NCBI GenBank assembly: GCA_913055635.1
Contig: CAJXLK010000029.1
Span: 1 to 56,999, forward strand
DNA from: an uncultured Bacteroidota bacterium
Lineage (GTDB): Bacteria > Bacteroidota > Bacteroidia > Bacteroidales > UBA12077
Direction: 5' to 3'
Length of the DNA stretch: 56,999 nt
Below are positions 1 through 56,999 of this stretch, piece by piece. The stretch's first letter is position 1. Each line of letters begins with the position of its first letter. Made by a program: the position numbers and the translations under genes. The notes under the pieces are model-generated. The model saw only the letters and a program-made list of their open reading frames with translations. It was not told the origin of the DNA and made no database searches.

Positions 1-290
1 TTGCTTCCAACATTACATGATTTGCTTCCCTCTGCCATGGAACCCTCATGTTTTATTCATTACCTTTTGTGCTAGTCGGTGCATGAGGGTTTCATATGAA
101 ACGTCCAACTGAAATCAATATATGATCAAAAGCTCACCCAAACAGCGCCATCACCATAAAATCCTCATATTCGCGCATTGCCTTGATAAATAACTCCATG
201 CATACGGGATTCACCATGGAAGCCACATGCTTTATGCATATCTTTGCCGTATAAATTTGTGCATGCGGCGTTCATTTGATCGTCTAATTG
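1..290. repeat. Degenerate stem-loop repeat cluster at the window start
   Basis: This non-coding stretch downstream of the first glycosyltransferase holds imperfect repeat units. The best copy has arms AACCCTCATG (41-50) and CATGAGGGTT (82-91), a perfect 10-bp inverted repeat. A second copy has arms GCCACATGC (222-230) and GCATGCGGC (261-269), the same shape with different bases. Further degenerate pieces lie near 154-213. Bases 1-60 match the reverse complement of 33611-33670 at 53 of 60 positions, including 23 identical bases, so the element is dispersed. It probably continues beyond the left edge. No open reading frame here is convincing. Confidence 0.75.
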
Positions 291-293
291 AAA

Positions 294-1409
294 TTAAAGT
301 TTCCCTGCAAAATCCATCATAGCCCGGGCAAAGGCATCCCAGGAAAGTTCCTGTTTGAGCTGCTCAATATTTTGGCCAAACCGGCCGGGTTCCATCCGGA
401 AGAATTGGCGGATCCCTTCTGCGATGGCTTCACCGGAAGGCTCAGGAACGATGAGGCCTGTTTCCTGATCCCGCACTGTCTCACGCAAGCCCCCCACATC
501 AGTGGCTACAACCGGCAGGTTAAAATGAAAGGAGATATTGGTAATGCCGCTCTGAGTAGCCGATTTATAAGGCAAAACACACAGGTCGGATGCCGAAAAG
601 AACAGAGGAACCCGTTCATTGTCAATATATTCCACAAAAAGATGAATCCGTTCCTTATTGGGTGAAGCATCGATCAACTTTTGATATTTATCAAAGCTGC
701 CGTAGGGCTCGCCAGCAATAAGCAGATGATAATCCCCGCCAAGTTGGCCGAAGGCTTCGATGAGTAGGTCCAGTCCTTTATAGGGGCGAATAAATCCAAA
801 AAACAGCAACACTTTGCCCTGGTGCGGGAGGCCCAGTTTTTCACGGGCCTGCCCGGAAGGGAGGGCGGTGCCAAAGTGGTCATAAAGGGGATGGCTTCGC
901 TGAATATAGCGGGCATCAGGTTTAAGTCGCTCCAGATCTTTCCCCACACTATGACTCATGGTGACAAAGCCATGATTTTGATTGAGGAAAAACCGGGTCA
1001 GGGGCTTGTCAAAAAACCGGGGTTCATGGGGCACCACATTGTCCAGAATGGTGACCACCCGGGCCCGTTTTTTTAGCCTTTGGGCTATATAACCCAGCGA
1101 AGGGGCAAAGTAAGACATCCAATACTTCATTACCAGCAGATCCGGATCAAACCATTTTATGGCCCGATAGGTGCCATGGTAGGTGAAAGGATTGATGGTG
1201 TCGAGGATTTCTTCCGCCTCAATAGGATCAGCCTTATCCGAAGCACCTACATATTGCGACCGGCCGGGAAAAAGCAAGCCGGGATATTGCCGCTTGAAAG
1301 TAAAAGCTTTAACTTCATGTCCCTGCTCCAATGCCCGGTACAGACTGGCATTGAACTGGGCTATACCTCCGCGAAGGGGATAAAATGTAGATAAATAAGC
1401 TATTTTCAT
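294..1409 (-). CDS. Glycosyltransferase family 4 (group 1) protein
   Basis: A 371-residue GT-B fold glycosyltransferase that probably transfers a sugar from an activated donor during polysaccharide or lipid glycan assembly at the inner membrane. The N-terminus (MKIAYLSTFYPLRGGIA) is the usual first strand with a glycine-rich loop. The C-terminal half has LLFFGFIRPYKGLDLLIEAF and the donor-site region LPVVATDVGGLRE. The classical E-x7-E motif is not obvious: the segment reads YKSATQSGI where the first Glu is expected, as in some GT4 subgroups. The ATG at 1409 is chosen over the in-frame TTG at 1418. Donor and acceptor cannot be deduced. It shares a strand with the GT9 gene upstream, but 287 bases separate them. 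Confidence 0.85.
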   Translation of the reverse strand: MKIAYLSTFYPLRGGIAQFNASLYRALEQGHEVKAFTFKRQYPGLLFPGRSQYVGASDKADPIEAEEILDTINPFTYHGTYRAIKWFDPDLLVMKYWMSYFAPSLGYIAQRLKKRARVVTILDNVVPHEPRFFDKPLTRFFLNQNHGFVTMSHSVGKDLERLKPDARYIQRSHPLYDHFGTALPSGQAREKLGLPHQGKVLLFFGFIRPYKGLDLLIEAFGQLGGDYHLLIAGEPYGSFDKYQKLIDASPNKERIHLFVEYIDNERVPLFFSASDLCVLPYKSATQSGITNISFHFNLPVVATDVGGLRETVRDQETGLIVPEPSGEAIAEGIRQFFRMEPGRFGQNIEQLKQELSWDAFARAMMDFAGKL

Positions 1410-1696
1410 AATAAACAATCTGTATCCGTTGTCATTTATTCAAACGAACTCTCACCCATCCACTTTTTCCCCGATCCCGTTGAGATGTTGGGTAAAATTC
1501 TTCTTAATATTTCACAAAAACAAAGCTTACCCACTCAAAACCAATGCCTTTGACGGGAAACACCTGAAGCTCTGTCCCCTGCTGTTTACAGCTAACGTTA
1601 TTTTCCCTGCCCATATGCATTGCTCAGTTTATTGGATTGGTTTGAAATGCCTGATCCTGTCAATTGCTTAAAAAATCATTATTACTGGCTGCCAAT

Positions 1697-2800
1697 TCAG
1701 TGTTCCCCGATTTTTTCCTGCTTCAGCGATTCAATCGCTTCCAAAACCATCTCTGGTTTGAGGTCTTTCATACAGTGGCGATCCCTTTTACAGGTTTCCC
1801 CGTAAAAACAGTCACATCCGGTGGGGGGTTCCACAATGACCCCATTATTATAAAGCTCATACTCACTGGAATTGAATATATTATTGAACAATACCAGGGG
1901 CTTCTTTAACCCGATGGCAATATGCATGGTCATGGTTACCAGTGAAACCATCATATCCGTTTGTGAAATCAGGGCAATAAAAGTTTCCAGTGGAAAATAT
2001 CCCGGATAGTAAGCCCCGGAATGAGTGGCCAAATATTGATTTTGTTCATCTTCAGCAGGCCCGCCCAACAAGACCGGATAATATCGTCGGTTTTTTAATG
2101 CTTTGATCAATTCAATCCAGTATTCATTGGGCCATAATCGCGTTAACCAACGGGTACCACAACCCGTATTCAACCCGATAATGGTATTTGAACCTGCCTG
2201 CTCCCTGAGATAGGCCCACTCAGCGGCCAGCTGCTGATCATAATTCAATAAATAGGGTTCCTGGTTGAACTCCATATGGCAGATTTCAAAAATCTCTTCG
2301 GGATAGCTTTTGGTATTTTGTTTGGAAATATTGTCAAATAATCCTGTTATCAGCTTATGCTCGGCTTTTTCAGTAGCAATGTCAATATGATTGTTACTCC
2401 AGGTGAAGCCATATTTCTCTTCAGCCTCCAGCTGGCTTAAAAGGATGCAAGCCTCCTCGTCCTTGTCCAGATTTATGGCTATGTTATACTGCTTATTCTG
2501 AATCTTATAGACTTGCCTGAATTCAAATTTCACAACCTCATCAATCTCATCTTTGGGCAGGACCTCGGGGGTATGGGTTAACCAGGTGATGTGGCTGTCC
2601 GGATAAAGCTGTCTGAATCTGACCAGCAAAGGCGTTGTTCTGATCACATCGCCCATCGCTCCCAGCTTAATGATCAGGATTCTTTTGCCATAGGGTTCGT
2701 ATTCATCGCAGGTATCACATACCTTATTCCTTAATTTATTGGGCTTACAGGGAACATCGCCTTTAAAGTATTTACAGTCGAATTTGAGGTGTTCAATCAT
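1697..2800 (-). CDS. Glycosyltransferase family 9 (heptosyltransferase-like) with cysteine clusters
   Basis: A 367-residue GT-B enzyme of the ADP-heptose:LPS heptosyltransferase family (GT9). The family signature KLGAMGDVIRTTPLL lies near residues 43-58, and the C-terminal domain has VLLGGPAEDE and a nucleotide-sugar site region around MTMHIAIGLKKPLVLFNN. Unlike E. coli WaaC/WaaF, it carries four Cys before the catalytic domain (C9, C18, C28, C31) and four more in the C-terminal GCDCFYGETCKRDRHC segment, which suggests metal binding. I recall similar Cys-framed GT9 proteins in other phyla, so this is probably a subfamily trait. It is probably cytoplasmic or membrane-associated. The substrate is unknown. 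Confidence 0.85.
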   Translation of the reverse strand: MIEHLKFDCKYFKGDVPCKPNKLRNKVCDTCDEYEPYGKRILIIKLGAMGDVIRTTPLLVRFRQLYPDSHITWLTHTPEVLPKDEIDEVVKFEFRQVYKIQNKQYNIAINLDKDEEACILLSQLEAEEKYGFTWSNNHIDIATEKAEHKLITGLFDNISKQNTKSYPEEIFEICHMEFNQEPYLLNYDQQLAAEWAYLREQAGSNTIIGLNTGCGTRWLTRLWPNEYWIELIKALKNRRYYPVLLGGPAEDEQNQYLATHSGAYYPGYFPLETFIALISQTDMMVSLVTMTMHIAIGLKKPLVLFNNIFNSSEYELYNNGVIVEPPTGCDCFYGETCKRDRHCMKDLKPEMVLEAIESLKQEKIGEH

Positions 2801-2822
2801 ATCGTGTAAGTTTGATTGCTGG

Positions 2823-2830
2823 CAAAATTA
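2823..2830 (-). promoter_or_regulatory. Candidate -7 element for the GT9 gene
   Basis: TAATTTTG on the minus strand fits the Bacteroidota TAnnTTTG -7 consensus and lies 23 bases upstream of the ATG at 2800. No clear -33 TTTG is seen at the usual distance. Confidence 0.35.
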
Positions 2831-2866
2831 ATAAAAAAGAGACAGCGGAATAGATTATACAGCAAT

Positions 2867-3352
2867 CTAACCAGCCAGCATTCCGGCAACTTTTTTGTCA
2901 ACGGGAAGGGTCATATCATCCTGGGTCAGGGAGCGGATGTTCTTCCAGCGGAAGGAGATAAATCCGTTGGTAAAATTTTCCTGTCCGCCAAAGGGATGTT
3001 GGCAGATCTTAAATTGAACAGGCTCGGTAAAACGGGCCCTGTAATAAATGCTTAGCAACTGGTAATCCTGATAAAAGTAGGAAGGCTGGAAATAATCAAG
3101 GGTATAAAAATGTTGAAGCACTTCCACCTGTTGACCAAACTCCTCGCGTGCTTCACGGCGAAGACAATCAATGGTTCCTTCCCCGTAAAGAAGTCCGCCT
3201 CCGGGAAATTTGGTCATTTTCATATCAAGCTGATATTCATCAGACAACAAAATCTGGTGTTTTTCATTGATGATGAGTCCGTAAACCCTTACGTTAAACT
3301 TAGGCTGCAGCTTTGTCATGACGAATCGATTTGAAAGCTTGGTCTTTGGCAT
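2867..3352 (-). CDS. Nudix hydrolase domain protein
   Basis: A 161-residue protein with a complete Nudix box, G-x5-E-x7-REAREEFG, at about residues 52-73. The family hydrolyses nucleoside diphosphates linked to another moiety (NUDIX), using the box glutamates to bind Mg2+. The preceding segment NVRVYGLIINEKHQILLSDE is the usual first strand pair, and MTKFPGGGLLYGEGT leads into the box. The start may be the ATG at 3352 or the one at 3319 (MTKLQ), since the conserved domain begins soon after the second Met. It is cytoplasmic with no signal peptide. Substrate preference cannot be predicted. Confidence 0.88.
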   Translation of the reverse strand: MPKTKLSNRFVMTKLQPKFNVRVYGLIINEKHQILLSDEYQLDMKMTKFPGGGLLYGEGTIDCLRREAREEFGQQVEVLQHFYTLDYFQPSYFYQDYQLLSIYYRARFTEPVQFKICQHPFGGQENFTNGFISFRWKNIRSLTQDDMTLPVDKKVAGMLAG

Positions 3353-3610
3353 GTATCAATCCCTTCACCTTTACCCCATAAGCAGGGGCGAAAGTAGGGT
3401 GAGCTATAAAAGCCGTATTTTCACAGGGTGAAGGTACAATTCTGATTGGTTTCATCCCATAAAGATAAGCCAAAAAGTTGAAGCGCAAACAAGCCGCCGG
3501 CCAGGCAAAAACCAGCCTTGTCCATCCGCTGAAAAGCAGCCAAAGAAACACCCCGGCAAATGGCAACCCCGGCTTTGGGATGATCACATGGGGCTTTTAT
3601 TTTGCAACCG

Positions 3611-4021
3611 CTATTTATGCAACGACAAAGAGCGGATGATCAAACGATCAAAAACCAGCAGGGTAATAATAGCGAGAATGCCAAGGGGTACGATAGGAGC
3701 CGAGAGGTCCAGGGTGATTTTACTGAACAGAAGCTGGAAGATATTGATATAGGGCTGAAGTTCTGTTTGCAGGTTAAACCCCCCGGGCAATAACGGGGCT
3801 CCACTCATATAGCGGTAGAAGAAATAAGCAGCCGGCACTATCACTGCCAGGAGGATGTTCCAGATGTTGCTGCGTTTGTCTTTAAGGTGGGCTAGTCGTT
3901 TTTGCATTTCCACCCCTTGCATCACCCGTTGGGTAAAATCACCGGCGGGCTGATCCAAACCCGTCTGCTGCATCCATTGGCGGGTTTGTTGATCCAGTTT
4001 ATTATGGGCGTGCTGACTCAT
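3611..4021 (-). CDS. Probable anti-sigma factor, two-transmembrane protein
   Basis: A 136-residue protein with a cytoplasmic N-terminal part of about 65 residues, followed by two predicted membrane helices (NIWNILLAVIVPAAYFFYRY and IVPLGILAIITLLVFDRLII). Its ATG overlaps the TGA of the ECF sigma gene in an ATGA arrangement (4021-4018), so translation is probably coupled. Size, topology and position match anti-sigma factors that hold an ECF sigma at the inner membrane. The N-terminal stretch GLDQPAGDFTQRVM resembles anti-sigma-like proteins beside ECF genes in this phylum. No zinc-binding anti-sigma motif (HxxxCxxC) is present. The role is inferred from context. Confidence 0.7.
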   Translation of the reverse strand: MSQHAHNKLDQQTRQWMQQTGLDQPAGDFTQRVMQGVEMQKRLAHLKDKRSNIWNILLAVIVPAAYFFYRYMSGAPLLPGGFNLQTELQPYINIFQLLFSKITLDLSAPIVPLGILAIITLLVFDRLIIRSLSLHK

Positions 4022-4590
4022 AACAGTGAATTGATTTCATGGTTTAAAATATTGCCCAGGTGTTGATGAAGTTTCTGTCTGGCCCGGTAGAGTTTGACTT
4101 TCACATTGGCCTGGGTCAAAAGGGTAACTTCGGCTATTTCAGCAATGGATTGGTCATCCTGATAATACAAGGTGATGATGGTTTGCTCATCATACCCCAG
4201 GCGTTCCAGGGCCTGGCGGATAAAACGGCTGCGATCAGAGGCCTCCAGTTGATCCATTTTCTGATGGGGATCCTCCGGATCAACATGATAATTGTTGTCA
4301 TCTAACGATTGGACTTGCTTTTTATTTTTCCTCAAATGAGAAACGCACAAGTTGTATACAATGCGATAAAGCCAGGTACTGAACCTTGATTCCTTGCGAA
4401 ATCGTTTCAATGAACGAAAAGCCTTGAGAAAAGCATCCTGAGCCACTTCCTCAGCTTCCTCTCGGTTTTTGAGCATCCGGGAAGCCAGGGTATAGACCAT
4501 ATCTTTGTGCCGCTCTACCAATATGGCATAAGACGAATGGTCTCCCTGCAATACACGATCTATATAATATTCATCCTGAATATGCCCCAT
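4018..4590 (-). CDS. ECF-subfamily RNA polymerase sigma factor
   Basis: A 190-residue sigma-70 family protein with only regions 2 and 4, as in RpoE/ECF sigmas. Region 2 runs from YAILVERHKDMVYTLASRML through EAEEVAQDAFLKAFR to FSTWLYRIVYNLCVSHLRK. Region 4 holds ALERLGYDEQTIITLYYQDD and the helix-turn-helix IAEIAEVTLLTQANVKVKLYRAR. It directs RNA polymerase to promoters, probably on release from the membrane protein encoded just downstream with a 4-base overlap. A TGTAACC-N16-CGTCA element 59-86 bases upstream, repeated in front of the divergent gene, suggests that it autoregulates. Confidence 0.95.
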   Translation of the reverse strand: MGHIQDEYYIDRVLQGDHSSYAILVERHKDMVYTLASRMLKNREEAEEVAQDAFLKAFRSLKRFRKESRFSTWLYRIVYNLCVSHLRKNKKQVQSLDDNNYHVDPEDPHQKMDQLEASDRSRFIRQALERLGYDEQTIITLYYQDDQSIAEIAEVTLLTQANVKVKLYRARQKLHQHLGNILNHEINSLL

Positions 4591-4648
4591 TTATGATGGC
4601 CCTTTTATAAGCGGGTCGTTCCAATTAAGGTTTGAATTTTTTATGGTA

Positions 4649-4676
4649 TGACGCCCTGAACCCGGTACTGGTTACA
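4649..4676 (-). promoter_or_regulatory. ECF-type promoter for the sigma/anti-sigma operon
   Basis: Read on the minus strand: -35 TGTAACC (4676-4670), exactly 16 bases, then -10 CGTCA (4653-4649). The sigma gene ATG is at 4590. The same two boxes with the same spacing stand on the plus strand at 4786-4813. The bipartite AAC/CGTC form is typical of ECF promoters, so positive autoregulation is inferred. Confidence 0.7.
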
Positions 4677-4785
4677 ACCCGTGCCCATTTTTATCTATGC
4701 GGAAAGTCAACTTAAGAAAAAAAAACTTACCAGTCAAGGATGAATCCAACGAAAGGGCTTCAATGAATATTTATTGGTTTCAATC

Positions 4786-4813
4786 TGTAACCGGATACTT
4801 AAAAGGGGCGTCA
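4786..4813 (+). promoter_or_regulatory. ECF-type promoter for the divergent DUF6249-like gene
   Basis: TGTAACC at 4786-4792, 16 bases, CGTCA at 4809-4813, identical in both boxes and spacing to the minus-strand copy before the sigma gene. The ATG of the membrane-protein gene is 40 bases downstream of the -10 box. No third copy of this spaced pair was found by eye in the window. Confidence 0.7.
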
Positions 4814-4852
4814 CAGATTAAAAGCAAAGTCGAATCATAAAATCAATATGCT

Positions 4853-5182
4853 ATGGAAGGAACATTAGTCCCAATCGCACTTTTTGCCATGATATATGGG
4901 ATAGTATATCTTTCAGTCAGGCGAAAAGAAAGGATGGCGCTTATAGAAAGCGGCCAGGACGCCAAAATTTTCAATATGGAGAGCAATGTCAGCCCCAGTC
5001 TGAAATTTGGCCTTTTGCTGATCGGTCTTGCCCTGGGGGCCCTGATCGGCAACATTTTAGAAGAAGCCACTGCCCTTGACAATGAAGTGGCCTACTTTTC
5101 AATGATCCTATTATTTGGAGGAATCGGCCTGCTTATCTACTACTACATTGGCAGGAAAAAAGCCCCGAAAAAAGAACAATGA
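4853..5182 (+). CDS. Small membrane protein, DUF6249-like
   Basis: A 109-residue protein with three hydrophobic segments (about residues 5-22, 50-68 and 80-98) and a basic tail (IGRKKAPKKEQ). A short charged loop after the first segment (RRKERMALIESGQDA) is characteristic of the DUF6249-type proteins often found next to ECF sigma genes in Bacteroidota. Its function is unknown. It is divergent from the ECF sigma operon and carries the same ECF-type promoter, so it is probably a direct target of that sigma factor and may act in sensing or envelope stress. A strong terminator follows at 5327-5365. Confidence 0.75.
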   Translation: MEGTLVPIALFAMIYGIVYLSVRRKERMALIESGQDAKIFNMESNVSPSLKFGLLLIGLALGALIGNILEEATALDNEVAYFSMILLFGGIGLLIYYYIGRKKAPKKEQ

Positions 5183-5326
5183 TGAAAAACACTGCCATTT
5201 TTTAGGCAGACAAGTCCGTATCATTGAATGCAGCATGGGTTTTCATGCCTTGGCAGCAAAGGCCATAATTATTAGAGGTTTTGAGATTCCGGGCAATGGA
5301 AAAGTCACTGAAGCACAGCCCCTCCA

Positions 5327-5365
5327 ACACAAGAAGGCCGTTGATAGCGGCCTTCTTGTGTTTTT
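5327..5365 (+). terminator. Rho-independent terminator after the DUF6249-like gene
   Basis: A perfect 14-bp stem (5327-5340 with 5348-5361) has a 7-base loop TTGATAG and is followed by a T run. The run overlaps the stop codon of the convergent M64 peptidase gene (5364-5366), so the same hairpin may also act on the minus strand, although the T run there is weak. Confidence 0.9.
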
Positions 5366-6638
5366 ACAGTTCATCAAGGTAATACAGGATCATTCGTTCA
5401 ATGGCGCGCTGACAGACCGCGCAGAATGAATCGGCCTGATTGCTTTTCATCTTGCAGTGCATCGAAGGGCTGTATACCCCTTCGGCCACATAACCCCCTC
5501 CTTCAAAGACCCCTGTTTTCGGGTAATACTTCTCGGCTCGGGGGGTCGGCACCGGGGTATGCTCATCTACCATATCCTTCCATTTTGCTTTAAAATTCAC
5601 CAGGGTGGTCAGATTCGGCTCCCAGGGTTCGCGGATGGTATCATAAAATGCATTGTAAGCCACTTCAGAGTTATAGTACTCATCGCCCAGTCCGGCAAAA
5701 CCATGGCCAAATTCATGGACAGCCACCTCCTCGGAATACAGGTGATCGGATGTGGTGGCCGAATAATGGTTGTAAAAGCCGCCACCTCCATATCTGGAAG
5801 TGTTCACCAGAACAAAGATGTGGTCATAGGGAACGTTGGCCGCATAATCCCTGATCTTAACGGTAGCCGTCGTTGTCAGATAGCGGGGCACATCAAAGGT
5901 ATAATAACTGGTATTGAGGGCGGTATTTTTATAAATCTCTTCACCGGGCACATCGGTTCCCGTCTGCTGGGAGACAGCCCGCACGGCGTAAATATTAAAA
6001 TCCTGGCGGTACTGGTCAAAGGGAGCAAGATTGAATATATACCGGGTGATCCGGCCCACATCTTCCTCAAATTTATCCATTTGTACGCTGGTATAACCTT
6101 CAGCGACAAAAGCAATATCCACCGAAGTGGCCGGGGCACCCCCCTGTTGAATCCTGGTGACTTCCGCCTGAGGAGGGTCTTCATCGCGAATAAAATAATC
6201 GTTCGGGTCAACAATTTTTTCCCAAATCACCGGGTGTCCAGGCTCATTTTTGCTGATCTGCACATAAACCGGGTGCATCGGATAGGGAATACGTATGGTA
6301 TGGGGAAAAGCACGCTGCTCACTTTTAGCTTGCCGGGTGGTCTGCCATTCCTCGAACAGGGTGGAAAATCCCCGGCGGTAGAGGACCTTCTCCCTGGCTG
6401 TATCCTTTACCTCTACCCAATAATTGCCATAGCCAAAAGGGCTGATCAGACCAGACCGTGGCCCTGCCCAGGGGGCCTCCTGTTGGAGGCCTCTCAGGTA
6501 AAAAGCTTCCCGGTCAGCCCCTCCGGCCAGCAAAAAATCAATCCGCAAGGCCTGCCCGTTAAAGTGCCCCTGATAATCCACCTGCCCATCGGCCATCGCA
6601 GCCATAAACAACAAGAAAATAACAATCAAATGCTTCAT
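5364..6638 (-). CDS. M64 family (IgA peptidase-like) secreted metallopeptidase
   Basis: A 424-residue zinc peptidase. The N-terminus MKHLIVIFLLFMAAMADGQ is a signal peptide, so the protein is exported. An N-terminal beta-rich domain (about 20-150) precedes the catalytic domain. The zinc motif HEFGH is at residues 308-312, followed by GFAGLGDEYY with the likely third ligand region. Family M64 includes the Clostridium ramosum IgA protease, but most Bacteroidota members have unknown substrates, so IgA cleavage should not be assumed. Near the C-terminus, MHCKMKSNQADSFCAVC holds cysteines that may form disulfides. It is transcribed alone. Its start is divergent from the MscS gene 54 bases away. 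Confidence 0.9.
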   Translation of the reverse strand: MKHLIVIFLLFMAAMADGQVDYQGHFNGQALRIDFLLAGGADREAFYLRGLQQEAPWAGPRSGLISPFGYGNYWVEVKDTAREKVLYRRGFSTLFEEWQTTRQAKSEQRAFPHTIRIPYPMHPVYVQISKNEPGHPVIWEKIVDPNDYFIRDEDPPQAEVTRIQQGGAPATSVDIAFVAEGYTSVQMDKFEEDVGRITRYIFNLAPFDQYRQDFNIYAVRAVSQQTGTDVPGEEIYKNTALNTSYYTFDVPRYLTTTATVKIRDYAANVPYDHIFVLVNTSRYGGGGFYNHYSATTSDHLYSEEVAVHEFGHGFAGLGDEYYNSEVAYNAFYDTIREPWEPNLTTLVNFKAKWKDMVDEHTPVPTPRAEKYYPKTGVFEGGGYVAEGVYSPSMHCKMKSNQADSFCAVCQRAIERMILYYLDEL

Positions 6639-6692
6639 AGTCTCGACAATTTATCCTTATTTTAGCAGAGGTAATTTATAAAAAAATCTCTT

Positions 6693-8009
6693 ATGGGCGA
6701 AAAAATCGTCACAGAGTTAGAAAATCTGCTGCAGCAGGCCGGTTTGAATGAACAATGGAGTCAGCTGATCATGGTCGTGGTCATTGCCCTTGTGGTACTG
6801 TTGATCGCTTATTTTGCGGACTACCTGGCTAAAAATGTGCTGACTTCCACCATTACCCGGATGGTAAGGAAAAGCAAAAACAAATGGGACGATGCCCTGG
6901 TAAACAGGAGGGTGCTGCAACGGGTGTCTCATTTGGCCCCTGCCCTGATCATCTATTTTTCCACCCAGGTATGGCTCGATCCTTTCCCCGAAGTTCAATC
7001 CGTGTTAATCACCGGGGTTCAGATCTACATCATCTTCATCGTTCTGCTCACGGTCGATGCCCTGCTTAGTGCCTTTCATGACATCTACCAGATATTGCCG
7101 ATGGCTCGGGAAAGACCGATAAAGGGATATATTCAGGTCACCAAGATCATCATTCACTCGGTGGGGGGCATCCTGATTTTATCGCTGATCATCGGCAAAT
7201 CGCCCACTGCCATTTTGGCCAGCCTGGGTGCATTGGCAGCCGTGCTTATCTTGGTGTTCAGAGACACCATCCTGGGGTTTGTCTCCAGCATCCAGCTTTC
7301 TGCCAATAAGATGGTCAAACCCGGCGAATGGATTTCGATGCCGGGGCGCGATGCCGACGGCATTGTACTGGAAATAACGGTTAATACAGTCAAGGTGCGC
7401 AACTGGGACAAAACCATTACCACCATTCCAACCCATGCCTTGATCAACGAATCCTTCCAGAACTGGAAAGGCATGCAGGAAAGCATGGGCCGGCGAATTG
7501 CCCGCTCAATCAACATCGATATCAAAAGCATTCGCTTCTGTGACGATCAGATGCTGGAGCAATTCAAAAAATTCAGGCTCATCCGCGACTATATCTGGCA
7601 AAAACAAGAAGAGATAGACCAGTTTAACCGGGAACACGGAATCACCGACGAGGATACGGTCAGCCGCCGACGTTTGACCAACATCGGGGTATTCCGGAAA
7701 TATGTAGAAACCTACCTGGAACAGCACCCCCACATACACCCCAGCAAACAGCCTTACATCATCATGGTGCGCCATCTCCAGCCTACCGAAAGGGGCTTGC
7801 CGGTGCAGATCTATGTCTTTTCCAAACAACAGGAATGGAAATATTACGAACAAGTCCAGGCCGATATCTTCGACCATATCCTGGCGGTGGTCCCCGAGTT
7901 TGGCCTCAGAGTGTTCCAAAACCCCTCGGGCGATGACTTCAGAAGCCTTACCCAGTCATTTGGCCAGCAGGAACAATCCAGCAACGCCCCTGAAAGTTGG
8001 GGCGAATGA
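6693..8009 (+). CDS. MscS-family mechanosensitive channel, YbdG-like
   Basis: A 438-residue membrane protein of the small-conductance mechanosensitive channel superfamily, acting as an osmotic safety valve in the inner membrane. Hydrophobic helices lie near residues 22-45, 75-120 and 150-205. The pore-lining TM3 region reads SPTAILASLGALAAVLILVF, and the beta domain begins after FRDTILGFVSSIQLSANKMVKPGEWI. The long C-terminal part, with an insertion QEEIDQFNREHGITDED, resembles E. coli YbdG (miniconductance channel) more than MscS. The ATG at 6693 is used. The downstream 3' region contains three tandem 38-39 bp repeats. Confidence 0.92.
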   Translation: MGEKIVTELENLLQQAGLNEQWSQLIMVVVIALVVLLIAYFADYLAKNVLTSTITRMVRKSKNKWDDALVNRRVLQRVSHLAPALIIYFSTQVWLDPFPEVQSVLITGVQIYIIFIVLLTVDALLSAFHDIYQILPMARERPIKGYIQVTKIIIHSVGGILILSLIIGKSPTAILASLGALAAVLILVFRDTILGFVSSIQLSANKMVKPGEWISMPGRDADGIVLEITVNTVKVRNWDKTITTIPTHALINESFQNWKGMQESMGRRIARSINIDIKSIRFCDDQMLEQFKKFRLIRDYIWQKQEEIDQFNREHGITDEDTVSRRRLTNIGVFRKYVETYLEQHPHIHPSKQPYIIMVRHLQPTERGLPVQIYVFSKQQEWKYYEQVQADIFDHILAVVPEFGLRVFQNPSGDDFRSLTQSFGQQEQSSNAPESWGE

Positions 8010-8011
8010 GG

Positions 8012-8127
8012 AAATGCCTGCCCCGAGGGAGCGAAGCGGAGGCGGGGAGTAAATGCCTGCCCCGCTAAAGGAAGTGAAAGCGGGGAGTAAATGCCTGCTC
8101 CGAGGGAACGAAGTGGAGGCGGGGATT
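8012..8127. repeat. Three tandem 38-39 bp GC-rich hairpin repeats
   Basis: Units at 8012-8050, 8051-8088 and 8089-8127 each begin AAATGCCTG and end in GGCGGGGA or a close variant. Each can fold because CCCCG near its start pairs with CGGGG near its end. The array lies between the convergent 3' ends of the MscS and rlmB genes, so it may act as a two-way terminator or RNA-end stabiliser. Confidence 0.85.
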
Positions 8128-8139
8128 GAATGGCTAAAG

Positions 8140-8913
8140 TTAGGGTTGGGCCTGGGCGCGTCGTTGACGCACCACCTCATAGGCGACCACCCCGGCAGCG
8201 ACCGAGACATTCAGCGATTCTATCTCTCCTGCCAGGGGAATGCGAACTTTGGCATCGAGCTGATCCATGATTGCCGGGGATATACCGGCATCCTCCGACC
8301 CCAACACCAGTGCCACCGGGCCATCAAAAACCACCTGATCATAATAATGCTGGGTTTTTTCGGTCACCCCGACCACCTTGACCCCACTCTGGCGGATATA
8401 TTCAATGGCAGAGGCCATCTTAGCGGCACGGCACACCGGTATACGATAAAGGGCACCGGCCGAAGTTTTAGCCGCATCCTCATTGATGCGGGCAAAATTC
8501 CGGGTGGGAATGACCACCCCATCAACACCGGCACATTCAGCGGTGCGGAGGATGGCCCCAAAGTTCCGCACATCGGTTAAACCATCGAGTAGCAGTAAAA
8601 AAGGTGTCTTGCCAGACTCATAAAGCCCCGGTAACAGATCCTCAATACGCCCAAAGGTGATGGGCGAGAGAAAGGCCACGACCCCCTGGTGGTTTTTGCG
8701 GGTAATTCCATCCAGCTTCCTGGCCGGCACATATTGAAAAGGCACCTGCAGGGTGCGCACCTGATCAAAAAACTCCTGGAAAAGCGCTCCTTTCAGGCCT
8801 TTCCTGATCAATATTTTATCAATGGGCGTGCCGCTGTCCATGGCCTCCATGATGGCCCTCAACCCATAAATAAAAGATTTTTGCCCGCCGGTGCTCATCA
8901 TTCGACTTATCAT
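8140..8913 (-). CDS. rlmB: 23S rRNA (guanosine-2'-O-)-methyltransferase RlmB
   Basis: A 257-residue SPOUT-class methyltransferase that methylates the ribose of G2251 (E. coli numbering) in 23S rRNA using SAM. An N-terminal substrate-binding domain (FIYGLRAIMEAMDSG) is followed by the SpoU domain, whose three motifs are clear: NFGAILRTAECAG, VALVLGSEDAGIS and the knot IPLAGEIESLNVSVAAGV. Its ATG overlaps the TGA of the upstream ABC-F gene by four bases, so the two are probably co-transcribed; both act on the ribosome. Internal Met codons at residues 5 and 6 are alternative starts. Confidence 0.93.
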   Translation of the reverse strand: MISRMMSTGGQKSFIYGLRAIMEAMDSGTPIDKILIRKGLKGALFQEFFDQVRTLQVPFQYVPARKLDGITRKNHQGVVAFLSPITFGRIEDLLPGLYESGKTPFLLLLDGLTDVRNFGAILRTAECAGVDGVVIPTRNFARINEDAAKTSAGALYRIPVCRAAKMASAIEYIRQSGVKVVGVTEKTQHYYDQVVFDGPVALVLGSEDAGISPAIMDQLDAKVRIPLAGEIESLNVSVAAGVVAYEVVRQRRAQAQP

Positions 8914-10859
8914 TGGCTTTGTTGGTAGAGCTGCTCCAACTCACTGTGCAGTTGCTCCCACTGCTCCATCTCCTGCTCATGTTCCTGGCGCAGCTGTTCA
9001 TACTCCGAATAAATGGCTCCATCCCCCCTCTCCTCTTCATTCTGAGGATCAGTCATTTTACTGTTCAGCGCTTCCAGCTTCTGCTCCAGCTCTTCGATGC
9101 GCTGCTCGGTCTTTTCAATGGATTTCTCAGTGCGCCGGATCCTTCGGTTGTGGGCCTTGCGCTGCTCAAAATCGGCCTTGCTGCCGGAATCCTGCTTTTT
9201 GGTTTTCGCTGAAGAAGTTTTTCCGGCCCCTCTGTTCAGCTCGTCCAGCTGATCGAGTTGTTTTTTCCGCAGAAAATCGTAAATGCCACCGATGTGTTCT
9301 TTCAGGTTATGATCGCGGAACTCGTAGACTTTGGAAACCAGCCCGTCCATAAAATCGCGGTCGTGAGAGACTACCAGGAGGGTGCCCTGATAGTCAAGCA
9401 GGGCTTGTTTAAGAACCTCTTTCGAGCGCATGTCGAGGTGATTGGTGGGTTCGTCGAGGATCAGCATGTTGTAAGGGTGCAACAACAACCGGGCCAGGGC
9501 CAGCCGTGAGCGCTCCCCGCCGGATAAAACCCCCACTTTCTTGTTGACCGCTTCTCCCTGGAAAAGAAAAGCCCCCAGGATGTTGCGCACCTGTTTGCGC
9601 ACTTCGCCCTGAGCTGCCTGATCAAGGGTCTGAAAAACCGTCAGCTCATCATCTAAAAATTCATCCTGGTTCTGGGCATAATAGCCAATTTCCACCTGAT
9701 GGCCAAGGGTCACTTCACCGCTGTAGTCGGTCTCGCCCAAAAGAACCCGCGCCATAGTGGTTTTGCCCTCTCCGTTGCGGCCCACAAAAGCCACCCGCTC
9801 GCCGCGTTCAATAAGAAAATCAACCCCTTCAAGGACCAGCTGCTGCCCGTAATATTTGGTGATCCCGCCGGCCTTGATCACTTCCCTGCCGGAGCGGGGC
9901 GGCTCAGGGAAACGGATGTGCATGGTTTGCTGATCTTCCTGGTCCACCTGTACCTGCTCCATCTTCTCCAGCTGCTTAATGCGGGACTGGACCAGGGAAG
10001 CCTTGTTGGCCTTGTAACGAAACCGGTCAATAAACTCCTGGGTTTCCCTTATCTTTTTCTGCTGATTCTCATATTCAGCTTTTTGCTGCTCACGCAGCCG
10101 CTCACGCTCCTTCCGGTACTGAGAATACGGGAGCCTGAAATCAAAAAGCCGCCCCAGACTCAGTTCAAGGGTTCGAGTGGTTACTGCATCCAAAAAAGCC
10201 CGATCGTGCGAGATAAGAACCACTGCCCCCTGAAAATGTGTCAGATAGCGCTCAAACCATTGTATCGATTCAATATCCAAATGGTTGGTCGGCTCATCCA
10301 ACAAAAGCAAATCCGGCTCCTGCAGCAAAATCTTGGCCAGCTCCACCCGCATTTTCCATCCCCCGCTGAAAGTATTCATCCTGGCCGTCAGATCCTCCGG
10401 GTCAAAACCCAGCCCTGTCAGGGTTCGTTCTATGGCAGCCTCCACTTTATCGCCCTCCAGCAACTGATATTTCTCAGTAGCTGCCGAAAGCTGATCCAAA
10501 AGCCGGGCATAATCCTGACTATCATAGTCAGTCCGCTCGGCCAAAGAGGCATTGATGCGGGAAATCTGCTCATGCAAACCCGCAATCTGCTCCAGGGCAT
10601 AAAAAACCACATTATATACAGTCTCATCCTCCTGATGAACCATATGCTGAGGCAAATAACCAATGCGCAAGGATCCGGGTAAATTGACCGTCCCGGATAC
10701 AGGCTGAACCTGGCCGGTGAGAACCTTCAGCAAGGTGGTCTTGCCCGAACCATTATTGCCCACCAGGCCAATCTTTTCGCCTTCCCGGATAAAAAATGAG
10801 ACATCCCCGAAAAGCAATTCCCCGCTATACTCTACCCTTACCTGCTGCAATGAAATCAT
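8910..10859 (-). CDS. ABC-F family ATPase (translation factor type)
   Basis: A 649-residue soluble protein with two ABC domains and no membrane segments. The first domain has Walker A GLVGNNGSGKTTL and signature FSGGWKMRVELAK; the second has GRNGEGKTTM and LSGGERSRLALAR. Both have LLLDEPTNHLD or LILDEPTNHLD Walker B regions, and a linker of about 80 residues lies between them. The C-terminus is a highly charged coiled coil (about 560-649), as in Uup/YkpA-type ABC-F proteins that act at the ribosome. The ATG at 10859 (MISLQQVRVEY) is preferred because the domain starts there and a -7 element sits at 10918-10925, close to an earlier in-frame start at 10910. Confidence 0.93.
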   Translation of the reverse strand: MISLQQVRVEYSGELLFGDVSFFIREGEKIGLVGNNGSGKTTLLKVLTGQVQPVSGTVNLPGSLRIGYLPQHMVHQEDETVYNVVFYALEQIAGLHEQISRINASLAERTDYDSQDYARLLDQLSAATEKYQLLEGDKVEAAIERTLTGLGFDPEDLTARMNTFSGGWKMRVELAKILLQEPDLLLLDEPTNHLDIESIQWFERYLTHFQGAVVLISHDRAFLDAVTTRTLELSLGRLFDFRLPYSQYRKERERLREQQKAEYENQQKKIRETQEFIDRFRYKANKASLVQSRIKQLEKMEQVQVDQEDQQTMHIRFPEPPRSGREVIKAGGITKYYGQQLVLEGVDFLIERGERVAFVGRNGEGKTTMARVLLGETDYSGEVTLGHQVEIGYYAQNQDEFLDDELTVFQTLDQAAQGEVRKQVRNILGAFLFQGEAVNKKVGVLSGGERSRLALARLLLHPYNMLILDEPTNHLDMRSKEVLKQALLDYQGTLLVVSHDRDFMDGLVSKVYEFRDHNLKEHIGGIYDFLRKKQLDQLDELNRGAGKTSSAKTKKQDSGSKADFEQRKAHNRRIRRTEKSIEKTEQRIEELEQKLEALNSKMTDPQNEEERGDGAIYSEYEQLRQEHEQEMEQWEQLHSELEQLYQQSQ

Positions 10860-10917
10860 GTCAGCTGAATTTAATGAGACAATCACCCAATGGCTTTCTT
10901 CTCTTGCCAAAGCGGTT

Positions 10918-10925
10918 CAAAGATA
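10918..10925 (-). promoter_or_regulatory. Candidate -7 promoter element for the ABC-F/rlmB operon
   Basis: TATCTTTG on the minus strand matches TAnnTTTG and lies 59 bases upstream of the chosen ATG at 10859. A TTTG about 23 bases further upstream could be the -33 element. A transcript starting here leaves no leader for the 10910 start. Confidence 0.5.
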
Positions 10926-11019
10926 GCAAAAGTTACCTGGTATTTGAACAAACCCCTTTTTTTCCGGTGAACCCGATCCAGTGGGGATTGAAGGAAGTAT
11001 TAACTGATCAGCCGGAGGT

Positions 11020-11730
11020 TTACTTGCCAATCAGATTGATTTCTTTCAGGAATTTTTCTTTATAAGCTTTTCCGATCGGAATGCTTTTCTGGGATTTCCT
11101 CCCTTTGATGATCACATAATTGTCCTCAATGCGATCAATATTGCCCACGTTCACTATGTAAGAACGATGTACCCGTTTGAAGCGATCAGCCGGCAATTGC
11201 TGAATGATGCTCTTCATCGTAAAGTGAATCGTAAACTTCTGGTCATAAGAATTGATCACCACATAATTTTCCATGGCCTCGACCCAAAGGATGTCATCAT
11301 ATTTTAACCGCACCAGGGCAGAATCCTTTTTGATGAAGATCTCATTTTTCTGTCGTTGCCGCATCTCATTGGTTTCGGCATTGCTGAAGGCTTTGGAGGC
11401 TGCCTTGTAAAAGCGGCTAAAAGTAATGGGCTTGAGCAAATAATCGACCACATCATAATCAAAAGCCTGAAGGGCATATTTCTCCTGCGAGGAAATAATG
11501 ATGACCTGGGGAAGCTCCTTAACCGTATTTAGAAACTCGATGCCCGACATCTCAGGCATCTCGATGTCCAGAAAGATCAGATCTATATTTTCTTCACTAA
11601 CATTGATGGTATTGATGGCTTCCACGGCATCATTAAAGGTATACTTCAGTTCCAGGAAATCTGTGCGGTTCACAAATTCCTCCACAACCTGCAGAGATAG
11701 AGGGTCATCATCAATAATTATGCAATTCAT
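11020..11730 (-). CDS. LytR/AlgR-type response regulator (receiver plus LytTR)
   Basis: A 236-residue two-component response regulator. The receiver domain (1-120) starts MNCIIIDDDPLS with the acidic pocket and has the phosphoacceptor D55 in LIFLDIEMPEMSG, followed by VIIISSQEKYALQAFDYDVVDYLLKP. The C-terminal LytTR DNA-binding domain (about 135-236) includes KYDDILWVEAMENYVVI and FKRVHRSYIVNVGNIDRIE. The ATG at 11730 is the natural start; a 31-residue upstream extension has no domain. No histidine kinase is adjacent. LytTR regulators in Bacteroidota usually pair with LytS/YehU-type kinases, and none of that type is in the window. Confidence 0.93.
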   Translation of the reverse strand: MNCIIIDDDPLSLQVVEEFVNRTDFLELKYTFNDAVEAINTINVSEENIDLIFLDIEMPEMSGIEFLNTVKELPQVIIISSQEKYALQAFDYDVVDYLLKPITFSRFYKAASKAFSNAETNEMRQRQKNEIFIKKDSALVRLKYDDILWVEAMENYVVINSYDQKFTIHFTMKSIIQQLPADRFKRVHRSYIVNVGNIDRIEDNYVIIKGRKSQKSIPIGKAYKEKFLKEINLIGK

Positions 11731-11901
11731 GTGGTGTGTGTTTTTAACTCCCCACAAACAGCAATTTTCCCCAAAAAATTCCTTCTGCTTGCTCATGGAG
11801 AGCTCATTTAACAATGGATGCAAAGGTTAAGGCCTGTCCGATTAAAAAATAAAGATAATTTTTTTTTATTAAAATACGAAGTTGGCTGATAAAAGGTTCC
11901 C

Positions 11902-12570
11902 TCATTTAGATAAAAATTGTCTGATTAACAGATCAGATCGTTTAATAGATTTTTTCAGCCATTCCAGCAGGATGTGCTGTTTTTCTTCAGGGGAAAGGTG
12001 CCAGGCGATCTGCGAGCGGGTCAGTTTCTGCTTGAGCTGATAAAGGATAATGGCTGCTGAGACACTAATATTGAAGCTTTCGGTAAAACCGTACATGGGG
12101 ATTTTTAAAAATTCATCCGCCTGATCCAGGGCTGTTGAGCTTAATCCCTGCATTTCGGTGCCAAACAGCAAGGCCACCTTACCGGGTTCCAGGTCAAAAT
12201 CAGGCAGGGCCACCTGATTCTGATGAGGGGTGGTTGCCACAATCCGATACCCCTGGCCTTTCAACCGGTCGATGGCAGCCCTTGTATTGGCAGTGGATTG
12301 ATTGTAACGCAACAAATTCAGCCACTTAGAAGCGCCCAGTGCCACATCCGGATTGATCCGGTATTCATTGGAGTTCTCAATGATATGGGCATCCTGAATG
12401 CCGAAACAATCCATTGATCGAAGCACGGCACTTGCATTATGGGGCTGGTAAATGTCTTCCAAAACCACCGTTATATACCGTGTGCGCTCTTCCAACACCC
12501 GGTCGAAAAGCCCACGGCGTTGGGACGTTACAAATCCTGTCAGGTACTCGATCAGCGCTTTTTCATCCAT
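11902..12570 (-). CDS. trmH: TrmH-like tRNA/rRNA 2'-O-ribose methyltransferase
   Basis: A 222-residue SpoU/TrmH-family SPOUT enzyme. Motifs are PHNASAVLRSMDCFG (motif 1), ALLFGTEMQGLS (motif 2) and the knot IPMYGFTESFNISVSAAI (motif 3). The short N-terminal and C-terminal helical extensions and the Q-P-H-N-A-S-A motif match tRNA (Gm18) methyltransferase TrmH better than RlmB, which this genome also encodes at 8140-8913. It would methylate the D-loop G18 ribose with SAM. Assignment to tRNA rather than another RNA is inferred. It lies just downstream of the HU gene on the same strand, separated by a strong terminator. Confidence 0.82.
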   Translation of the reverse strand: MDEKALIEYLTGFVTSQRRGLFDRVLEERTRYITVVLEDIYQPHNASAVLRSMDCFGIQDAHIIENSNEYRINPDVALGASKWLNLLRYNQSTANTRAAIDRLKGQGYRIVATTPHQNQVALPDFDLEPGKVALLFGTEMQGLSSTALDQADEFLKIPMYGFTESFNISVSAAIILYQLKQKLTRSQIAWHLSPEEKQHILLEWLKKSIKRSDLLIRQFLSK

Positions 12571-12581
12571 AGGCGGGACTA

Positions 12582-12610
12582 AAAAAAGGGAGCACCGCAG
12601 TACTCCCTTT
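12582..12610 (-). terminator. Rho-independent terminator of the HU gene
   Basis: On the minus strand, AAAGGGAG (12610-12603) and CTCCCTTT (12592-12585) form an 8-bp stem around a 10-base loop, ending in a run of T residues (12587-12581). Confidence 0.85.
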
Positions 12611-12631
12611 CTTTTTCAATGCAACTATTCC

Positions 12632-12904
12632 TTACTGCACTGCATCTGAAAGATCAGAGCCAGGCTTAAATTTTACAACGTTCTTGGCCTTAATGGTAAT
12701 GGGATTACCCGTTTGCGGATTTCTTCCTGTTCTTTGACTTCTCTTGGCTACAGAAAAGGAACCAAATCCTACCAAGGCAACTCTTTCACCCTTCTTGAGG
12801 GATTTCGTAGTAGCTTTTACAAAAGCGTCCAAAGCTTTCTTTGCATCAGCCTTTGTTAAATTGGCATCTTTTGCAATTGAATCAATTAATTCTGCTTTGT
12901 TCAT
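12632..12904 (-). CDS. HU-family DNA-binding protein
   Basis: A 90-residue histone-like protein that bends and compacts DNA as a dimer. The body-forming helices ([20 protein letters not shown]) are followed by the core [20 protein letters not shown], which contains the G-R-N-P arm-tip motif with the intercalating proline, and [16 protein letters not shown] at the C-terminus. Length and sequence are canonical for HU rather than IHF or the long Bacteroidota HU-like proteins. It is monocistronic, with a terminator at 12582-12610 and a long AT-rich upstream region containing an inverted repeat. Confidence 0.96.
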
Positions 12905-13333
12905 AATTAACTGTTTTTGGGGTTAGTAAAAAAATATTTCAGATTTAGCGTAACGCTTGACTTTTGAAGGTATGGCCTTCAAAAAGTGCGATCTGTTCAC
13001 GAATTTATGAATTTATAAAGTAAAAATGCAAATTTTTTCGGTAAAATTCAAAACAAATCCCTAAAAAAAAATCTCATTCTTAGCGTTTTAAGCTAAAAAT
13101 ACCTTTACATATCACTGTAAAACAGTTAGTTAAACGAAATACTGATTATACCGATATTTAATAATTTTTTTTCAACAAGAAGCCCAATTTTTGTTGAAAA
13201 AGGGAAGCGATGAAGTTTTAACCGAAAAAACAAAAGGCCAAAACACAGGAATTACAAGGGAAACAGGATAATAACAAGCCAAAAAAACCATTATTCGGGC
13301 TAAAAGAAAAGCAAACAAAAAAAACAGGAGGAT
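12905..13333. other. AT-rich intergenic region upstream of HU
   Basis: These 429 bases carry no credible gene. Two inverted repeats stand out. TTTTGAAGG (12962-12970) and CCTTCAAAA (12976-12984) form a perfect 9-bp stem with a 5-base loop, 58-80 bases before the HU start. TTTTTCAACAA (13168-13178) and TTGTTGAAAAA (13191-13201) form an 11-bp stem with a 12-base loop. The first may be an operator or leader hairpin for HU. Neither has the T run of a good terminator. Confidence 0.55.
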
Positions 13334-14029
13334 TTATTCACGGGAAGAAGAGGAAGACAATCTGTCGAGGAAAAAAGTCCACAGATTATCGGGGGGCGGG
13401 GGCGCTGTAAAGGAGATGTATTTCTTCCGGACAGGGTGTACAAAGCCTATTTGGCGGGCGTGCAGGCTTATACCCCCGTTTTTATTGCTGCGTGGGAAAC
13501 CGTATTTCAGATCTCCTTTAACAGGGGCGCCAATTTTGGAGAGCTGGCTTCTGATCTGGTGGTGTCGGCCGGTTTGTATGGTGATCTCCAGCAAATGATA
13601 CCGATCGGAGGATGCCATGAGTTGATAGCTCATCAGTGCTTCCCGGGCATCGCGTCGGGGTTGGTCGAGGGCAAAGGATTTATTTTTGCGGGGGTTGCGC
13701 ACCATATAGTGTTGAAGCTCGCCGCTGGGGGGATTCGGTTTATTTTTCACAATTGCCCAATAAGTCTTATCAACGGCTTTTTTCTGGAAGAGTTGATTCA
13801 TTCTTGCCAGGGCCTTGCTGGTTTTGGCAAAAACCACCACTCCACTCACCGGGCGATCCAGGCGGTGCACCACCCCTAAGAACACATTGCCCGGTTTGCG
13901 GTACTTTTCCTTGAGCCATTGTCTGAGCTTGCTGTCAAGGGCCTGGTCGCCGGTACGATCACCCTGCACCAGGTCGTTGTTGTTTTTATTGACCACCACC
14001 AGGTGATTGTCTTCATAAAGGATTTCCAT
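13334..14029 (-). CDS. RluA-family pseudouridine synthase
   Basis: A 231-residue enzyme that converts uridine to pseudouridine in RNA. The catalytic motif VHRLDRPVSGVVVFAKT contains the invariant Asp, and TGRHHQIRSQLSKIGAPVKGD is the second conserved block. There is no N-terminal S4 domain, as in RluA/TruC-like short members. The N-terminus MEILYEDNHLVVVNKNNN is the standard start of the catalytic fold. It begins 9 bases after the panB stop on the same strand, so the two probably form an operon, without an evident functional link. The target (rRNA or tRNA) cannot be assigned. Confidence 0.92.
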   Translation of the reverse strand: MEILYEDNHLVVVNKNNNDLVQGDRTGDQALDSKLRQWLKEKYRKPGNVFLGVVHRLDRPVSGVVVFAKTSKALARMNQLFQKKAVDKTYWAIVKNKPNPPSGELQHYMVRNPRKNKSFALDQPRRDAREALMSYQLMASSDRYHLLEITIQTGRHHQIRSQLSKIGAPVKGDLKYGFPRSNKNGGISLHARQIGFVHPVRKKYISFTAPPPPDNLWTFFLDRLSSSSSRE

Positions 14030-14038
14030 ACCCCAGGG

Positions 14039-14854
14039 TTAATACTGTTCATTGTCGTTGGGGAATTCCACCTGCTTAACATCCTGGATATAGGATTGCA
14101 CCGAGCCCAGTATTTCAGCAAACAGGTTGTGATAACGCCTCAGAAAACGGGGGGAAAAATCCTGGTTGATTCCCAGCATATCGTGCAGCACCAGCACCTG
14201 ACCATCTACCTGGTTGCCTGCTCCAATACCGATAACCGGGATTGTCAGCTCTTTTGCCACTCTGGCAGCCAGCCGGGCCGGTACCTTTTCGAGGACCAGG
14301 GAAAAACATCCTGCTTTTTGCAGTATATGGGCATCTTCAATCAATTTCTGGGCTTCCTCCTCTTCAGTAGCCCGGACCACATAGGTACCGAACTTATGAA
14401 TGGACTGTGGAGTAAGCCCCAGGTGGCCCATCACCGGTATGCCGGCTGAAAGAATCCGCCTGACCGAATCTTCAATCTCCCCACCCCCTTCCATCTTTAC
14501 TGCATGACCGCCGGTTTCCTTCATCATCCGAATGGCCGATGTCAAAGCTTCCTTGCTGTTGCCCTGATAGGCCCCAAAAGGCAAATCTACAACAACAAAA
14601 GCCCGCTTAACTGCCTTTACCACCGACTTGGCATGATAAATCATCTCATCCATCGTAATCGGAAGGGTGGTCTCATTGCCGGCCATTACATTAGAAGCCG
14701 AATCGCCGACCAGGATCACATCTATTTCTGCTTTGTCCAGTATCCGGGCCATGGAATAATCATAGGCCGTGAGCATCGCAATCTTTTCTCCGCGAAGCTT
14801 CATCTCATGCAAAACATGAGTTGTCACCTTTTTTATCTTCTTGTCCTTTGACAT
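14039..14854 (-). CDS. panB: 3-methyl-2-oxobutanoate hydroxymethyltransferase
   Basis: A 271-residue class-II ketopantoate hydroxymethyltransferase, the first committed step of pantothenate (vitamin B5/CoA) synthesis. It transfers a hydroxymethyl group from 5,10-methylene-THF to alpha-ketoisovalerate. Conserved blocks are [29 protein letters not shown] (metal-binding Asp), [31 protein letters not shown] and [24 protein letters not shown]. Length and order are canonical. panC and panD are not nearby. The product is cytoplasmic. A TAGTTTTG -7-like element lies 32 bases upstream of the ATG. Confidence 0.97.
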
Positions 14855-14885
14855 AAGGGTTGTTTTTTATAGTCAATTGTTGGAG

Positions 14886-14893
14886 CAAAACTA
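14886..14893 (-). promoter_or_regulatory. Candidate -7 element for panB
   Basis: TAGTTTTG on the minus strand fits TAnnTTTG and lies 32 bases upstream of the panB ATG at 14854. No clear -33 TTTG is found at the expected spacing. Confidence 0.35.
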
Positions 14894-14970
14894 ACAATAA
14901 AAGCAATTGGTTGTAATATTTTCTCACCTTCGGCTCTGACAGTTTGTCATAAAACCTGGCCGGGGCTATA

Positions 14971-15050
14971 AATACATTGTATTTCAATTTATTACACGCA
15001 AAACAATACCGTCTTTGAATATGGCACAATGATTGATCAGAAAAAGACGG
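14971..15050. promoter_or_regulatory. dnaK upstream region with two inverted repeats
   Basis: AATACATTGTATT (14971-14983) is a perfect interrupted palindrome. CCGTCTTT (15009-15016) and AAAGACGG (15043-15050) form a perfect 8-bp stem around a 26-base loop, ending 37 bases before the dnaK ATG. Neither resembles CIRCE. An operator or a leader hairpin controlling the chaperone gene is possible but unproven. Confidence 0.35.
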
Positions 15051-15086
15051 AAAATAATAACGTTGAATTAAAAATAAAGTGAAAAA

Positions 15087-17021
15087 ATGGGTAAAATAAT
15101 AGGTATAGACTTAGGAACAACCAACTCATGTGTTTCGGTTATGGAGGGCAACGAGCCAACGGTAATACCCAATAGTGAGGGAAAAAGAACCACCCCCTCC
15201 ATGGTTGCTTTTGTCGAGAATGGGGAACGCAAGATCGGTGATCCTGCCAAAAGACAAGCGATAACCAACTCCCAAAACACCATCTCTTCGATCAAGCGTT
15301 TCATGGGAGAAAGCTATGACAAGGTGAACACCGAGATCAACCGGGTTTCTTATGAAGTGGTCAAGGGTGACAACAATATGCCCAGGATTAAGGTGGGGGA
15401 TCGCAAATATACCCCGCAGGAAATTTCAGCCATGGTTCTGCAGAAGATGAAAAAGACGGCTGAAGATTACCTGGGCCAGGAAGTCACTGAGGCCGTGATC
15501 ACCGTACCGGCCTATTTCAGTGATTCTCAGCGGCAAGCCACAAAAGAAGCCGGTGAGATTGCCGGACTGGAAGTCAAACGCATCATCAACGAGCCCACTG
15601 CCGCTTCGCTGGCATACGGGCTTGACAAACAAGACAAAGATCAGCGGGTCGCTGTATTCGATTTAGGCGGAGGAACCTTCGACATATCCATCCTGGAACT
15701 TGGTGATGGGGTGTTTGAGGTGAAGTCGACCAGTGGCGACACCCACCTGGGCGGCGACGATTTTGACCAGGTGATCATTGACTGGTTGGCCGAAGAATTT
15801 CAAAAGGAACAGGGCGTAGACCTCAAGCAGGATCCCATGGCGGTTCAGCGCCTGAAAGAGGCTGCTGAAAAAGCAAAAATTGAACTTTCCAGTGCCACCA
15901 GCACGGAGATCAACCTGCCCTATATCATGCCGGTAGAAGGGGTACCCAAGCACCTGGTTAAAAAACTGACCCGTGCCAAATTTGAACAGTTGGTGGATCA
16001 CCTGGTACAACAAACCGTTGAGCCCTGTAAAAAGGCCCTTAAAGATGCCGGATACGAAGCCAAAGACATCGACGAGGTGATCCTGGTGGGCGGCTCAACA
16101 CGCATACCGGCTATCCAACAAACCGTTGAAAGCATTTTTGGCAAGAAGCCTTCTAAAGGGGTGAACCCCGACGAAGTGGTGGCCATTGGAGCAGCCATCC
16201 AGGGTGGCGTCCTTGGGGGCGATGTAAAAGATGTGCTGTTGCTCGATGTCACCCCGCTTTCACTGGGCATTGAAACCATGGGCGGTGTCTTCACCAAACT
16301 GATCGAAGCCAACACCACCATACCCACCCGCAAGTCGGAAGTCTTCACCACGGCCGCCGACAACCAGCCCTCGGTAGAGATTCACGTCTTGCAAGGTGAA
16401 CGGCCTATGGCCAAGGATAACAAATCCATCGGCCGATTCCATCTCGACGGCATTCCGCCAGCTCCCAGAGGAGTCCCTCAAATCGAGGTCACCTTCGACA
16501 TCGACGCCAACGGCATATTGAATGTCTCGGCCAAGGATAAATCAACCGGCAAAGAACAAAGCATCCGCATCGAAGCTTCTTCTGGCCTGAGCGAGGAAGA
16601 AATCAACCGGATGAAGGAAGAAGCCAAGCAACACGAAGAAGAAGACCAACAACGCAAAGAGCGGGTCGACAAGTTGAATAAAGCCGATAGCTTGATTTTC
16701 CAAACCGATAAGCAGTTGAAGGAATTCGGCGACAAAATTTCCGAAGACAAGAAAAAGCCGATCCAGGACGCTCTGGAAGCCCTCAGAGAAGCCCATAAAA
16801 ACGAAAACATCGAGGAATTGGATCAGAAGATGGAAGACCTCAATAATGCCTGGCATGCAGCCTCCCAGGAAATCTACAACGCCCAGCAACAAGCTGGCGG
16901 TCAGCAAAACACCGGAGGCCAAAGCACATCAGGACAACAACAACAAGGTTCTTCCTCCTCGAATAAGGGCAACAATGACGACGGTGAAGTGACCGATGTA
17001 GACTTTGAAGAAGTTAAATAA
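15087..17021 (+). CDS. dnaK: Hsp70 chaperone DnaK
   Basis: A 644-residue Hsp70. The N-terminal actin-like ATPase has [18 protein letters not shown], the phosphate-2 motif [17 protein letters not shown] and the adenosine motif [14 protein letters not shown]. The linker [16 protein letters not shown] leads into the beta-sandwich peptide-binding domain (about 390-505). A helical lid and a Gln/Gly/Ser-rich tail follow, ending [11 protein letters not shown], close to the canonical EEVD-like bacterial end. It refolds and protects client proteins in an ATP cycle with DnaJ and GrpE, which are not encoded nearby. It is a single gene, with a terminator at 17041-17074. Confidence 0.98.
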
Positions 17022-17040
17022 TGTGAGTCCTTTCACTCCA

Positions 17041-17074
17041 AAAAGCCCTCGCCTGGCAGGCGGGGGCTTTTTTT
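17041..17074 (+). terminator. Rho-independent terminator of dnaK
   Basis: AAAAGCCCTCGCC (17041-17053) pairs with GGCGGGGGCTTTT (17059-17071) through one G-U pair. The 5-base loop is TGGCA, and a T run follows. Confidence 0.92.
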
Positions 17075-17173
17075 ATGGCCTGTTTATTGCCGGGCTTCAG
17101 GTTATTGGTTCCAGGCGATTCGTTTCAGCAAATGTTTTATAATTTTGCGGATAGATCAAAAGATCCTATTGGT

Positions 17174-17980
17174 ATGAAAACGATGGTAGGCATTTTTATG
17201 GGCCTGTTGTTATGGCCGGCTTTGGTGGCCGGCCAAAGCACTGATACCCTGAATCAGACGGACCGGCAGGGAGAAAGACACGGGTTATGGATCAAAAAAT
17301 ACAGCAACGGCCAGGTTCAATACCGCGGGCATTTTAACCATGGTGAGCCGGTCGGGACTTTCAAACGTTTCTATCCCAATGGCAATCGAAAAGCGGTGAT
17401 GCAGCATGATCGCTCCCGGGGGGTCTATGCGCAATTATTTGACCGGAAGGGAAAAAAGCGGGCCGAGGGTTTGTATGTTGACAGAAAAAAAGACAGCACC
17501 TGGCGCTTTTATAGCCGCAACGGGCAACTGGTATTGAGCGAATCTTACCGACAGGGCCAGCGGCACGGGGCTTCCATTAAATACTATCCCAATGGAGACA
17601 CCGCCCAGGTGACAAACTGGCAAAAGGGACGGAAAGCGGGCCCCTATAAGCAATTCTTCCCCAGCGGCAGGCCCAAAATGATTGCCCAATACAAAAATGG
17701 AGAGCTCCACGGGCCATTTACCATTTTCTTTCCCAATGGCCTCAAAGAAATTGAGGGGACCTATCAAAACGACCTACGCCATGGCAAATGGGTTTATTTT
17801 AGCAAGAAAGCCGATACTTCAAGGGTACTCAATTATAGAAACGGAGAGCCGCTAAATGAAGAAGCCCTGGAGCTCAAGGAATCTCAAAGGTTGCAGGAGC
17901 TGGAAAACAACAAGGGAAAATTTGGCGATCCCCGGCAAATGCTCAGGCCCAATAGAGGCCGTCGCAGACCGCGCCCCTGA
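17174..17980 (+). CDS. Secreted MORN/YwqK-repeat protein
   Basis: A 268-residue exported protein. The ATG at 17174 (MKTMVGIFMGLLLWPALVAG) gives a clean signal peptide; the open frame extends 33 codons further upstream without support. The mature part is a series of about 23-residue repeats of the type HGxWxxYxxNGQxxxxGxY, seen in QGERHGLWIKKYSNGQVQY, GEPVGTFKRFYPNGNRK and GELHGPFTIFFPNGLKEIE. Such MORN-like beta-hairpin repeats are often annotated as YwqK-family antitoxin-like; no toxin partner is visible, so that label should not be taken as function. The C-terminus is basic (PNRGRRRPRP). Location is probably periplasmic or surface-exposed. Confidence 0.85.
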   Translation: MKTMVGIFMGLLLWPALVAGQSTDTLNQTDRQGERHGLWIKKYSNGQVQYRGHFNHGEPVGTFKRFYPNGNRKAVMQHDRSRGVYAQLFDRKGKKRAEGLYVDRKKDSTWRFYSRNGQLVLSESYRQGQRHGASIKYYPNGDTAQVTNWQKGRKAGPYKQFFPSGRPKMIAQYKNGELHGPFTIFFPNGLKEIEGTYQNDLRHGKWVYFSKKADTSRVLNYRNGEPLNEEALELKESQRLQELENNKGKFGDPRQMLRPNRGRRRPRP

Positions 17981-18052
17981 GGCGAATATTTAACCCGGGG
18001 CAGATGGAGAGAACAGGTTAATCCCCGTCTGACCTGACTAAAAAAGCAGCCC

Positions 18053-19714
18053 ATGAAAAAAAACTACATGCTCTTGTTCCTTTTGTTTTTCCTCGCCCTG
18101 CCGCTTCTTCGAGCCCAGGAATCCAGATATGCGGTATATCTGACCGACAAGGACACCGCCCACAGTTCTTATTCGCTGGAAGATCCCGGGGCCTTCCTGT
18201 CCGAAAGGGCCCTACAAAGACGTGAGCGCCAAGGCATTGAGCTGGATCTTCGGGACCTGCCGGTGGCCCCGCGTTACCTGGACAGCATCCGCCCCCGGGT
18301 AAAGCGCATCCAAAACAGATCAAAATGGTTGAACCTGGTGGTTATAGAAGCCCCGGATACCACCGTTGCCGAGCTAAACAAAAAAAACTTCGTCCAATCC
18401 ACCCGGCGCATTGCCCCGGTTGACCCGCCCGCCTCAGAGTCTCCAAAGAAAGGGCTTTCAGACCTGGACACCACCGAAAAAAAGGCTGCCCAAATGGCCT
18501 TTGATTCTTCCCTGTATGGATACACCTGGCACCAAACAAAAATGCTCAATGGCCACCTTTTGCATCAGGCGGGTTATCAGGGCGAAAACATGCTTATCGC
18601 GGTGCTCGACGCCGGTTTTCAAAATGTTGACGTGCTTCCGGTTTTTGACAGCCTCCGGGCCTTTGGTCAAATACGAGGAACGCATGATTTTGAGGACCAT
18701 GATGGGTCGGTTTATGAACACCATCAACACGGAACGATGGTTTTATCGGTCATGGCCGGGAATATACCGGGGGTATACCGGGGCACGGCTCCCAGGGCAG
18801 ACTACCTGTTATGCAGAACCGAAGTCACCCGCTCGGAATACATCTCAGAAGAATACAACTGGATTGCAGCTGCCGAATATGCAGATAGTGCCGGTGCAGA
18901 CCTAATCAACAGCTCGCTGGGATACTCCACCTTCGATGATTCCGCCCAGGACCATTCCTATCAGGAAATGGACGGGAATACCACCCCGATAACCCGGGCT
19001 GCTGACCTGGCTGCTTCCAGGGGCATGATGGTGGTCTCAAGTGCCGGCAATCAGGGCAATGATCCCTGGCACTACATTGGGGCCCCGGCCGATGCCGATA
19101 GCATCATCACGGCTGGGGCAGTCGGTCCTCACGGCGATTATGTCTCATTCAGCTCAACCGGCCCCACCTTCGACGAGCGCATCAAACCGGAAGTAGCAGC
19201 CCAGGGCCTGATGACCGCCGTGCAAAACGTCGACTCCTCGTTTGTGGCCGGAAGCGGTACCTCGTTTTCCGCCCCCATCATTACAGGATTAACCGCTTGC
19301 CTGTGGCAAAAATTCCGCCAACGTACCCCCATGGAAATCCGCGAAAAAATACTTCGCTCAGCCAGCCAGTATCAAAACCCGGATTCACTGACCGGATATG
19401 GCATCCCCAATTTTAGCGCTTCCGCACAACTCTCCCTGGAAAAACTCGGGCAAAAATCCATCCGGGTCTACCCCATCCCTTTCAAATCGCATTTTTTCAT
19501 TGATCTGCCCTTAAGCCCCAAAAAAGAACAAACCCTAACCATTGAAATATACGACATGATGGGGCGAAAAATATACCTGAACCGATACACCGGGATGATC
19601 CCTACCGGACGGATTCGGATCGATAGCCTGAGCAACCGCAGCCCGGGAATCTATTTGCTTCAGCTCTCTATCGATCAACAAATCCTGTTAAAGAAAAAAC
19701 TGCTCAAGCAATGA
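18053..19714 (+). CDS. S8 subtilisin-like protease with type IX secretion sorting domain
   Basis: A 553-residue secreted serine protease. A signal peptide (residues 1-21) is followed by an N-terminal propeptide-like region (about 25-125). The catalytic triad is complete: D186 in IAVLDAGFQ, H226 in HHQHGTMVLSVMAG and S404 in GSGTSFSAP, with the oxyanion Asn in SSAGNQGN. The last 85 residues (from about KSIRVYPIPF, including IEIYDMMGRKIY and GIYLLQL) are a type A C-terminal sorting domain, which directs export by the type IX secretion system to the cell surface or medium. It implies that the host has T9SS and probably uses the protease for nutrition or surface processing. Confidence 0.95.
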   Translation: MKKNYMLLFLLFFLALPLLRAQESRYAVYLTDKDTAHSSYSLEDPGAFLSERALQRRERQGIELDLRDLPVAPRYLDSIRPRVKRIQNRSKWLNLVVIEAPDTTVAELNKKNFVQSTRRIAPVDPPASESPKKGLSDLDTTEKKAAQMAFDSSLYGYTWHQTKMLNGHLLHQAGYQGENMLIAVLDAGFQNVDVLPVFDSLRAFGQIRGTHDFEDHDGSVYEHHQHGTMVLSVMAGNIPGVYRGTAPRADYLLCRTEVTRSEYISEEYNWIAAAEYADSAGADLINSSLGYSTFDDSAQDHSYQEMDGNTTPITRAADLAASRGMMVVSSAGNQGNDPWHYIGAPADADSIITAGAVGPHGDYVSFSSTGPTFDERIKPEVAAQGLMTAVQNVDSSFVAGSGTSFSAPIITGLTACLWQKFRQRTPMEIREKILRSASQYQNPDSLTGYGIPNFSASAQLSLEKLGQKSIRVYPIPFKSHFFIDLPLSPKKEQTLTIEIYDMMGRKIYLNRYTGMIPTGRIRIDSLSNRSPGIYLLQLSIDQQILLKKKLLKQ

Positions 19715-19821
19715 AAAAGAGCCCCCAGTGGAAGTTTTAGAGATAAATTGACCAGACCGATGCCGTCGAATGAACCCCATGGTGCTTGATAAAAGGCCAC
19801 AAATACTCAAAAAAACAATCC

Positions 19822-21204
19822 ATGAACCAAGAATTCACATTACTGGAGCTCAACCGTAAAATCAAAGATACCCTGAACCAAGGATTTCCGCAGTATTACT
19901 GGGTAATTGCAGAAATCAGCGAGATGAAGGTCAACCGAAAAGGCCATTGTTACCTTGACCTGGTTGAAAAAGATGAGGCCACAGACCGGATCATCGCCAA
20001 AGCCCGGGGGATGATATGGGCTTATACCTTTCGGATGCTCCGGCCCTATTTTGAAAACACCACCGGCCAGCCGTTTCAGGCGGGTCTGAAAATCCTGGTT
20101 CAAACCACGGTGGAATTCCATGAACTGTATGGATTAGGCCTGCATATCAAAGACATCGAACCCAGCTACACCCTGGGTGAGATGGCCCGCAAGAGGATGG
20201 AAACCATCCGGAAACTGGAGCAGGAAGGCATCATGAAAATGAACCAGCAACTTGCCCTGGCCCGCGTTCCTCAAAAAATAGCGGTCATCTCCTCTCAAAC
20301 GGCCGCCGGCTATAAGGATTTTATGGAACAACTCCGCCACAACCCGTATGGCTATGTCTTCTATCCCAAATTATTCCCCGCCTTCATGCAGGGCGATCAG
20401 GCCGAATCTTCAATTATCGAAGCCCTGGAAGCGATCTATCAATACGAACATATTTTTGACGTGGTGGCCATCATCCGCGGGGGAGGAGCCCAAGCCGATC
20501 TGAGCTGTTTTGACCAGTATACCCTTGCCGCCCACGTAGCTCAGTTTCCCATGCCCGTTATCAGCGGCATCGGCCACGAAAAAGATGAATCAGTGGTTGA
20601 CCTGGTGGTGCACACCCAACTGAAAACCCCCACTGCCGTGGCCGATTTTCTGGTTAACCGGGCTTACGAATTTGAAGAAAACCTGCTGGGATTAAGGGAT
20701 GAAATTGTCCAGCAAACCAACCGGTTCATTCAGACCGAATACCAGCGCCAGCAAAACCTCTCAGGCCGGATCGGGCCCAATGTCAAAAACCTGCTGGACC
20801 GCAACAAAACCCGGCTGGAAAGGAAAGCCGAAAAGATGACCCACCACAACCAGATGTTCATCCAGACCCAAAAACAAAAGCTCAAGGACTACAGCGCCCG
20901 TATGTCCAACACCGCTCAAAGGATACTGCAAAATGCCGCCTACGATCTGAATCATCTGGAAGGACAAACCCCCCGCGCTGTCCAAAAATATTTGCAGAAC
21001 CAAAAAAACAGCCTGGAACACCTGGAAAAAGCCAAAAAACACCTGGATCCCCAAAATGTGCTGAAGCGCGGATTTTCCATTACCCAAAGAAACGGGCAAA
21101 CCCTTACTTCATCACAACAGGTTAATGCCGGGGATACCCTGATTACCCATCTCTATGACGGAAAAATTCAGAGTACGGTCAAGGATAAAAACCATCAACC
21201 TTAA
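19822..21204 (+). CDS. xseA: Exodeoxyribonuclease VII large subunit
   Basis: A 460-residue catalytic subunit of ExoVII, which degrades single-stranded DNA from both ends with the small XseB subunits. The N-terminal OB fold (FTLLELNRKIKDTLNQGF, YYWVIAEISEMKVN, GHCYLDLVEKD) is followed by the nuclease domain with VIIRGGGAQADLSCFD, PVISGIGHEKDESVVDLV and KTPTAVADFLV. A long coiled coil follows, then the C-terminal VLKRGFSIT segment. The ATG at 19822 (MNQEF) is favoured over 19786. Its partner xseB is on the same strand at 26616, separated by two histidine-kinase genes. Confidence 0.96.
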   Translation: MNQEFTLLELNRKIKDTLNQGFPQYYWVIAEISEMKVNRKGHCYLDLVEKDEATDRIIAKARGMIWAYTFRMLRPYFENTTGQPFQAGLKILVQTTVEFHELYGLGLHIKDIEPSYTLGEMARKRMETIRKLEQEGIMKMNQQLALARVPQKIAVISSQTAAGYKDFMEQLRHNPYGYVFYPKLFPAFMQGDQAESSIIEALEAIYQYEHIFDVVAIIRGGGAQADLSCFDQYTLAAHVAQFPMPVISGIGHEKDESVVDLVVHTQLKTPTAVADFLVNRAYEFEENLLGLRDEIVQQTNRFIQTEYQRQQNLSGRIGPNVKNLLDRNKTRLERKAEKMTHHNQMFIQTQKQKLKDYSARMSNTAQRILQNAAYDLNHLEGQTPRAVQKYLQNQKNSLEHLEKAKKHLDPQNVLKRGFSITQRNGQTLTSSQQVNAGDTLITHLYDGKIQSTVKDKNHQP

Positions 21205-21289
21205 AAGGTTTTGGCATTTGTGTCTTATTTTTCTAAATTTATTGTTATTTTTCACCCCAGAATTTAAGCATTTGTTGTCATAACATTAC

Positions 21290-23608
21290 ATGGCCAAAGG
21301 ATTTAAAATACTGGGTTTCTTTTTACCCCTGTGCATCATCAGCCTGTATATTGGTATACAGGATATTAAGGCTGGCCCCGCCGACAGCTTAAAAAAACTG
21401 ATTCCCCGACGTTCGGGGGTCGAAAAGACGCAGTTGCTCAATCGCATCTCGAGGGCTTACTGGCAGGCCTCGCCCGATTCCAGTTTGAAATATGCCCGAA
21501 AAGCTCTGGACAATGCCCAAAAAATCAACCATCAGGGAGCCATTTCTGATGCCTATAACCGGATGGGCAATGCATATTATTTTTTGCAGGATACGGCCCA
21601 GGCATTAAAGTATTACAGGCGAAGCCTTAAAATCCGCAAGCAACTGGACGATCCCGCCCGGATGTTCCAGATATACAACAACCTGGGGGTTTATTACCTG
21701 AATTCTCCCCATCCGCAAAAAGCCCTCTCCTACTATCAAAAAGCCCTTAAAATAAGTCAGAAGGCCGAAAACAAAACAAATATTGCCAGCAGCCGCTCTG
21801 CCCTGGGTAGCTATTTCCAGTCAGTCAACAATTATCAAAAGGCCATCGAACATTACCTGAAAGCATTGGAGATTTTCCGTTCCCTGGAGGATACCCTCCA
21901 GATGGGCATTACCTATACGGATTTAGGGAGGATCTACCGAAATATCAGCAGTTACGACAGAGCCCTTAAATATTATTTGCAAGCCATCCCCTTGCTCAAA
22001 GAAGCCAACAACCGGGCAAGTCTGGCCTCGGCCTATAACGAGACCGGGATTATCCATATGACCATTGATGATTTCGACAAAGCCCTGGAATATTACAACA
22101 AAGCCCTCACAGAGCTTGAAAAAATGGGAAATCAGGACCAAATGGCCATGATTTATAACAACATCGGCATTATATACGACGATCAGGCCAACAATGACAA
22201 AGCCCTGGAATATTATCGCAAATCGCTGGAGACCGATAAAAAAGCCAATGACATCAATGGAATGGCCAGTTCACTGAACAACATCGGATTGATCCATTAT
22301 GAAATGGAGCATTATACCCAAGCCCTGGAATATTTAAGAGAAGCCCTTCAATATGCCTATGACCTTAATGACCAACACAAAATAGCCAATACCAGCAACA
22401 ACATCGGGGAGGTGCTGATTCATACCGGTGACTATCAAAAGGCCCACAAAGCGATCGCCAGGGGCTTAACCCTGTCCAGGCAGATCCATGCTGACCAGTA
22501 TAAAAACGAGAGTTATGAACTCCTCTCTAAATTATATGAACATCAGGGCAACCACCAAAAAGCCCTCACCTATTTTAAAAAGCACCATCGCTTGAATGAT
22601 ACCATTTTCTCGGAAGAAAAACAAAACCGAATCAGTGAGATACAAATCAAATACGAAACCGAGAAAAAGGAAAAAGAAATTGAGCTGCTGAAAAAAGACA
22701 ACAAGATTAACAAACTGGAAATCAAACGACAAAAATCCTTCAGAAATTATATTGCCATTGTGGCCATTCTCCTGCTTGCCCTGGCTATACTCGCCTATAA
22801 CCGGTTCAACCTTAAAAAGAAAAATGCCCGGATCCTGGAGAAGAAAAACCAACAGCTCAGCGAAGCCAATATCAAATTGAGGGAATCGGAAAACAACCTG
22901 AGAAAACTCAATGCCACCAAGGACAAGTTCTTCTCGATCATCGCCCATGACTTAAAAAATCCGTTTCATGCTTTGTTTGGTTTTTCTGAAGAGATGTACA
23001 AAAACATTGACCGCATCAGCAAAGATGAAATCAGGGAATATGGCAAAGCCATACACGAAGCCACCCAAAATCTTTACAATCTGCTGCAGAACCTGCTCAA
23101 GTGGTCGAGGTCACAGTTAGGCAGCATGAGCCTGCAGCCCCAAAAGCTGCATCTTCGCAATGCCACCGATGAGATCATATCGCTGTTGAGGATCAATGCC
23201 GATGAAAAGGACATTGCCATTGAAAACGACATTGACCCCCAGGTGATGGCCTATGTAGATCAAAATATATTTGACACGGTGGTGCGCAACTTGCTCAACA
23301 ATGCCATCAAGTTCACCGATAAGGGAGGCTCCGTCAAAATCAGGGCCCGGGTAGAAAATGGACAGACCAATGTGGCCATTTCTGACACGGGACGGGGGAT
23401 CCCGTCAACTCATCTGAAAACCCTCTTTACGATGGACAACAATCAATCCACCGAAGGCACCTCCAATGAGCAGGGGACCGGATTGGGGCTGATCCTTTGT
23501 AAAGAGCTGATTGAAAAAAGCAACGGCACCATATGGGCTGAGAGTTCCCCCGGGGAAGGCAGCACCTTTAATTTTACCCTGCCGGTTGAACCTGAGAAAA
23601 AACAATAA
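21290..23608 (+). CDS. TPR-containing membrane sensor histidine kinase (first of a tandem pair)
   Basis: A 772-residue hybrid of a sensor and a kinase. An N-terminal signal/anchor segment (about 8-23) is followed by roughly nine TPR units (about 50-440, consensus A-x-x-YNNIGxIYxxxxxYxKALEYYxKAL) that should lie in the periplasm. Next come a coiled coil, one transmembrane helix (about 486-504) and a second coiled coil. The HisKA box FFSIIAHDLKNPF has the phosphoacceptor at H553. The ATPase domain has N-box NLLNNAIKF, DTGRGI and GTGLGL. It probably senses a protein or envelope state through TPR contacts. No response regulator is adjacent. It ends 67 bases before the second kinase. Confidence 0.93.
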   Translation: MAKGFKILGFFLPLCIISLYIGIQDIKAGPADSLKKLIPRRSGVEKTQLLNRISRAYWQASPDSSLKYARKALDNAQKINHQGAISDAYNRMGNAYYFLQDTAQALKYYRRSLKIRKQLDDPARMFQIYNNLGVYYLNSPHPQKALSYYQKALKISQKAENKTNIASSRSALGSYFQSVNNYQKAIEHYLKALEIFRSLEDTLQMGITYTDLGRIYRNISSYDRALKYYLQAIPLLKEANNRASLASAYNETGIIHMTIDDFDKALEYYNKALTELEKMGNQDQMAMIYNNIGIIYDDQANNDKALEYYRKSLETDKKANDINGMASSLNNIGLIHYEMEHYTQALEYLREALQYAYDLNDQHKIANTSNNIGEVLIHTGDYQKAHKAIARGLTLSRQIHADQYKNESYELLSKLYEHQGNHQKALTYFKKHHRLNDTIFSEEKQNRISEIQIKYETEKKEKEIELLKKDNKINKLEIKRQKSFRNYIAIVAILLLALAILAYNRFNLKKKNARILEKKNQQLSEANIKLRESENNLRKLNATKDKFFSIIAHDLKNPFHALFGFSEEMYKNIDRISKDEIREYGKAIHEATQNLYNLLQNLLKWSRSQLGSMSLQPQKLHLRNATDEIISLLRINADEKDIAIENDIDPQVMAYVDQNIFDTVVRNLLNNAIKFTDKGGSVKIRARVENGQTNVAISDTGRGIPSTHLKTLFTMDNNQSTEGTSNEQGTGLGLILCKELIEKSNGTIWAESSPGEGSTFNFTLPVEPEKKQ

Positions 23609-23637
23609 AATCCCCCCGGTTTACCGCATCGTTTTGC

Positions 23638-23645
23638 TATCTTTG
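23638..23645 (+). promoter_or_regulatory. Candidate -7 element for the second TPR kinase
   Basis: TATCTTTG, an exact TAnnTTTG match, ends 30 bases before the ATG at 23676. It would give the second kinase its own transcript. A typical -33 TTTG is not evident. Confidence 0.5.
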
Positions 23646-23675
23646 CTCCTCAATCATCCAGCAAATGAAGGGTTT

Positions 23676-26612
23676 ATGCGTCAGTCAGTTGTAACATTTT
23701 TCCTGGTTCTCATCCTGTTTTTTCCATTAAGGGTTCAGGCAACAGCTGAGGGGGATTCTTTCCCTGTTGATAGTTTAAAAGAACTGGCATCGCGGAATCA
23801 GGGGGCAGCAAAGATGGATCTATACCTTCAAATAGCCCGGGTCTATTTGGAGAAGGATCCCGAAAAAAGTCTGGAGTATGGTCAAAAAGCCCGGGATGGG
23901 GGTCAAAGAATCAACTCAAAGCTTCATAGGGCAAGGGCCCTTGAAATCATGGGCCAAGCCCAACATCGTTTGAACCATTACCCAAGGGCAAGGGCCCACC
24001 TGGATAAGGCAGTGGATATATTCAAAGAGTTGGGCCATACCGGGCATTTGCACTCGAGTTGTTTCCATCTGGGCAAGACCTATTATAAACTGGGCCTTCA
24101 CCGGAAGAGTGACAGCTGTTACCGGCAGGCCCTGGAAATGGCTCGGCAAATGGACGAGCCGGAAAAGCTCGGGAACCTCTACAACAAAATGGGTCTGAAC
24201 CAGAAAAAGAACAACGCCTATCCACAGGCTTACCGGCATCATCAGAAAGCCCTGGAAATTTATCAATCACTGAATTTGGCAGAGGGTAAAGCCAACACCC
24301 TCAATTATATGGGCAGTCTGCATCTGCAACGGGGCCGGTATGACAGTGCCCGGGTTTACTACCACCGCTCGCTGGAGATCAAACGCCGTATCAAAGACAC
24401 CCTGGGAACCATCAATACCCTGAACAATCTGGCACTGGTTCATAAAAACACCGGTCAGTATGAAAGGGCCATCGAATTGCACCGACAGGCCTACGACCTG
24501 GGCAAGACACTGGACCGCCCCCTGATCCAGGCTTCCATCCTCAACTTCATTGGCAGCGTTCACTTTAAAGTCCACCAGTTTAACCAGGCCCGAAAGCACT
24601 ATCGCCAGGCCCTTGGTCTGAGAAAAAACTCCAATGACAGGCCATCAATGGCCCGTTCCTATAACAACCTCTCCCTGGTATTTAGAAGTACCGAGCAGTA
24701 TGACTCGGCACTGGTTTACATGAAAAAAGCCCTCGAAATCCGAAAAAAACTGGCCAACAAGCACCTGATTGCCTCTTCCCTCAACAACATCGGCAGCATC
24801 TACTGGAAGCAGGGCCAGTATGACCAGGCCCTGCGCTATTACCTGCAGGCTTTGGAAATGAGAAATGCCACCAATGACCAGGAAGGGGTCGCCGCCTCCC
24901 TGAACAACATCGGCATGTTGTATCAGAACATCTATAATTATGAAAAGGCCCTGAATTATTACCAAAAATCGTTAAAAATTAAGCAAAAGCTGGGCCACAA
25001 AAAGGATATCGCTTACACCTATCATATTATCGGAAACTCCTATTACCATCTCGATCAATACCGCCAGGCCCTGAATTATTATCACAAGGGGCTGTCATTG
25101 CGTGAGGAAATCGGCGACCGGCTGTATATAGCTCAATCACACCACAACATAGGCCGTACCTATGCCAGGTTGAATGAATCGGGGCGGGCCCTTGAACATT
25201 ATCAAAAAGCCCGTGAATTAAGGAAAAAGATTGATGACCAGGAAGGGCTCTGCAGCATCCTCAATGATTTGGGCAATTATTACCGCTCCCGCCAGCAACC
25301 CGACAAGGCCCTGAATTATTATCGCCAGGCCATTGACCTGGCCCAGGAAAGCGGAGCCGGCTACTACGCCAGTCTTTGCAGCAGAAAAGCCGGCAAAATC
25401 CAACTTGCACAGGGCCAGACCCGCCAGGGGCTCAACCTGCTTAAGGGCTCGCTCGAAAAAGGAGAAAAAATACCCAATCTGGAACTCATAAAAAATGCAA
25501 GTTACCAACTTTTCCGCCATTACCAGCAAAAAGACCGCCACCCAACCGCACTCGATTACTACATGCAATATGCCCGCACCAAAGACAGCCTCAGCAAACG
25601 TAAAAACAACATGCGGATTCTTGAGACCCAAATGAACTATGAATTATCCAAAAAACAACATGAAATCCGCAAAATAGAAGACCAGGTGGATGAGCTGGCC
25701 CTTGAAAAACAGTTGAAAGAAGCCAAGCTGAAAAGGCAAAGGAACCTGCAGCATTTGCTGGTGGTAATCATCGCCCTGGTGCTTCTCGCCGCCGGTCTGC
25801 TATGGAACCGCTACCGCCTGAAAAAGAAAACCAGTGCCCTGCTTGAAGATCGCTACAACCAGATAAAAAAGGCCAATGAAAAACTTTCCCAATCCGAGCA
25901 ACAACTGCGCAAAGCCAATGCCACCAAAGACAAATTCTTTTCGGTCATTGCCCATGACCTGAAAAATCCTTTCAATGCCCTTTATGGACTGACCGACCAT
26001 ATATCCAAAAACTTTGCCCAACTATCGCGGCAGGAATTGCACCAATACGTCGACTTAATCCATGAATCGGGCGATCAGCTATTGCAGCTGCTTGAAAATC
26101 TCCTTCACTGGTCCCGCAGCCAGCGCGGAAAAATCCGATACAACCCCCAACCGTTGGATCTGAAAGGTATTATGGAAAACACAGCCGGGCTTTTAATGAT
26201 CAATGCCCGCGAAAAAAATCTTTCCGTTGTTCAGCAGCATCACATTGATTCGCCTGTCTACGCCGATGAGGAGATGACCACCACCATTTTGCGCAACCTG
26301 CTCTCCAACGCCATTAAATTTTCCTATTCCGGGGGGCAAATAACCCTGCGCACCCGCCAGTTCAATGGTCAGGTACAGGTGGAAGTCGAGGATCAGGGAA
26401 AAGGTATTCGGCAGGAAGATCAGGATAAATTGTTTAAAGTAGACGAAAGTTTCTCAACCCATGGAACCAGCCAGGAAAAGGGGACCGGGCTGGGTTTGAT
26501 CCTTTGTGCTGAATTCGTTGAAAAACAAGGCGGTAAAATATGGGTAGAAAGTAAGGAAAATAAGGGAAGTTGTTTTAAATTTACATTGCCAGTAGCCGAT
26601 TCAAACAAATGA
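23676..26612 (+). CDS. TPR-containing membrane sensor histidine kinase (second of a tandem pair)
   Basis: A 978-residue paralogue of the preceding kinase with a longer TPR region. The ATG at 23676 (MRQSVVTFFLVLILFFPLRVQA) gives a signal peptide and avoids overlap with the first kinase. Some fourteen TPR-like units fill about residues 35-640. A coiled coil, one transmembrane helix (LLVVIIALVLLAAGLLW) and a second coiled coil follow. The H box is FFSVIAHDLKNPF (His at about 760), and the ATPase domain has NLLSNAIKF, DQGKGI and GTGLGLILC. Parts of the kinase core are near-identical to its neighbour, which supports tandem duplication with divergence in the sensor. xseB starts 3 bases after its stop. 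Confidence 0.93.
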   Translation: MRQSVVTFFLVLILFFPLRVQATAEGDSFPVDSLKELASRNQGAAKMDLYLQIARVYLEKDPEKSLEYGQKARDGGQRINSKLHRARALEIMGQAQHRLNHYPRARAHLDKAVDIFKELGHTGHLHSSCFHLGKTYYKLGLHRKSDSCYRQALEMARQMDEPEKLGNLYNKMGLNQKKNNAYPQAYRHHQKALEIYQSLNLAEGKANTLNYMGSLHLQRGRYDSARVYYHRSLEIKRRIKDTLGTINTLNNLALVHKNTGQYERAIELHRQAYDLGKTLDRPLIQASILNFIGSVHFKVHQFNQARKHYRQALGLRKNSNDRPSMARSYNNLSLVFRSTEQYDSALVYMKKALEIRKKLANKHLIASSLNNIGSIYWKQGQYDQALRYYLQALEMRNATNDQEGVAASLNNIGMLYQNIYNYEKALNYYQKSLKIKQKLGHKKDIAYTYHIIGNSYYHLDQYRQALNYYHKGLSLREEIGDRLYIAQSHHNIGRTYARLNESGRALEHYQKARELRKKIDDQEGLCSILNDLGNYYRSRQQPDKALNYYRQAIDLAQESGAGYYASLCSRKAGKIQLAQGQTRQGLNLLKGSLEKGEKIPNLELIKNASYQLFRHYQQKDRHPTALDYYMQYARTKDSLSKRKNNMRILETQMNYELSKKQHEIRKIEDQVDELALEKQLKEAKLKRQRNLQHLLVVIIALVLLAAGLLWNRYRLKKKTSALLEDRYNQIKKANEKLSQSEQQLRKANATKDKFFSVIAHDLKNPFNALYGLTDHISKNFAQLSRQELHQYVDLIHESGDQLLQLLENLLHWSRSQRGKIRYNPQPLDLKGIMENTAGLLMINAREKNLSVVQQHHIDSPVYADEEMTTTILRNLLSNAIKFSYSGGQITLRTRQFNGQVQVEVEDQGKGIRQEDQDKLFKVDESFSTHGTSQEKGTGLGLILCAEFVEKQGGKIWVESKENKGSCFKFTLPVADSNK

Positions 26613-26615
26613 TTT

Positions 26616-26819
26616 ATGAGCGATCAAGAAATTAAATATGGAGAAGCCATTTCGGAAATCGAAAAGATCCTCAACCAGATTGAACAGGAGGAATTGGATG
26701 TAGACGAGCTCACCTCGAAGGTCAAGCGGGTTTCCGAGTTGCTGGCCCTCTGTCGCAAAAAGCTTCGCACCACGGAAGAACAGGTGGATAAGATTATGAA
26801 GGACATCTCCTCCCAATAG
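26616..26819 (+). CDS. xseB: Exodeoxyribonuclease VII small subunit
   Basis: A 67-residue helical protein that binds the XseA coiled coil to form ExoVII. The pattern YGEAISEIEKILNQIEQEELDVDELTSKVKRVSELLALCRKKLRTTEEQVDKI is the canonical XseB helical hairpin. It starts 3 bases after the stop of the second TPR kinase, so it is probably translated from the same message. It lies about 5.4 kb from xseA, where most bacteria have the two genes adjacent. The gene is convergent with the aspartase gene, whose stop is 17 bases away. Confidence 0.93.
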   Translation: MSDQEIKYGEAISEIEKILNQIEQEELDVDELTSKVKRVSELLALCRKKLRTTEEQVDKIMKDISSQ

Positions 26820-26836
26820 CTTATTTCAATCGGGTT

Positions 26837-28696
26837 CTATTGCCGGGATTGACCCGGGTGGATCATATTTTCGGGTTTGAGCAGTTCATCCAGTTGTTGT
26901 TGTGAAAGCCATCCCTTTTCAACGACCAGGTCGTAAACGCTTTTGTTATCCCGCAAGGCTTCCTTTGCCAGCTGTGAGCTTTTCTCATAGCCCAGCACCG
27001 GATTCAGTGCGGTAACGATGCCAATGCTGTTGTGAACCATATCGCGGCATCTTTCTTTATTTGCTGTAATGCCATCAATGCAGCGGTACTGGAAGGTTTT
27101 CATCCCGTTAATGAGCATTTCAATGGACTCAAAAATGCTTTGGACGATCACCGGCTCCATCACATTGAGTTCAAGTTGGCCTGCTTCAGCCGCCATCGTA
27201 ACGGTATGATCGTTGCCGATGACCTTATAGGCGATCTCATTGACCACCTCAGGGATCACGGGATTCACCTTGCCCGGCATGATCGATGAGCCGGGTTGGA
27301 CCGCCGGCAGGTTGATTTCATTGAGCCCGGCCCGGGGCCCGGAAGAAAGCAGGCGCAGGTCATTGGAGACCTTGGATAGTTTGATTGCAAGGCGTTTCAG
27401 GGCGGAGGAATACATCACAAAAGCCCCGGTATCCTGGGTGGCTTCCACCAGGTTGCGGGCTTTCTGAATATTCAGCCCGGTAATTTTCCGCAAATGGTCC
27501 ACCACCCGGTCGGCATATCTTGGGTCTGCGTTGATTCCGGTTCCTATGGCGGTGGCCCCCATATTAACCTCCAAAAACAGATCGGCATTCTGACTGAGCC
27601 GCTGTGTCTCTTCTTCGAGGGTAACGGCATAGGATTCAAATTCCTGGCCCAGGGTCATAGGCACGGCATCCTGTAACTGGGTCCGCCCCATTTTGATCAC
27701 TTCCTGAAAAGTTTCTCCTTTGGCCCGCAAGGAAGCGATCAACTGGCGGAGGGTGTTGAGCAGCAGCTGATTGCTCTGGATCAAAGCAATCTTGATGGCC
27801 GTGGGATAAGCATCATTGGTTGACTGGGAAAGGTTGACGTGGTTGTTGGGGTGGCAGTGTTGATAAGCCCCCCGGGGATATCCCATAATTTCAAGGGCCC
27901 GGTTGGCGATGACTTCATTGGCATTCATATTGGTTGAAGTACCGGCACCCCCCTGCATCATATCCACCACAAAATGCAAGTGGTATTTGCCGTTCATGAT
28001 CTCATTGCAGGCCCGGACAATGGCATCGCCGGGAATCTTGCCCAAGTGTCCCAATTCCTGGTTGGTCTGCGCTGCCGCCAGCTTAACCATGGCCAGGGAA
28101 CGAATCAGATGGGGATAAAAATTTAAAGTCACCCCACTGATGTTAAAGTTTTCTGATGCCCTTAATGTCTGAACCCCATAAAGATACTCATTGGGCACTT
28201 CCCGTTCCCCCAGCAAATCATGTTCGCGGCGGGTTTGCCCGGATTCATACTGGGCCGCCACGTTCAACATCCGGTTGTTGGCATGGCGCATCCGCCGCGA
28301 AATAACCCGGGCAATGTTGGAAAAAATGCGAAACGCTGCCCGCGGATTTTCTTCAAAATAATCCCTGCGGATGCTGAAGACCACCGTTTCGGTTAAGGCC
28401 CTGGCCGAGGTCGAATGGGGCGTATCCTCTGCCCACGAACCTTCCCCCAGAAAATCTCCCCGTCCAAAATAGGAGAGCCGCGTTTCGGATCCCAATCCCC
28501 GGGTTTTAAACAACTCCACTTCTCCGCTGTATATGATGAATATGTCTTTTCGCGGACCATTCTCCTCAAACAATTTGGCCCCCTGCTCATACTTGCGCTC
28601 CTCCAAATAATCGGCCAAAACATCCAGCTCCCCCTCCGTCAATCCTTTGAGAAGCTCTATATCCTTGATAAATGCACGTATCTTTTGGGTCTCCAT
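26837..28696 (-). CDS. Aspartate ammonia-lyase fused to an N-terminal cyclic-nucleotide-binding-like domain
   Basis: A 619-residue fusion. Residues about 10-140 form a cNMP-binding-like beta roll (FIIYSGEVELFKTRGLG, YFGRGDFLGEGSWAED). In its phosphate-binding cassette the usual P-R-x-A is P-H-S-T, so nucleotide binding is uncertain. Residues about 150-619 are a fumarase/aspartase superfamily lyase: the signature GSSIMPGKVNPVIPE and GRTQLQDAVPMTLGQEFE match aspartase more closely than fumarase. The enzyme should convert aspartate to fumarate and ammonia, and the domain could gate activity. The ATG at 28696 is used; an upstream in-frame start (28714) overlaps the -7 element. No HTH is present. 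Confidence 0.9.
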   Translation of the reverse strand: METQKIRAFIKDIELLKGLTEGELDVLADYLEERKYEQGAKLFEENGPRKDIFIIYSGEVELFKTRGLGSETRLSYFGRGDFLGEGSWAEDTPHSTSARALTETVVFSIRRDYFEENPRAAFRIFSNIARVISRRMRHANNRMLNVAAQYESGQTRREHDLLGEREVPNEYLYGVQTLRASENFNISGVTLNFYPHLIRSLAMVKLAAAQTNQELGHLGKIPGDAIVRACNEIMNGKYHLHFVVDMMQGGAGTSTNMNANEVIANRALEIMGYPRGAYQHCHPNNHVNLSQSTNDAYPTAIKIALIQSNQLLLNTLRQLIASLRAKGETFQEVIKMGRTQLQDAVPMTLGQEFESYAVTLEEETQRLSQNADLFLEVNMGATAIGTGINADPRYADRVVDHLRKITGLNIQKARNLVEATQDTGAFVMYSSALKRLAIKLSKVSNDLRLLSSGPRAGLNEINLPAVQPGSSIMPGKVNPVIPEVVNEIAYKVIGNDHTVTMAAEAGQLELNVMEPVIVQSIFESIEMLINGMKTFQYRCIDGITANKERCRDMVHNSIGIVTALNPVLGYEKSSQLAKEALRDNKSVYDLVVEKGWLSQQQLDELLKPENMIHPGQSRQ

Positions 28697-28711
28697 AAAA
28701 ACTTTTTCAAA

Positions 28712-28719
28712 CAAAGATA
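28712..28719 (-). promoter_or_regulatory. Candidate -7 element for the aspartase fusion gene
   Basis: TATCTTTG on the minus strand, 15 bases upstream of the ATG at 28696, which would give a very short leader. The -33 element is not clear. Confidence 0.45.
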
Positions 28720-28734
28720 ATAGCTTGATTCAAT

Positions 28735-28771
28735 AAAAAAAAGGAGATGACCTCAAAACAAGGCCACCTCC
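28735..28771 (-). terminator. Rho-independent terminator after the pseudoprotease gene
   Basis: On the minus strand an 11-bp stem (28771-28761 with 28753-28743, two G-U pairs) and a 7-base loop are followed by eight T residues (28742-28735). It separates this gene from the aspartase gene. Confidence 0.85.
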
Positions 28772-28804
28772 CTTCTATCGACCCAAACTATTAAAACAGA
28801 AAAC

Positions 28805-29689
28805 TCAGAATCCAGCTAAAATATCCTTTGATGCAGGGGTTTGGGACTTTTCTTCGATGACATTTTCCTTTAAAAAGCCAAGAATATGCCTTGATGGCAG
28901 GGCATAACCTACGCCCATGGTGGTGACCCGGTAAATCTCCTTGGCAATATATTTGACCTGATTTTGATTGGCAATCAATACCTGCACCGGATCAATGTCC
29001 TGAAGGTTGTAGCGGCCCTGATACCTCTTGAGCAACTGAATGTTGCTGTTCAAAATGTCCTTCAATTTCTTGTAAGACTGGGATACTTCCGAAAGCCTGT
29101 GCCCTATAATGCCAATGACATGGCCTGTATCCCCACTAATCACGGGACTTCCGGCATTGCCCTGTTTGATGGTCAAATCCAATTGCAAATACCTGATTCC
29201 ACCGGCCAGGTAATAAGAAGAAATCATGCCCCGCTTGATCGACATATTGGCCTGATTCAGCTTGTAACCAATCGCGGCCACTGGCGCACCTATTTCCGGT
29301 TGTTCGTCTTCACCCAGCTCCAGGTTCGGGATCGGGCGGAATACCTCAAAATCAATATTCACCAGCACGATGTCCTGAAATTTATCACTGAGCCCGACCA
29401 CCATTCGCCGCTCAAATTCCGACTTGGTTAAGACCTTACTCGCTCTGGGAGTCAAACCATCCTGTTCCACAAATTTAATCTCCAGATGGTCGTAATGAGC
29501 AATCATACGAACCCAGTCGTCCGTCACCAGGTAATCCCGGAATTTAAAGCCTGTCAGGCTTAAGACATTAATCTTGTCCTGGGTGAAAAAACTGATGCGG
29601 GCAACGGAAGCATGGGTATGGCGCCAGATCTGTCTATACATATTGAACATTGGATTTGGTTGTAAAAGTAATACCATTCCACGTTTCAT
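28805..29689 (-). CDS. Trypsin-fold (S1-like) protein lacking catalytic Ser and His
   Basis: An open frame of 294 codons with the layout of a chymotrypsin/HtrA-type peptidase. The active-site loop, normally GNSGGP or GNSGSP, reads GNAGSP (Ala at 179, codon GCC). The usual TAAH/TNHH histidine motif aligns with TDDWV (56-60), and the acidic region DIVLVNID retains an Asp (106). Two of three catalytic residues therefore appear to be lost, so it is probably a binding or regulatory pseudoprotease rather than a protease. No signal peptide is visible. The start is uncertain: ATGs at 29689, 29650 and 29641 are all possible. It is transcribed alone. Confidence 0.7.
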   Translation of the reverse strand: MKRGMVLLLQPNPMFNMYRQIWRHTHASVARISFFTQDKINVLSLTGFKFRDYLVTDDWVRMIAHYDHLEIKFVEQDGLTPRASKVLTKSEFERRMVVGLSDKFQDIVLVNIDFEVFRPIPNLELGEDEQPEIGAPVAAIGYKLNQANMSIKRGMISSYYLAGGIRYLQLDLTIKQGNAGSPVISGDTGHVIGIIGHRLSEVSQSYKKLKDILNSNIQLLKRYQGRYNLQDIDPVQVLIANQNQVKYIAKEIYRVTTMGVGYALPSRHILGFLKENVIEEKSQTPASKDILAGF

Positions 29690-29816
29690 CCAAGTCCATT
29701 TTTTTATCGTCGCTTGTTAATAAATAACCGTTACCTATCCCTGAATCATCGTTGGTGGATAGCAAGAATGTACGTATCCGAACAATCCTGTTTCAATTTC
29801 GTTCACCCGACGGCTT

Positions 29817-29848
29817 TTTGGTGGGGCCACCATTTCATTATATCTTTT
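29817..29848 (+). promoter_or_regulatory. Candidate promoter for the TolC-type gene
   Basis: TTTG (29817-29820), 20 bases, then TATCTTTT (29841-29848). This resembles the -33/-7 pair of Bacteroidota promoters with one mismatch in the -7 box. The ATG at 29919 leaves a leader of roughly 65 bases. Confidence 0.5.
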
Positions 29849-29918
29849 TAGCAATGAACCAACTACGGATCATGGCACAGTTTATGAAAAAAGAATGTAA
29901 AACCATAAAACCGGACCT

Positions 29919-31250
29919 ATGAAGATCACAGGATATGCCTTGATGATGATGTTTGTGCTGCTTTTTGCGCATCCTTTGGCCACAAATTCTCAGGAACCCT
30001 GGTCATTGCAGGAATGCATCGATTATGCCCTGGAACATAACATCAACATCAAGCAACAAAAGGTAGAGGCTGATAAAGCCACCAACAACCACCGACAAGC
30101 CAAAAACAACCTTTTGCCTTCGGCCTCGGCAAATCTCTCGCACAGCTACAATTTCGGGAAGACCCTGAACCTGGACAACTATGAATACGTCAACCGGGAA
30201 TTTCAGCGGGGGAATGTGGATGCAAGTACCCAAATCACCCTTTTCAACGGCAGGGAGAACATCAATGCCATTGCCCAAAGCAAATTTGAAATGCTGGCAC
30301 AGCTTGAGCGCATCAAGCAGGCCCGCTATGATGTGACCATGAATATTGTTACCTATTACCTGACGGTGCTCTCGGCCATGGAGCAAAAGCAAATCCGACA
30401 GGAACAGCTTGAAGTCACCCTGGAACAAATAGAGCAAGTCAAAGAGCAAATTGAAGTAGGGAAAAAAGCCAAGGGGGAGCTTTTGGAGATCAAAGCCCAG
30501 GCTGCTTCGGAAAGAGCCGAATTAACCACGGCCAAAAACGATTTGTCGATGGCTTATGTCGATCTGGCTCAGATCATGAATCTGGATTCCATGGACCACT
30601 TCACCATCGAACGGCCTGAACAGCTGGAAGCTATTCAAAATCAAAAAATAGAACCCACCGATTCAGTCTACTCCAGTGCTCTATCGGACTTTCCCACCAT
30701 CCAGCAGGCCAAATACCAGTTGGAGAGTGCCCGGAAAGGTTTAAAAATCGCCAGGGGCAAATATTATCCCAAACTTTCGCTGGGAGCCGGTTTTTATTCT
30801 TATTACAGTGAACTCTCCAAGCCTTCCTATCTGAAACAAATGAGGGACCTCAATGCCAACATGGGGTTTCAGTTAAGCCTGAGCATCCCGATATTCAGCC
30901 AGTTTAGCAACAAAACCCGGGTGGCCAATGCACGCCTTGATCTCAAGAATACCCGCTACCAGCTGCAGCAAGAAAAACAGAACCTGTACAAAAACATCCA
31001 GAAAGCCAGGAATGAAGCCATTGCCGCCTATGAAAACTACCAGGCCAATCAGGAAGCCCTCGAATCGTATCAGGAGGCTTTTCATTATGCCGAAGAAAAA
31101 TATGAAGTAGGGCTGGTAGATGCCGTTGAATACCGCATTGCTAAAAATGACCTGTCAAGAGCCCGCTCCCGGGTTTCGCGATCCAAATTCAACTTCATCT
31201 TCCGCCTTAAAATACTGGAATTTTATATGGGCAAGGCCATGGAGATATAA
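29919..31250 (+). CDS. TolC-family outer membrane efflux channel
   Basis: A 443-residue outer membrane channel. A signal peptide (about 1-25, MKITGYALMMMFVLLFAHPL) is followed by two tandem OEP repeats. The first starts WSLQECIDYALEHNINIKQQ and includes LLPSASANLSHSYNFGK. The second contains YYPKLSLGAGFYSYY, and its C-terminal helices run through YEVGLVDAVEYRIAKNDLSRARS. Such proteins trimerise to form the outer exit duct of tripartite exporters. It stands alone here; a MacA-like adaptor and a MacB-like permease are encoded 2.5-5 kb away on the other strand and could be partners. Two terminator-like hairpins follow. Confidence 0.93.
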   Translation: MKITGYALMMMFVLLFAHPLATNSQEPWSLQECIDYALEHNINIKQQKVEADKATNNHRQAKNNLLPSASANLSHSYNFGKTLNLDNYEYVNREFQRGNVDASTQITLFNGRENINAIAQSKFEMLAQLERIKQARYDVTMNIVTYYLTVLSAMEQKQIRQEQLEVTLEQIEQVKEQIEVGKKAKGELLEIKAQAASERAELTTAKNDLSMAYVDLAQIMNLDSMDHFTIERPEQLEAIQNQKIEPTDSVYSSALSDFPTIQQAKYQLESARKGLKIARGKYYPKLSLGAGFYSYYSELSKPSYLKQMRDLNANMGFQLSLSIPIFSQFSNKTRVANARLDLKNTRYQLQQEKQNLYKNIQKARNEAIAAYENYQANQEALESYQEAFHYAEEKYEVGLVDAVEYRIAKNDLSRARSRVSRSKFNFIFRLKILEFYMGKAMEI

Positions 31251-31263
31251 AGTTACGTCTCTC

Positions 31264-31336
31264 AGAACAAGGGAAATGTTAGGTTTAGGGTTTCAACGAT
31301 ACATCATCTTATTCCCTTGTTCTTTTTTATTTTTTG
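31264..31336 (+). terminator. Long-loop terminator-like hairpin after the TolC-type gene
   Basis: A perfect 12-bp inverted repeat (AGAACAAGGGAA 31264-31275, TTCCCTTGTTCT 31312-31323) encloses a 36-base loop. It is followed directly by a T-rich tail. Confidence 0.6.
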
Positions 31337-31379
31337 ATTAAACAGACTTTTTGCGTATGTTGCTTTTCCTTTTCCACAG

Positions 31380-31407
31380 CTCCGGGGTGATCCCGGAGTT
31401 GTTTTTT
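31380..31407 (+). terminator. Compact terminator after the TolC-type gene
   Basis: CTCCGGG, loop GTGAT, CCCGGAG, then TTGTTTTTT. It is a classic rho-independent structure and the second in series. Confidence 0.8.
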
Positions 31408-31545
31408 CCACCCCCACATCCTCTTTGATCCTTTCAACCTGTTTTTCTGTTATTTTTTTTTGCGGATTAACTCGTATACGCTCCGACGTATTCCCGGCTA
31501 AGAGAAAGCTTCGAGGGGGGATGTTTACGGGGGTGGCCCACAAAC

Positions 31546-31590
31546 CACAGATTCCACCACGAGGCCGTAACCGCTCCGGTGGAATCTGTG
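31546..31590. repeat. Perfect 13-bp inverted repeat between the TolC-type gene and fhs
   Basis: CACAGATTCCACC (31546-31558) and GGTGGAATCTGTG (31578-31590) flank a 19-base spacer, which itself has short complementary ends. There is no T run on either side, so this is not an ordinary terminator. It lies 39 bases beyond the fhs stop. The rest of the 378-base gap holds the two terminators above and nothing else convincing. Confidence 0.7.
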
Positions 31591-31628
31591 ATTCAAACAA
31601 TACAGAGATAAAAAAGCAGGAAAGGCGG

Positions 31629-33290
31629 TCAGGCAAGGCCCGTGATGTTGCCGTCTTTATCCACATCGATGTGTTCAGCTGCCGGCTGCTTGGGTAATCC
31701 AGGCATACGCAGGATTTTGCCGGTGATGGGCACCAGGAAACCTGCCCCGGAAGAAATCTCTATTTCCCGGACGGTAACCACAAAGTCCTTCGGCCGGCCC
31801 AGAAGCTTGGGATTGTCTGAGAGTGAATTTTGTGTTTTGGCAATACATACAGGCAATTCCGATAAACCCAGTTGATCAATCTTCTTTAGGTCGGATTTGG
31901 CGGAAGCCGTATAATCGATGGCTGCAGCGCCATAGATCTTTTTGGCCACCGTCTCGATCTTTTTAGGAACATCCCATTTCCAGTCATACATGGGCTTATA
32001 GGCATTTTTGCAGTTATCGGCCGTAAATTTGACTTTTTTGGCCAAATCCACGGCACCATTGCCACCTTGTCCCCATACATCGGTAACAACAGCATCAATG
32101 CCTTTTTCTTCACACCGCTGCTGAATAAAATCTAATTCTTCCTGCGAATCGGAAGTAAATTGATTAATGGCCACCACTGCGCATATATCAAAAGTCTGGA
32201 TGTTTTCGATGTGTTTTTCAAGGTTTTCAATGCCTTTCTGTAGGGCTTCCATATTGGGTTCATTCACATGATCAAGCGAAGCGCCTCCATGGTACTTAAG
32301 GGCCCGGGCGGTAGCCACCAGTACAACAGCTTTTGGGGAAAGGCCCGAATAGCCACACTTAATATCAAAAAATTTCTCTGCCCCAAGATCAAAGCCAAAT
32401 CCGGCCTCAGTGACCACATAATCGGACATGGACATGCCGGTTTTTGTGGCAATCACCGAATTGGTCCCTTGCGCGATATTGGCAAAAGGGCCTCCATGGA
32501 TAATGGCCGGGGTACCCTCGAGGGTTTGTACCAGGTTGGGCTTAATGGCATCCTTCATCAGGGCTGCCATGGCGCCATGAGCATTCAGATCACGGGCATA
32601 AACGGGCTCTTTATCATAGGTATAGCCGACAAAAATATTGCCCAGTTTTTCTTTGAGGTCTTCAAAATTTTCAGCCAGACACATTATGGCCATCAACTCG
32701 GAAGCTGCTGTAATGTCAAAGCCGGTTTCCCGGGGCACTCCGTAAGTACGCCCTCCAAGTCCAACAATGGCTTTTCTCAGGGCCCGATCATTCATATCCA
32801 TCACCCTTTTCCAAAGCACCGTGCGCGGGTCGATGTTCCTGCTGCGATGCTGAACAGCATTGTCAATCAAAGCTGCCAACAGGTTATGGGCTTTCTCAAT
32901 AGCCCCAAAATCACCCGTAAAATGCAGGTTGATATCCTCCATGGGTAAAACCTGGGAATTGCCACCACCAGTAGCCCCGCCTTTAATCCCAAAGACAGGC
33001 CCCAGGGAAGGCTCCCGCAGAACAACCGATGAATTGACCCCCAGTTTGTTCAACCCCTGCGATAATCCAATCGACATGGTGGTCTTTCCTTCTCCGGCCG
33101 GGGTGGGTGAAATGGCTGAAACCAAAATCAAATTGCTCTGGTCAACCTTCTTTTGATCAATGTATTTCAGGGGAATCTTTGCTTTATACTTGCCGTACAA
33201 CTCCAGATCCTCCTGACGAATTCCCAGTTGGGAGCCAATCTCCTGAATAGGTTTTAACTTGGCTTTTCGGGCTATTTCAATGTCTTTCAT
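31629..33290 (-). CDS. fhs: Formate-tetrahydrofolate ligase
   Basis: A 553-residue enzyme that joins formate to tetrahydrofolate with ATP, giving 10-formyl-THF for purine, formyl-Met and one-carbon metabolism. The P-loop ISPTPAGEGKTTMSIGLSQGL is near residue 60-80. REPSLGPVFGIKGGATGGG, DINLHFTGDFGAIEKAHNLL and the C-terminal GKILRMPGLPKQPAAEHIDVD are family-specific blocks. Length matches the usual 550-560 residues. It is cytoplasmic and monocistronic. A TACATTTG -7-like element lies at 33341-33348. Confidence 0.97.
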   Translation of the reverse strand: MKDIEIARKAKLKPIQEIGSQLGIRQEDLELYGKYKAKIPLKYIDQKKVDQSNLILVSAISPTPAGEGKTTMSIGLSQGLNKLGVNSSVVLREPSLGPVFGIKGGATGGGNSQVLPMEDINLHFTGDFGAIEKAHNLLAALIDNAVQHRSRNIDPRTVLWKRVMDMNDRALRKAIVGLGGRTYGVPRETGFDITAASELMAIMCLAENFEDLKEKLGNIFVGYTYDKEPVYARDLNAHGAMAALMKDAIKPNLVQTLEGTPAIIHGGPFANIAQGTNSVIATKTGMSMSDYVVTEAGFGFDLGAEKFFDIKCGYSGLSPKAVVLVATARALKYHGGASLDHVNEPNMEALQKGIENLEKHIENIQTFDICAVVAINQFTSDSQEELDFIQQRCEEKGIDAVVTDVWGQGGNGAVDLAKKVKFTADNCKNAYKPMYDWKWDVPKKIETVAKKIYGAAAIDYTASAKSDLKKIDQLGLSELPVCIAKTQNSLSDNPKLLGRPKDFVVTVREIEISSGAGFLVPITGKILRMPGLPKQPAAEHIDVDKDGNITGLA

Positions 33291-33340
33291 AGTGCATGAT
33301 GTATTTGGCGTTTATTAATTGTGCAAACAGCTTTGAATAA

Positions 33341-33348
33341 CAAATGTA
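33341..33348 (-). promoter_or_regulatory. Candidate -7 element for fhs
   Basis: TACATTTG on the minus strand fits TAnnTTTG, 51 bases upstream of the ATG at 33290. Confidence 0.4.
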
Positions 33349-33456
33349 AACATTTCTGCGCAAACATGCCCTACAACATATAACATCAGGACCCGAAAAT
33401 TTGTTCAACTTCAATTGATTGATCAAATGGGGGTTTGCGGCAGACAGAAGATGCTG

Positions 33457-33488
33457 ACCGGGGATTCCCGACCCACCCCCGGTTTTTT
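33457..33488 (+). terminator. Orphan terminator-like hairpin
   Basis: ACCGGGG (33457-33463) and CCCCGGT (33477-33483) form a 7-bp stem followed by six T residues on the plus strand. No plus-strand gene ends upstream, because fhs is on the other strand. It may end a small RNA or be accidental. Confidence 0.45.
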
Positions 33489-33489
33489 A

Positions 33490-33670
33490 TGGCATATGAA
33501 ACCTGCATCCAGTAAACTACACAACAAGGACATGATTATTTCATGCTGGTTCCATATGGCCAAAAAATAACCTAATAAAACCCCCATTCAAGGACTTACA
33601 CAACAAGGACATGAATAAAGCATGGAGGGGCTATGGCAGAGGGAAGCAAATCATGCAATGTTGGAAGCAA
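33490..33670. repeat. Second cluster of the dispersed stem-loop repeat
   Basis: Two units start with an identical 17-base block (33519-33535 and 33598-33614), 79 bases apart. The first unit has long arms: CATATGAAACCTGCAT (33493-33508) pairs with ATGCTGGTTCCATATG (33543-33558) at 14 of 16 positions, and flanking bases extend it. The second ends with 60 bases (33611-33670) matching the inverted copy at 1-60. The surrounding 475-base gap (33291-33765) holds otherwise only the fhs promoter region and the orphan hairpin. Confidence 0.8.
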
Positions 33671-33765
33671 AATTATATTGAAATACAGAACGTTAATCAA
33701 ACTTTATACGAATGCAGCGGGTTTAACAAAGGGGATTTGGCAAGGGTAAGCAAGGGTTCACCCCC

Positions 33766-35157
33766 CTATTCGTGGCGCAGCGATTCGATGGGATCTTTAC
33801 TGGCTGCGCGTCTGGCCGGGGAATATCCAAAGGCTACCCCGACGGACGCACTTACCAGGAAAGCCAGTAAAACAGAGCCAGGGGTAACCAGGGTTTGAAT
33901 ACCGGCGAGTTGCTCAATCATCTGTGAAAGGCCAACACCCAGGCCTATTCCTGCCACCCCCCCTGCCAGACTGATTAAAACAGCTTCCGTTAAAAATTGC
34001 ATCAAAACATCCTTCTTCTTGGCTCCTACTGCCATTCGGATGCCTATCTCCCGGATGCGCTCCATCACAGTAGCAAACATGATATTCATGATTCCTATTC
34101 CGCCCACCAAAAGAGAAATGCCGGCAATGGCCCCCAGCACAAAATTGAAGATCTCTTTGGTCTCCTGTTTTTGCTGAATCAGCTTTTGGGGCACAATCAC
34201 CTGAAAATCCATCATGCCGTTGTGGCGGCGTTTAATCATCCGCTCGACCAGCCTGGCGGTAGGGGTCAGCTGATCAGTCCCTGAAACTTTTAATATCAAC
34301 CGGTCCAACTGATGATAATTGTTGTGATCCTGGCTGGAAGGGGTTAAATCGATGCCCCGATGGCCCGTGAAATTCCCCCTCCGGCCTTTAGAGGGCCTGA
34401 AATGAATCAACTTTCGGTTCATCAACCTCAATATAAGGGTTTTAGCCGGTATATAAATGGAAGCATTGACGTTATTGAAACCATATTCGTTGATGGTGGT
34501 GGAAGAAATTTGCTCGCGTTGAAGGACTCCGATCACTTTAAGCCAAACCCCGCCAAATTTCAAATATCGCCCAATGGGATTCTGCTGGCTAAAAAGTTGG
34601 GCCCCCACTTCAGCACCGATGAGACAAACCCGTTTGCCGGATTTCTGGTGAAGGGGTGAGAAATGGTTACCACGGGCCAGATCCAGGTGATAGATGTCAA
34701 AATAATCGGGATCTACCCCAATGCATTGACCTTCAAAGCTGCGGTCGCGGTGAACGATGGCACTCTCCAGGATAATCTCGGGGGAAACACGGCGGAGGTT
34801 GGGCACAATATTTCCAACGGCCTTTACATCTTCCAGGTTAAGGCCGGGGGAGAAGCGGCTTTTCTTGTTCTGTGAGGATTGTTGGTCTTCCGATTCGGAC
34901 GATTCTCCCTGTTGTGCAGATTGCTTGACCCGGGCTTCCACAATGATATTGCTGGCGCCAATCAGTTCCATCTGGTCAAGAATCTCCTGCTTGGCACCCT
35001 GGCCAATGGCCAGCATACTGATCACAGCGGCCACACCAAAAAGGATGCCCAATGCGGTAAGCCCGCTTTTTAGCTTATTGGCCATCAGTGATTCCAGGGC
35101 GATCTCTATGTCGTGGACATACCGCTTCACAAACGTTATTCTTTGAGCCCAATCCAT
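33766..35157 (-). CDS. MacB/FtsX-type ABC transporter permease
   Basis: A 463-residue inner-membrane permease without an ATPase domain. The N-terminal helix (SGLTALGILFGVAAVISMLAIGQGA) leads into a MacB-like periplasmic domain (about 65-330, with a Gln/Ser-rich loop). Three C-terminal helices with the FtsX fold follow (FVLGAIAGISLLVGGIGIMNIMFATVMERIREIGIRMAVGA and two more), ending GYSPARRAASKDPIESLRHE. Typical MacB carries its own N-terminal ATPase, so a separate LolD-like ATPase must serve it; one is encoded at 48618-49283, but a link is unproven. It overlaps the adaptor gene by 22 bases. The likely role is export or transport coupled to the periplasm. Confidence 0.92.
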   Translation of the reverse strand: MDWAQRITFVKRYVHDIEIALESLMANKLKSGLTALGILFGVAAVISMLAIGQGAKQEILDQMELIGASNIIVEARVKQSAQQGESSESEDQQSSQNKKSRFSPGLNLEDVKAVGNIVPNLRRVSPEIILESAIVHRDRSFEGQCIGVDPDYFDIYHLDLARGNHFSPLHQKSGKRVCLIGAEVGAQLFSQQNPIGRYLKFGGVWLKVIGVLQREQISSTTINEYGFNNVNASIYIPAKTLILRLMNRKLIHFRPSKGRRGNFTGHRGIDLTPSSQDHNNYHQLDRLILKVSGTDQLTPTARLVERMIKRRHNGMMDFQVIVPQKLIQQKQETKEIFNFVLGAIAGISLLVGGIGIMNIMFATVMERIREIGIRMAVGAKKKDVLMQFLTEAVLISLAGGVAGIGLGVGLSQMIEQLAGIQTLVTPGSVLLAFLVSASVGVAFGYSPARRAASKDPIESLRHE

Positions 35158-36383
35158 TTCATTTGTCCGGGCTGCTCCGGAACGGACAAAAACACCTGCT
35201 GCCGGGGGGTCAGTCCTTCGCGGATGATCACATGGTTTTCATTGGAGGCGCCCAGGCGCACCTGCATTTTTGCAGCATGGGGGGTGAAGACATAATGAAG
35301 GCTGTCCCGGTTGTGTACGGCCTCGAGGGGAAGATATTTCACATCCTGATAGGTGGCGGTTATGATTTCATTGCTGGTGGTCATCGATGGACGAAGGATC
35401 GAATCGGTCTGATTTAAGGTGATCGACACCTCAAAGACCTTGGCCCCGGAATTTTTCAGTTCCTGGCCAATATTGGCTACTTCGGTAACCGTTCCCGAAT
35501 ACTGGCGATCGGGAAAGGCATCGACCTGAATGTTTACATTTTGGCCGGTTTTCACTTTACTGATATCGATTTCATTGACGTAAGTTTTCGAGATCAAGGT
35601 GGTCAGGTCGGGCAGGGTTGCCACCGTCAGGTCCCAGGGGCTAATGGTGGAGCCTTCGGTTCGTTTTTGTCCGTCCCAGCCCTGTTCATATATAACCATC
35701 CCTGACTGGGGGGCGTGAATGGTAAATTGCTCCAGCAACTGCTCCATCTTGCGCTTTTTGCGCTTCTGCTTGGCCAGGTTGATGGAGACTTCATTCATAC
35801 GGGCTTTTGCTTGCTCCACCTCCAGTTGGTAATTATTCCGGGTTTGACGAAGCTCCCGGCGGGCCTTCCGGAGTTCAATCTTCGCCTGGCGCTGCGTGGC
35901 CGGAGGTTCATATTGAGATTGCTTCACCTTTATTTCTTGCTCTTCAACCGCATATTGCAGATCAATCAGCTGATTGCGCAGTTTTTTCAGCTCCATGGCC
36001 GTGTCGAGCTTGGTGGTGATGTATTCGGACTTGCGCTTCTCCAGCTCGTCTTCAATATCCTTCAACTTACTCAGGGCTTCGGTTTTATCGAGGCGTGCCA
36101 CATAATCGCCGCTATCCACCAGGGTTCCCTCATCCACCAGGTCCAGGATCTTGATCTCTCTGAGCCCCAGTGAACGATTGCGCAGACCTTCAGGGCCGCG
36201 TATCTCCACCGACTCCTTGGCCTCCAGCTCGCCGGTGGTGCGCACCGGTACCGTGAATCGCCCTTCCTTCACTTCGCTCATCAAAGCACCGCTTTGTTGA
36301 GACGTTCCGGAAGGTACCGCCCAGACAATGACCAGCCCAACAACTACAACCACAGAAATAATAACAACCACATTGCGTTTCAT
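35136..36383 (-). CDS. HlyD/MacA-type periplasmic adaptor (membrane fusion protein)
   Basis: A 415-residue membrane fusion protein. An N-terminal membrane anchor (VVVIISVVVVVGLVIVWAV) is followed by the first beta/lipoyl half (VDEGTLVDSGDYVARLD), a long coiled-coil hairpin (about residues 100-215), the second lipoyl half (TIHAPQSGMVIYEQ) and beta-barrel segments with VNEIDISKVKTGQNVNIQVDAFPDRQYSGTVTEV. It bridges an inner-membrane transporter with a TolC channel. The 22-base overlap with the MacB-like permease gene shows that they form one operon, and the TolC-type gene at 29919 is a candidate third part. Confidence 0.93.
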   Translation of the reverse strand: MKRNVVVIISVVVVVGLVIVWAVPSGTSQQSGALMSEVKEGRFTVPVRTTGELEAKESVEIRGPEGLRNRSLGLREIKILDLVDEGTLVDSGDYVARLDKTEALSKLKDIEDELEKRKSEYITTKLDTAMELKKLRNQLIDLQYAVEEQEIKVKQSQYEPPATQRQAKIELRKARRELRQTRNNYQLEVEQAKARMNEVSINLAKQKRKKRKMEQLLEQFTIHAPQSGMVIYEQGWDGQKRTEGSTISPWDLTVATLPDLTTLISKTYVNEIDISKVKTGQNVNIQVDAFPDRQYSGTVTEVANIGQELKNSGAKVFEVSITLNQTDSILRPSMTTSNEIITATYQDVKYLPLEAVHNRDSLHYVFTPHAAKMQVRLGASNENHVIIREGLTPRQQVFLSVPEQPGQMKWIGLKE

Positions 36384-36463
36384 AGCATCCTCAAGCGATA
36401 AATCATATTGAATAACCTTCCTTTTAGTAATAGCATCATGCCCTTATGGATAACCTATTCATA

Positions 36464-37852
36464 TCATTCCAGGAACTGCTCTACCGTTTGCATCACCTCA
36501 CGGGCAAGTTGCTGTGCAGAAGCCTCATCATCCGATTCACAATAAAGACGAATAATAGGCTCCGTGTTGGATTTTCTTAAATGGACCCAACCCTCACTGA
36601 AATGGATCTTCAAGCCATCAATGTCATTCAGGGGATAATCACGGTATGCTTGTTTCATTCGCTCCAGGATGTGATCAACGTCCATATCAGGGGTTAATTG
36701 TATCTTATTCTTGATGATGTGATAAAACGGATAGCGCTGACGGATTTGGGAACACTTCTTCCCGGAAAGGGCCAGATGAGATAAAAATAAAGCGACCCCT
36801 ACCAGGGCATCCCTGCCATAATGCAAGCCGGGAAATATAACGCCTCCATTTCCCTCGCCGCCGATGACTGCATTTTGCTGTTTCATCTTTTCCACCACAT
36901 TCACCTCTCCGACTGCTGAGGGATAATAGTTTCCCCCATAGCTTGCGGTCAGTTCCCGCAGGGCTTTGGTGGAAGAAAGGTTGGAGACGGTATTGCCGGG
37001 GGTTTGACCCAGGATATAATCGGCCACTGCAACCAGGGTATATTCCTCGCCAAACATGGAACCATCCTCATTGATGATGGCCAGGCGGTCCACATCGGGG
37101 TCGACCACAAACCCAACATCGGCATGGTGATCCACCACAGCCTGGCGGATTTGGTGAAGATTTTCCGGCAAAGGTTCCGGGGTGTGGGCAAAGTGGCCGG
37201 AGGGTTCACAGTTGATCTCAACAACCTGCTCAACGCCCAGGGCCCTTAATAGCCGTGGCAGGGCAATGCCCCCTACAGAATTGATGCCATCGACCACCAC
37301 CTTAAAACCAGCCTCTGATATGGCTGAAGCATCCACTTGAGGCAGTTCCAGGATCATATCAATATGTTGCTGCAAAGCCGAGGGCTGCTTTTCCTCTGTG
37401 CCCAGGTGATGCACATCTGCATACCGGATGGGACCCTTTTCGGCAATATCCAGTACCGCTTTGCCCTCGGCCTGGTTCAAGAATTCTCCATCACCATTAA
37501 CCAGCTTAAGTGCATTCCACTCAACCGGATTATGGCTGGCGGTCAGGATGATTCCCCCCTGCGCCTGCTCATTCACCACTGCCAGTTCAACCGTCGGGGT
37601 GGTGGCTAAATCCAGGTTGACCACATCCAAACCCATCGCCAGCAAAGTACCACATACCAAATGATCAACCATCGGGCCGGAAAGCCGGGCATCCCGACCC
37701 ACCACAACTTTAGCGTTTTCCTTCCCACAAACCTGCTTTAGCCAACTTCCATAAGCAGAGGTGAACTTTACCAGGGCTTCAGGTGTCAGATGTTCCCCCG
37801 GTTCATTCGATAGGGTGCCCCTGATGCCTGAGATGCTTTTGATCAATGTCAT
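36464..37852 (-). CDS. glmM: Phosphoglucosamine mutase / alpha-phosphohexomutase
   Basis: A 462-residue phosphohexomutase. It starts with LIKSISGIRGTLSNEPG, has the catalytic phosphoserine loop TASHNP with S106, the Mg2+ loop DPDVDRLAI, the sugar loop GEGNGGVIFPG and the C-terminal phosphate loop RKSNTEPIIRLY. Substrate-loop features fit GlmM, which makes glucosamine-1-phosphate for UDP-GlcNAc and so for peptidoglycan and lipid A. A phosphomannomutase activity cannot be excluded by sequence alone. It is transcribed alone, divergent from the PP-loop gene at about 37957. Confidence 0.9.
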   Translation of the reverse strand: MTLIKSISGIRGTLSNEPGEHLTPEALVKFTSAYGSWLKQVCGKENAKVVVGRDARLSGPMVDHLVCGTLLAMGLDVVNLDLATTPTVELAVVNEQAQGGIILTASHNPVEWNALKLVNGDGEFLNQAEGKAVLDIAEKGPIRYADVHHLGTEEKQPSALQQHIDMILELPQVDASAISEAGFKVVVDGINSVGGIALPRLLRALGVEQVVEINCEPSGHFAHTPEPLPENLHQIRQAVVDHHADVGFVVDPDVDRLAIINEDGSMFGEEYTLVAVADYILGQTPGNTVSNLSSTKALRELTASYGGNYYPSAVGEVNVVEKMKQQNAVIGGEGNGGVIFPGLHYGRDALVGVALFLSHLALSGKKCSQIRQRYPFYHIIKNKIQLTPDMDVDHILERMKQAYRDYPLNDIDGLKIHFSEGWVHLRKSNTEPIIRLYCESDDEASAQQLAREVMQTVEQFLE

Positions 37853-37956
37853 GAGCCGTTATGCTTTTGATTCTACTTCCAACTTTAACCCGTAAATTTA
37901 GTACAATTAGATGAAAACACCGATCAAAACATTTCGAATAATGGTTTTTATTAAAT

Positions 37957-38832
37957 TTGCGGATTAAAAAAGAAGAGGTGGCCCATATACTGGTATTATT
38001 TTCAGGTGGTTTGGATTCCAGGCTGGCGATCAAGCTACTCAAGAAAAAAGGATATACATTAACAGCCCTTTTCTTCAAACTTCCTTTCGCCTCCCGCCAG
38101 CCAACAGGGCTGGACTTACTTAAAGAAGAGGGCGTAAACCTCCATATTTTAAATTGTGCCAGGGGTGAACGCCTGGAGGCCTACCTGGACATGCTGAAGA
38201 AGCCCCGGTTTGGGCGTGGGAAAGGATACAATCCGTGTTTGGACTGTAAGCTATTCATGATCGACCAGGCTGCTGATTTCGCCCTTCAAAACGGGCACCA
38301 GGCCATCGCCACTGGCGAAGTGCCCGGACAAAGGCCCATGTCACAGACCCGCAAAAAGATGAACATTCTTGAAAAAGCCTCTCCCCTGCCTTTAATCAGA
38401 CCCCTTGCCGAAAAAGGCCTTCAGGGTAGGACGCGCCAGGGGCAAATGAAAATGGCCCGGCATTACAGAATCTCTTATCCCCTACCCGCCGGTGGTTGCC
38501 TGCTTTGTGAGAAAGAACTCAAAAAACGCCACCAAACCCTTATTGCTCATGACCTGATTAACCAACATACCCTGCCCCTTGCCATGGTGGGACGCCATTT
38601 TTATCTGCCCTCATCAAATACCTGGCTGGTGGTCGGTCGCAATAAAGAGGAAAATGATGTGATTGAACCCTTCTCAACGGCCCTGCCCTCTGACAAAGGC
38701 AGACCGGCAGTATACTATCATTGCGGGTTATATCCGGAAAGAGCCGAACAAGAAGCCTTACAAATACAAAAAGCTTACCAGAACAAAGATCGACAAGGCA
38801 TTGCCTACTATTCCCGGTGGAAACTTGAATGA
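37957..38832 (+). CDS. PP-loop ATPase, probable tRNA thiolation-type protein
   Basis: A protein of about 290 residues with an N-terminal PP-loop ILVLFSGGLDS (SGGLDS 16-21), typical of ATP pyrophosphatases such as MnmA and ThiI. NPCLDC (C94, C97) and GGCLLC (C181, C184) give two CxxC pairs that could hold metal or carry sulfur, and ATGEVPGQRPMSQ is a conserved block of this little-studied group. A role in adenylating and thiolating tRNA is inferred. There is no ATG: either TTG at 37957 or GTG at 37978 starts it. A TAAATTTG element (37952-37959) favours the GTG. It converges with the tRNA methyltransferase gene trmO. Confidence 0.8.
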   Translation: MRIKKEEVAHILVLFSGGLDSRLAIKLLKKKGYTLTALFFKLPFASRQPTGLDLLKEEGVNLHILNCARGERLEAYLDMLKKPRFGRGKGYNPCLDCKLFMIDQAADFALQNGHQAIATGEVPGQRPMSQTRKKMNILEKASPLPLIRPLAEKGLQGRTRQGQMKMARHYRISYPLPAGGCLLCEKELKKRHQTLIAHDLINQHTLPLAMVGRHFYLPSSNTWLVVGRNKEENDVIEPFSTALPSDKGRPAVYYHCGLYPERAEQEALQIQKAYQNKDRQGIAYYSRWKLE

Positions 38833-38871
38833 TGGCGTTCGATAAGGGGTGCCCATTGTTGAAGATGATTT

Positions 38872-39309
38872 TCATTCCTCCCCACCCGGCAGGTCCTGAT
38901 TCATAGCAGTGGGGTCGAGCACCTGAATGTGGGGCTTAATGTCTACCAGCGGGGTCCCATCGAGCATATCCACTGCTGAAAAGACAAATCCATCTTTTTC
39001 AATCCGCTTGATTTTAACCACCGACAATCCCAGGTGATTGGGCCGGTGAGGGCCGCGAATGGCAAATACACCGCGCGATTTACTTGCCCCCGGTGGTGTG
39101 CCCCGCATCATCTCCTGATCTGATTGATGAAAATAAAAAATCAACACTGCGTGTGAGAAGTGTTCCATTCCATCCAGCCCTTCCCAATAAGGCTCATCCA
39201 AAACTACTTTGCCCTCACTCTCGGGCTTCAATAACCCCTGTCGCGGCAGTTCTTCAGGACGCTGATAAGGGGTTTGAATCGTTCCAATCGATTTTAACCG
39301 TATCTCCAT
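38872..39309 (-). CDS. trmO: tRNA (t6A37) N6-methyltransferase TrmO
   Basis: A 145-residue SAM-dependent enzyme that methylates N6-threonylcarbamoyladenosine at position 37 of certain tRNAs (formerly TsaA/YaeB). The signature RGVFAIRGPHRPNHLGLSVVKI and the earlier LDGMEHFSHAVLIFYFH match the TrmO beta-barrel fold. It lacks the C-terminal extension of E. coli TrmO, which is common in shorter homologues. The gene begins inside an 88-bp array of 8-bp repeats, each containing ATG; the upstream ATGs open only very short frames. It follows the DUF5723 gene on the same strand. Confidence 0.92.
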   Translation of the reverse strand: MEIRLKSIGTIQTPYQRPEELPRQGLLKPESEGKVVLDEPYWEGLDGMEHFSHAVLIFYFHQSDQEMMRGTPPGASKSRGVFAIRGPHRPNHLGLSVVKIKRIEKDGFVFSAVDMLDGTPLVDIKPHIQVLDPTAMNQDLPGGEE

Positions 39310-39390
39310 ATAATCATGCCATCATTTAATCATTCTACCATTCTACCATTCTCTCATTCAATCATTCTCCCATTCAATCATTCAATCATT
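39303..39390 (-). repeat. Octamer tandem array (11 units) between the DUF5723 stop and the trmO start
   Basis: Read on the minus strand, eleven 8-base units follow one another without a break, consensus AATGATTG with variants AATGGTAG, AATGGGAG and AATGAGAG. The first unit contains the TGA stop of the DUF5723 gene (39386-39388), which overlaps an ATG. The eleventh (TATGGAGA) holds the trmO start codon. Because 8 is not a multiple of 3, the ATGs fall in all three frames, and each opens a frame of only 3-7 codons. Confidence 0.95.
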
Positions 39391-40909
39391 TCTCCCCGGG
39401 CAGGCGTTTCTCATTGGCCCGGCGGCGCCTTATCCAGTGACAACCGTTGCCACTGGACGGAGTCTCTAATTTGGAGCTTCCTGTATTTTGTCCGCAACCG
39501 AAAAACAGGTTAAAACCCCATCTTAGATTGACATTCCTTACATTCAGCGGTCTCATTCCCAAAAGGTTGTCGGCCGCGGCATAAAACTGCCAATGGTCGG
39601 TTTGAATGGAAAATCCCAGGCCCAGGTTGCGAAAGCTGTAATTGTTGTATGAGTAGCTTGCTGAGAGCGACAAAAAATCGCCCACCCGGCCATTCAAAGA
39701 GAGTGTAAAGGAAGGATAAATGCGCCATTTATACAACATATGATGCTCCAAAATGCCAGCCTGCAAATAATCATTGAACTGATAGCTCATGCCAATATAC
39801 GTGTGCAGGGGAAGCCAGGTAAAATAAGATTTTTGACCATGGTTCATTTGATAGGAATCTTTCAGGGAATCGCGCATCATGCCCATATAATCGGAAGCGT
39901 TTAAGTCTTCCTGGCTCAATCCTTCAAACTGAAAACTTTGCTTCACTTTTAAATTATTCAGGTTGCTGGACCACCTGAGGCCCCCCAGATTAAGCAAGCT
40001 GGCATAAAGGGTGAAATGATCCAAGCCGGTGTAGACTGCACCAACATCCATGGCCAAACCGGGATTTTGGCTGTTGAACAAAAGCTTGCGCCAGTTGATC
40101 TGCGCTGGTAATTGCAGATGGGAAACCCGGTCGGCAGAATCGGTTTCGAGCTGCAGCGGCATGGAGGCATTGACCTGATATCTCCCGTTTACATCAATGT
40201 GATAGTTCTCCGAGCCGGTTGTGACACGAAGGTTTTCCCGACGGGTACTGAGGTTCAACTTGCCAAAGAGGAGTTTTCCACGTATTCCGAGCCTTAAATC
40301 ATCGCTGACCCAACGCGAAGCGCTCAGGGCATATTCCCGGTAATAACTGACATCGCCCCCCAACCGGTCAATCGATGCCGTCTGTCCGGTGTAACGGCTG
40401 TTGCCTTTCCAGGGAAGGACAAAAAGTTGGCGGGGATAGCTCATTTTTCCCGATATCTTCTCCGAGACCCGAAAAGAAAAGAAATAATCCTTAAAAGGGA
40501 TGCCCCCTGACAACAGCTCCAGGTGGACCTGGCTATTGAAAAGGTCCAGGCGATGAAGCCGGTTTTCAAGGTAACCCACATCCACCCCTCTTCGCCCGTT
40601 GTTTTTGGGGAAAAGCTGATTGTAGGAAAAGCCGGTATGGCCCAGATTGGTGTGAATGGAGGAGACCAACGGCAAGCCCAGGTAGGTGCAAGGTGAAGCA
40701 TAAGCCGGGTTAACGATGGAGGCTTGCGGGACCTGTTGCATAAAATAAAAAGTATGGTTTTGCTGAGCCCGAACACCCCCGGCCATCATCATAAAAAAAA
40801 GCAGCAGCAAAGCATTTCTTTGGCCCTGAAATGACCAATGCTTAAACACAGAACAGGATGATGTTGCAGCAGCAGGCTTACCCATGCAGACTCGATAAAA
40901 TTTGCGCAT
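39386..40909 (-). CDS. DUF5723 family outer-membrane beta-barrel protein
   Basis: A protein of up to 507 residues. The signal sequence is NALLLLFFMMMAGGVRAQQ (about residues 33-51), and the true start may be the second Met (MGKPAAATSS). The mature start FYFMQQVPQASIVNPAYASP is characteristic of DUF5723, and many alternating hydrophobic beta strands follow up to WGFNLFFGC. Such proteins are Bacteroidota outer-membrane barrels of unknown role. The last 35 residues (from CGQNTGSSKLE, basic and not strand-like) look like an added tail reading through an inverted repeat near 39431-39456. It is the third gene after a coiled-coil protein and a lipoprotein on this strand. Confidence 0.85.
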   Translation of the reverse strand: MRKFYRVCMGKPAAATSSCSVFKHWSFQGQRNALLLLFFMMMAGGVRAQQNHTFYFMQQVPQASIVNPAYASPCTYLGLPLVSSIHTNLGHTGFSYNQLFPKNNGRRGVDVGYLENRLHRLDLFNSQVHLELLSGGIPFKDYFFSFRVSEKISGKMSYPRQLFVLPWKGNSRYTGQTASIDRLGGDVSYYREYALSASRWVSDDLRLGIRGKLLFGKLNLSTRRENLRVTTGSENYHIDVNGRYQVNASMPLQLETDSADRVSHLQLPAQINWRKLLFNSQNPGLAMDVGAVYTGLDHFTLYASLLNLGGLRWSSNLNNLKVKQSFQFEGLSQEDLNASDYMGMMRDSLKDSYQMNHGQKSYFTWLPLHTYIGMSYQFNDYLQAGILEHHMLYKWRIYPSFTLSLNGRVGDFLSLSASYSYNNYSFRNLGLGFSIQTDHWQFYAAADNLLGMRPLNVRNVNLRWGFNLFFGCGQNTGSSKLETPSSGNGCHWIRRRRANEKRLPGEK

Positions 40910-40966
40910 TCAGATTCAACAAAGACCAAGAAGCCCCAAACCCCAATAAAATAAGCCCTGTGCGGT

Positions 40967-41728
40967 TCAATTCCTGTAACAAGGAATCAGCCCCGCTTGT
41001 AATCCGTCTCTTACCGAAGCACTGGTAAAAAGCGAACCAAAATACCAGTCATCTTGTTCAAACATCAGTTTAGCCTCCAGATGGACCTCGATGGCTATTT
41101 TTCCTGCAGAGGAAAAACAGATTTGCCCGACCTGCTGATTGCGCATCCTGACCGTACCCTCTGCACGAATGGAGGAAGCCCGGAAGAGGTTGTCGATGCC
41201 GGCACGATTCATCTCCCTGGTAAATTCCCTTTTTGAAGGCTGGCTGACCCTGCCCGAATCATCAATTTGAGCGGCCTCCACCCATCGGGCCTGGTCAAAA
41301 ACAGAATCCAAAACCCGGTCAGAGGCACCCTGCAGATATATTTGTACCCTGCTGCGGGTGGGATAATGATTGTGTACGTCAAAAAACAGGAACACTTGTT
41401 GAAGGTATTCCGAAGAATCGACGTAATTGCTAAGGGAAAAATCAAAGCGGTGGCTGGCCTTAATCTCTGATTGATCAATCAGATAGCGATCCTCTCCAAA
41501 GCATACCCTGAAGGTATCTTTTGAAAAGGTATCAGGGCGTGTATATTGCTGAAAATAATCATTGATATCCAACGCACCCGCCCCGACCGGAAGGGCCACG
41601 GTAGGCCTCCACTTCGTTGAGTCAGCAATTTCAATATCCTGATAGCCCTGTTCAACGCAGGAAAAAAAGGATATCAGCATTAAAAAAGGAATTCCCCCCA
41701 AAAGAGGGATTCCTGAAGCTTTACCCAT
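40967..41728 (-). CDS. Putative lipoprotein, partner of the DUF5723 protein
   Basis: A 253-residue protein with an N-terminal hydrophobic stretch (IPLLGGIPFLMLISFFSC) ending in a weak lipobox, so it is likely a lipoprotein with the acylated Cys at about position 24. The rest is mixed beta-rich sequence of no family I recognise. It lies 8 bases after the coiled-coil gene and 57 bases before the DUF5723 gene, in one probable operon. A lipoprotein beside a barrel suggests a joint outer-membrane structure. Function is unknown. Confidence 0.75.
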   Translation of the reverse strand: MGKASGIPLLGGIPFLMLISFFSCVEQGYQDIEIADSTKWRPTVALPVGAGALDINDYFQQYTRPDTFSKDTFRVCFGEDRYLIDQSEIKASHRFDFSLSNYVDSSEYLQQVFLFFDVHNHYPTRSRVQIYLQGASDRVLDSVFDQARWVEAAQIDDSGRVSQPSKREFTREMNRAGIDNLFRASSIRAEGTVRMRNQQVGQICFSSAGKIAIEVHLEAKLMFEQDDWYFGSLFTSASVRDGLQAGLIPCYRN

Positions 41729-41736
41729 ATTTCATG

Positions 41737-42312
41737 TTATTCGGAAGAGGTGTCTTTGGACCGGTGGAAATATTTATTGTACACCTTATTGATATTGGTC
41801 TTCATGGTATTGATGCCCTCGTCCAGGTTGGTTTTAAAGCTTTGCCACCGATCGCCTGATTCTTCCTGCATATCCACCAAATTCTTCTGTAAACGCTCCC
41901 TTTGTTCCCGCAGGCCTTCCAGTTGTGATTGCACACTGGAGCGGATCTCCTGGCTGGAATTACGGGCCTTTTCCTCCAAATCCGCAATCTTCGTGTTCAG
42001 TTCATTCAGCCAGCCCTGGGTCCGCTCATAAAAAGCCTGTTTGTCCGAATTAATCGAGTTGATCAAATTTTCAAAATCGTCGGATACATTGCTCCATTGC
42101 TCCTCTGAGGCATTGACCAACTCATTGTATTTCTGTTCCAGTTCTTCCCGTTGTCTGGCCAACAGCTTAATTTGTTCTTCCAGCTTATCCTGGTTCCGCA
42201 ATGCATCCATTTTGGCTTCCAAAGCCTTGGATTCCATCGCATAAATTTTGGATAAAAGTCGTTTCGCAATGATCTCAGCCCTTTCTTCGTAACTGGTTCT
42301 GTCTTCTGCCAT
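41737..42312 (-). CDS. Coiled-coil protein of unknown function
   Basis: A 191-residue, almost entirely helical and highly charged protein (YEERAEIIAKRLLSKIY followed by long heptads such as LEEQIKLLARQREELEQKYNEL). There is no signal peptide and no membrane segment. It resembles no named family I can identify. The stop is 8 bases before the ATG of the lipoprotein gene, so it heads the operon with the DUF5723 protein. It could be a cytoplasmic scaffold or an apolipoprotein-like stress protein; neither is supported by direct motifs. Confidence 0.7.
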   Translation of the reverse strand: MAEDRTSYEERAEIIAKRLLSKIYAMESKALEAKMDALRNQDKLEEQIKLLARQREELEQKYNELVNASEEQWSNVSDDFENLINSINSDKQAFYERTQGWLNELNTKIADLEEKARNSSQEIRSSVQSQLEGLREQRERLQKNLVDMQEESGDRWQSFKTNLDEGINTMKTNINKVYNKYFHRSKDTSSE

Positions 42313-42502
42313 AATAAAAAGAATTTTTTCGGTTATTAGATTCCTTCAAATTAAAACAATCTGCTCACAAAATCAAACCTTTTCGTTGGCTATAGCCACA
42401 AATATGAACAGAATCCACTTAATTTTTGTTGTTGTATCATTTAAAAACGCATTAATTATTAATTTCGCATGCATTAATTTGTTATAAACAAAGCCAAGGC
42501 GA

Positions 42503-43447
42503 ATGGATTTTTTAACCATCAAAGATATAAATAAAAGCTTTGTCAATCATTTGGCCCTGGATCGGGTAAGTCTAAGGGTACCGGAAAATTCGATTTATGG
42601 ACTATTAGGGCCTAATGGGGCAGGAAAAACGACACTGATCCGTATCATCAACAGGATTACAGCCCAGGACAGCGGAGAGGTATATTTAAAAGGCAGAAAG
42701 ATCCGGATGAAGGATGTTTTCAGCATTGGCTATCTGCCGGAAGAGCGCGGGCTTTATAAAAAGATGAAGGTGGGCGAGCAGGCCCTTTACCTGGCTCAGT
42801 TGAAAGGGATGGACAAAAAGACGGCCATTGAAAAGCTCAAATACTGGTTCAGAAGATTTGAAATCCAGGATTGGTGGGATAAGAAAATTGAAGAGCTTTC
42901 CAAAGGCATGCAGCAGAAGGTTCAATTCATCACCACCGTGGTTCATGAACCGGAACTTTTGATCTTCGACGAACCCTTCAGCGGATTTGACCCGATCAAT
43001 GCCAACATGTTAAAGAATGAAGTCCTGCGGCTTAAAGAACAGGGTTCGACGATCATCTTCTCCACCCACAATATGAGTTCGGTAGAAGAGTTGTGCGACC
43101 ACATCACCCTGATCAACAAAGCCCGGAATCTTCTAGAAGGTCCGATTGATGAGATCCGCCAGCGTTATAAATCCAACATTTATGAGATCGAATACCGGGG
43201 TGAAGTCCAAAAACTGGAAGCGGTGCTCAACGGCAATTATCAGCTGCTCGAGCATCTGACCCGAAATGGCAACAGAGCAGTGCGGATAAGAGTTTTACAG
43301 CAGTCTTCTGATAACGAGCTCCTGTCTTTGATCCTGCCAGTAGTAGAAGTGATTGCATTTCGCGAAGTCATTCCCAGCATGAACGACATCTTCATTCAGG
43401 CCGTTCACGAATTTGCAAATGACCAAACCAGCCCGTACAATGAATAA
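42503..43447 (+). CDS. ABC transporter ATP-binding protein, NatA-like
   Basis: A 314-residue ATPase. Walker A is GLLGPNGAGKTTL, the signature is ELSKGMQQKVQFI (a variant, LSKG for LSGG), Walker B is LLIFDEPFSGFDP, and the H-loop is IIFSTHNMSSVEE. The C-terminal 80 residues (YRGEVQKLEAVLNG...) match the DUF4162-type extension of NatA/drug-exporter ATPases. It powers the adjacent permease, whose ATG overlaps its last codons by 8 bases. The substrate could be sodium, drugs or lipids. Confidence 0.93.
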   Translation: MDFLTIKDINKSFVNHLALDRVSLRVPENSIYGLLGPNGAGKTTLIRIINRITAQDSGEVYLKGRKIRMKDVFSIGYLPEERGLYKKMKVGEQALYLAQLKGMDKKTAIEKLKYWFRRFEIQDWWDKKIEELSKGMQQKVQFITTVVHEPELLIFDEPFSGFDPINANMLKNEVLRLKEQGSTIIFSTHNMSSVEELCDHITLINKARNLLEGPIDEIRQRYKSNIYEIEYRGEVQKLEAVLNGNYQLLEHLTRNGNRAVRIRVLQQSSDNELLSLILPVVEVIAFREVIPSMNDIFIQAVHEFANDQTSPYNE

Positions 43448-44813
43448 AATCAAGCTTGTTCTGCAAAGAGAATATCTTACCCGGGTCAGGAAGAAAACCT
43501 TCATTGTGATGACGATTCTGGGGCCCCTCCTGTTTGGAGCCATCCTGATTGCCCCGGCCTGGCTTGCAGGCCTGGAAAGCACCCAAACCAAGAACATTGC
43601 CGTCATCGACAGTTCCCACATATTCATCAATAAGCTGCCGGAGACCGAAACCATTCAGTTCACCTACCTTGAGAACAAGGATGTGGAGAACATGCGCAAG
43701 CGGTTTGAGCGCACCAACTATTACGGGGTGCTCTACATCACCCACCTGGTCGCCAACACCAAAAGCTCGGTGGTTTTTTATTCGGATCAGCAGCCTTCTT
43801 TGTCGGTCAAGAGCCATATCTCCTCGTCCATTGAAAAAATCATAGAGCAACGCAAACTGCGGGCAGCGGGGATCGATGAGAACATCCTTCAATCGGTGCG
43901 CACCTCCATCAATATGCGCACCATTCAATGGACCGAGGAAGGCAAGGAGAAGGAAAGCTCAACGGAACTGGCAATGATAGTCGGCTATATCGGGGGGTTT
44001 CTGATTTATTTCTTCATCTTCCTGTTTGGGGCCCAGGTGATGCGGGGAGTCATCGAAGAAAAGACCAACCGGATTGTAGAGATCATCATCTCATCGGTAA
44101 AACCTTTTCAGCTGATGATGGGCAAAATCATTGGCATAGGGTTGGTAGGCCTTACCCAGTTCGGTTTGTGGGTGGTACTGACCCTGACGATCATCACCGG
44201 TGCCCAATCCATGCTTGCTCCTGAATTGGGGACACCTTCGGCTCAGCAAGTGAGCCCTTCCAGCATCATGGAAAAACAAGGCGACACGCAAAATTATGCC
44301 GCCCCATTTCAACCCCCGGCCCCAACCCAGAGCGAACAGGACGGCGATAACCTGCAAGTGAAACATCTTTTCAGGGCCCTGGAAGACATCAATTTTGGGG
44401 TGATTATCGGAACTTTCATCTTTTTCTTCCTGGGCGGTTATCTGTTGTATGGCTCCCTGTTTGCAGCAGTGGGCTCGGCAGTCGACAATGAAACCGATAC
44501 CCAGCAATTCATGCTGCCCATCACCATCCCCCTGATCCTGGCCATTATTGTCCTGGTCAGCGGCATCTCCAATCCCCAGGGCAGCATCGCATTCTGGTTC
44601 TCCATTATCCCATTCACCTCCCCCATCGTCATGATGGCCCGCCTGCCTTTTGGAGTGCCCGAATGGCAGGTGCTGCTGTCTATGGCCCTGCTGATCCTTA
44701 CTTTCATAGGAACAACCTGGCTTTCAGGAAAAATATACCGAACCGGTATCCTGATGTATGGCAAGAAAGTAAACTACCGGGAGTTGTGGAAATGGATCAG
44801 GTACCGCAATTGA
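43440..44813 (+). CDS. ABC transporter permease, NatB-like
   Basis: A 458-residue inner-membrane permease of the ABC-2 type. The N-terminus KLVLQREYLTRVRKKTFIVMTILGPLLFG is typical: a cytoplasmic amphipathic helix, then TM1. A large extracytoplasmic domain (about 40-175) follows, then five C-terminal helices (IVGYIGGFLIYFFIFLFGAQ, LMMGKIIGIGLVGLTQFGLW and others). A Pro/Gln-rich loop of about 60 residues is inserted between helices. The ATG at 43440 (MNKIKLV) is used, overlapping the ATPase gene by 8 bases. It forms an exporter with that ATPase. Confidence 0.92.
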   Translation: MNKIKLVLQREYLTRVRKKTFIVMTILGPLLFGAILIAPAWLAGLESTQTKNIAVIDSSHIFINKLPETETIQFTYLENKDVENMRKRFERTNYYGVLYITHLVANTKSSVVFYSDQQPSLSVKSHISSSIEKIIEQRKLRAAGIDENILQSVRTSINMRTIQWTEEGKEKESSTELAMIVGYIGGFLIYFFIFLFGAQVMRGVIEEKTNRIVEIIISSVKPFQLMMGKIIGIGLVGLTQFGLWVVLTLTIITGAQSMLAPELGTPSAQQVSPSSIMEKQGDTQNYAAPFQPPAPTQSEQDGDNLQVKHLFRALEDINFGVIIGTFIFFFLGGYLLYGSLFAAVGSAVDNETDTQQFMLPITIPLILAIIVLVSGISNPQGSIAFWFSIIPFTSPIVMMARLPFGVPEWQVLLSMALLILTFIGTTWLSGKIYRTGILMYGKKVNYRELWKWIRYRN

Positions 44814-44902
44814 CACAGCTGGCATCACAAACGAGCATGAAATAAACGTTGGGCAGATTCATAACCCCTCGAATGCCATCAGTCCGCTGGCCGAAATGCC
44901 TT

Positions 44903-45169
44903 CTAATGCAGAATGCTTTGCTTGCCCGAGGTGTGGGTGTACTTTTTGATCACAAATCGCGGTACCGGATCATAACCATGGGTGCCCCAGGGATGACACC
45001 GCGAGAGCCGGTTCATGGATAAACGGAACCCCCGCCCTCCCCCATGTTTTCGTACCGCTTCTACCATGTACTGCGAACAGGTCGGTACATGCCGGCAAGA
45101 CGCCGGTGTGAGCGGGGAAATAATATACCGGTAAATCGATACCAGCAACAATAAGAAATACTTCAGCAT
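44903..45169 (-). CDS. yidD: Membrane protein insertion efficiency factor YidD
   Basis: A small protein of 88 residues from the ATG at 45169 (96 from 45193). It contains IYRYIISPLTPASCRHVPTCSQYMVEAVRKHGG and RLSRCHPWGTHGYDPVP, the diagnostic YidD sequences with three conserved Cys. YidD associates with the inner membrane and aids YidC-dependent insertion of membrane proteins; yidC, rnpA and rpmH are not in this window, unlike the usual cluster. The C-terminal tail (FVIKKYTHTSGKQSILH) is slightly longer than usual. Confidence 0.93.
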   Translation of the reverse strand: MLKYFLLLLVSIYRYIISPLTPASCRHVPTCSQYMVEAVRKHGGGRGFRLSMNRLSRCHPWGTHGYDPVPRFVIKKYTHTSGKQSILH

Positions 45170-45315
45170 TTTTTTGAGCCCTTGTAAAATCATCCCGTCC
45201 TCATTCTTTTAGATTGGAGTTTGTTAAAGCTTCATCAATCAAATCAACAATTTTTTATCACAGAGGTTCACAGCGTTAAAAAGCTCAAAGTTGGCCAATT
45301 ATTTGGATAACGGAT

Positions 45316-45419
45316 CCAAATTCCACTTATTTTAATAAGGCAACAATGACCCTTCAACCTATTATCCAATTTCAAAAATTGGTGATTGGCCAAATTCCAC
45401 TTATTTTAATAAGGCAACA
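45316..45419. repeat. 30-bp perfect direct repeat with internal hairpin
   Basis: Copies at 45316-45345 and 45390-45419 are identical, with starts 74 bases apart. Each contains CTTATT-TT-AATAAG, a near-perfect palindrome. The second copy overlaps the stop codon (45406-45408) and last codons of the outer-membrane protein gene; the first lies in the gap downstream of it. Confidence 0.9.
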
Positions 45420-46089
45420 GGGGCTCATCGGTTAATCCCCGTTCCAGACCCTCCAACCTCCAAAGCTGAAAAACCATCCCCACCTCTACAGATAAAGCTT
45501 TCATGTTCGTTGGGGTCTTCACATGAAATCCTATATTGAAGGCATCATCCACATAGAGCTGTTCGGGATTCAGATGCTGATAATTATATCCGATACTGGC
45601 ATTCAGACAAATGGCCTCGGTGACAAAAAACTTATAGCCGGCTCCAAAATTAAAAAACATTCCTTGCTCAAAGCCTTCTCCCAAATTAAACGCATGGCCC
45701 AGGTCTGCAAATACATAGGCCGTGTTGCGGGCATCGTTCAGATATCCCCTGAAATCGGCAAAAACCGGGAAAACACTGTGGGAAGGTTCCTGATAACCAT
45801 CCAGACCCACACCAATCCCTGCCGAGATCCTGGGGGTGAAAAAATAGCCAAAAACGGTGCTTATCCGATAACCGTGCCCCTCATTGACTTCAAAGGCACC
45901 ATCCCTGGAAATATTGCCCACTCCCGGCAAGTACCCCACTTCCGTTATATTAAATAGTCCCTGGTTTTTCCGGGGAAGCACTTCCACATCCTGAGCCAAA
46001 CCTAAACAACTTAAAAGGAGCCCCACGATCAGGGCCAGCAAAAATTTCAAACCTTTATTTTTTATCAGCCAGCAATTAAACACCTTCAT
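45406..46089 (-). CDS. Putative outer-membrane beta-barrel protein
   Basis: A 227-residue exported protein. The signal peptide is LKFLLALIVGLLLSCLGLAQ (after a 14-residue charged start, MKVFNCWLIKNKGL; a later start is possible). Strand-like alternation follows (GYRISTVFGYFFTPRISAGIGVGLDGY, NTAYVFADLGHAFNLG, FFNFGAGYKFFVTEAICLNASIGYNYQ), typical of small 8-strand OmpA/porin-like barrels in this phylum. No family name can be given. The stop codon lies inside a 30-bp direct repeat, so its 3' end may have been copied. Confidence 0.75.
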   Translation of the reverse strand: MKVFNCWLIKNKGLKFLLALIVGLLLSCLGLAQDVEVLPRKNQGLFNITEVGYLPGVGNISRDGAFEVNEGHGYRISTVFGYFFTPRISAGIGVGLDGYQEPSHSVFPVFADFRGYLNDARNTAYVFADLGHAFNLGEGFEQGMFFNFGAGYKFFVTEAICLNASIGYNYQHLNPEQLYVDDAFNIGFHVKTPTNMKALSVEVGMVFQLWRLEGLERGLTDEPLLPY

Positions 46090-46174
46090 GGGATAGCCGC
46101 TTTTTTTCCTGCATATTTTGTACCTTTATAAACTGTAGGTCATTTTATGGTACAACGCATCAAAATCCATTTTC

Positions 46175-46588
46175 ATGCGCATGGTTTACAAAATTGCCGC
46201 ATATCTGCTGGTCCTGCTGGGTATCGTTCATCTGGCCCTGACCCCTGTTTTCTTCCGTCAGGTTGGCTTAGATGTGCTATGGTTTGCCGGAATGGGCATG
46301 GGCATTATTTTTCTGGGGAACCTAAACCTGGTGGTTTTGCTCGCCCACAGAACGGCTTTCTACTTAATGGCCATCACTTCCAATATCATGGCCCTGTTGC
46401 TGATGGGCCTGATCCTTTCGATGAACCCTGCAATGCAGGCCTATATCGGGCTGGGGCTGCTTTTACTGATTAGCGTCACCTCCATATGGCAATACATCAA
46501 GCTCCTTAAGGAAGCCCTCCGTCAAAGTCAAAACACCAGGAATGATCCACCACCGGATAACAATTTGACCTCTAACTACCAGGGATGA
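46175..46588 (+). CDS. Small four-helix membrane protein of unknown function
   Basis: A 137-residue protein with four hydrophobic helices (about 5-24, 33-53, 60-82, 86-104), followed by a hydrophilic tail (SQNTRNDPPPDNNLTSNYQG). No catalytic motif or familiar domain is seen. Starts at 46175 and 46181 (third residue) are both possible. It is divergent from the barrel-protein gene and sits before the antiporter gene, 245 bases away. Confidence 0.65.
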   Translation: MRMVYKIAAYLLVLLGIVHLALTPVFFRQVGLDVLWFAGMGMGIIFLGNLNLVVLLAHRTAFYLMAITSNIMALLLMGLILSMNPAMQAYIGLGLLLLISVTSIWQYIKLLKEALRQSQNTRNDPPPDNNLTSNYQG

Positions 46589-46805
46589 GGGTTACTGAAT
46601 AAAAAGGGGATATGAATCTTTTGCCATTTGACTTTTGGTCATCATCCATAACTTAGGTGGAGGAAGGGGCCGTTTGCTTTTAAATTTTCCAGATCACCGG
46701 TATATAGACGTTCCGTTTAATCAGCGGGTTTGTTCAAAGCAAAACTGTTATAGAGAAGGTCCTGTTGATTCGACGGTGAATGCATTCAAACCGCCATGGA
46801 TTTGC

Positions 46806-46813
46806 TATCTTTG
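46806..46813 (+). promoter_or_regulatory. Candidate -7 element for the Ca/Na antiporter gene
   Basis: TATCTTTG, 20 bases before the ATG at 46834. The earlier in-frame start at 46780 would lie upstream of it, which supports the shorter protein. Confidence 0.5.
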
Positions 46814-46833
46814 GCGCAGACAAAAAGGGTGAT

Positions 46834-47769
46834 ATGGAAATACTGATCAATGTAGGTATCTTTTTGGCAAGTGTACTGGCCCTGGCCAAAGGCTCATCTA
46901 TTTTTGTTGATTCGGCGGTCAAAATAGCCCGGTGGCTAAAAATTCCCACTTTGGTGATCGGCCTGACGGTGGTGGCATTTGGGACTTCGGCCCCTGAATT
47001 CGGGGTAACATTGCTCTCGGCAGCACAGGGGATGGGTGACATTTCGGTGGGCAACATCATTGGATCCAACATCTTCAACCTTGGCTTTATCCTTGGGGGC
47101 ACGGCCATGATCAGAAACCTTCAAACCGACCGGAAGCTTGTTTTCCGCGATGGTGCTTTTCTTTTGGGCGGAACGGTGCTGCTAACCCTTTTGATATGGG
47201 ATCTGTCGATCAGCATTATTGGGGGAGTGGTGTTATTCAGCCTGCTGATCGGGTATATCGTCTTCCTGCTCTTCCAGAAGGAAGACAAGTCAGTGGATGT
47301 TCCAGAAACCCGGGAAAAGGTGCACTGGTATGACGGGATATTTTTTGTCCTGGGCCTGGCCATGGTGGTAGGGGGCGCCCACTTTTTGGTGAATTCATCA
47401 GTCACCCTGGCCCGCATTATTGGTATTTCCGAGTGGGTGATCGCCGTAACCATTGTAGCTTTCGGCACTTCGGCTCCTGAAATGGCCACTTCCATTGCAG
47501 CCTCAATGAAGGGCCACTATGGCATATCGGCCGGCAACCTGATCGGCAGCGACATCTTCAACATTTTTGGGGTGTTGGGTTTGACCGCCATGATGAATGA
47601 TCTGACGGTTGAATCAGGTGCCCGTTCCAATCTGGTGGTATTGATTGGAATGGTCTTATTGGTGATTTTCTTCATGCGCTCGGGCTGGAAAATATCGAGG
47701 TGGGAAGGGGCTATTCTGATCCTGATCGGGCTGCTGCGGTGGTTTTATAGCTTTTACCTGGGCCACTGA
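46834..47769 (+). CDS. Calcium/sodium antiporter (CaCA family, YrbG-like)
   Basis: A 311-residue membrane exchanger with about ten helices and the two inverted alpha repeats: GTSAPEFGVTLLSAAQG with GNIIGSNIFNLGFILGG, and GTSAPEMATSIAASMKG with GNLIGSDIFNIFGVLG. These hold the ion-coordinating Glu and Asn/Asp residues. It moves Ca2+ or another cation against Na+ across the inner membrane. The ATG at 46834 (MEILINVGIFLASVLAL) follows a -7 element. Its last 16 bases overlap the 3' end of the convergent TIGR02757 gene. Confidence 0.95.
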   Translation: MEILINVGIFLASVLALAKGSSIFVDSAVKIARWLKIPTLVIGLTVVAFGTSAPEFGVTLLSAAQGMGDISVGNIIGSNIFNLGFILGGTAMIRNLQTDRKLVFRDGAFLLGGTVLLTLLIWDLSISIIGGVVLFSLLIGYIVFLLFQKEDKSVDVPETREKVHWYDGIFFVLGLAMVVGGAHFLVNSSVTLARIIGISEWVIAVTIVAFGTSAPEMATSIAASMKGHYGISAGNLIGSDIFNIFGVLGLTAMMNDLTVESGARSNLVVLIGMVLLVIFFMRSGWKISRWEGAILILIGLLRWFYSFYLGH

Positions 47770-48566
47770 TGCCCGTGTTCAAATACGCCCATCCCAAACA
47801 AGGCATAATCATATTTAACGGGGTCCTGCGGATCCATTTCCCGCAGCCGTGCAGTGAGTTCCTCGACCGCCTGCCAGTCGTTCTGCTTGCGGGTGAGTAA
47901 ACCCAATGCCCGGGCTACCTTACCCGAATGCACATCCAGGGGCATATACAGATGCCGGGGGCTGATCTGCCGCCACAGGCCAAAATCAATGCCAGCCGGG
48001 TCAGGACGAACCATCCACCGCAAAAACATATTCAATCGCTTGGCCGTCGACTTTTTCCGGATATCGGCCACGTGCTTGCGTGTGCGCTCTGGATGCGGTA
48101 TCTCAAAAAACACCTCATGGAAGGCCCTTAATGCAGGACGTAAATCCAAATGTTCAAGATAATATTTTTCAAAAAGACTTCTTAACCCTCCATGATGGCG
48201 ATAAATGTTCTTCAATGAACGAAGAAAGAAAATGCAGTCCTCCCCGTTGAAAGTACGATGCTTAAATACCCGAAAGTCTTCAAGATCATCCCGGCCCGCC
48301 TGCATAACAAATTCATAGGGACTATGATGCATATACCCCAGCAAATTGTTCATATTGGAGATGATGGTCTTGCGCTGGCCCCATGCAATGGTGGCGGCCA
48401 AAAAACCAGCAATCTCAATGTCTTCAGGGTCATCAAACATCCGGGGTATCTGAATGGGATCCTCCTCAATGAAGGATTCATGATGGTATTGATGATACTT
48501 CTCTTCCAGCAATGCCTTCAATTCGCCGTCGGGATGTTCCTGGGGGTTCATGAATGGTCTGATCAT
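47754..48566 (-). CDS. TIGR02757 family protein
   Basis: A 270-residue protein of the TIGR02757 family, widespread in Bacteroidota and of unknown function. Recognisable blocks are DPIQIPRMF, EIAGFLAATIAWGQRKTIISN, SPYEFV, FKHRTFNGED, KRLNMFLRWMVR and PLDVHSGKVARALGLLTRKQNDW. The last two resemble the helix-hairpin-helix core of DNA glycosylases, so a DNA-binding or repair role is conceivable. It lies downstream of lolD on the same strand (51 bases) and is convergent with the antiporter gene (16-base overlap). Confidence 0.88.
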   Translation of the reverse strand: MIRPFMNPQEHPDGELKALLEEKYHQYHHESFIEEDPIQIPRMFDDPEDIEIAGFLAATIAWGQRKTIISNMNNLLGYMHHSPYEFVMQAGRDDLEDFRVFKHRTFNGEDCIFFLRSLKNIYRHHGGLRSLFEKYYLEHLDLRPALRAFHEVFFEIPHPERTRKHVADIRKKSTAKRLNMFLRWMVRPDPAGIDFGLWRQISPRHLYMPLDVHSGKVARALGLLTRKQNDWQAVEELTARLREMDPQDPVKYDYALFGMGVFEHGHQWPR

Positions 48567-48617
48567 GGAGGTTTTGTCACAAAAGGCTTATTCTTATGCC
48601 GGGGGTATTAAAATGGC

Positions 48618-49283
48618 CTATAAGGAATCATTCCGGGTGATGACTCCGTCGCGCAATTCCATCTTGCGATCGGCTTTGCCTGCCAGCTCATGGTCATGGG
48701 TTACGATCACAATCGAGGGATTATAACGCTCCCGGAGGGAGAAAAATAAATTATGCAGCTCTTCCTTGTTTTGGGTGTCCAAATTCCCGGAGGGTTCATC
48801 GGCCAGAATAATAGTGGGGTCGTTAATCAGAGCCCTTGCCACGGCCACTCGCTGCAGTTCACCCCCGGAAAGCTCACTGGGTTTATGTTCCAGGCGGTCC
48901 CCCATTTTGAGAAAATCCAAAATTTCCCGGGCCTTCCCTTCTGCCTTCGATCGGGATACTTTGGCAATGTAAGCCGGAATACAAACATTTTCCAGGGCCG
49001 TAAATTCCGGCAGCAAATGGTGAAACTGGAAAACAAAACCAATCTGACGGTTGCGGAATTCTGCAATGTGCTTCTCTTTCCAGGCATTGACATCCTGCCC
49101 GTCATAAATCACCGAACCCGACGTCGGCCGGCTCAATGTGCCCAAAATTTGAAGAAGTGTGGTCTTGCCCGCTCCACTGGGCCCTACGATGGAAACAATC
49201 TCTCCTGTATCAATCTGAAAATCAATTTCCCGTAAAACGGTTAAATCCCCGAACGATTTATTGATGTGAACCGCCTTGATCAT
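48618..49283 (-). CDS. lolD: LolD-like ABC transporter ATPase
   Basis: A 221-residue ATPase of the LolD/MacB/FtsE group. Walker A is [15 protein letters not shown]-loop [19 protein letters not shown], signature [16 protein letters not shown], Walker [14 protein letters not shown], and H-loop VIVTHDHEL. In Gram-negative bacteria LolD powers release of lipoproteins with LolC/E. No LolC/E permease is adjacent, and the only FtsX-type permease without ATPase in the window is at 33766-35157. The assignment as LolD rather than another member of the group is by similarity only. Confidence 0.85.
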
Positions 49284-49350
49284 ATCCTGGCTTTTTATTC
49301 GGTATTTAAAACCTTAAAAATAATAAAGATTCCTTCCTTTTGGCCCCCTT

Positions 49351-51831
49351 TTATCCCGAATTTTTTAAAAGGTACTTGTAATCCAGGTAATAGGAAACTT
49401 TAATCGAAATGCTGTTATCGATCTGATCGGAGTTTAAGGTGTGCTTTAAATTTTCCATAAAATCGGAGAAATCATTATCTTCCACTACATGATCCTGGTA
49501 GATGTTGTTTTTCCACACCACGTTCAGGAAACTGCCGGGTGCAAAGTTCCAGGAATATTTGAGATCAACATTGAATACGTTGAAATTAAAATCTTCATTT
49601 TCATCATAACCCGAATATCGCTGCAGGTTGCCGTTTTCCTTGAGGTTGTAGAAACGGTCATAATCGATTTTTGACCAGTAATGGCGCATATTCAGGGTGA
49701 GCCAGCTCTTATTATCAAATACATAAGATCCGGAAATGCTGTTGGTATAAGTTTGCTTATCCCGCCGGCCAAAAACAATGGTATCTTGTTGGGGATAAAA
49801 ATCGGTAACATAACCTTTTTCTTTGTTACTGGCCTGATATTGAAAACGGTAACTGAACAACGCCTTATGATTGATGCGTATACGTGGGCCGAGTTGATAA
49901 CTATAGCTTGCGCCATGGCCTTTCCCAATGGAGGCCCGGGCATCGAAAGCCAGGATCTTCCTGTAGTCGGTTGACAACCAGGTATTGATATAATAAGATC
50001 GGGGGCGGTTGAAAACCCATCCCTCTACCCGGGGCTCAAAATAATCCTTTCGCTCGAGCGGTCTGAAATTGGACCACAACCCCAGAGACAAATAATTCTT
50101 CAGGGTGGCCCGCCCGCTTAATTGCAGGTCGAGGCTGGTAAAAGCCCGGGGCTCATATAAACTGGTATAATCCACCTCCAGGTTCGTACGCCAATTCTGG
50201 AAATGTCCCCGGGGCTCATATTCCCCATAACGCAAATCGAGGCTGTGACGCAATTCATTATTTTTCCGCAGATACCCCATCGCATTGTGTTCGTACTGAT
50301 CGCTCATCAAACGAAACCGGTAATGATAGCGAAAGTTGCCACTGACCTTGCCGATGCGCGCATCCATAAAAGTCCCGTCAATCACTTCATCAACTCCTGA
50401 TGAACGACGCATACTGTAGGCAGCATTCCCCCATAGGGCATAATAATTGCCCGGGGCTGAAATTTTAAAAGCAGACCCCATCACATCTTCAACCCCCCCG
50501 GTAGAAGGTTCATAATAATTGGTATTGATCAGATTGAGGTAGGAATTCTGGCCAAAATTTTTGTCCACCACCATCATATTGTAATTGGTGAAAGGTTGGG
50601 TGCGGATTTGGCGCTTACCTTCATCCTCATCCTTAACCGTGGCATAGGTATTACCGGTAATGGCATTGAAAAAACCCAGGCCCAGTCCCCTTTGGTTGCG
50701 TCCGGAAATTTTAGTGGCATTGATCAGATTGGCTTCCTCGGGATTTCGAATGATCTGTTCGCCCGGTTTAAGCTTTTCATCCACCTGGTCATGCCGGGCC
50801 GGTTCTCCGCCTATGCGCCTGGAATAAAACAAACCGGCCTTATTGAACAACTCGGTGCCTTCGGTAAAAAAGGGCCTTTTCTCACTATACCGTACCTCAT
50901 AGGGGGATAGGTTGAGCACCGTGCGATCCGAGGGCTTCTGGCCAAAATCGGGTACCAAAATCATGTCAAGGGTAAAACTCTCATTGATGCCATATTTAAG
51001 GTCCATCCCGGCTGACCAGGAATAATCGGTGTGTTGCTTTTGGGGCATGAGATAGCCCGATACGTAGGGAAAAAGGGAAAGCCGGAAGGGGGCTTCAATG
51101 TTATGGATGTTGCGCAATTCACCATACTGGCTGCCTTTGTTATCCCGGGTGCGGTCCACAAAATTCCATGAAGAGATGGCCCTTTTCCGACGCACCTGTC
51201 GCCAAAAATTGATCCCCCAGGTTTGGACTTTTCCCTTAGGGAATCTCAAGGCATCATAAGGAATGCGCATTTCAACGACCCAACCTGAATCGTTCCGGGC
51301 CACAGCACTGCTCCAAACCGCATCCCACGCCCGGTCATGGCTGCGCGGGGATATCTTGATATCGCTCTGGACATTGGCGGCGGTGACTTCAAACTGAAAA
51401 ATATTTTTGCCATCATTATAAGGGTTTAACGTGACCCAGAACTTATCGGCATTGGCCCGGTGATCATCCCGCTTACTCAGCCCGTCCATGATCTTCTCCG
51501 GGCGATCCTTCATAAACGCTCCAAAATAAATGGCTTTGTTGTTATAAAGGGTTTTAACACAAGTCCTGAAGGCAGAACTATCACCAATCGAGGGGGAATA
51601 GGTCATAAAATTTTCAGCAGCAGGGGCCTCTTGCCAGGGGGCTTCATCCAGATGGCCATCCACCTGAAGCGGTTGATCTATACGAACCGCCCGCAATTCT
51701 TTCTTGGGACGGGCAGTAGAATCGGCCTGAAACCACTTCTTCTTTATCCCGGTATTTTCAGCATCAGAATGCCAGGTTCCAGCAATAAAAACAATGATTA
51801 CAAACAATCCGCTAATCAAAATCTTCTTCAT
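49351..51831 (-). CDS. CBM9-like/DUF5916 outer-membrane protein
   Basis: An 826-residue secreted protein. A signal peptide (about 1-24) is followed by a carbohydrate-binding-family-9-like beta sandwich (about 45-235: VRIDQPLQVDGHLDEAPWQEAP, WVTLNPYNDGKNIFQFEV, GWVVEMRIPYDALRFP). Then comes the DUF5916 region, which is rich in beta strands to the C-terminus (many aromatic-alternating segments such as FRYHYRFRLMS and SLDLQLSGRATL) and is probably an outer-membrane barrel. Function is unknown; the CBM9-like domain need not bind sugar. It is transcribed alone, in the gap between tatA and lolD. Confidence 0.9.
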   Translation of the reverse strand: MKKILISGLFVIIVFIAGTWHSDAENTGIKKKWFQADSTARPKKELRAVRIDQPLQVDGHLDEAPWQEAPAAENFMTYSPSIGDSSAFRTCVKTLYNNKAIYFGAFMKDRPEKIMDGLSKRDDHRANADKFWVTLNPYNDGKNIFQFEVTAANVQSDIKISPRSHDRAWDAVWSSAVARNDSGWVVEMRIPYDALRFPKGKVQTWGINFWRQVRRKRAISSWNFVDRTRDNKGSQYGELRNIHNIEAPFRLSLFPYVSGYLMPQKQHTDYSWSAGMDLKYGINESFTLDMILVPDFGQKPSDRTVLNLSPYEVRYSEKRPFFTEGTELFNKAGLFYSRRIGGEPARHDQVDEKLKPGEQIIRNPEEANLINATKISGRNQRGLGLGFFNAITGNTYATVKDEDEGKRQIRTQPFTNYNMMVVDKNFGQNSYLNLINTNYYEPSTGGVEDVMGSAFKISAPGNYYALWGNAAYSMRRSSGVDEVIDGTFMDARIGKVSGNFRYHYRFRLMSDQYEHNAMGYLRKNNELRHSLDLRYGEYEPRGHFQNWRTNLEVDYTSLYEPRAFTSLDLQLSGRATLKNYLSLGLWSNFRPLERKDYFEPRVEGWVFNRPRSYYINTWLSTDYRKILAFDARASIGKGHGASYSYQLGPRIRINHKALFSYRFQYQASNKEKGYVTDFYPQQDTIVFGRRDKQTYTNSISGSYVFDNKSWLTLNMRHYWSKIDYDRFYNLKENGNLQRYSGYDENEDFNFNVFNVDLKYSWNFAPGSFLNVVWKNNIYQDHVVEDNDFSDFMENLKHTLNSDQIDNSISIKVSYYLDYKYLLKNSG

Positions 51832-52094
51832 GGGAAAAGTCCTGTTTTATTTTCTGTTGAGGTTCTTATCCGAGGGTTGTTATCCGCTGGGGGCTGAAAG
51901 CCTGAGATGGGCAAATCCACCATCCCGCTGGAATGCCCCGAATGCCGGGAATGAGGACAAAGCCGGCTATACAGATAATAAGACCGCCAAAAACAAATGG
52001 GGTTTAATCGAAAAATGAAAACGTTTGATGATTTCGGAACTGGATTTGAAGAAACGGGAAACCTTAGGATGACTCGAAGGAGGAAAACGTCTGA

Positions 52095-52682
52095 TTATTT
52101 CGAGGCAGAGGAACCGGATGAGTCAGAACCTTGGGATGAGTCTTTCTTTGAACCCGAATCGGAAGAATCAGCATCCTGATCCAAAGATGCATCTGAATCG
52201 TTCAGGCCGTAAGGATCCTGATCAGGGGCATCCTGATCCGTTGATTCCTGCGAGGGGGATTGCTTCTCTGAAACCTGACCATCCATATCGCGAGGCCCTG
52301 TAGCCCCTTCACGACTCTGTTGATCACCCGTTTGATGCGCCTCCTTCCTTTTGTTGGGATCCTGTTGACCGGATTCATCCGAAGCCGGGGCGGAGGAGTG
52401 ATCTGATTCGCGAGCGTCCTCGTCGGTGGTGTTGAAAAAATCGTCGTCAAAACGGGTCTGCTCCTGGATATTTTCCTTAATGTCCTTGACATCCTTTTGA
52501 ATGTCCTGGGTATGCTCGTCAAATTCACTGCGGATATCCCGGGTGGCCCGTTTGAACTCGTTCATTCCTTTGCCAAGGCCCCGGGCAATCTCAGGCAACT
52601 TGTTGGCTCCGAACAGCAGCAAAACAACCAGTAAGATAATGAATATTTCAGAGCCGCTGATAAAAAGGGTAAGCGCATCCAT
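52095..52682 (-). CDS. tatA: Twin-arginine translocase TatA-type subunit with long acidic tail
   Basis: A 195-residue protein. Residues 1-70 are a TatA/TatB domain: a short periplasmic start, the hydrophobic helix IFIILLVVLLLFGANKLPEIARGLGKGM with the FG hinge, and an amphipathic helix. The remaining 125 residues are very acidic and Ser/Gln-rich (EDARESDHSSAP, QQDPNKRKEAHQ, SLDQDADSSDSGSKK) and probably disordered. TatA multimers form the Tat pore for folded proteins. tatC is not in the window. The tail is longer than in typical TatA. The gene follows secDF on the same strand, beyond a terminator. Confidence 0.9.
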   Translation of the reverse strand: MDALTLFISGSEIFIILLVVLLLFGANKLPEIARGLGKGMNEFKRATRDIRSEFDEHTQDIQKDVKDIKENIQEQTRFDDDFFNTTDEDARESDHSSAPASDESGQQDPNKRKEAHQTGDQQSREGATGPRDMDGQVSEKQSPSQESTDQDAPDQDPYGLNDSDASLDQDADSSDSGSKKDSSQGSDSSGSSASK

Positions 52683-52716
52683 AGTGAGCCTGCATTAATA
52701 ATGATTTTGTAGGATA

Positions 52717-52724
52717 CAAATATA
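52717..52724 (-). promoter_or_regulatory. Candidate -7 element for tatA
   Basis: TATATTTG on the minus strand fits TAnnTTTG, 35 bases upstream of the ATG at 52682, between the secDF terminator and tatA. Confidence 0.4.
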
Positions 52725-52739
52725 ACTCAAGAATCATTA

Positions 52740-52770
52740 TAAAAAAAGCCCTGAGTTGAATCAGGGCTTT
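52740..52770 (-). terminator. Rho-independent terminator of secDF
   Basis: A perfect 10-bp stem, AAAGCCCTGA (52770-52761 on the minus strand) with TCAGGGCTTT (52754-52745), loop TTCAAC, followed by a T run (minus strand). Confidence 0.92.
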
Positions 52771-52796
52771 ATAAAAGAATAATTATTCATTCAAAA

Positions 52797-55700
52797 TTAC
52801 CGGTTTTTCTTAGCCTTAGGTTTACCTTTCTTTGAGCCGCCGGATTTCTTTTTGGAACCGGAAACGGCTTTTTTAGCGGCCTGGACATTTTTGTGCACGG
52901 TATCATAAACCACCGGCGAAGCGATGAACAGTGAAGAGTAGGTACCTACAACCACACCAACCAGCAAGGCAAAGATAAATCCGCGGATCACTTCACCACC
53001 AAAGATGAAGATGGTCAGCAGCACAACAAAGGTCGAAAGCGATGTACTGAACGTACGGCTCAGGGTGCTGTTCAAGCCGGTATTGATGATCTGGAACCGG
53101 TCGCGTTTGGGATAGAGCCGGATGTATTCGCGCACCCGGTCATAAACCACCACCGTGTCGTTAATCGAATAACCCACCACCGTAAGAATCGCAGCAATGA
53201 AGGACTGGTCGACCTCCATCGAGAAGGGCATCACATCGTAGAACAATGAAAATATACCCAGGATGATCAGCACATCATGGATCAGGGCGATAAGGGCACC
53301 CAATCCGTACTGCCAGTTGCGGAACCTTCCAAAGATATAAAGGAAGGTAATCAGCAGGGCAAAGGCGATGGCCCATATTGCCTGTACTTTGATGTCATCA
53401 GCGATGGTTGGCCCCACCTTCAGCTCGCTTTTTACATATTCGGTGGTAAAGTCATTCAGCGAAGTATCTTCCGGGAGATAGGGTTTCAAACCGGTATAGA
53501 GGGTTTGTACCACCTCCTCATCTACTTCCCTGCCTTCTTCGTCAATGCGGTATTTGGTGGTCAGCTTGATCTGGTTGTCTTCTCCGAAGATCTTCACTTT
53601 GGGGGCATGGCCAAAATCATCGCTCAGGCTGTTTTTGATATCGACCGAGCTGACGGGTTTATCAAAACGAATCACATAAGCCCGGCCACCGGTAAAATCG
53701 ACGCCTTCATTCAGCCCCCGGGTAAACAGGGAAACGGTTCCAATAAGGATCAAAATACCCGAGATGACATAGAATGTTTTGCGATTGGGCAGAAATTTGT
53801 AATTGGCCTTTTGGAAGGCGCCTTGAGTAAGTTTGGTGGCGTAGGTAATGGGGCGGTTTTTCTCGAGGTAACGCTCAAAGATCAACCGGGTAATGAAAAT
53901 GGCCGTAAATACGGAAGTGACAATACCAATCAGCAGGGTGGTGGCAAAACCTTTAATGGGTCCTGTTCCAAAGATATAGAGAATCAATGCAGTCAAAAAA
54001 GTGGTGATGTTGGCGTCAAGGATGGCCGAATAGGCATTGCGGTAGCCATCTTTAACGGCCAGTTTAACCCCTTTACCGGCGGCGAGTTCCTCCCGGATGC
54101 GGTCATAAATCAGCACATTGGCGTCGACCGACATACCAATGGTCAGGATGATACCGGCAATTCCTGGCAGGGTCAGCACGGCGCCCAGGGAAGCCAGAAT
54201 ACCAAAAATGAAGAACATATTGGCCAAAAGGGCAATATCGGCGACCAACCCGGCCTTTCGGCTGTAATAGACAATCATATAAGCCATCACCACAATAAAG
54301 GCGATGAAGAAACTGGTCAACCCCGAATTGATGGCTTCCTCACCAAGCGAAGGGCCAATGGTTTGACTCTGGATGATGCGGGCCGGAGCCGGCAATTTAC
54401 CCGATTTCAGGACATTGGCCAGGTCTTTGGCCTCCTGAACTGTGAAATCACCCGTAATGCTGGATTGTCCTCCCTTAATTTCCTGTTGAACGCGCGGAGC
54501 GCTATATACATATCCATCCAGAACGATGGCAATGAATTCACCCACATTGTTTTTGGTCAGTCGGGCCCAGGTTTTAGCTCCTTCCGAATTCATTGACATG
54601 GAGACCTTGGCGGTAGCCTGATTTTGTCCAAATTGGGAGCGGGCGTCGGTGACCACCTCTCCGGTCAATGGTGCCTGGCCTTCCCGGCCGGTTTGCTTCA
54701 AGGCATATAAGGGATAATGGGTGCCCGATTCATCCCCCTGGTAAGGCTTAACGCCCCATACAAAATCCATATCCCTGGGAAAGACCGAGCGAACCTGCTT
54801 CATGCTCAGATATTCATTAACCTTCGAAGTATCGGTGAAATGCGCAATACCTACCACTGATCCCTGGAACAGCTGATTGTTGCGGGGATTAACCATCGGT
54901 TGCAGGACCTGAAACAGGGGATATTGTTGGGCCATCTGCTGAGCCCCCATGGAGGTATCCTGCTGGGTGGTATCCTCCTCTATCTGCTCAATTAATGACT
55001 GACCTGTTGTATCTTCCTGGGATTCCGGCTCAGTGGCTTCTTGCTGGGTGACTTCTTCCATCGCTTTCTCCAATTGAGCCCCCGAAGCCGTGTCTTCCTC
55101 CAGCTTCTTCCGCGCCTGACGAATCTTGCGAATCTGTTCATTGGCTTCTACCAAATACTGATAAACCTGAGGGTTCTCATAGGTCTCCCAGAACTCCAAA
55201 CTCGCCGTGGTCTGAAGCAAATCCTTGACCCGCTCCTGATCTTTTACCCCGGGTAATTCAACCAATATACGCCCCGTATTCTCCAATTTCTGAATGTTAG
55301 GTTGTATCACACCAAACCGGTCAATACGCGTGCGCAATATATTAAAGGTGTTGTCCACGGCCGATCGCGTTTCGTTGCGCAGAACCTTTAAAACCTCCTG
55401 GTTGGTCGAGTTATAATCAACCTTGTCTTTCAGTTCATACGTGTTGAATACAGCTGCCATTCGGGCATTGGGATCAATCTCGTTCCAGGCTTGGCCAAAT
55501 AAAGTCACAAAATCTGCCTGACTCTGCTCCTGCATCTGATTGGCCCGCTGAAGCGATCTGCGAAAAGTGGTATCCTTGCTGTAATTGGCCAGCGATTTGA
55601 TGACCTCTTCTACCGAAACTTCCAGAATGACGTTCATGCCTCCCCTTAAGTCCAAACCCAGGTTCAGCTCCCTTTGCTGAACTTCACGAAAGGTATAATC

Positions 55701-55895
55701 GCGGAATCCTAAAAAATTATATACCTCCTCACTGGCCATCGAATCCAGATAGGCTTGTTCTTTATTGAGATTCCCGCCGGCATACTCTTGCGCCTCATTC
55801 TTTATACTGGTAGATACTACCGTAAAGGAAAGGTAGTAGATGCATATTAAGGTCAGCAAAATTGCGACTAATCTAATGGCTCCTTTAATCTGCAT
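52797..55895 (-). CDS. secDF: Fused protein translocase subunit SecDF
   Basis: A 1032-residue fusion of SecD and SecF that uses the proton gradient to drive late steps of Sec export. The N-terminal helix is followed by the large SecD periplasmic domain (LNLGLDLRGGMNVILEVS, IRTRIDRFGVIQPNIQ), with a Gln/Glu-rich insertion near residues 260-330. The SecD helices contain GIAGIILTIGMSVDANVLIYDRIREEL. SecF begins near residue 720 (FTRGLNEGVDFTGGRAYVIRF) and has IAAILTVVGYSINDTVVVYDRVRE. The tail is Lys-rich. This full-length fusion is characteristic of Bacteroidota. A TATCTTTG element lies upstream. Confidence 0.97.
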   Translation of the reverse strand: MQIKGAIRLVAILLTLICIYYLSFTVVSTSIKNEAQEYAGGNLNKEQAYLDSMASEEVYNFLGFRDYTFREVQQRELNLGLDLRGGMNVILEVSVEEVIKSLANYSKDTTFRRSLQRANQMQEQSQADFVTLFGQAWNEIDPNARMAAVFNTYELKDKVDYNSTNQEVLKVLRNETRSAVDNTFNILRTRIDRFGVIQPNIQKLENTGRILVELPGVKDQERVKDLLQTTASLEFWETYENPQVYQYLVEANEQIRKIRQARKKLEEDTASGAQLEKAMEEVTQQEATEPESQEDTTGQSLIEQIEEDTTQQDTSMGAQQMAQQYPLFQVLQPMVNPRNNQLFQGSVVGIAHFTDTSKVNEYLSMKQVRSVFPRDMDFVWGVKPYQGDESGTHYPLYALKQTGREGQAPLTGEVVTDARSQFGQNQATAKVSMSMNSEGAKTWARLTKNNVGEFIAIVLDGYVYSAPRVQQEIKGGQSSITGDFTVQEAKDLANVLKSGKLPAPARIIQSQTIGPSLGEEAINSGLTSFFIAFIVVMAYMIVYYSRKAGLVADIALLANMFFIFGILASLGAVLTLPGIAGIILTIGMSVDANVLIYDRIREELAAGKGVKLAVKDGYRNAYSAILDANITTFLTALILYIFGTGPIKGFATTLLIGIVTSVFTAIFITRLIFERYLEKNRPITYATKLTQGAFQKANYKFLPNRKTFYVISGILILIGTVSLFTRGLNEGVDFTGGRAYVIRFDKPVSSVDIKNSLSDDFGHAPKVKIFGEDNQIKLTTKYRIDEEGREVDEEVVQTLYTGLKPYLPEDTSLNDFTTEYVKSELKVGPTIADDIKVQAIWAIAFALLITFLYIFGRFRNWQYGLGALIALIHDVLIILGIFSLFYDVMPFSMEVDQSFIAAILTVVGYSINDTVVVYDRVREYIRLYPKRDRFQIINTGLNSTLSRTFSTSLSTFVVLLTIFIFGGEVIRGFIFALLVGVVVGTYSSLFIASPVVYDTVHKNVQAAKKAVSGSKKKSGGSKKGKPKAKKNR

Positions 55896-56489
55896 TGGTT
55901 ATGGTATTTTTGTATTCAACTTGATTTTTAGGTTGCCGTGCAAAGATATATTTTTTTTTTAGAATCGCACCATTAATTTGGAATCTAGGCCCCCTACTCT
56001 TTTTACCATTTCCCTTCCAAAAGTTGAACCTACTGGATTAAACCTGCTTAAAAATGATACCATATTCAAAATGAACGGTTTAGTAAAACAAAATATTTAT
56101 TCATGTATATATTTCGATATTTATTAACATTTTTTAACATGATATGATTGCAAGATTGATGAAAATCATTTTTATTCGAATTACCGCATAACGGAATAGA
56201 ATCTGATTGTAGAATCAATTAATGTTTTGTCTCAATATGAGATAAAGTTTTCCGAATACCTTCTTCAACCGTTCAAAGCCTCATCTCGGAGGCGTAAACC
56301 CTTAAAATTTTCTTCGCATTTTACGGAATGCCTTCCGAAAGCTTGAATATAAGCGAGCGGGAGGGATTACATATCGGCTAAACCCAATAACCGGTAGGCC
56401 CTAACTATTGGCAGCAATGGTTAGATGGGCTGATGATGCCGTAAAATGAATCATTTCATGTTTTAATTATTTAAAACGTTGTACAAATT
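55896..56489. other. Long intergenic region with a structured leader before the susC-type gene
   Basis: These 594 bases hold no credible gene. The first part is AT-rich. The second part (about 56230-56440) contains several hairpins in a row: TCTCA/TGAGA near 56231-56243, GCCTC/GAGGC near 56278-56293, CGGAA/TTCCG near 56325-56338, and a 10-bp stem CTAACTATTG/CAATGGTTAG near 56402-56425. This may be a regulatory 5' leader or a small RNA. I could not match it to a known riboswitch. Confidence 0.45.
55941..55948 (-). promoter_or_regulatory. Candidate -7 element for secDF
   Basis: TATCTTTG on the minus strand, 46 bases upstream of the ATG at 55895, preceded by a long A tract. No clear -33 TTTG is seen. 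Confidence 0.5.
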
Positions 56490-56999
56490 ATGAAAAAACT
56501 AACCATCATTTTATCAGTTTTGTTGTTTGCCGCATTTTCGGCATCAGCACAACAACAGATTACGGGGAAGATCACCAATGCAGAAAGTGGTGAGCCCATC
56601 CCCGGGGTATCGATTGTGGTCAAAGGACAGTCCACCATTGGTACTACCAGTGACATGGATGGCAATTACACCCTGGAGGTACCATCCGATGCACAAACGC
56701 TGGTTTACAGCTTTGTAGGTATGCAAACCAAAGAAGTGGCCATTGAGGGCCGCACGACGATTGATGTTCAATTGCAACCCACCGTTAAAGAGATGGAAGA
56801 GGTTGTGGTAACGGCCCTGGGCGTATCAAGGGAAAAGAAATCCCTGGGCTATTCTGTTTCCGAGGTAGGCGGGGATAACCTGGCCCAGAGCAAGCAGTCC
56901 AATCCCCTGAACAGCCTCTCGGGTAAGGTTGCCGGTGTGAACATCAAGCAATCCAATACGATGGGCGGCTCGGTCAACATGATCGTACGCGGATACACA
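56490..56999 (+). CDS. SusC/RagA-type TonB-linked outer-membrane receptor (5' part only)
   Basis: The first 170 residues of a protein cut by the window edge. The signal peptide is MKKLTIILSVLLFAAFSASA. A carboxypeptidase-regulatory-like domain follows (QITGKITNAESGEPIPGVSIVV, TIGTTSDMDGNYTLEVP). Then a TonB box region (MEEVVVTALGVSREKKSLGYS) and the start of the plug (LSGKVAGVNIKQSNTMGGSVNMIVRG) appear. Such receptors import glycans, peptides or siderophores with a SusD lipoprotein, probably encoded beyond the edge. The long structured leader upstream suggests post-transcriptional control. The substrate cannot be given. Confidence 0.95.
   Translation, partial: MKKLTIILSVLLFAAFSASAQQQITGKITNAESGEPIPGVSIVVKGQSTIGTTSDMDGNYTLEVPSDAQTLVYSFVGMQTKEVAIEGRTTIDVQLQPTVKEMEEVVVTALGVSREKKSLGYSVSEVGGDNLAQSKQSNPLNSLSGKVAGVNIKQSNTMGGSVNMIVRGYT

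Follow-up and report, generated by a model that had tools for sequence, protein, structure and literature searches.

An ECF sigma factor gene and a divergent gene for a small membrane protein of the DUF6249 family, found within 56,999 nucleotides of DNA of an uncultured Bacteroidota bacterium (the whole stretch analyzed, referred to as the window), are preceded by two identical sets of promoter boxes, and this pairing is conserved in most relatives with the same gene arrangement. The locus quite probably encodes a self-regulated inner-membrane stress circuit similar to that of sigma-W, the output that stays constant being DUF6249. The promoter and feedback wiring suggested by the sequences is likely, while the role in inner-membrane stress is only somewhat favored. 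Sequence comparison reveals the paired promoters, their conservation and the presence of further genes behind the same boxes.

Promoter boxes in the window and in the source genome

The features of the locus are as follows:

4649..4676 (read 4676-4649), minus strand: TGTAACC-N16-CGTCA, ECF-type boxes facing the sigma/anti-sigma operon (exact match)
4786..4813, plus strand: TGTAACC-N16-CGTCA, ECF-type boxes facing the DUF6249 gene (exact match)
4018..4590, minus strand: ECF sigma factor, 190 aa (Pfam Sigma70_r2, 4.2e-22)
3611..4021, minus strand: probable anti-sigma factor, 136 aa, with a short cytoplasmic N-terminus and two spans (overlaps the sigma gene; FTxxVM motif; RsiW match; structure model)
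4853..5182, plus strand: DUF6249 protein, 109 aa, three predicted membrane helices (PF19762, 70.8 bits versus a cut-off of 33)

The original prediction had placed TGTAACC-N16-CGTCA on both strands, and its coordinates, strands and spacing proved to be exact. It had also reported no further copy, which holds for the window (these two exact sites only) but not for the genome, since a search of the whole 4.08 Mb source assembly revealed a third exact copy in contig C67 (positions 2669-2696); a backwards control pattern had no exact match in the same assembly. When up to two mismatches were permitted, the window contained six matches versus 2.46 expected from shuffles (six or more occurred in 7 of 100 shuffles), and therefore only the two exact sites stand out. 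The nine one-mismatch sites of the source genome lay mostly over longer open frames, with no convincing gene at promoter distance (L011 was equivocal).

The window's sigma gene has 58 nt between the end of the −10 box and its ATG, and the DUF6249 gene has 39 nt. Judged by sequence and conservation, the sigma factor's own operon carries an AAC-type −35 box and a CGT-type −10 box, as expected of ECF group IV.

Within a single genome, some observations speak for a chance coincidence of the two box sets: the 12-base pattern is expected approximately 0.5 times per genome (2 x 4.08 Mb / 4^12), and at up to two mismatches the source genome yielded fewer matches (173) than the backwards control (275). 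The comparative counts given below have already refuted this explanation, which retains practically no probability.

Conservation of the boxes at sigma/DUF6249 loci

Contigs were scanned with the DUF6249 protein, and the best 80 loci of 206 relatives (by title, 75 Bacteroidota, 4 Chlorobiota and 1 Alphaproteobacteria) were combined with loci of the source assembly and of related genomes, giving 101 loci with 100 DUF6249 genes and 89 sigma genes. This set includes the near-duplicates L034/L035, L059/L066 and L091/L092. The sigma protein of L035, the record titled Alphaproteobacteria, is identical to that of the Bacteroidales locus L034, and the layout of the two loci is the same; the L035 record is probably mislabelled. 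Cultured carriers of the locus include Aquimarina algicola (L105), Polaribacter porphyrae (L101) and Algoriphagus zhangzhouensis (L084).

Boxes were scored as TGTAACC/CGTC with at most one mismatch and a spacer of 14-17. They were present upstream of 89 of the 100 DUF6249 genes and 72 of the 89 sigma genes (74 before two intragenic matches, in L059 and L066, were dropped), while among 398 background windows, taken upstream of other long reading frames at the 80 loci, only one contained such a site. The f6 count (53/207) contains regulon members and so provides no control. A stricter pattern, TGTAAC-N16/17-CGTC, was found upstream of 53/81 DUF6249 genes and 49/73 sigma genes; the corresponding averages for shuffled upstreams were 0.04 and 0.0.

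The prediction was to be rejected if close relatives had lost the boxes while retaining the genes, and this comparison turned out in its favor. Among the 72 divergent loci with the genes less than 500 nt apart (nearly all from Bacteroidota), 65 have retained both promoters, six only that of DUF6249 and one neither, so that the DUF6249 promoter is present at 71. In three of the seven exceptions the boxes appear, by eye, to have drifted in a matched manner: in Algoriphagus (L084/L087) the two genes share CATC, and in L072 they share GAAACC. The pair also persists where the genes are 0.55-3.7 kb apart (both promoters kept at 6/7 such divergent loci). It is this retention at a distance, together with the contrast between 65/72 loci and 1/398 background windows, that argues against chance.

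In co-directional or other arrangements of the two genes, boxes were absent at both genes in 8 of 10 cases. On the sigma tree these box-less arrangements are scattered over several branches; the source genome has one of them (contig C51, L032). In 11 cases the retrieved stretch contained a DUF6249 gene but no complete sigma gene; several of these DUF6249 genes are located at contig edges, and 9 of the 11 have kept the boxes.

The co-directional operons with DUF6249 first and the ECF sigma gene second that lack TGTAACC/CGTC are L032, L096, L106, L107, L111, L112, L165 and L167. In four of these (L096, L106, L107 and L111) we noticed, by eye, an upstream TGTTACC.

Spacer and leader lengths

The predicted 16-base spacing is exact at both sites of the window; elsewhere, the spacer is mostly 15 or 16, depending on the lineage. 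Its length is the same at both promoters in 65/72 loci, and in a sister genus five loci have a spacer of 15 at the sigma gene and 16 at DUF6249. Spacer co-evolution is not claimed, because the number of events on the sigma tree was insufficient for an independent-pairs test (median p 1). Loci at which boxes and spacers have drifted jointly are numerous and could aid the decoding of promoter recognition by ECF sigma factors.

In 51 of the 72 sigma genes with boxes, only 8-11 nt separate the end of the −10 box from the ATG; in most relatives, an autoregulated sigma mRNA starting from this promoter would therefore have almost no leader. The genus of the window is an exception (43-58 nt). For DUF6249 the corresponding distance is 35-47 nt in 70/89 genes.

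The sigma factor and the candidate anti-sigma factor

The sigma factor of the window consists only of the sigma2 and sigma4 regions (Pfam r2 at 24-91 and r4_2 at 124-174) joined by a short linker, which is the domain composition of group IV ECF sigma factors. Its best solved relative is SigW (2.1e-24). It passes only the ECF superfamily cut-off of NCBIfam, and we did not file it as SigW because its score with that model (128.9 bits) is below the required 209.

The 136-aa membrane protein encoded by the overlapping gene has no match in Pfam or NCBIfam. The two-span topology of this putative anti-sigma factor is supported by the structure model, with membrane helices at 49-73 and 110-134, and by the relatives; a plain hydropathy cut gives a single span in the window's own copy. 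The gene downstream of the sigma gene was recovered at 84 loci, and its product has two predicted spans in 73 and the motif F-x3-[VILT][ML] in the N-terminal part in 77 of them. The HxxxCxxC zinc motif, which is optional in the class I anti-sigma family, was found in none of the 84 candidates.

A profile built from 44 of these sequences, when compared with solved chains, gave RsiW as the top match, although a weak one covering a 32-residue stretch (residues 48-79, E 0.013). The next matches were unrelated STAS proteins (0.15), and RseA (1.2) appeared amid unrelated chains. The part aligned with RsiW 48-79 is the conserved helix motif PxxFTxxVM (core FTxxVM), a likeness to proteins with the class I anti-sigma domain (ASDI). 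According to the portion of PMC7406223 that describes it, this domain is a three-helix bundle with a fourth helix. In the model of the window's protein only two helices (5-19 and 29-47) precede the first span; the N-terminal part thus appears too short for a four-helix domain, and the protein was not filed as ASDI because the three-helix bundle is missing. We therefore describe it as a putative anti-sigma factor that works like ASDI proteins and is not classed among them. As stated in a passage of PMC7406223, ASDI domains are found beside only 6% of Bacteroidetes ECF genes, and the short two-span protein is a candidate for part of the regulators missing beside these genes.

In a group of longer candidates (160-169 aa; L062, L068, L071, L076, L082, L083, L086 and L090) a helix motif of the FxxxVM type was seen by eye twice in tandem, which looks as though the sigma-binding helix were duplicated.

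The DUF6249 protein

The small membrane protein, predicted to be DUF6249-like with three spans, is a member of PF19762 (70.8 bits, curated cut-off 33), and its structure model contains three helices (mean pLDDT 82, pTM 0.50). Three spans are predicted in 93 of the 100 DUF6249 genes, and residues E26, R27, G34, G90 and L93 are invariant among 61 aligned sequences. No match to solved chains was obtained by sequence or by fold (Foldseek with the model, best E 4.4), and the sole mention of DUF6249 in a full-text literature search was in a paper that, by its title, concerns plant kinases.

The protein may be a feedback regulator or co-sensor acting on the anti-sigma/sigma pair and not a protective effector. 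This is a serious possibility, albeit the less probable one: DUF6249 is the most constant target (71/72 close divergent loci), it is small, membrane-bound and encoded beside the sigma/anti-sigma pair, and in other operons it lies ahead of the sigma gene, while the retention of boxes by nine of the 11 DUF6249 genes for which no complete sigma gene was retrieved (several of the 11 at contig edges) points the other way. We favor a protective function.

L038 contains a tandem pair of DUF6249 genes (5001-5767). In the window, DUF6249 is followed by genes for an M64 peptidase and an MscS-type channel (5364-8009); on visual inspection, G003 (L293) has similar neighbors, and G001 (L294) has the channel.

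Further targets and the width of the regulon

The original prediction regarded sigma factor, anti-sigma factor and DUF6249 protein as a minimal three-protein circuit. This does not hold for the source genome, where a MacB/FtsX permease is a third predicted promoter target: the third exact copy of the boxes lies 20 nt before a gene for a MacB/FtsX-type permease of approximately 810 aa (two FtsX and two MacB_PCD stretches). By eye, no obvious ATPase is encoded in the listed frames adjoining it, part of which were included in a family search. All four well-covered genomes of the window's genus have boxes 19-20 nt before this permease (two exact, one TGTAACT and one TGTAACG), and in a fifth genome, which is 57% complete, no match was found. 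Other permeases of the same type in this genus are mostly devoid of boxes. In the sister genus g2, a different permease (31% identical) is preceded by boxes at 23-31 nt in 10/10 genomes, with at most one mismatch each (full-length genes of at least 64% identity were counted and a fragment in G021 was left unscored). Each genome has some 2 to 40 stretches that match permeases, and boxes occur before one permease per genus.

Downstream of the permease, contig C67 encodes a weakly sigma-like protein (L290:5364-5954; Sigma70_r4_2, E 0.016, below the cut-off).

Across the source family (23 genomes), 43 exact sites with a spacer of 15 or 16 were found versus 15 for the backwards control; 31 of them are situated at the sigma/DUF6249 locus, seven before permeases and five elsewhere. 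A class-wide draw of 119 genomes gave 54 sites (three from the source genome) versus 82 control sites; therefore, there is no excess of boxes where the system is mostly absent. In eight genomes reached via the loci, 10 of 17 sites were at the sigma/DUF6249 locus (control, 15).

These counts bear on the possibility that a different ECF sigma factor of the cell is the main reader of these ECF promoters, and that the local one is just a target within a cascade. According to a section of PMC8103513, many ECF sigma factors share AAC/CGT boxes; in the source genome, at least one paralogous sigma/DUF6249 locus exists and a second sigma-like gene adjoins the permease. Nevertheless, the boxes accompany this sigma type in lineage after lineage, at its own operon, they are absent from 8 of the 10 co-directional or other arrangements, and outside carriers the class-wide draw showed no excess over the control, which makes such a cascade unlikely. 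Reading by the locally encoded sigma factor is the interpretation that we retain.

Other lineages carry other targets. The 19 genomes of the G027 family contained 65 exact sites versus 14 in the control, and the distinct sites were located before DUF6249 (19), pspC (16), sigma (3), sppA (2) and single genes (7), or had no gene (17). The boxes of the 16 distinct pspC genes have a spacer of 15 and lie 20-32 nt from the ATG; in G035, which belongs to a different family, boxes are present 19 nt before pspC. In the source family, those pspC gene starts that the scan reached showed no such promoter (pspC loci on the minus strand were partly scanned). A direct check of 15 sppA genes of the G027 family, picked by their N-terminus and in several cases from closely related genomes, revealed boxes with a spacer of 15 at 83-159 nt upstream in 10 genes, and no site at one mismatch in the other five.

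The sites of the G027 family with no gene were rejected as promoters, because each of the 17 that were checked (16 of the 17 sites plus the near-duplicate L308, with L353 left out) falls, in antisense orientation, within a reading frame 374-1009 codons long; 13 lie in what seems, by eye, to be one signal-peptide protein. Single extra sites (L113, L114, L125/L171, L173, L174, L178, L355 and others) may be chance matches.

The sppA, transporter and pspC-type targets each occur in separate lineages and were never all present in one examined genome; the core is constant and the additions are lineage-specific.

Proposed circuit

We infer that the two sets of boxes are −35/−10 elements read by the locally encoded ECF sigma factor, and that the neighboring two-span membrane protein is its anti-sigma factor, which would keep it at the inner membrane. 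Membrane or envelope stress would free the sigma factor, which would then transcribe its own operon (a positive feedback that would also raise the level of the anti-sigma factor) and, in the opposite direction, DUF6249. In the source genome it would additionally transcribe the MacB/FtsX-type permease gene on another contig, and in relatives it would read pspC and sppA. The output would be a small, sigma-W-like inner-membrane protection regulon, with DUF6249 as a presumably protective, constant member. The textbook logic of ECF systems, as outlined in part of PMC8103513 (AAC/CGT boxes, an anti-sigma neighbor and autoregulation), explains the locus.

There is perhaps an even chance that Bacteroidota possess a widespread counterpart of sigma-W/RsiW with a stripped-down two-span anti-sigma factor, in which DUF6249, a new family in membrane protection or stress sensing, is the core and sometimes the sole output besides the system itself, and which is extended in individual lineages by PspC, SppA or a MacB/FtsX permease. 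A circuit of this kind is already known. We did not find this particular one described in the literature searched, and the group may be catalogued in the ECF reclassification (10.1093/nar/gkaa1229) or in the work on the Dma1 anti-sigma factor (PMC10927553). The analysis provides a predicted recognition sequence and a small putative regulon, and it offers a role for DUF6249 that can be put to the test.

Comparison with known systems

The promoters of Flavobacterium psychrophilum SM6, as presented in a portion of PMC9723704, are likewise from Bacteroidota, have a CGT-type −10 box and include one sigma/anti-sigma operon among their targets; unlike here, these targets include T9SS and Band-7 genes, and DUF6249 is not named in that portion. 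The PSP and Lia systems, as summarized in a section of PMC11237479, share the membrane stress setting, and PspC is a target here in two related families; the present system differs in its control by an ECF sigma factor and in that no PspA was seen among its targets.

With sigma-W/RsiW of Bacillus subtilis the locus shares the combination of an ECF sigma factor and a membrane anti-sigma factor, and the two proteins have their best solved matches in SigW and RsiW (the latter a weak one). The −35 box of sigma-W is TGAAAC, whereas it is TGTAACC here, and in contrast to RsiW the anti-sigma factor is shorter, has two spans and is devoid of HxxxCxxC. The regulon is far smaller, with DUF6249 in place of PspA or flotillins. 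We take YvlC to be a PspC protein and YknZ to be a MacB-type permease. According to passages of PMC3498285, sigma-W controls yvlABCD, sppA-yteJ and yknWXYZ, and part of PMC8144471 describes SppA as removing membrane-embedded peptides and YknWXYZ as guarding against SdpC. The presence of sppA and a yknZ-type transporter among the targets of both systems, here in separate lineages (PMC3498285, PMC8144471, as far as these passages go), and the resemblance of the targets to sppA, yknWXYZ and yvlABCD of sigma-W, suggest that it is the inner membrane that would be protected.
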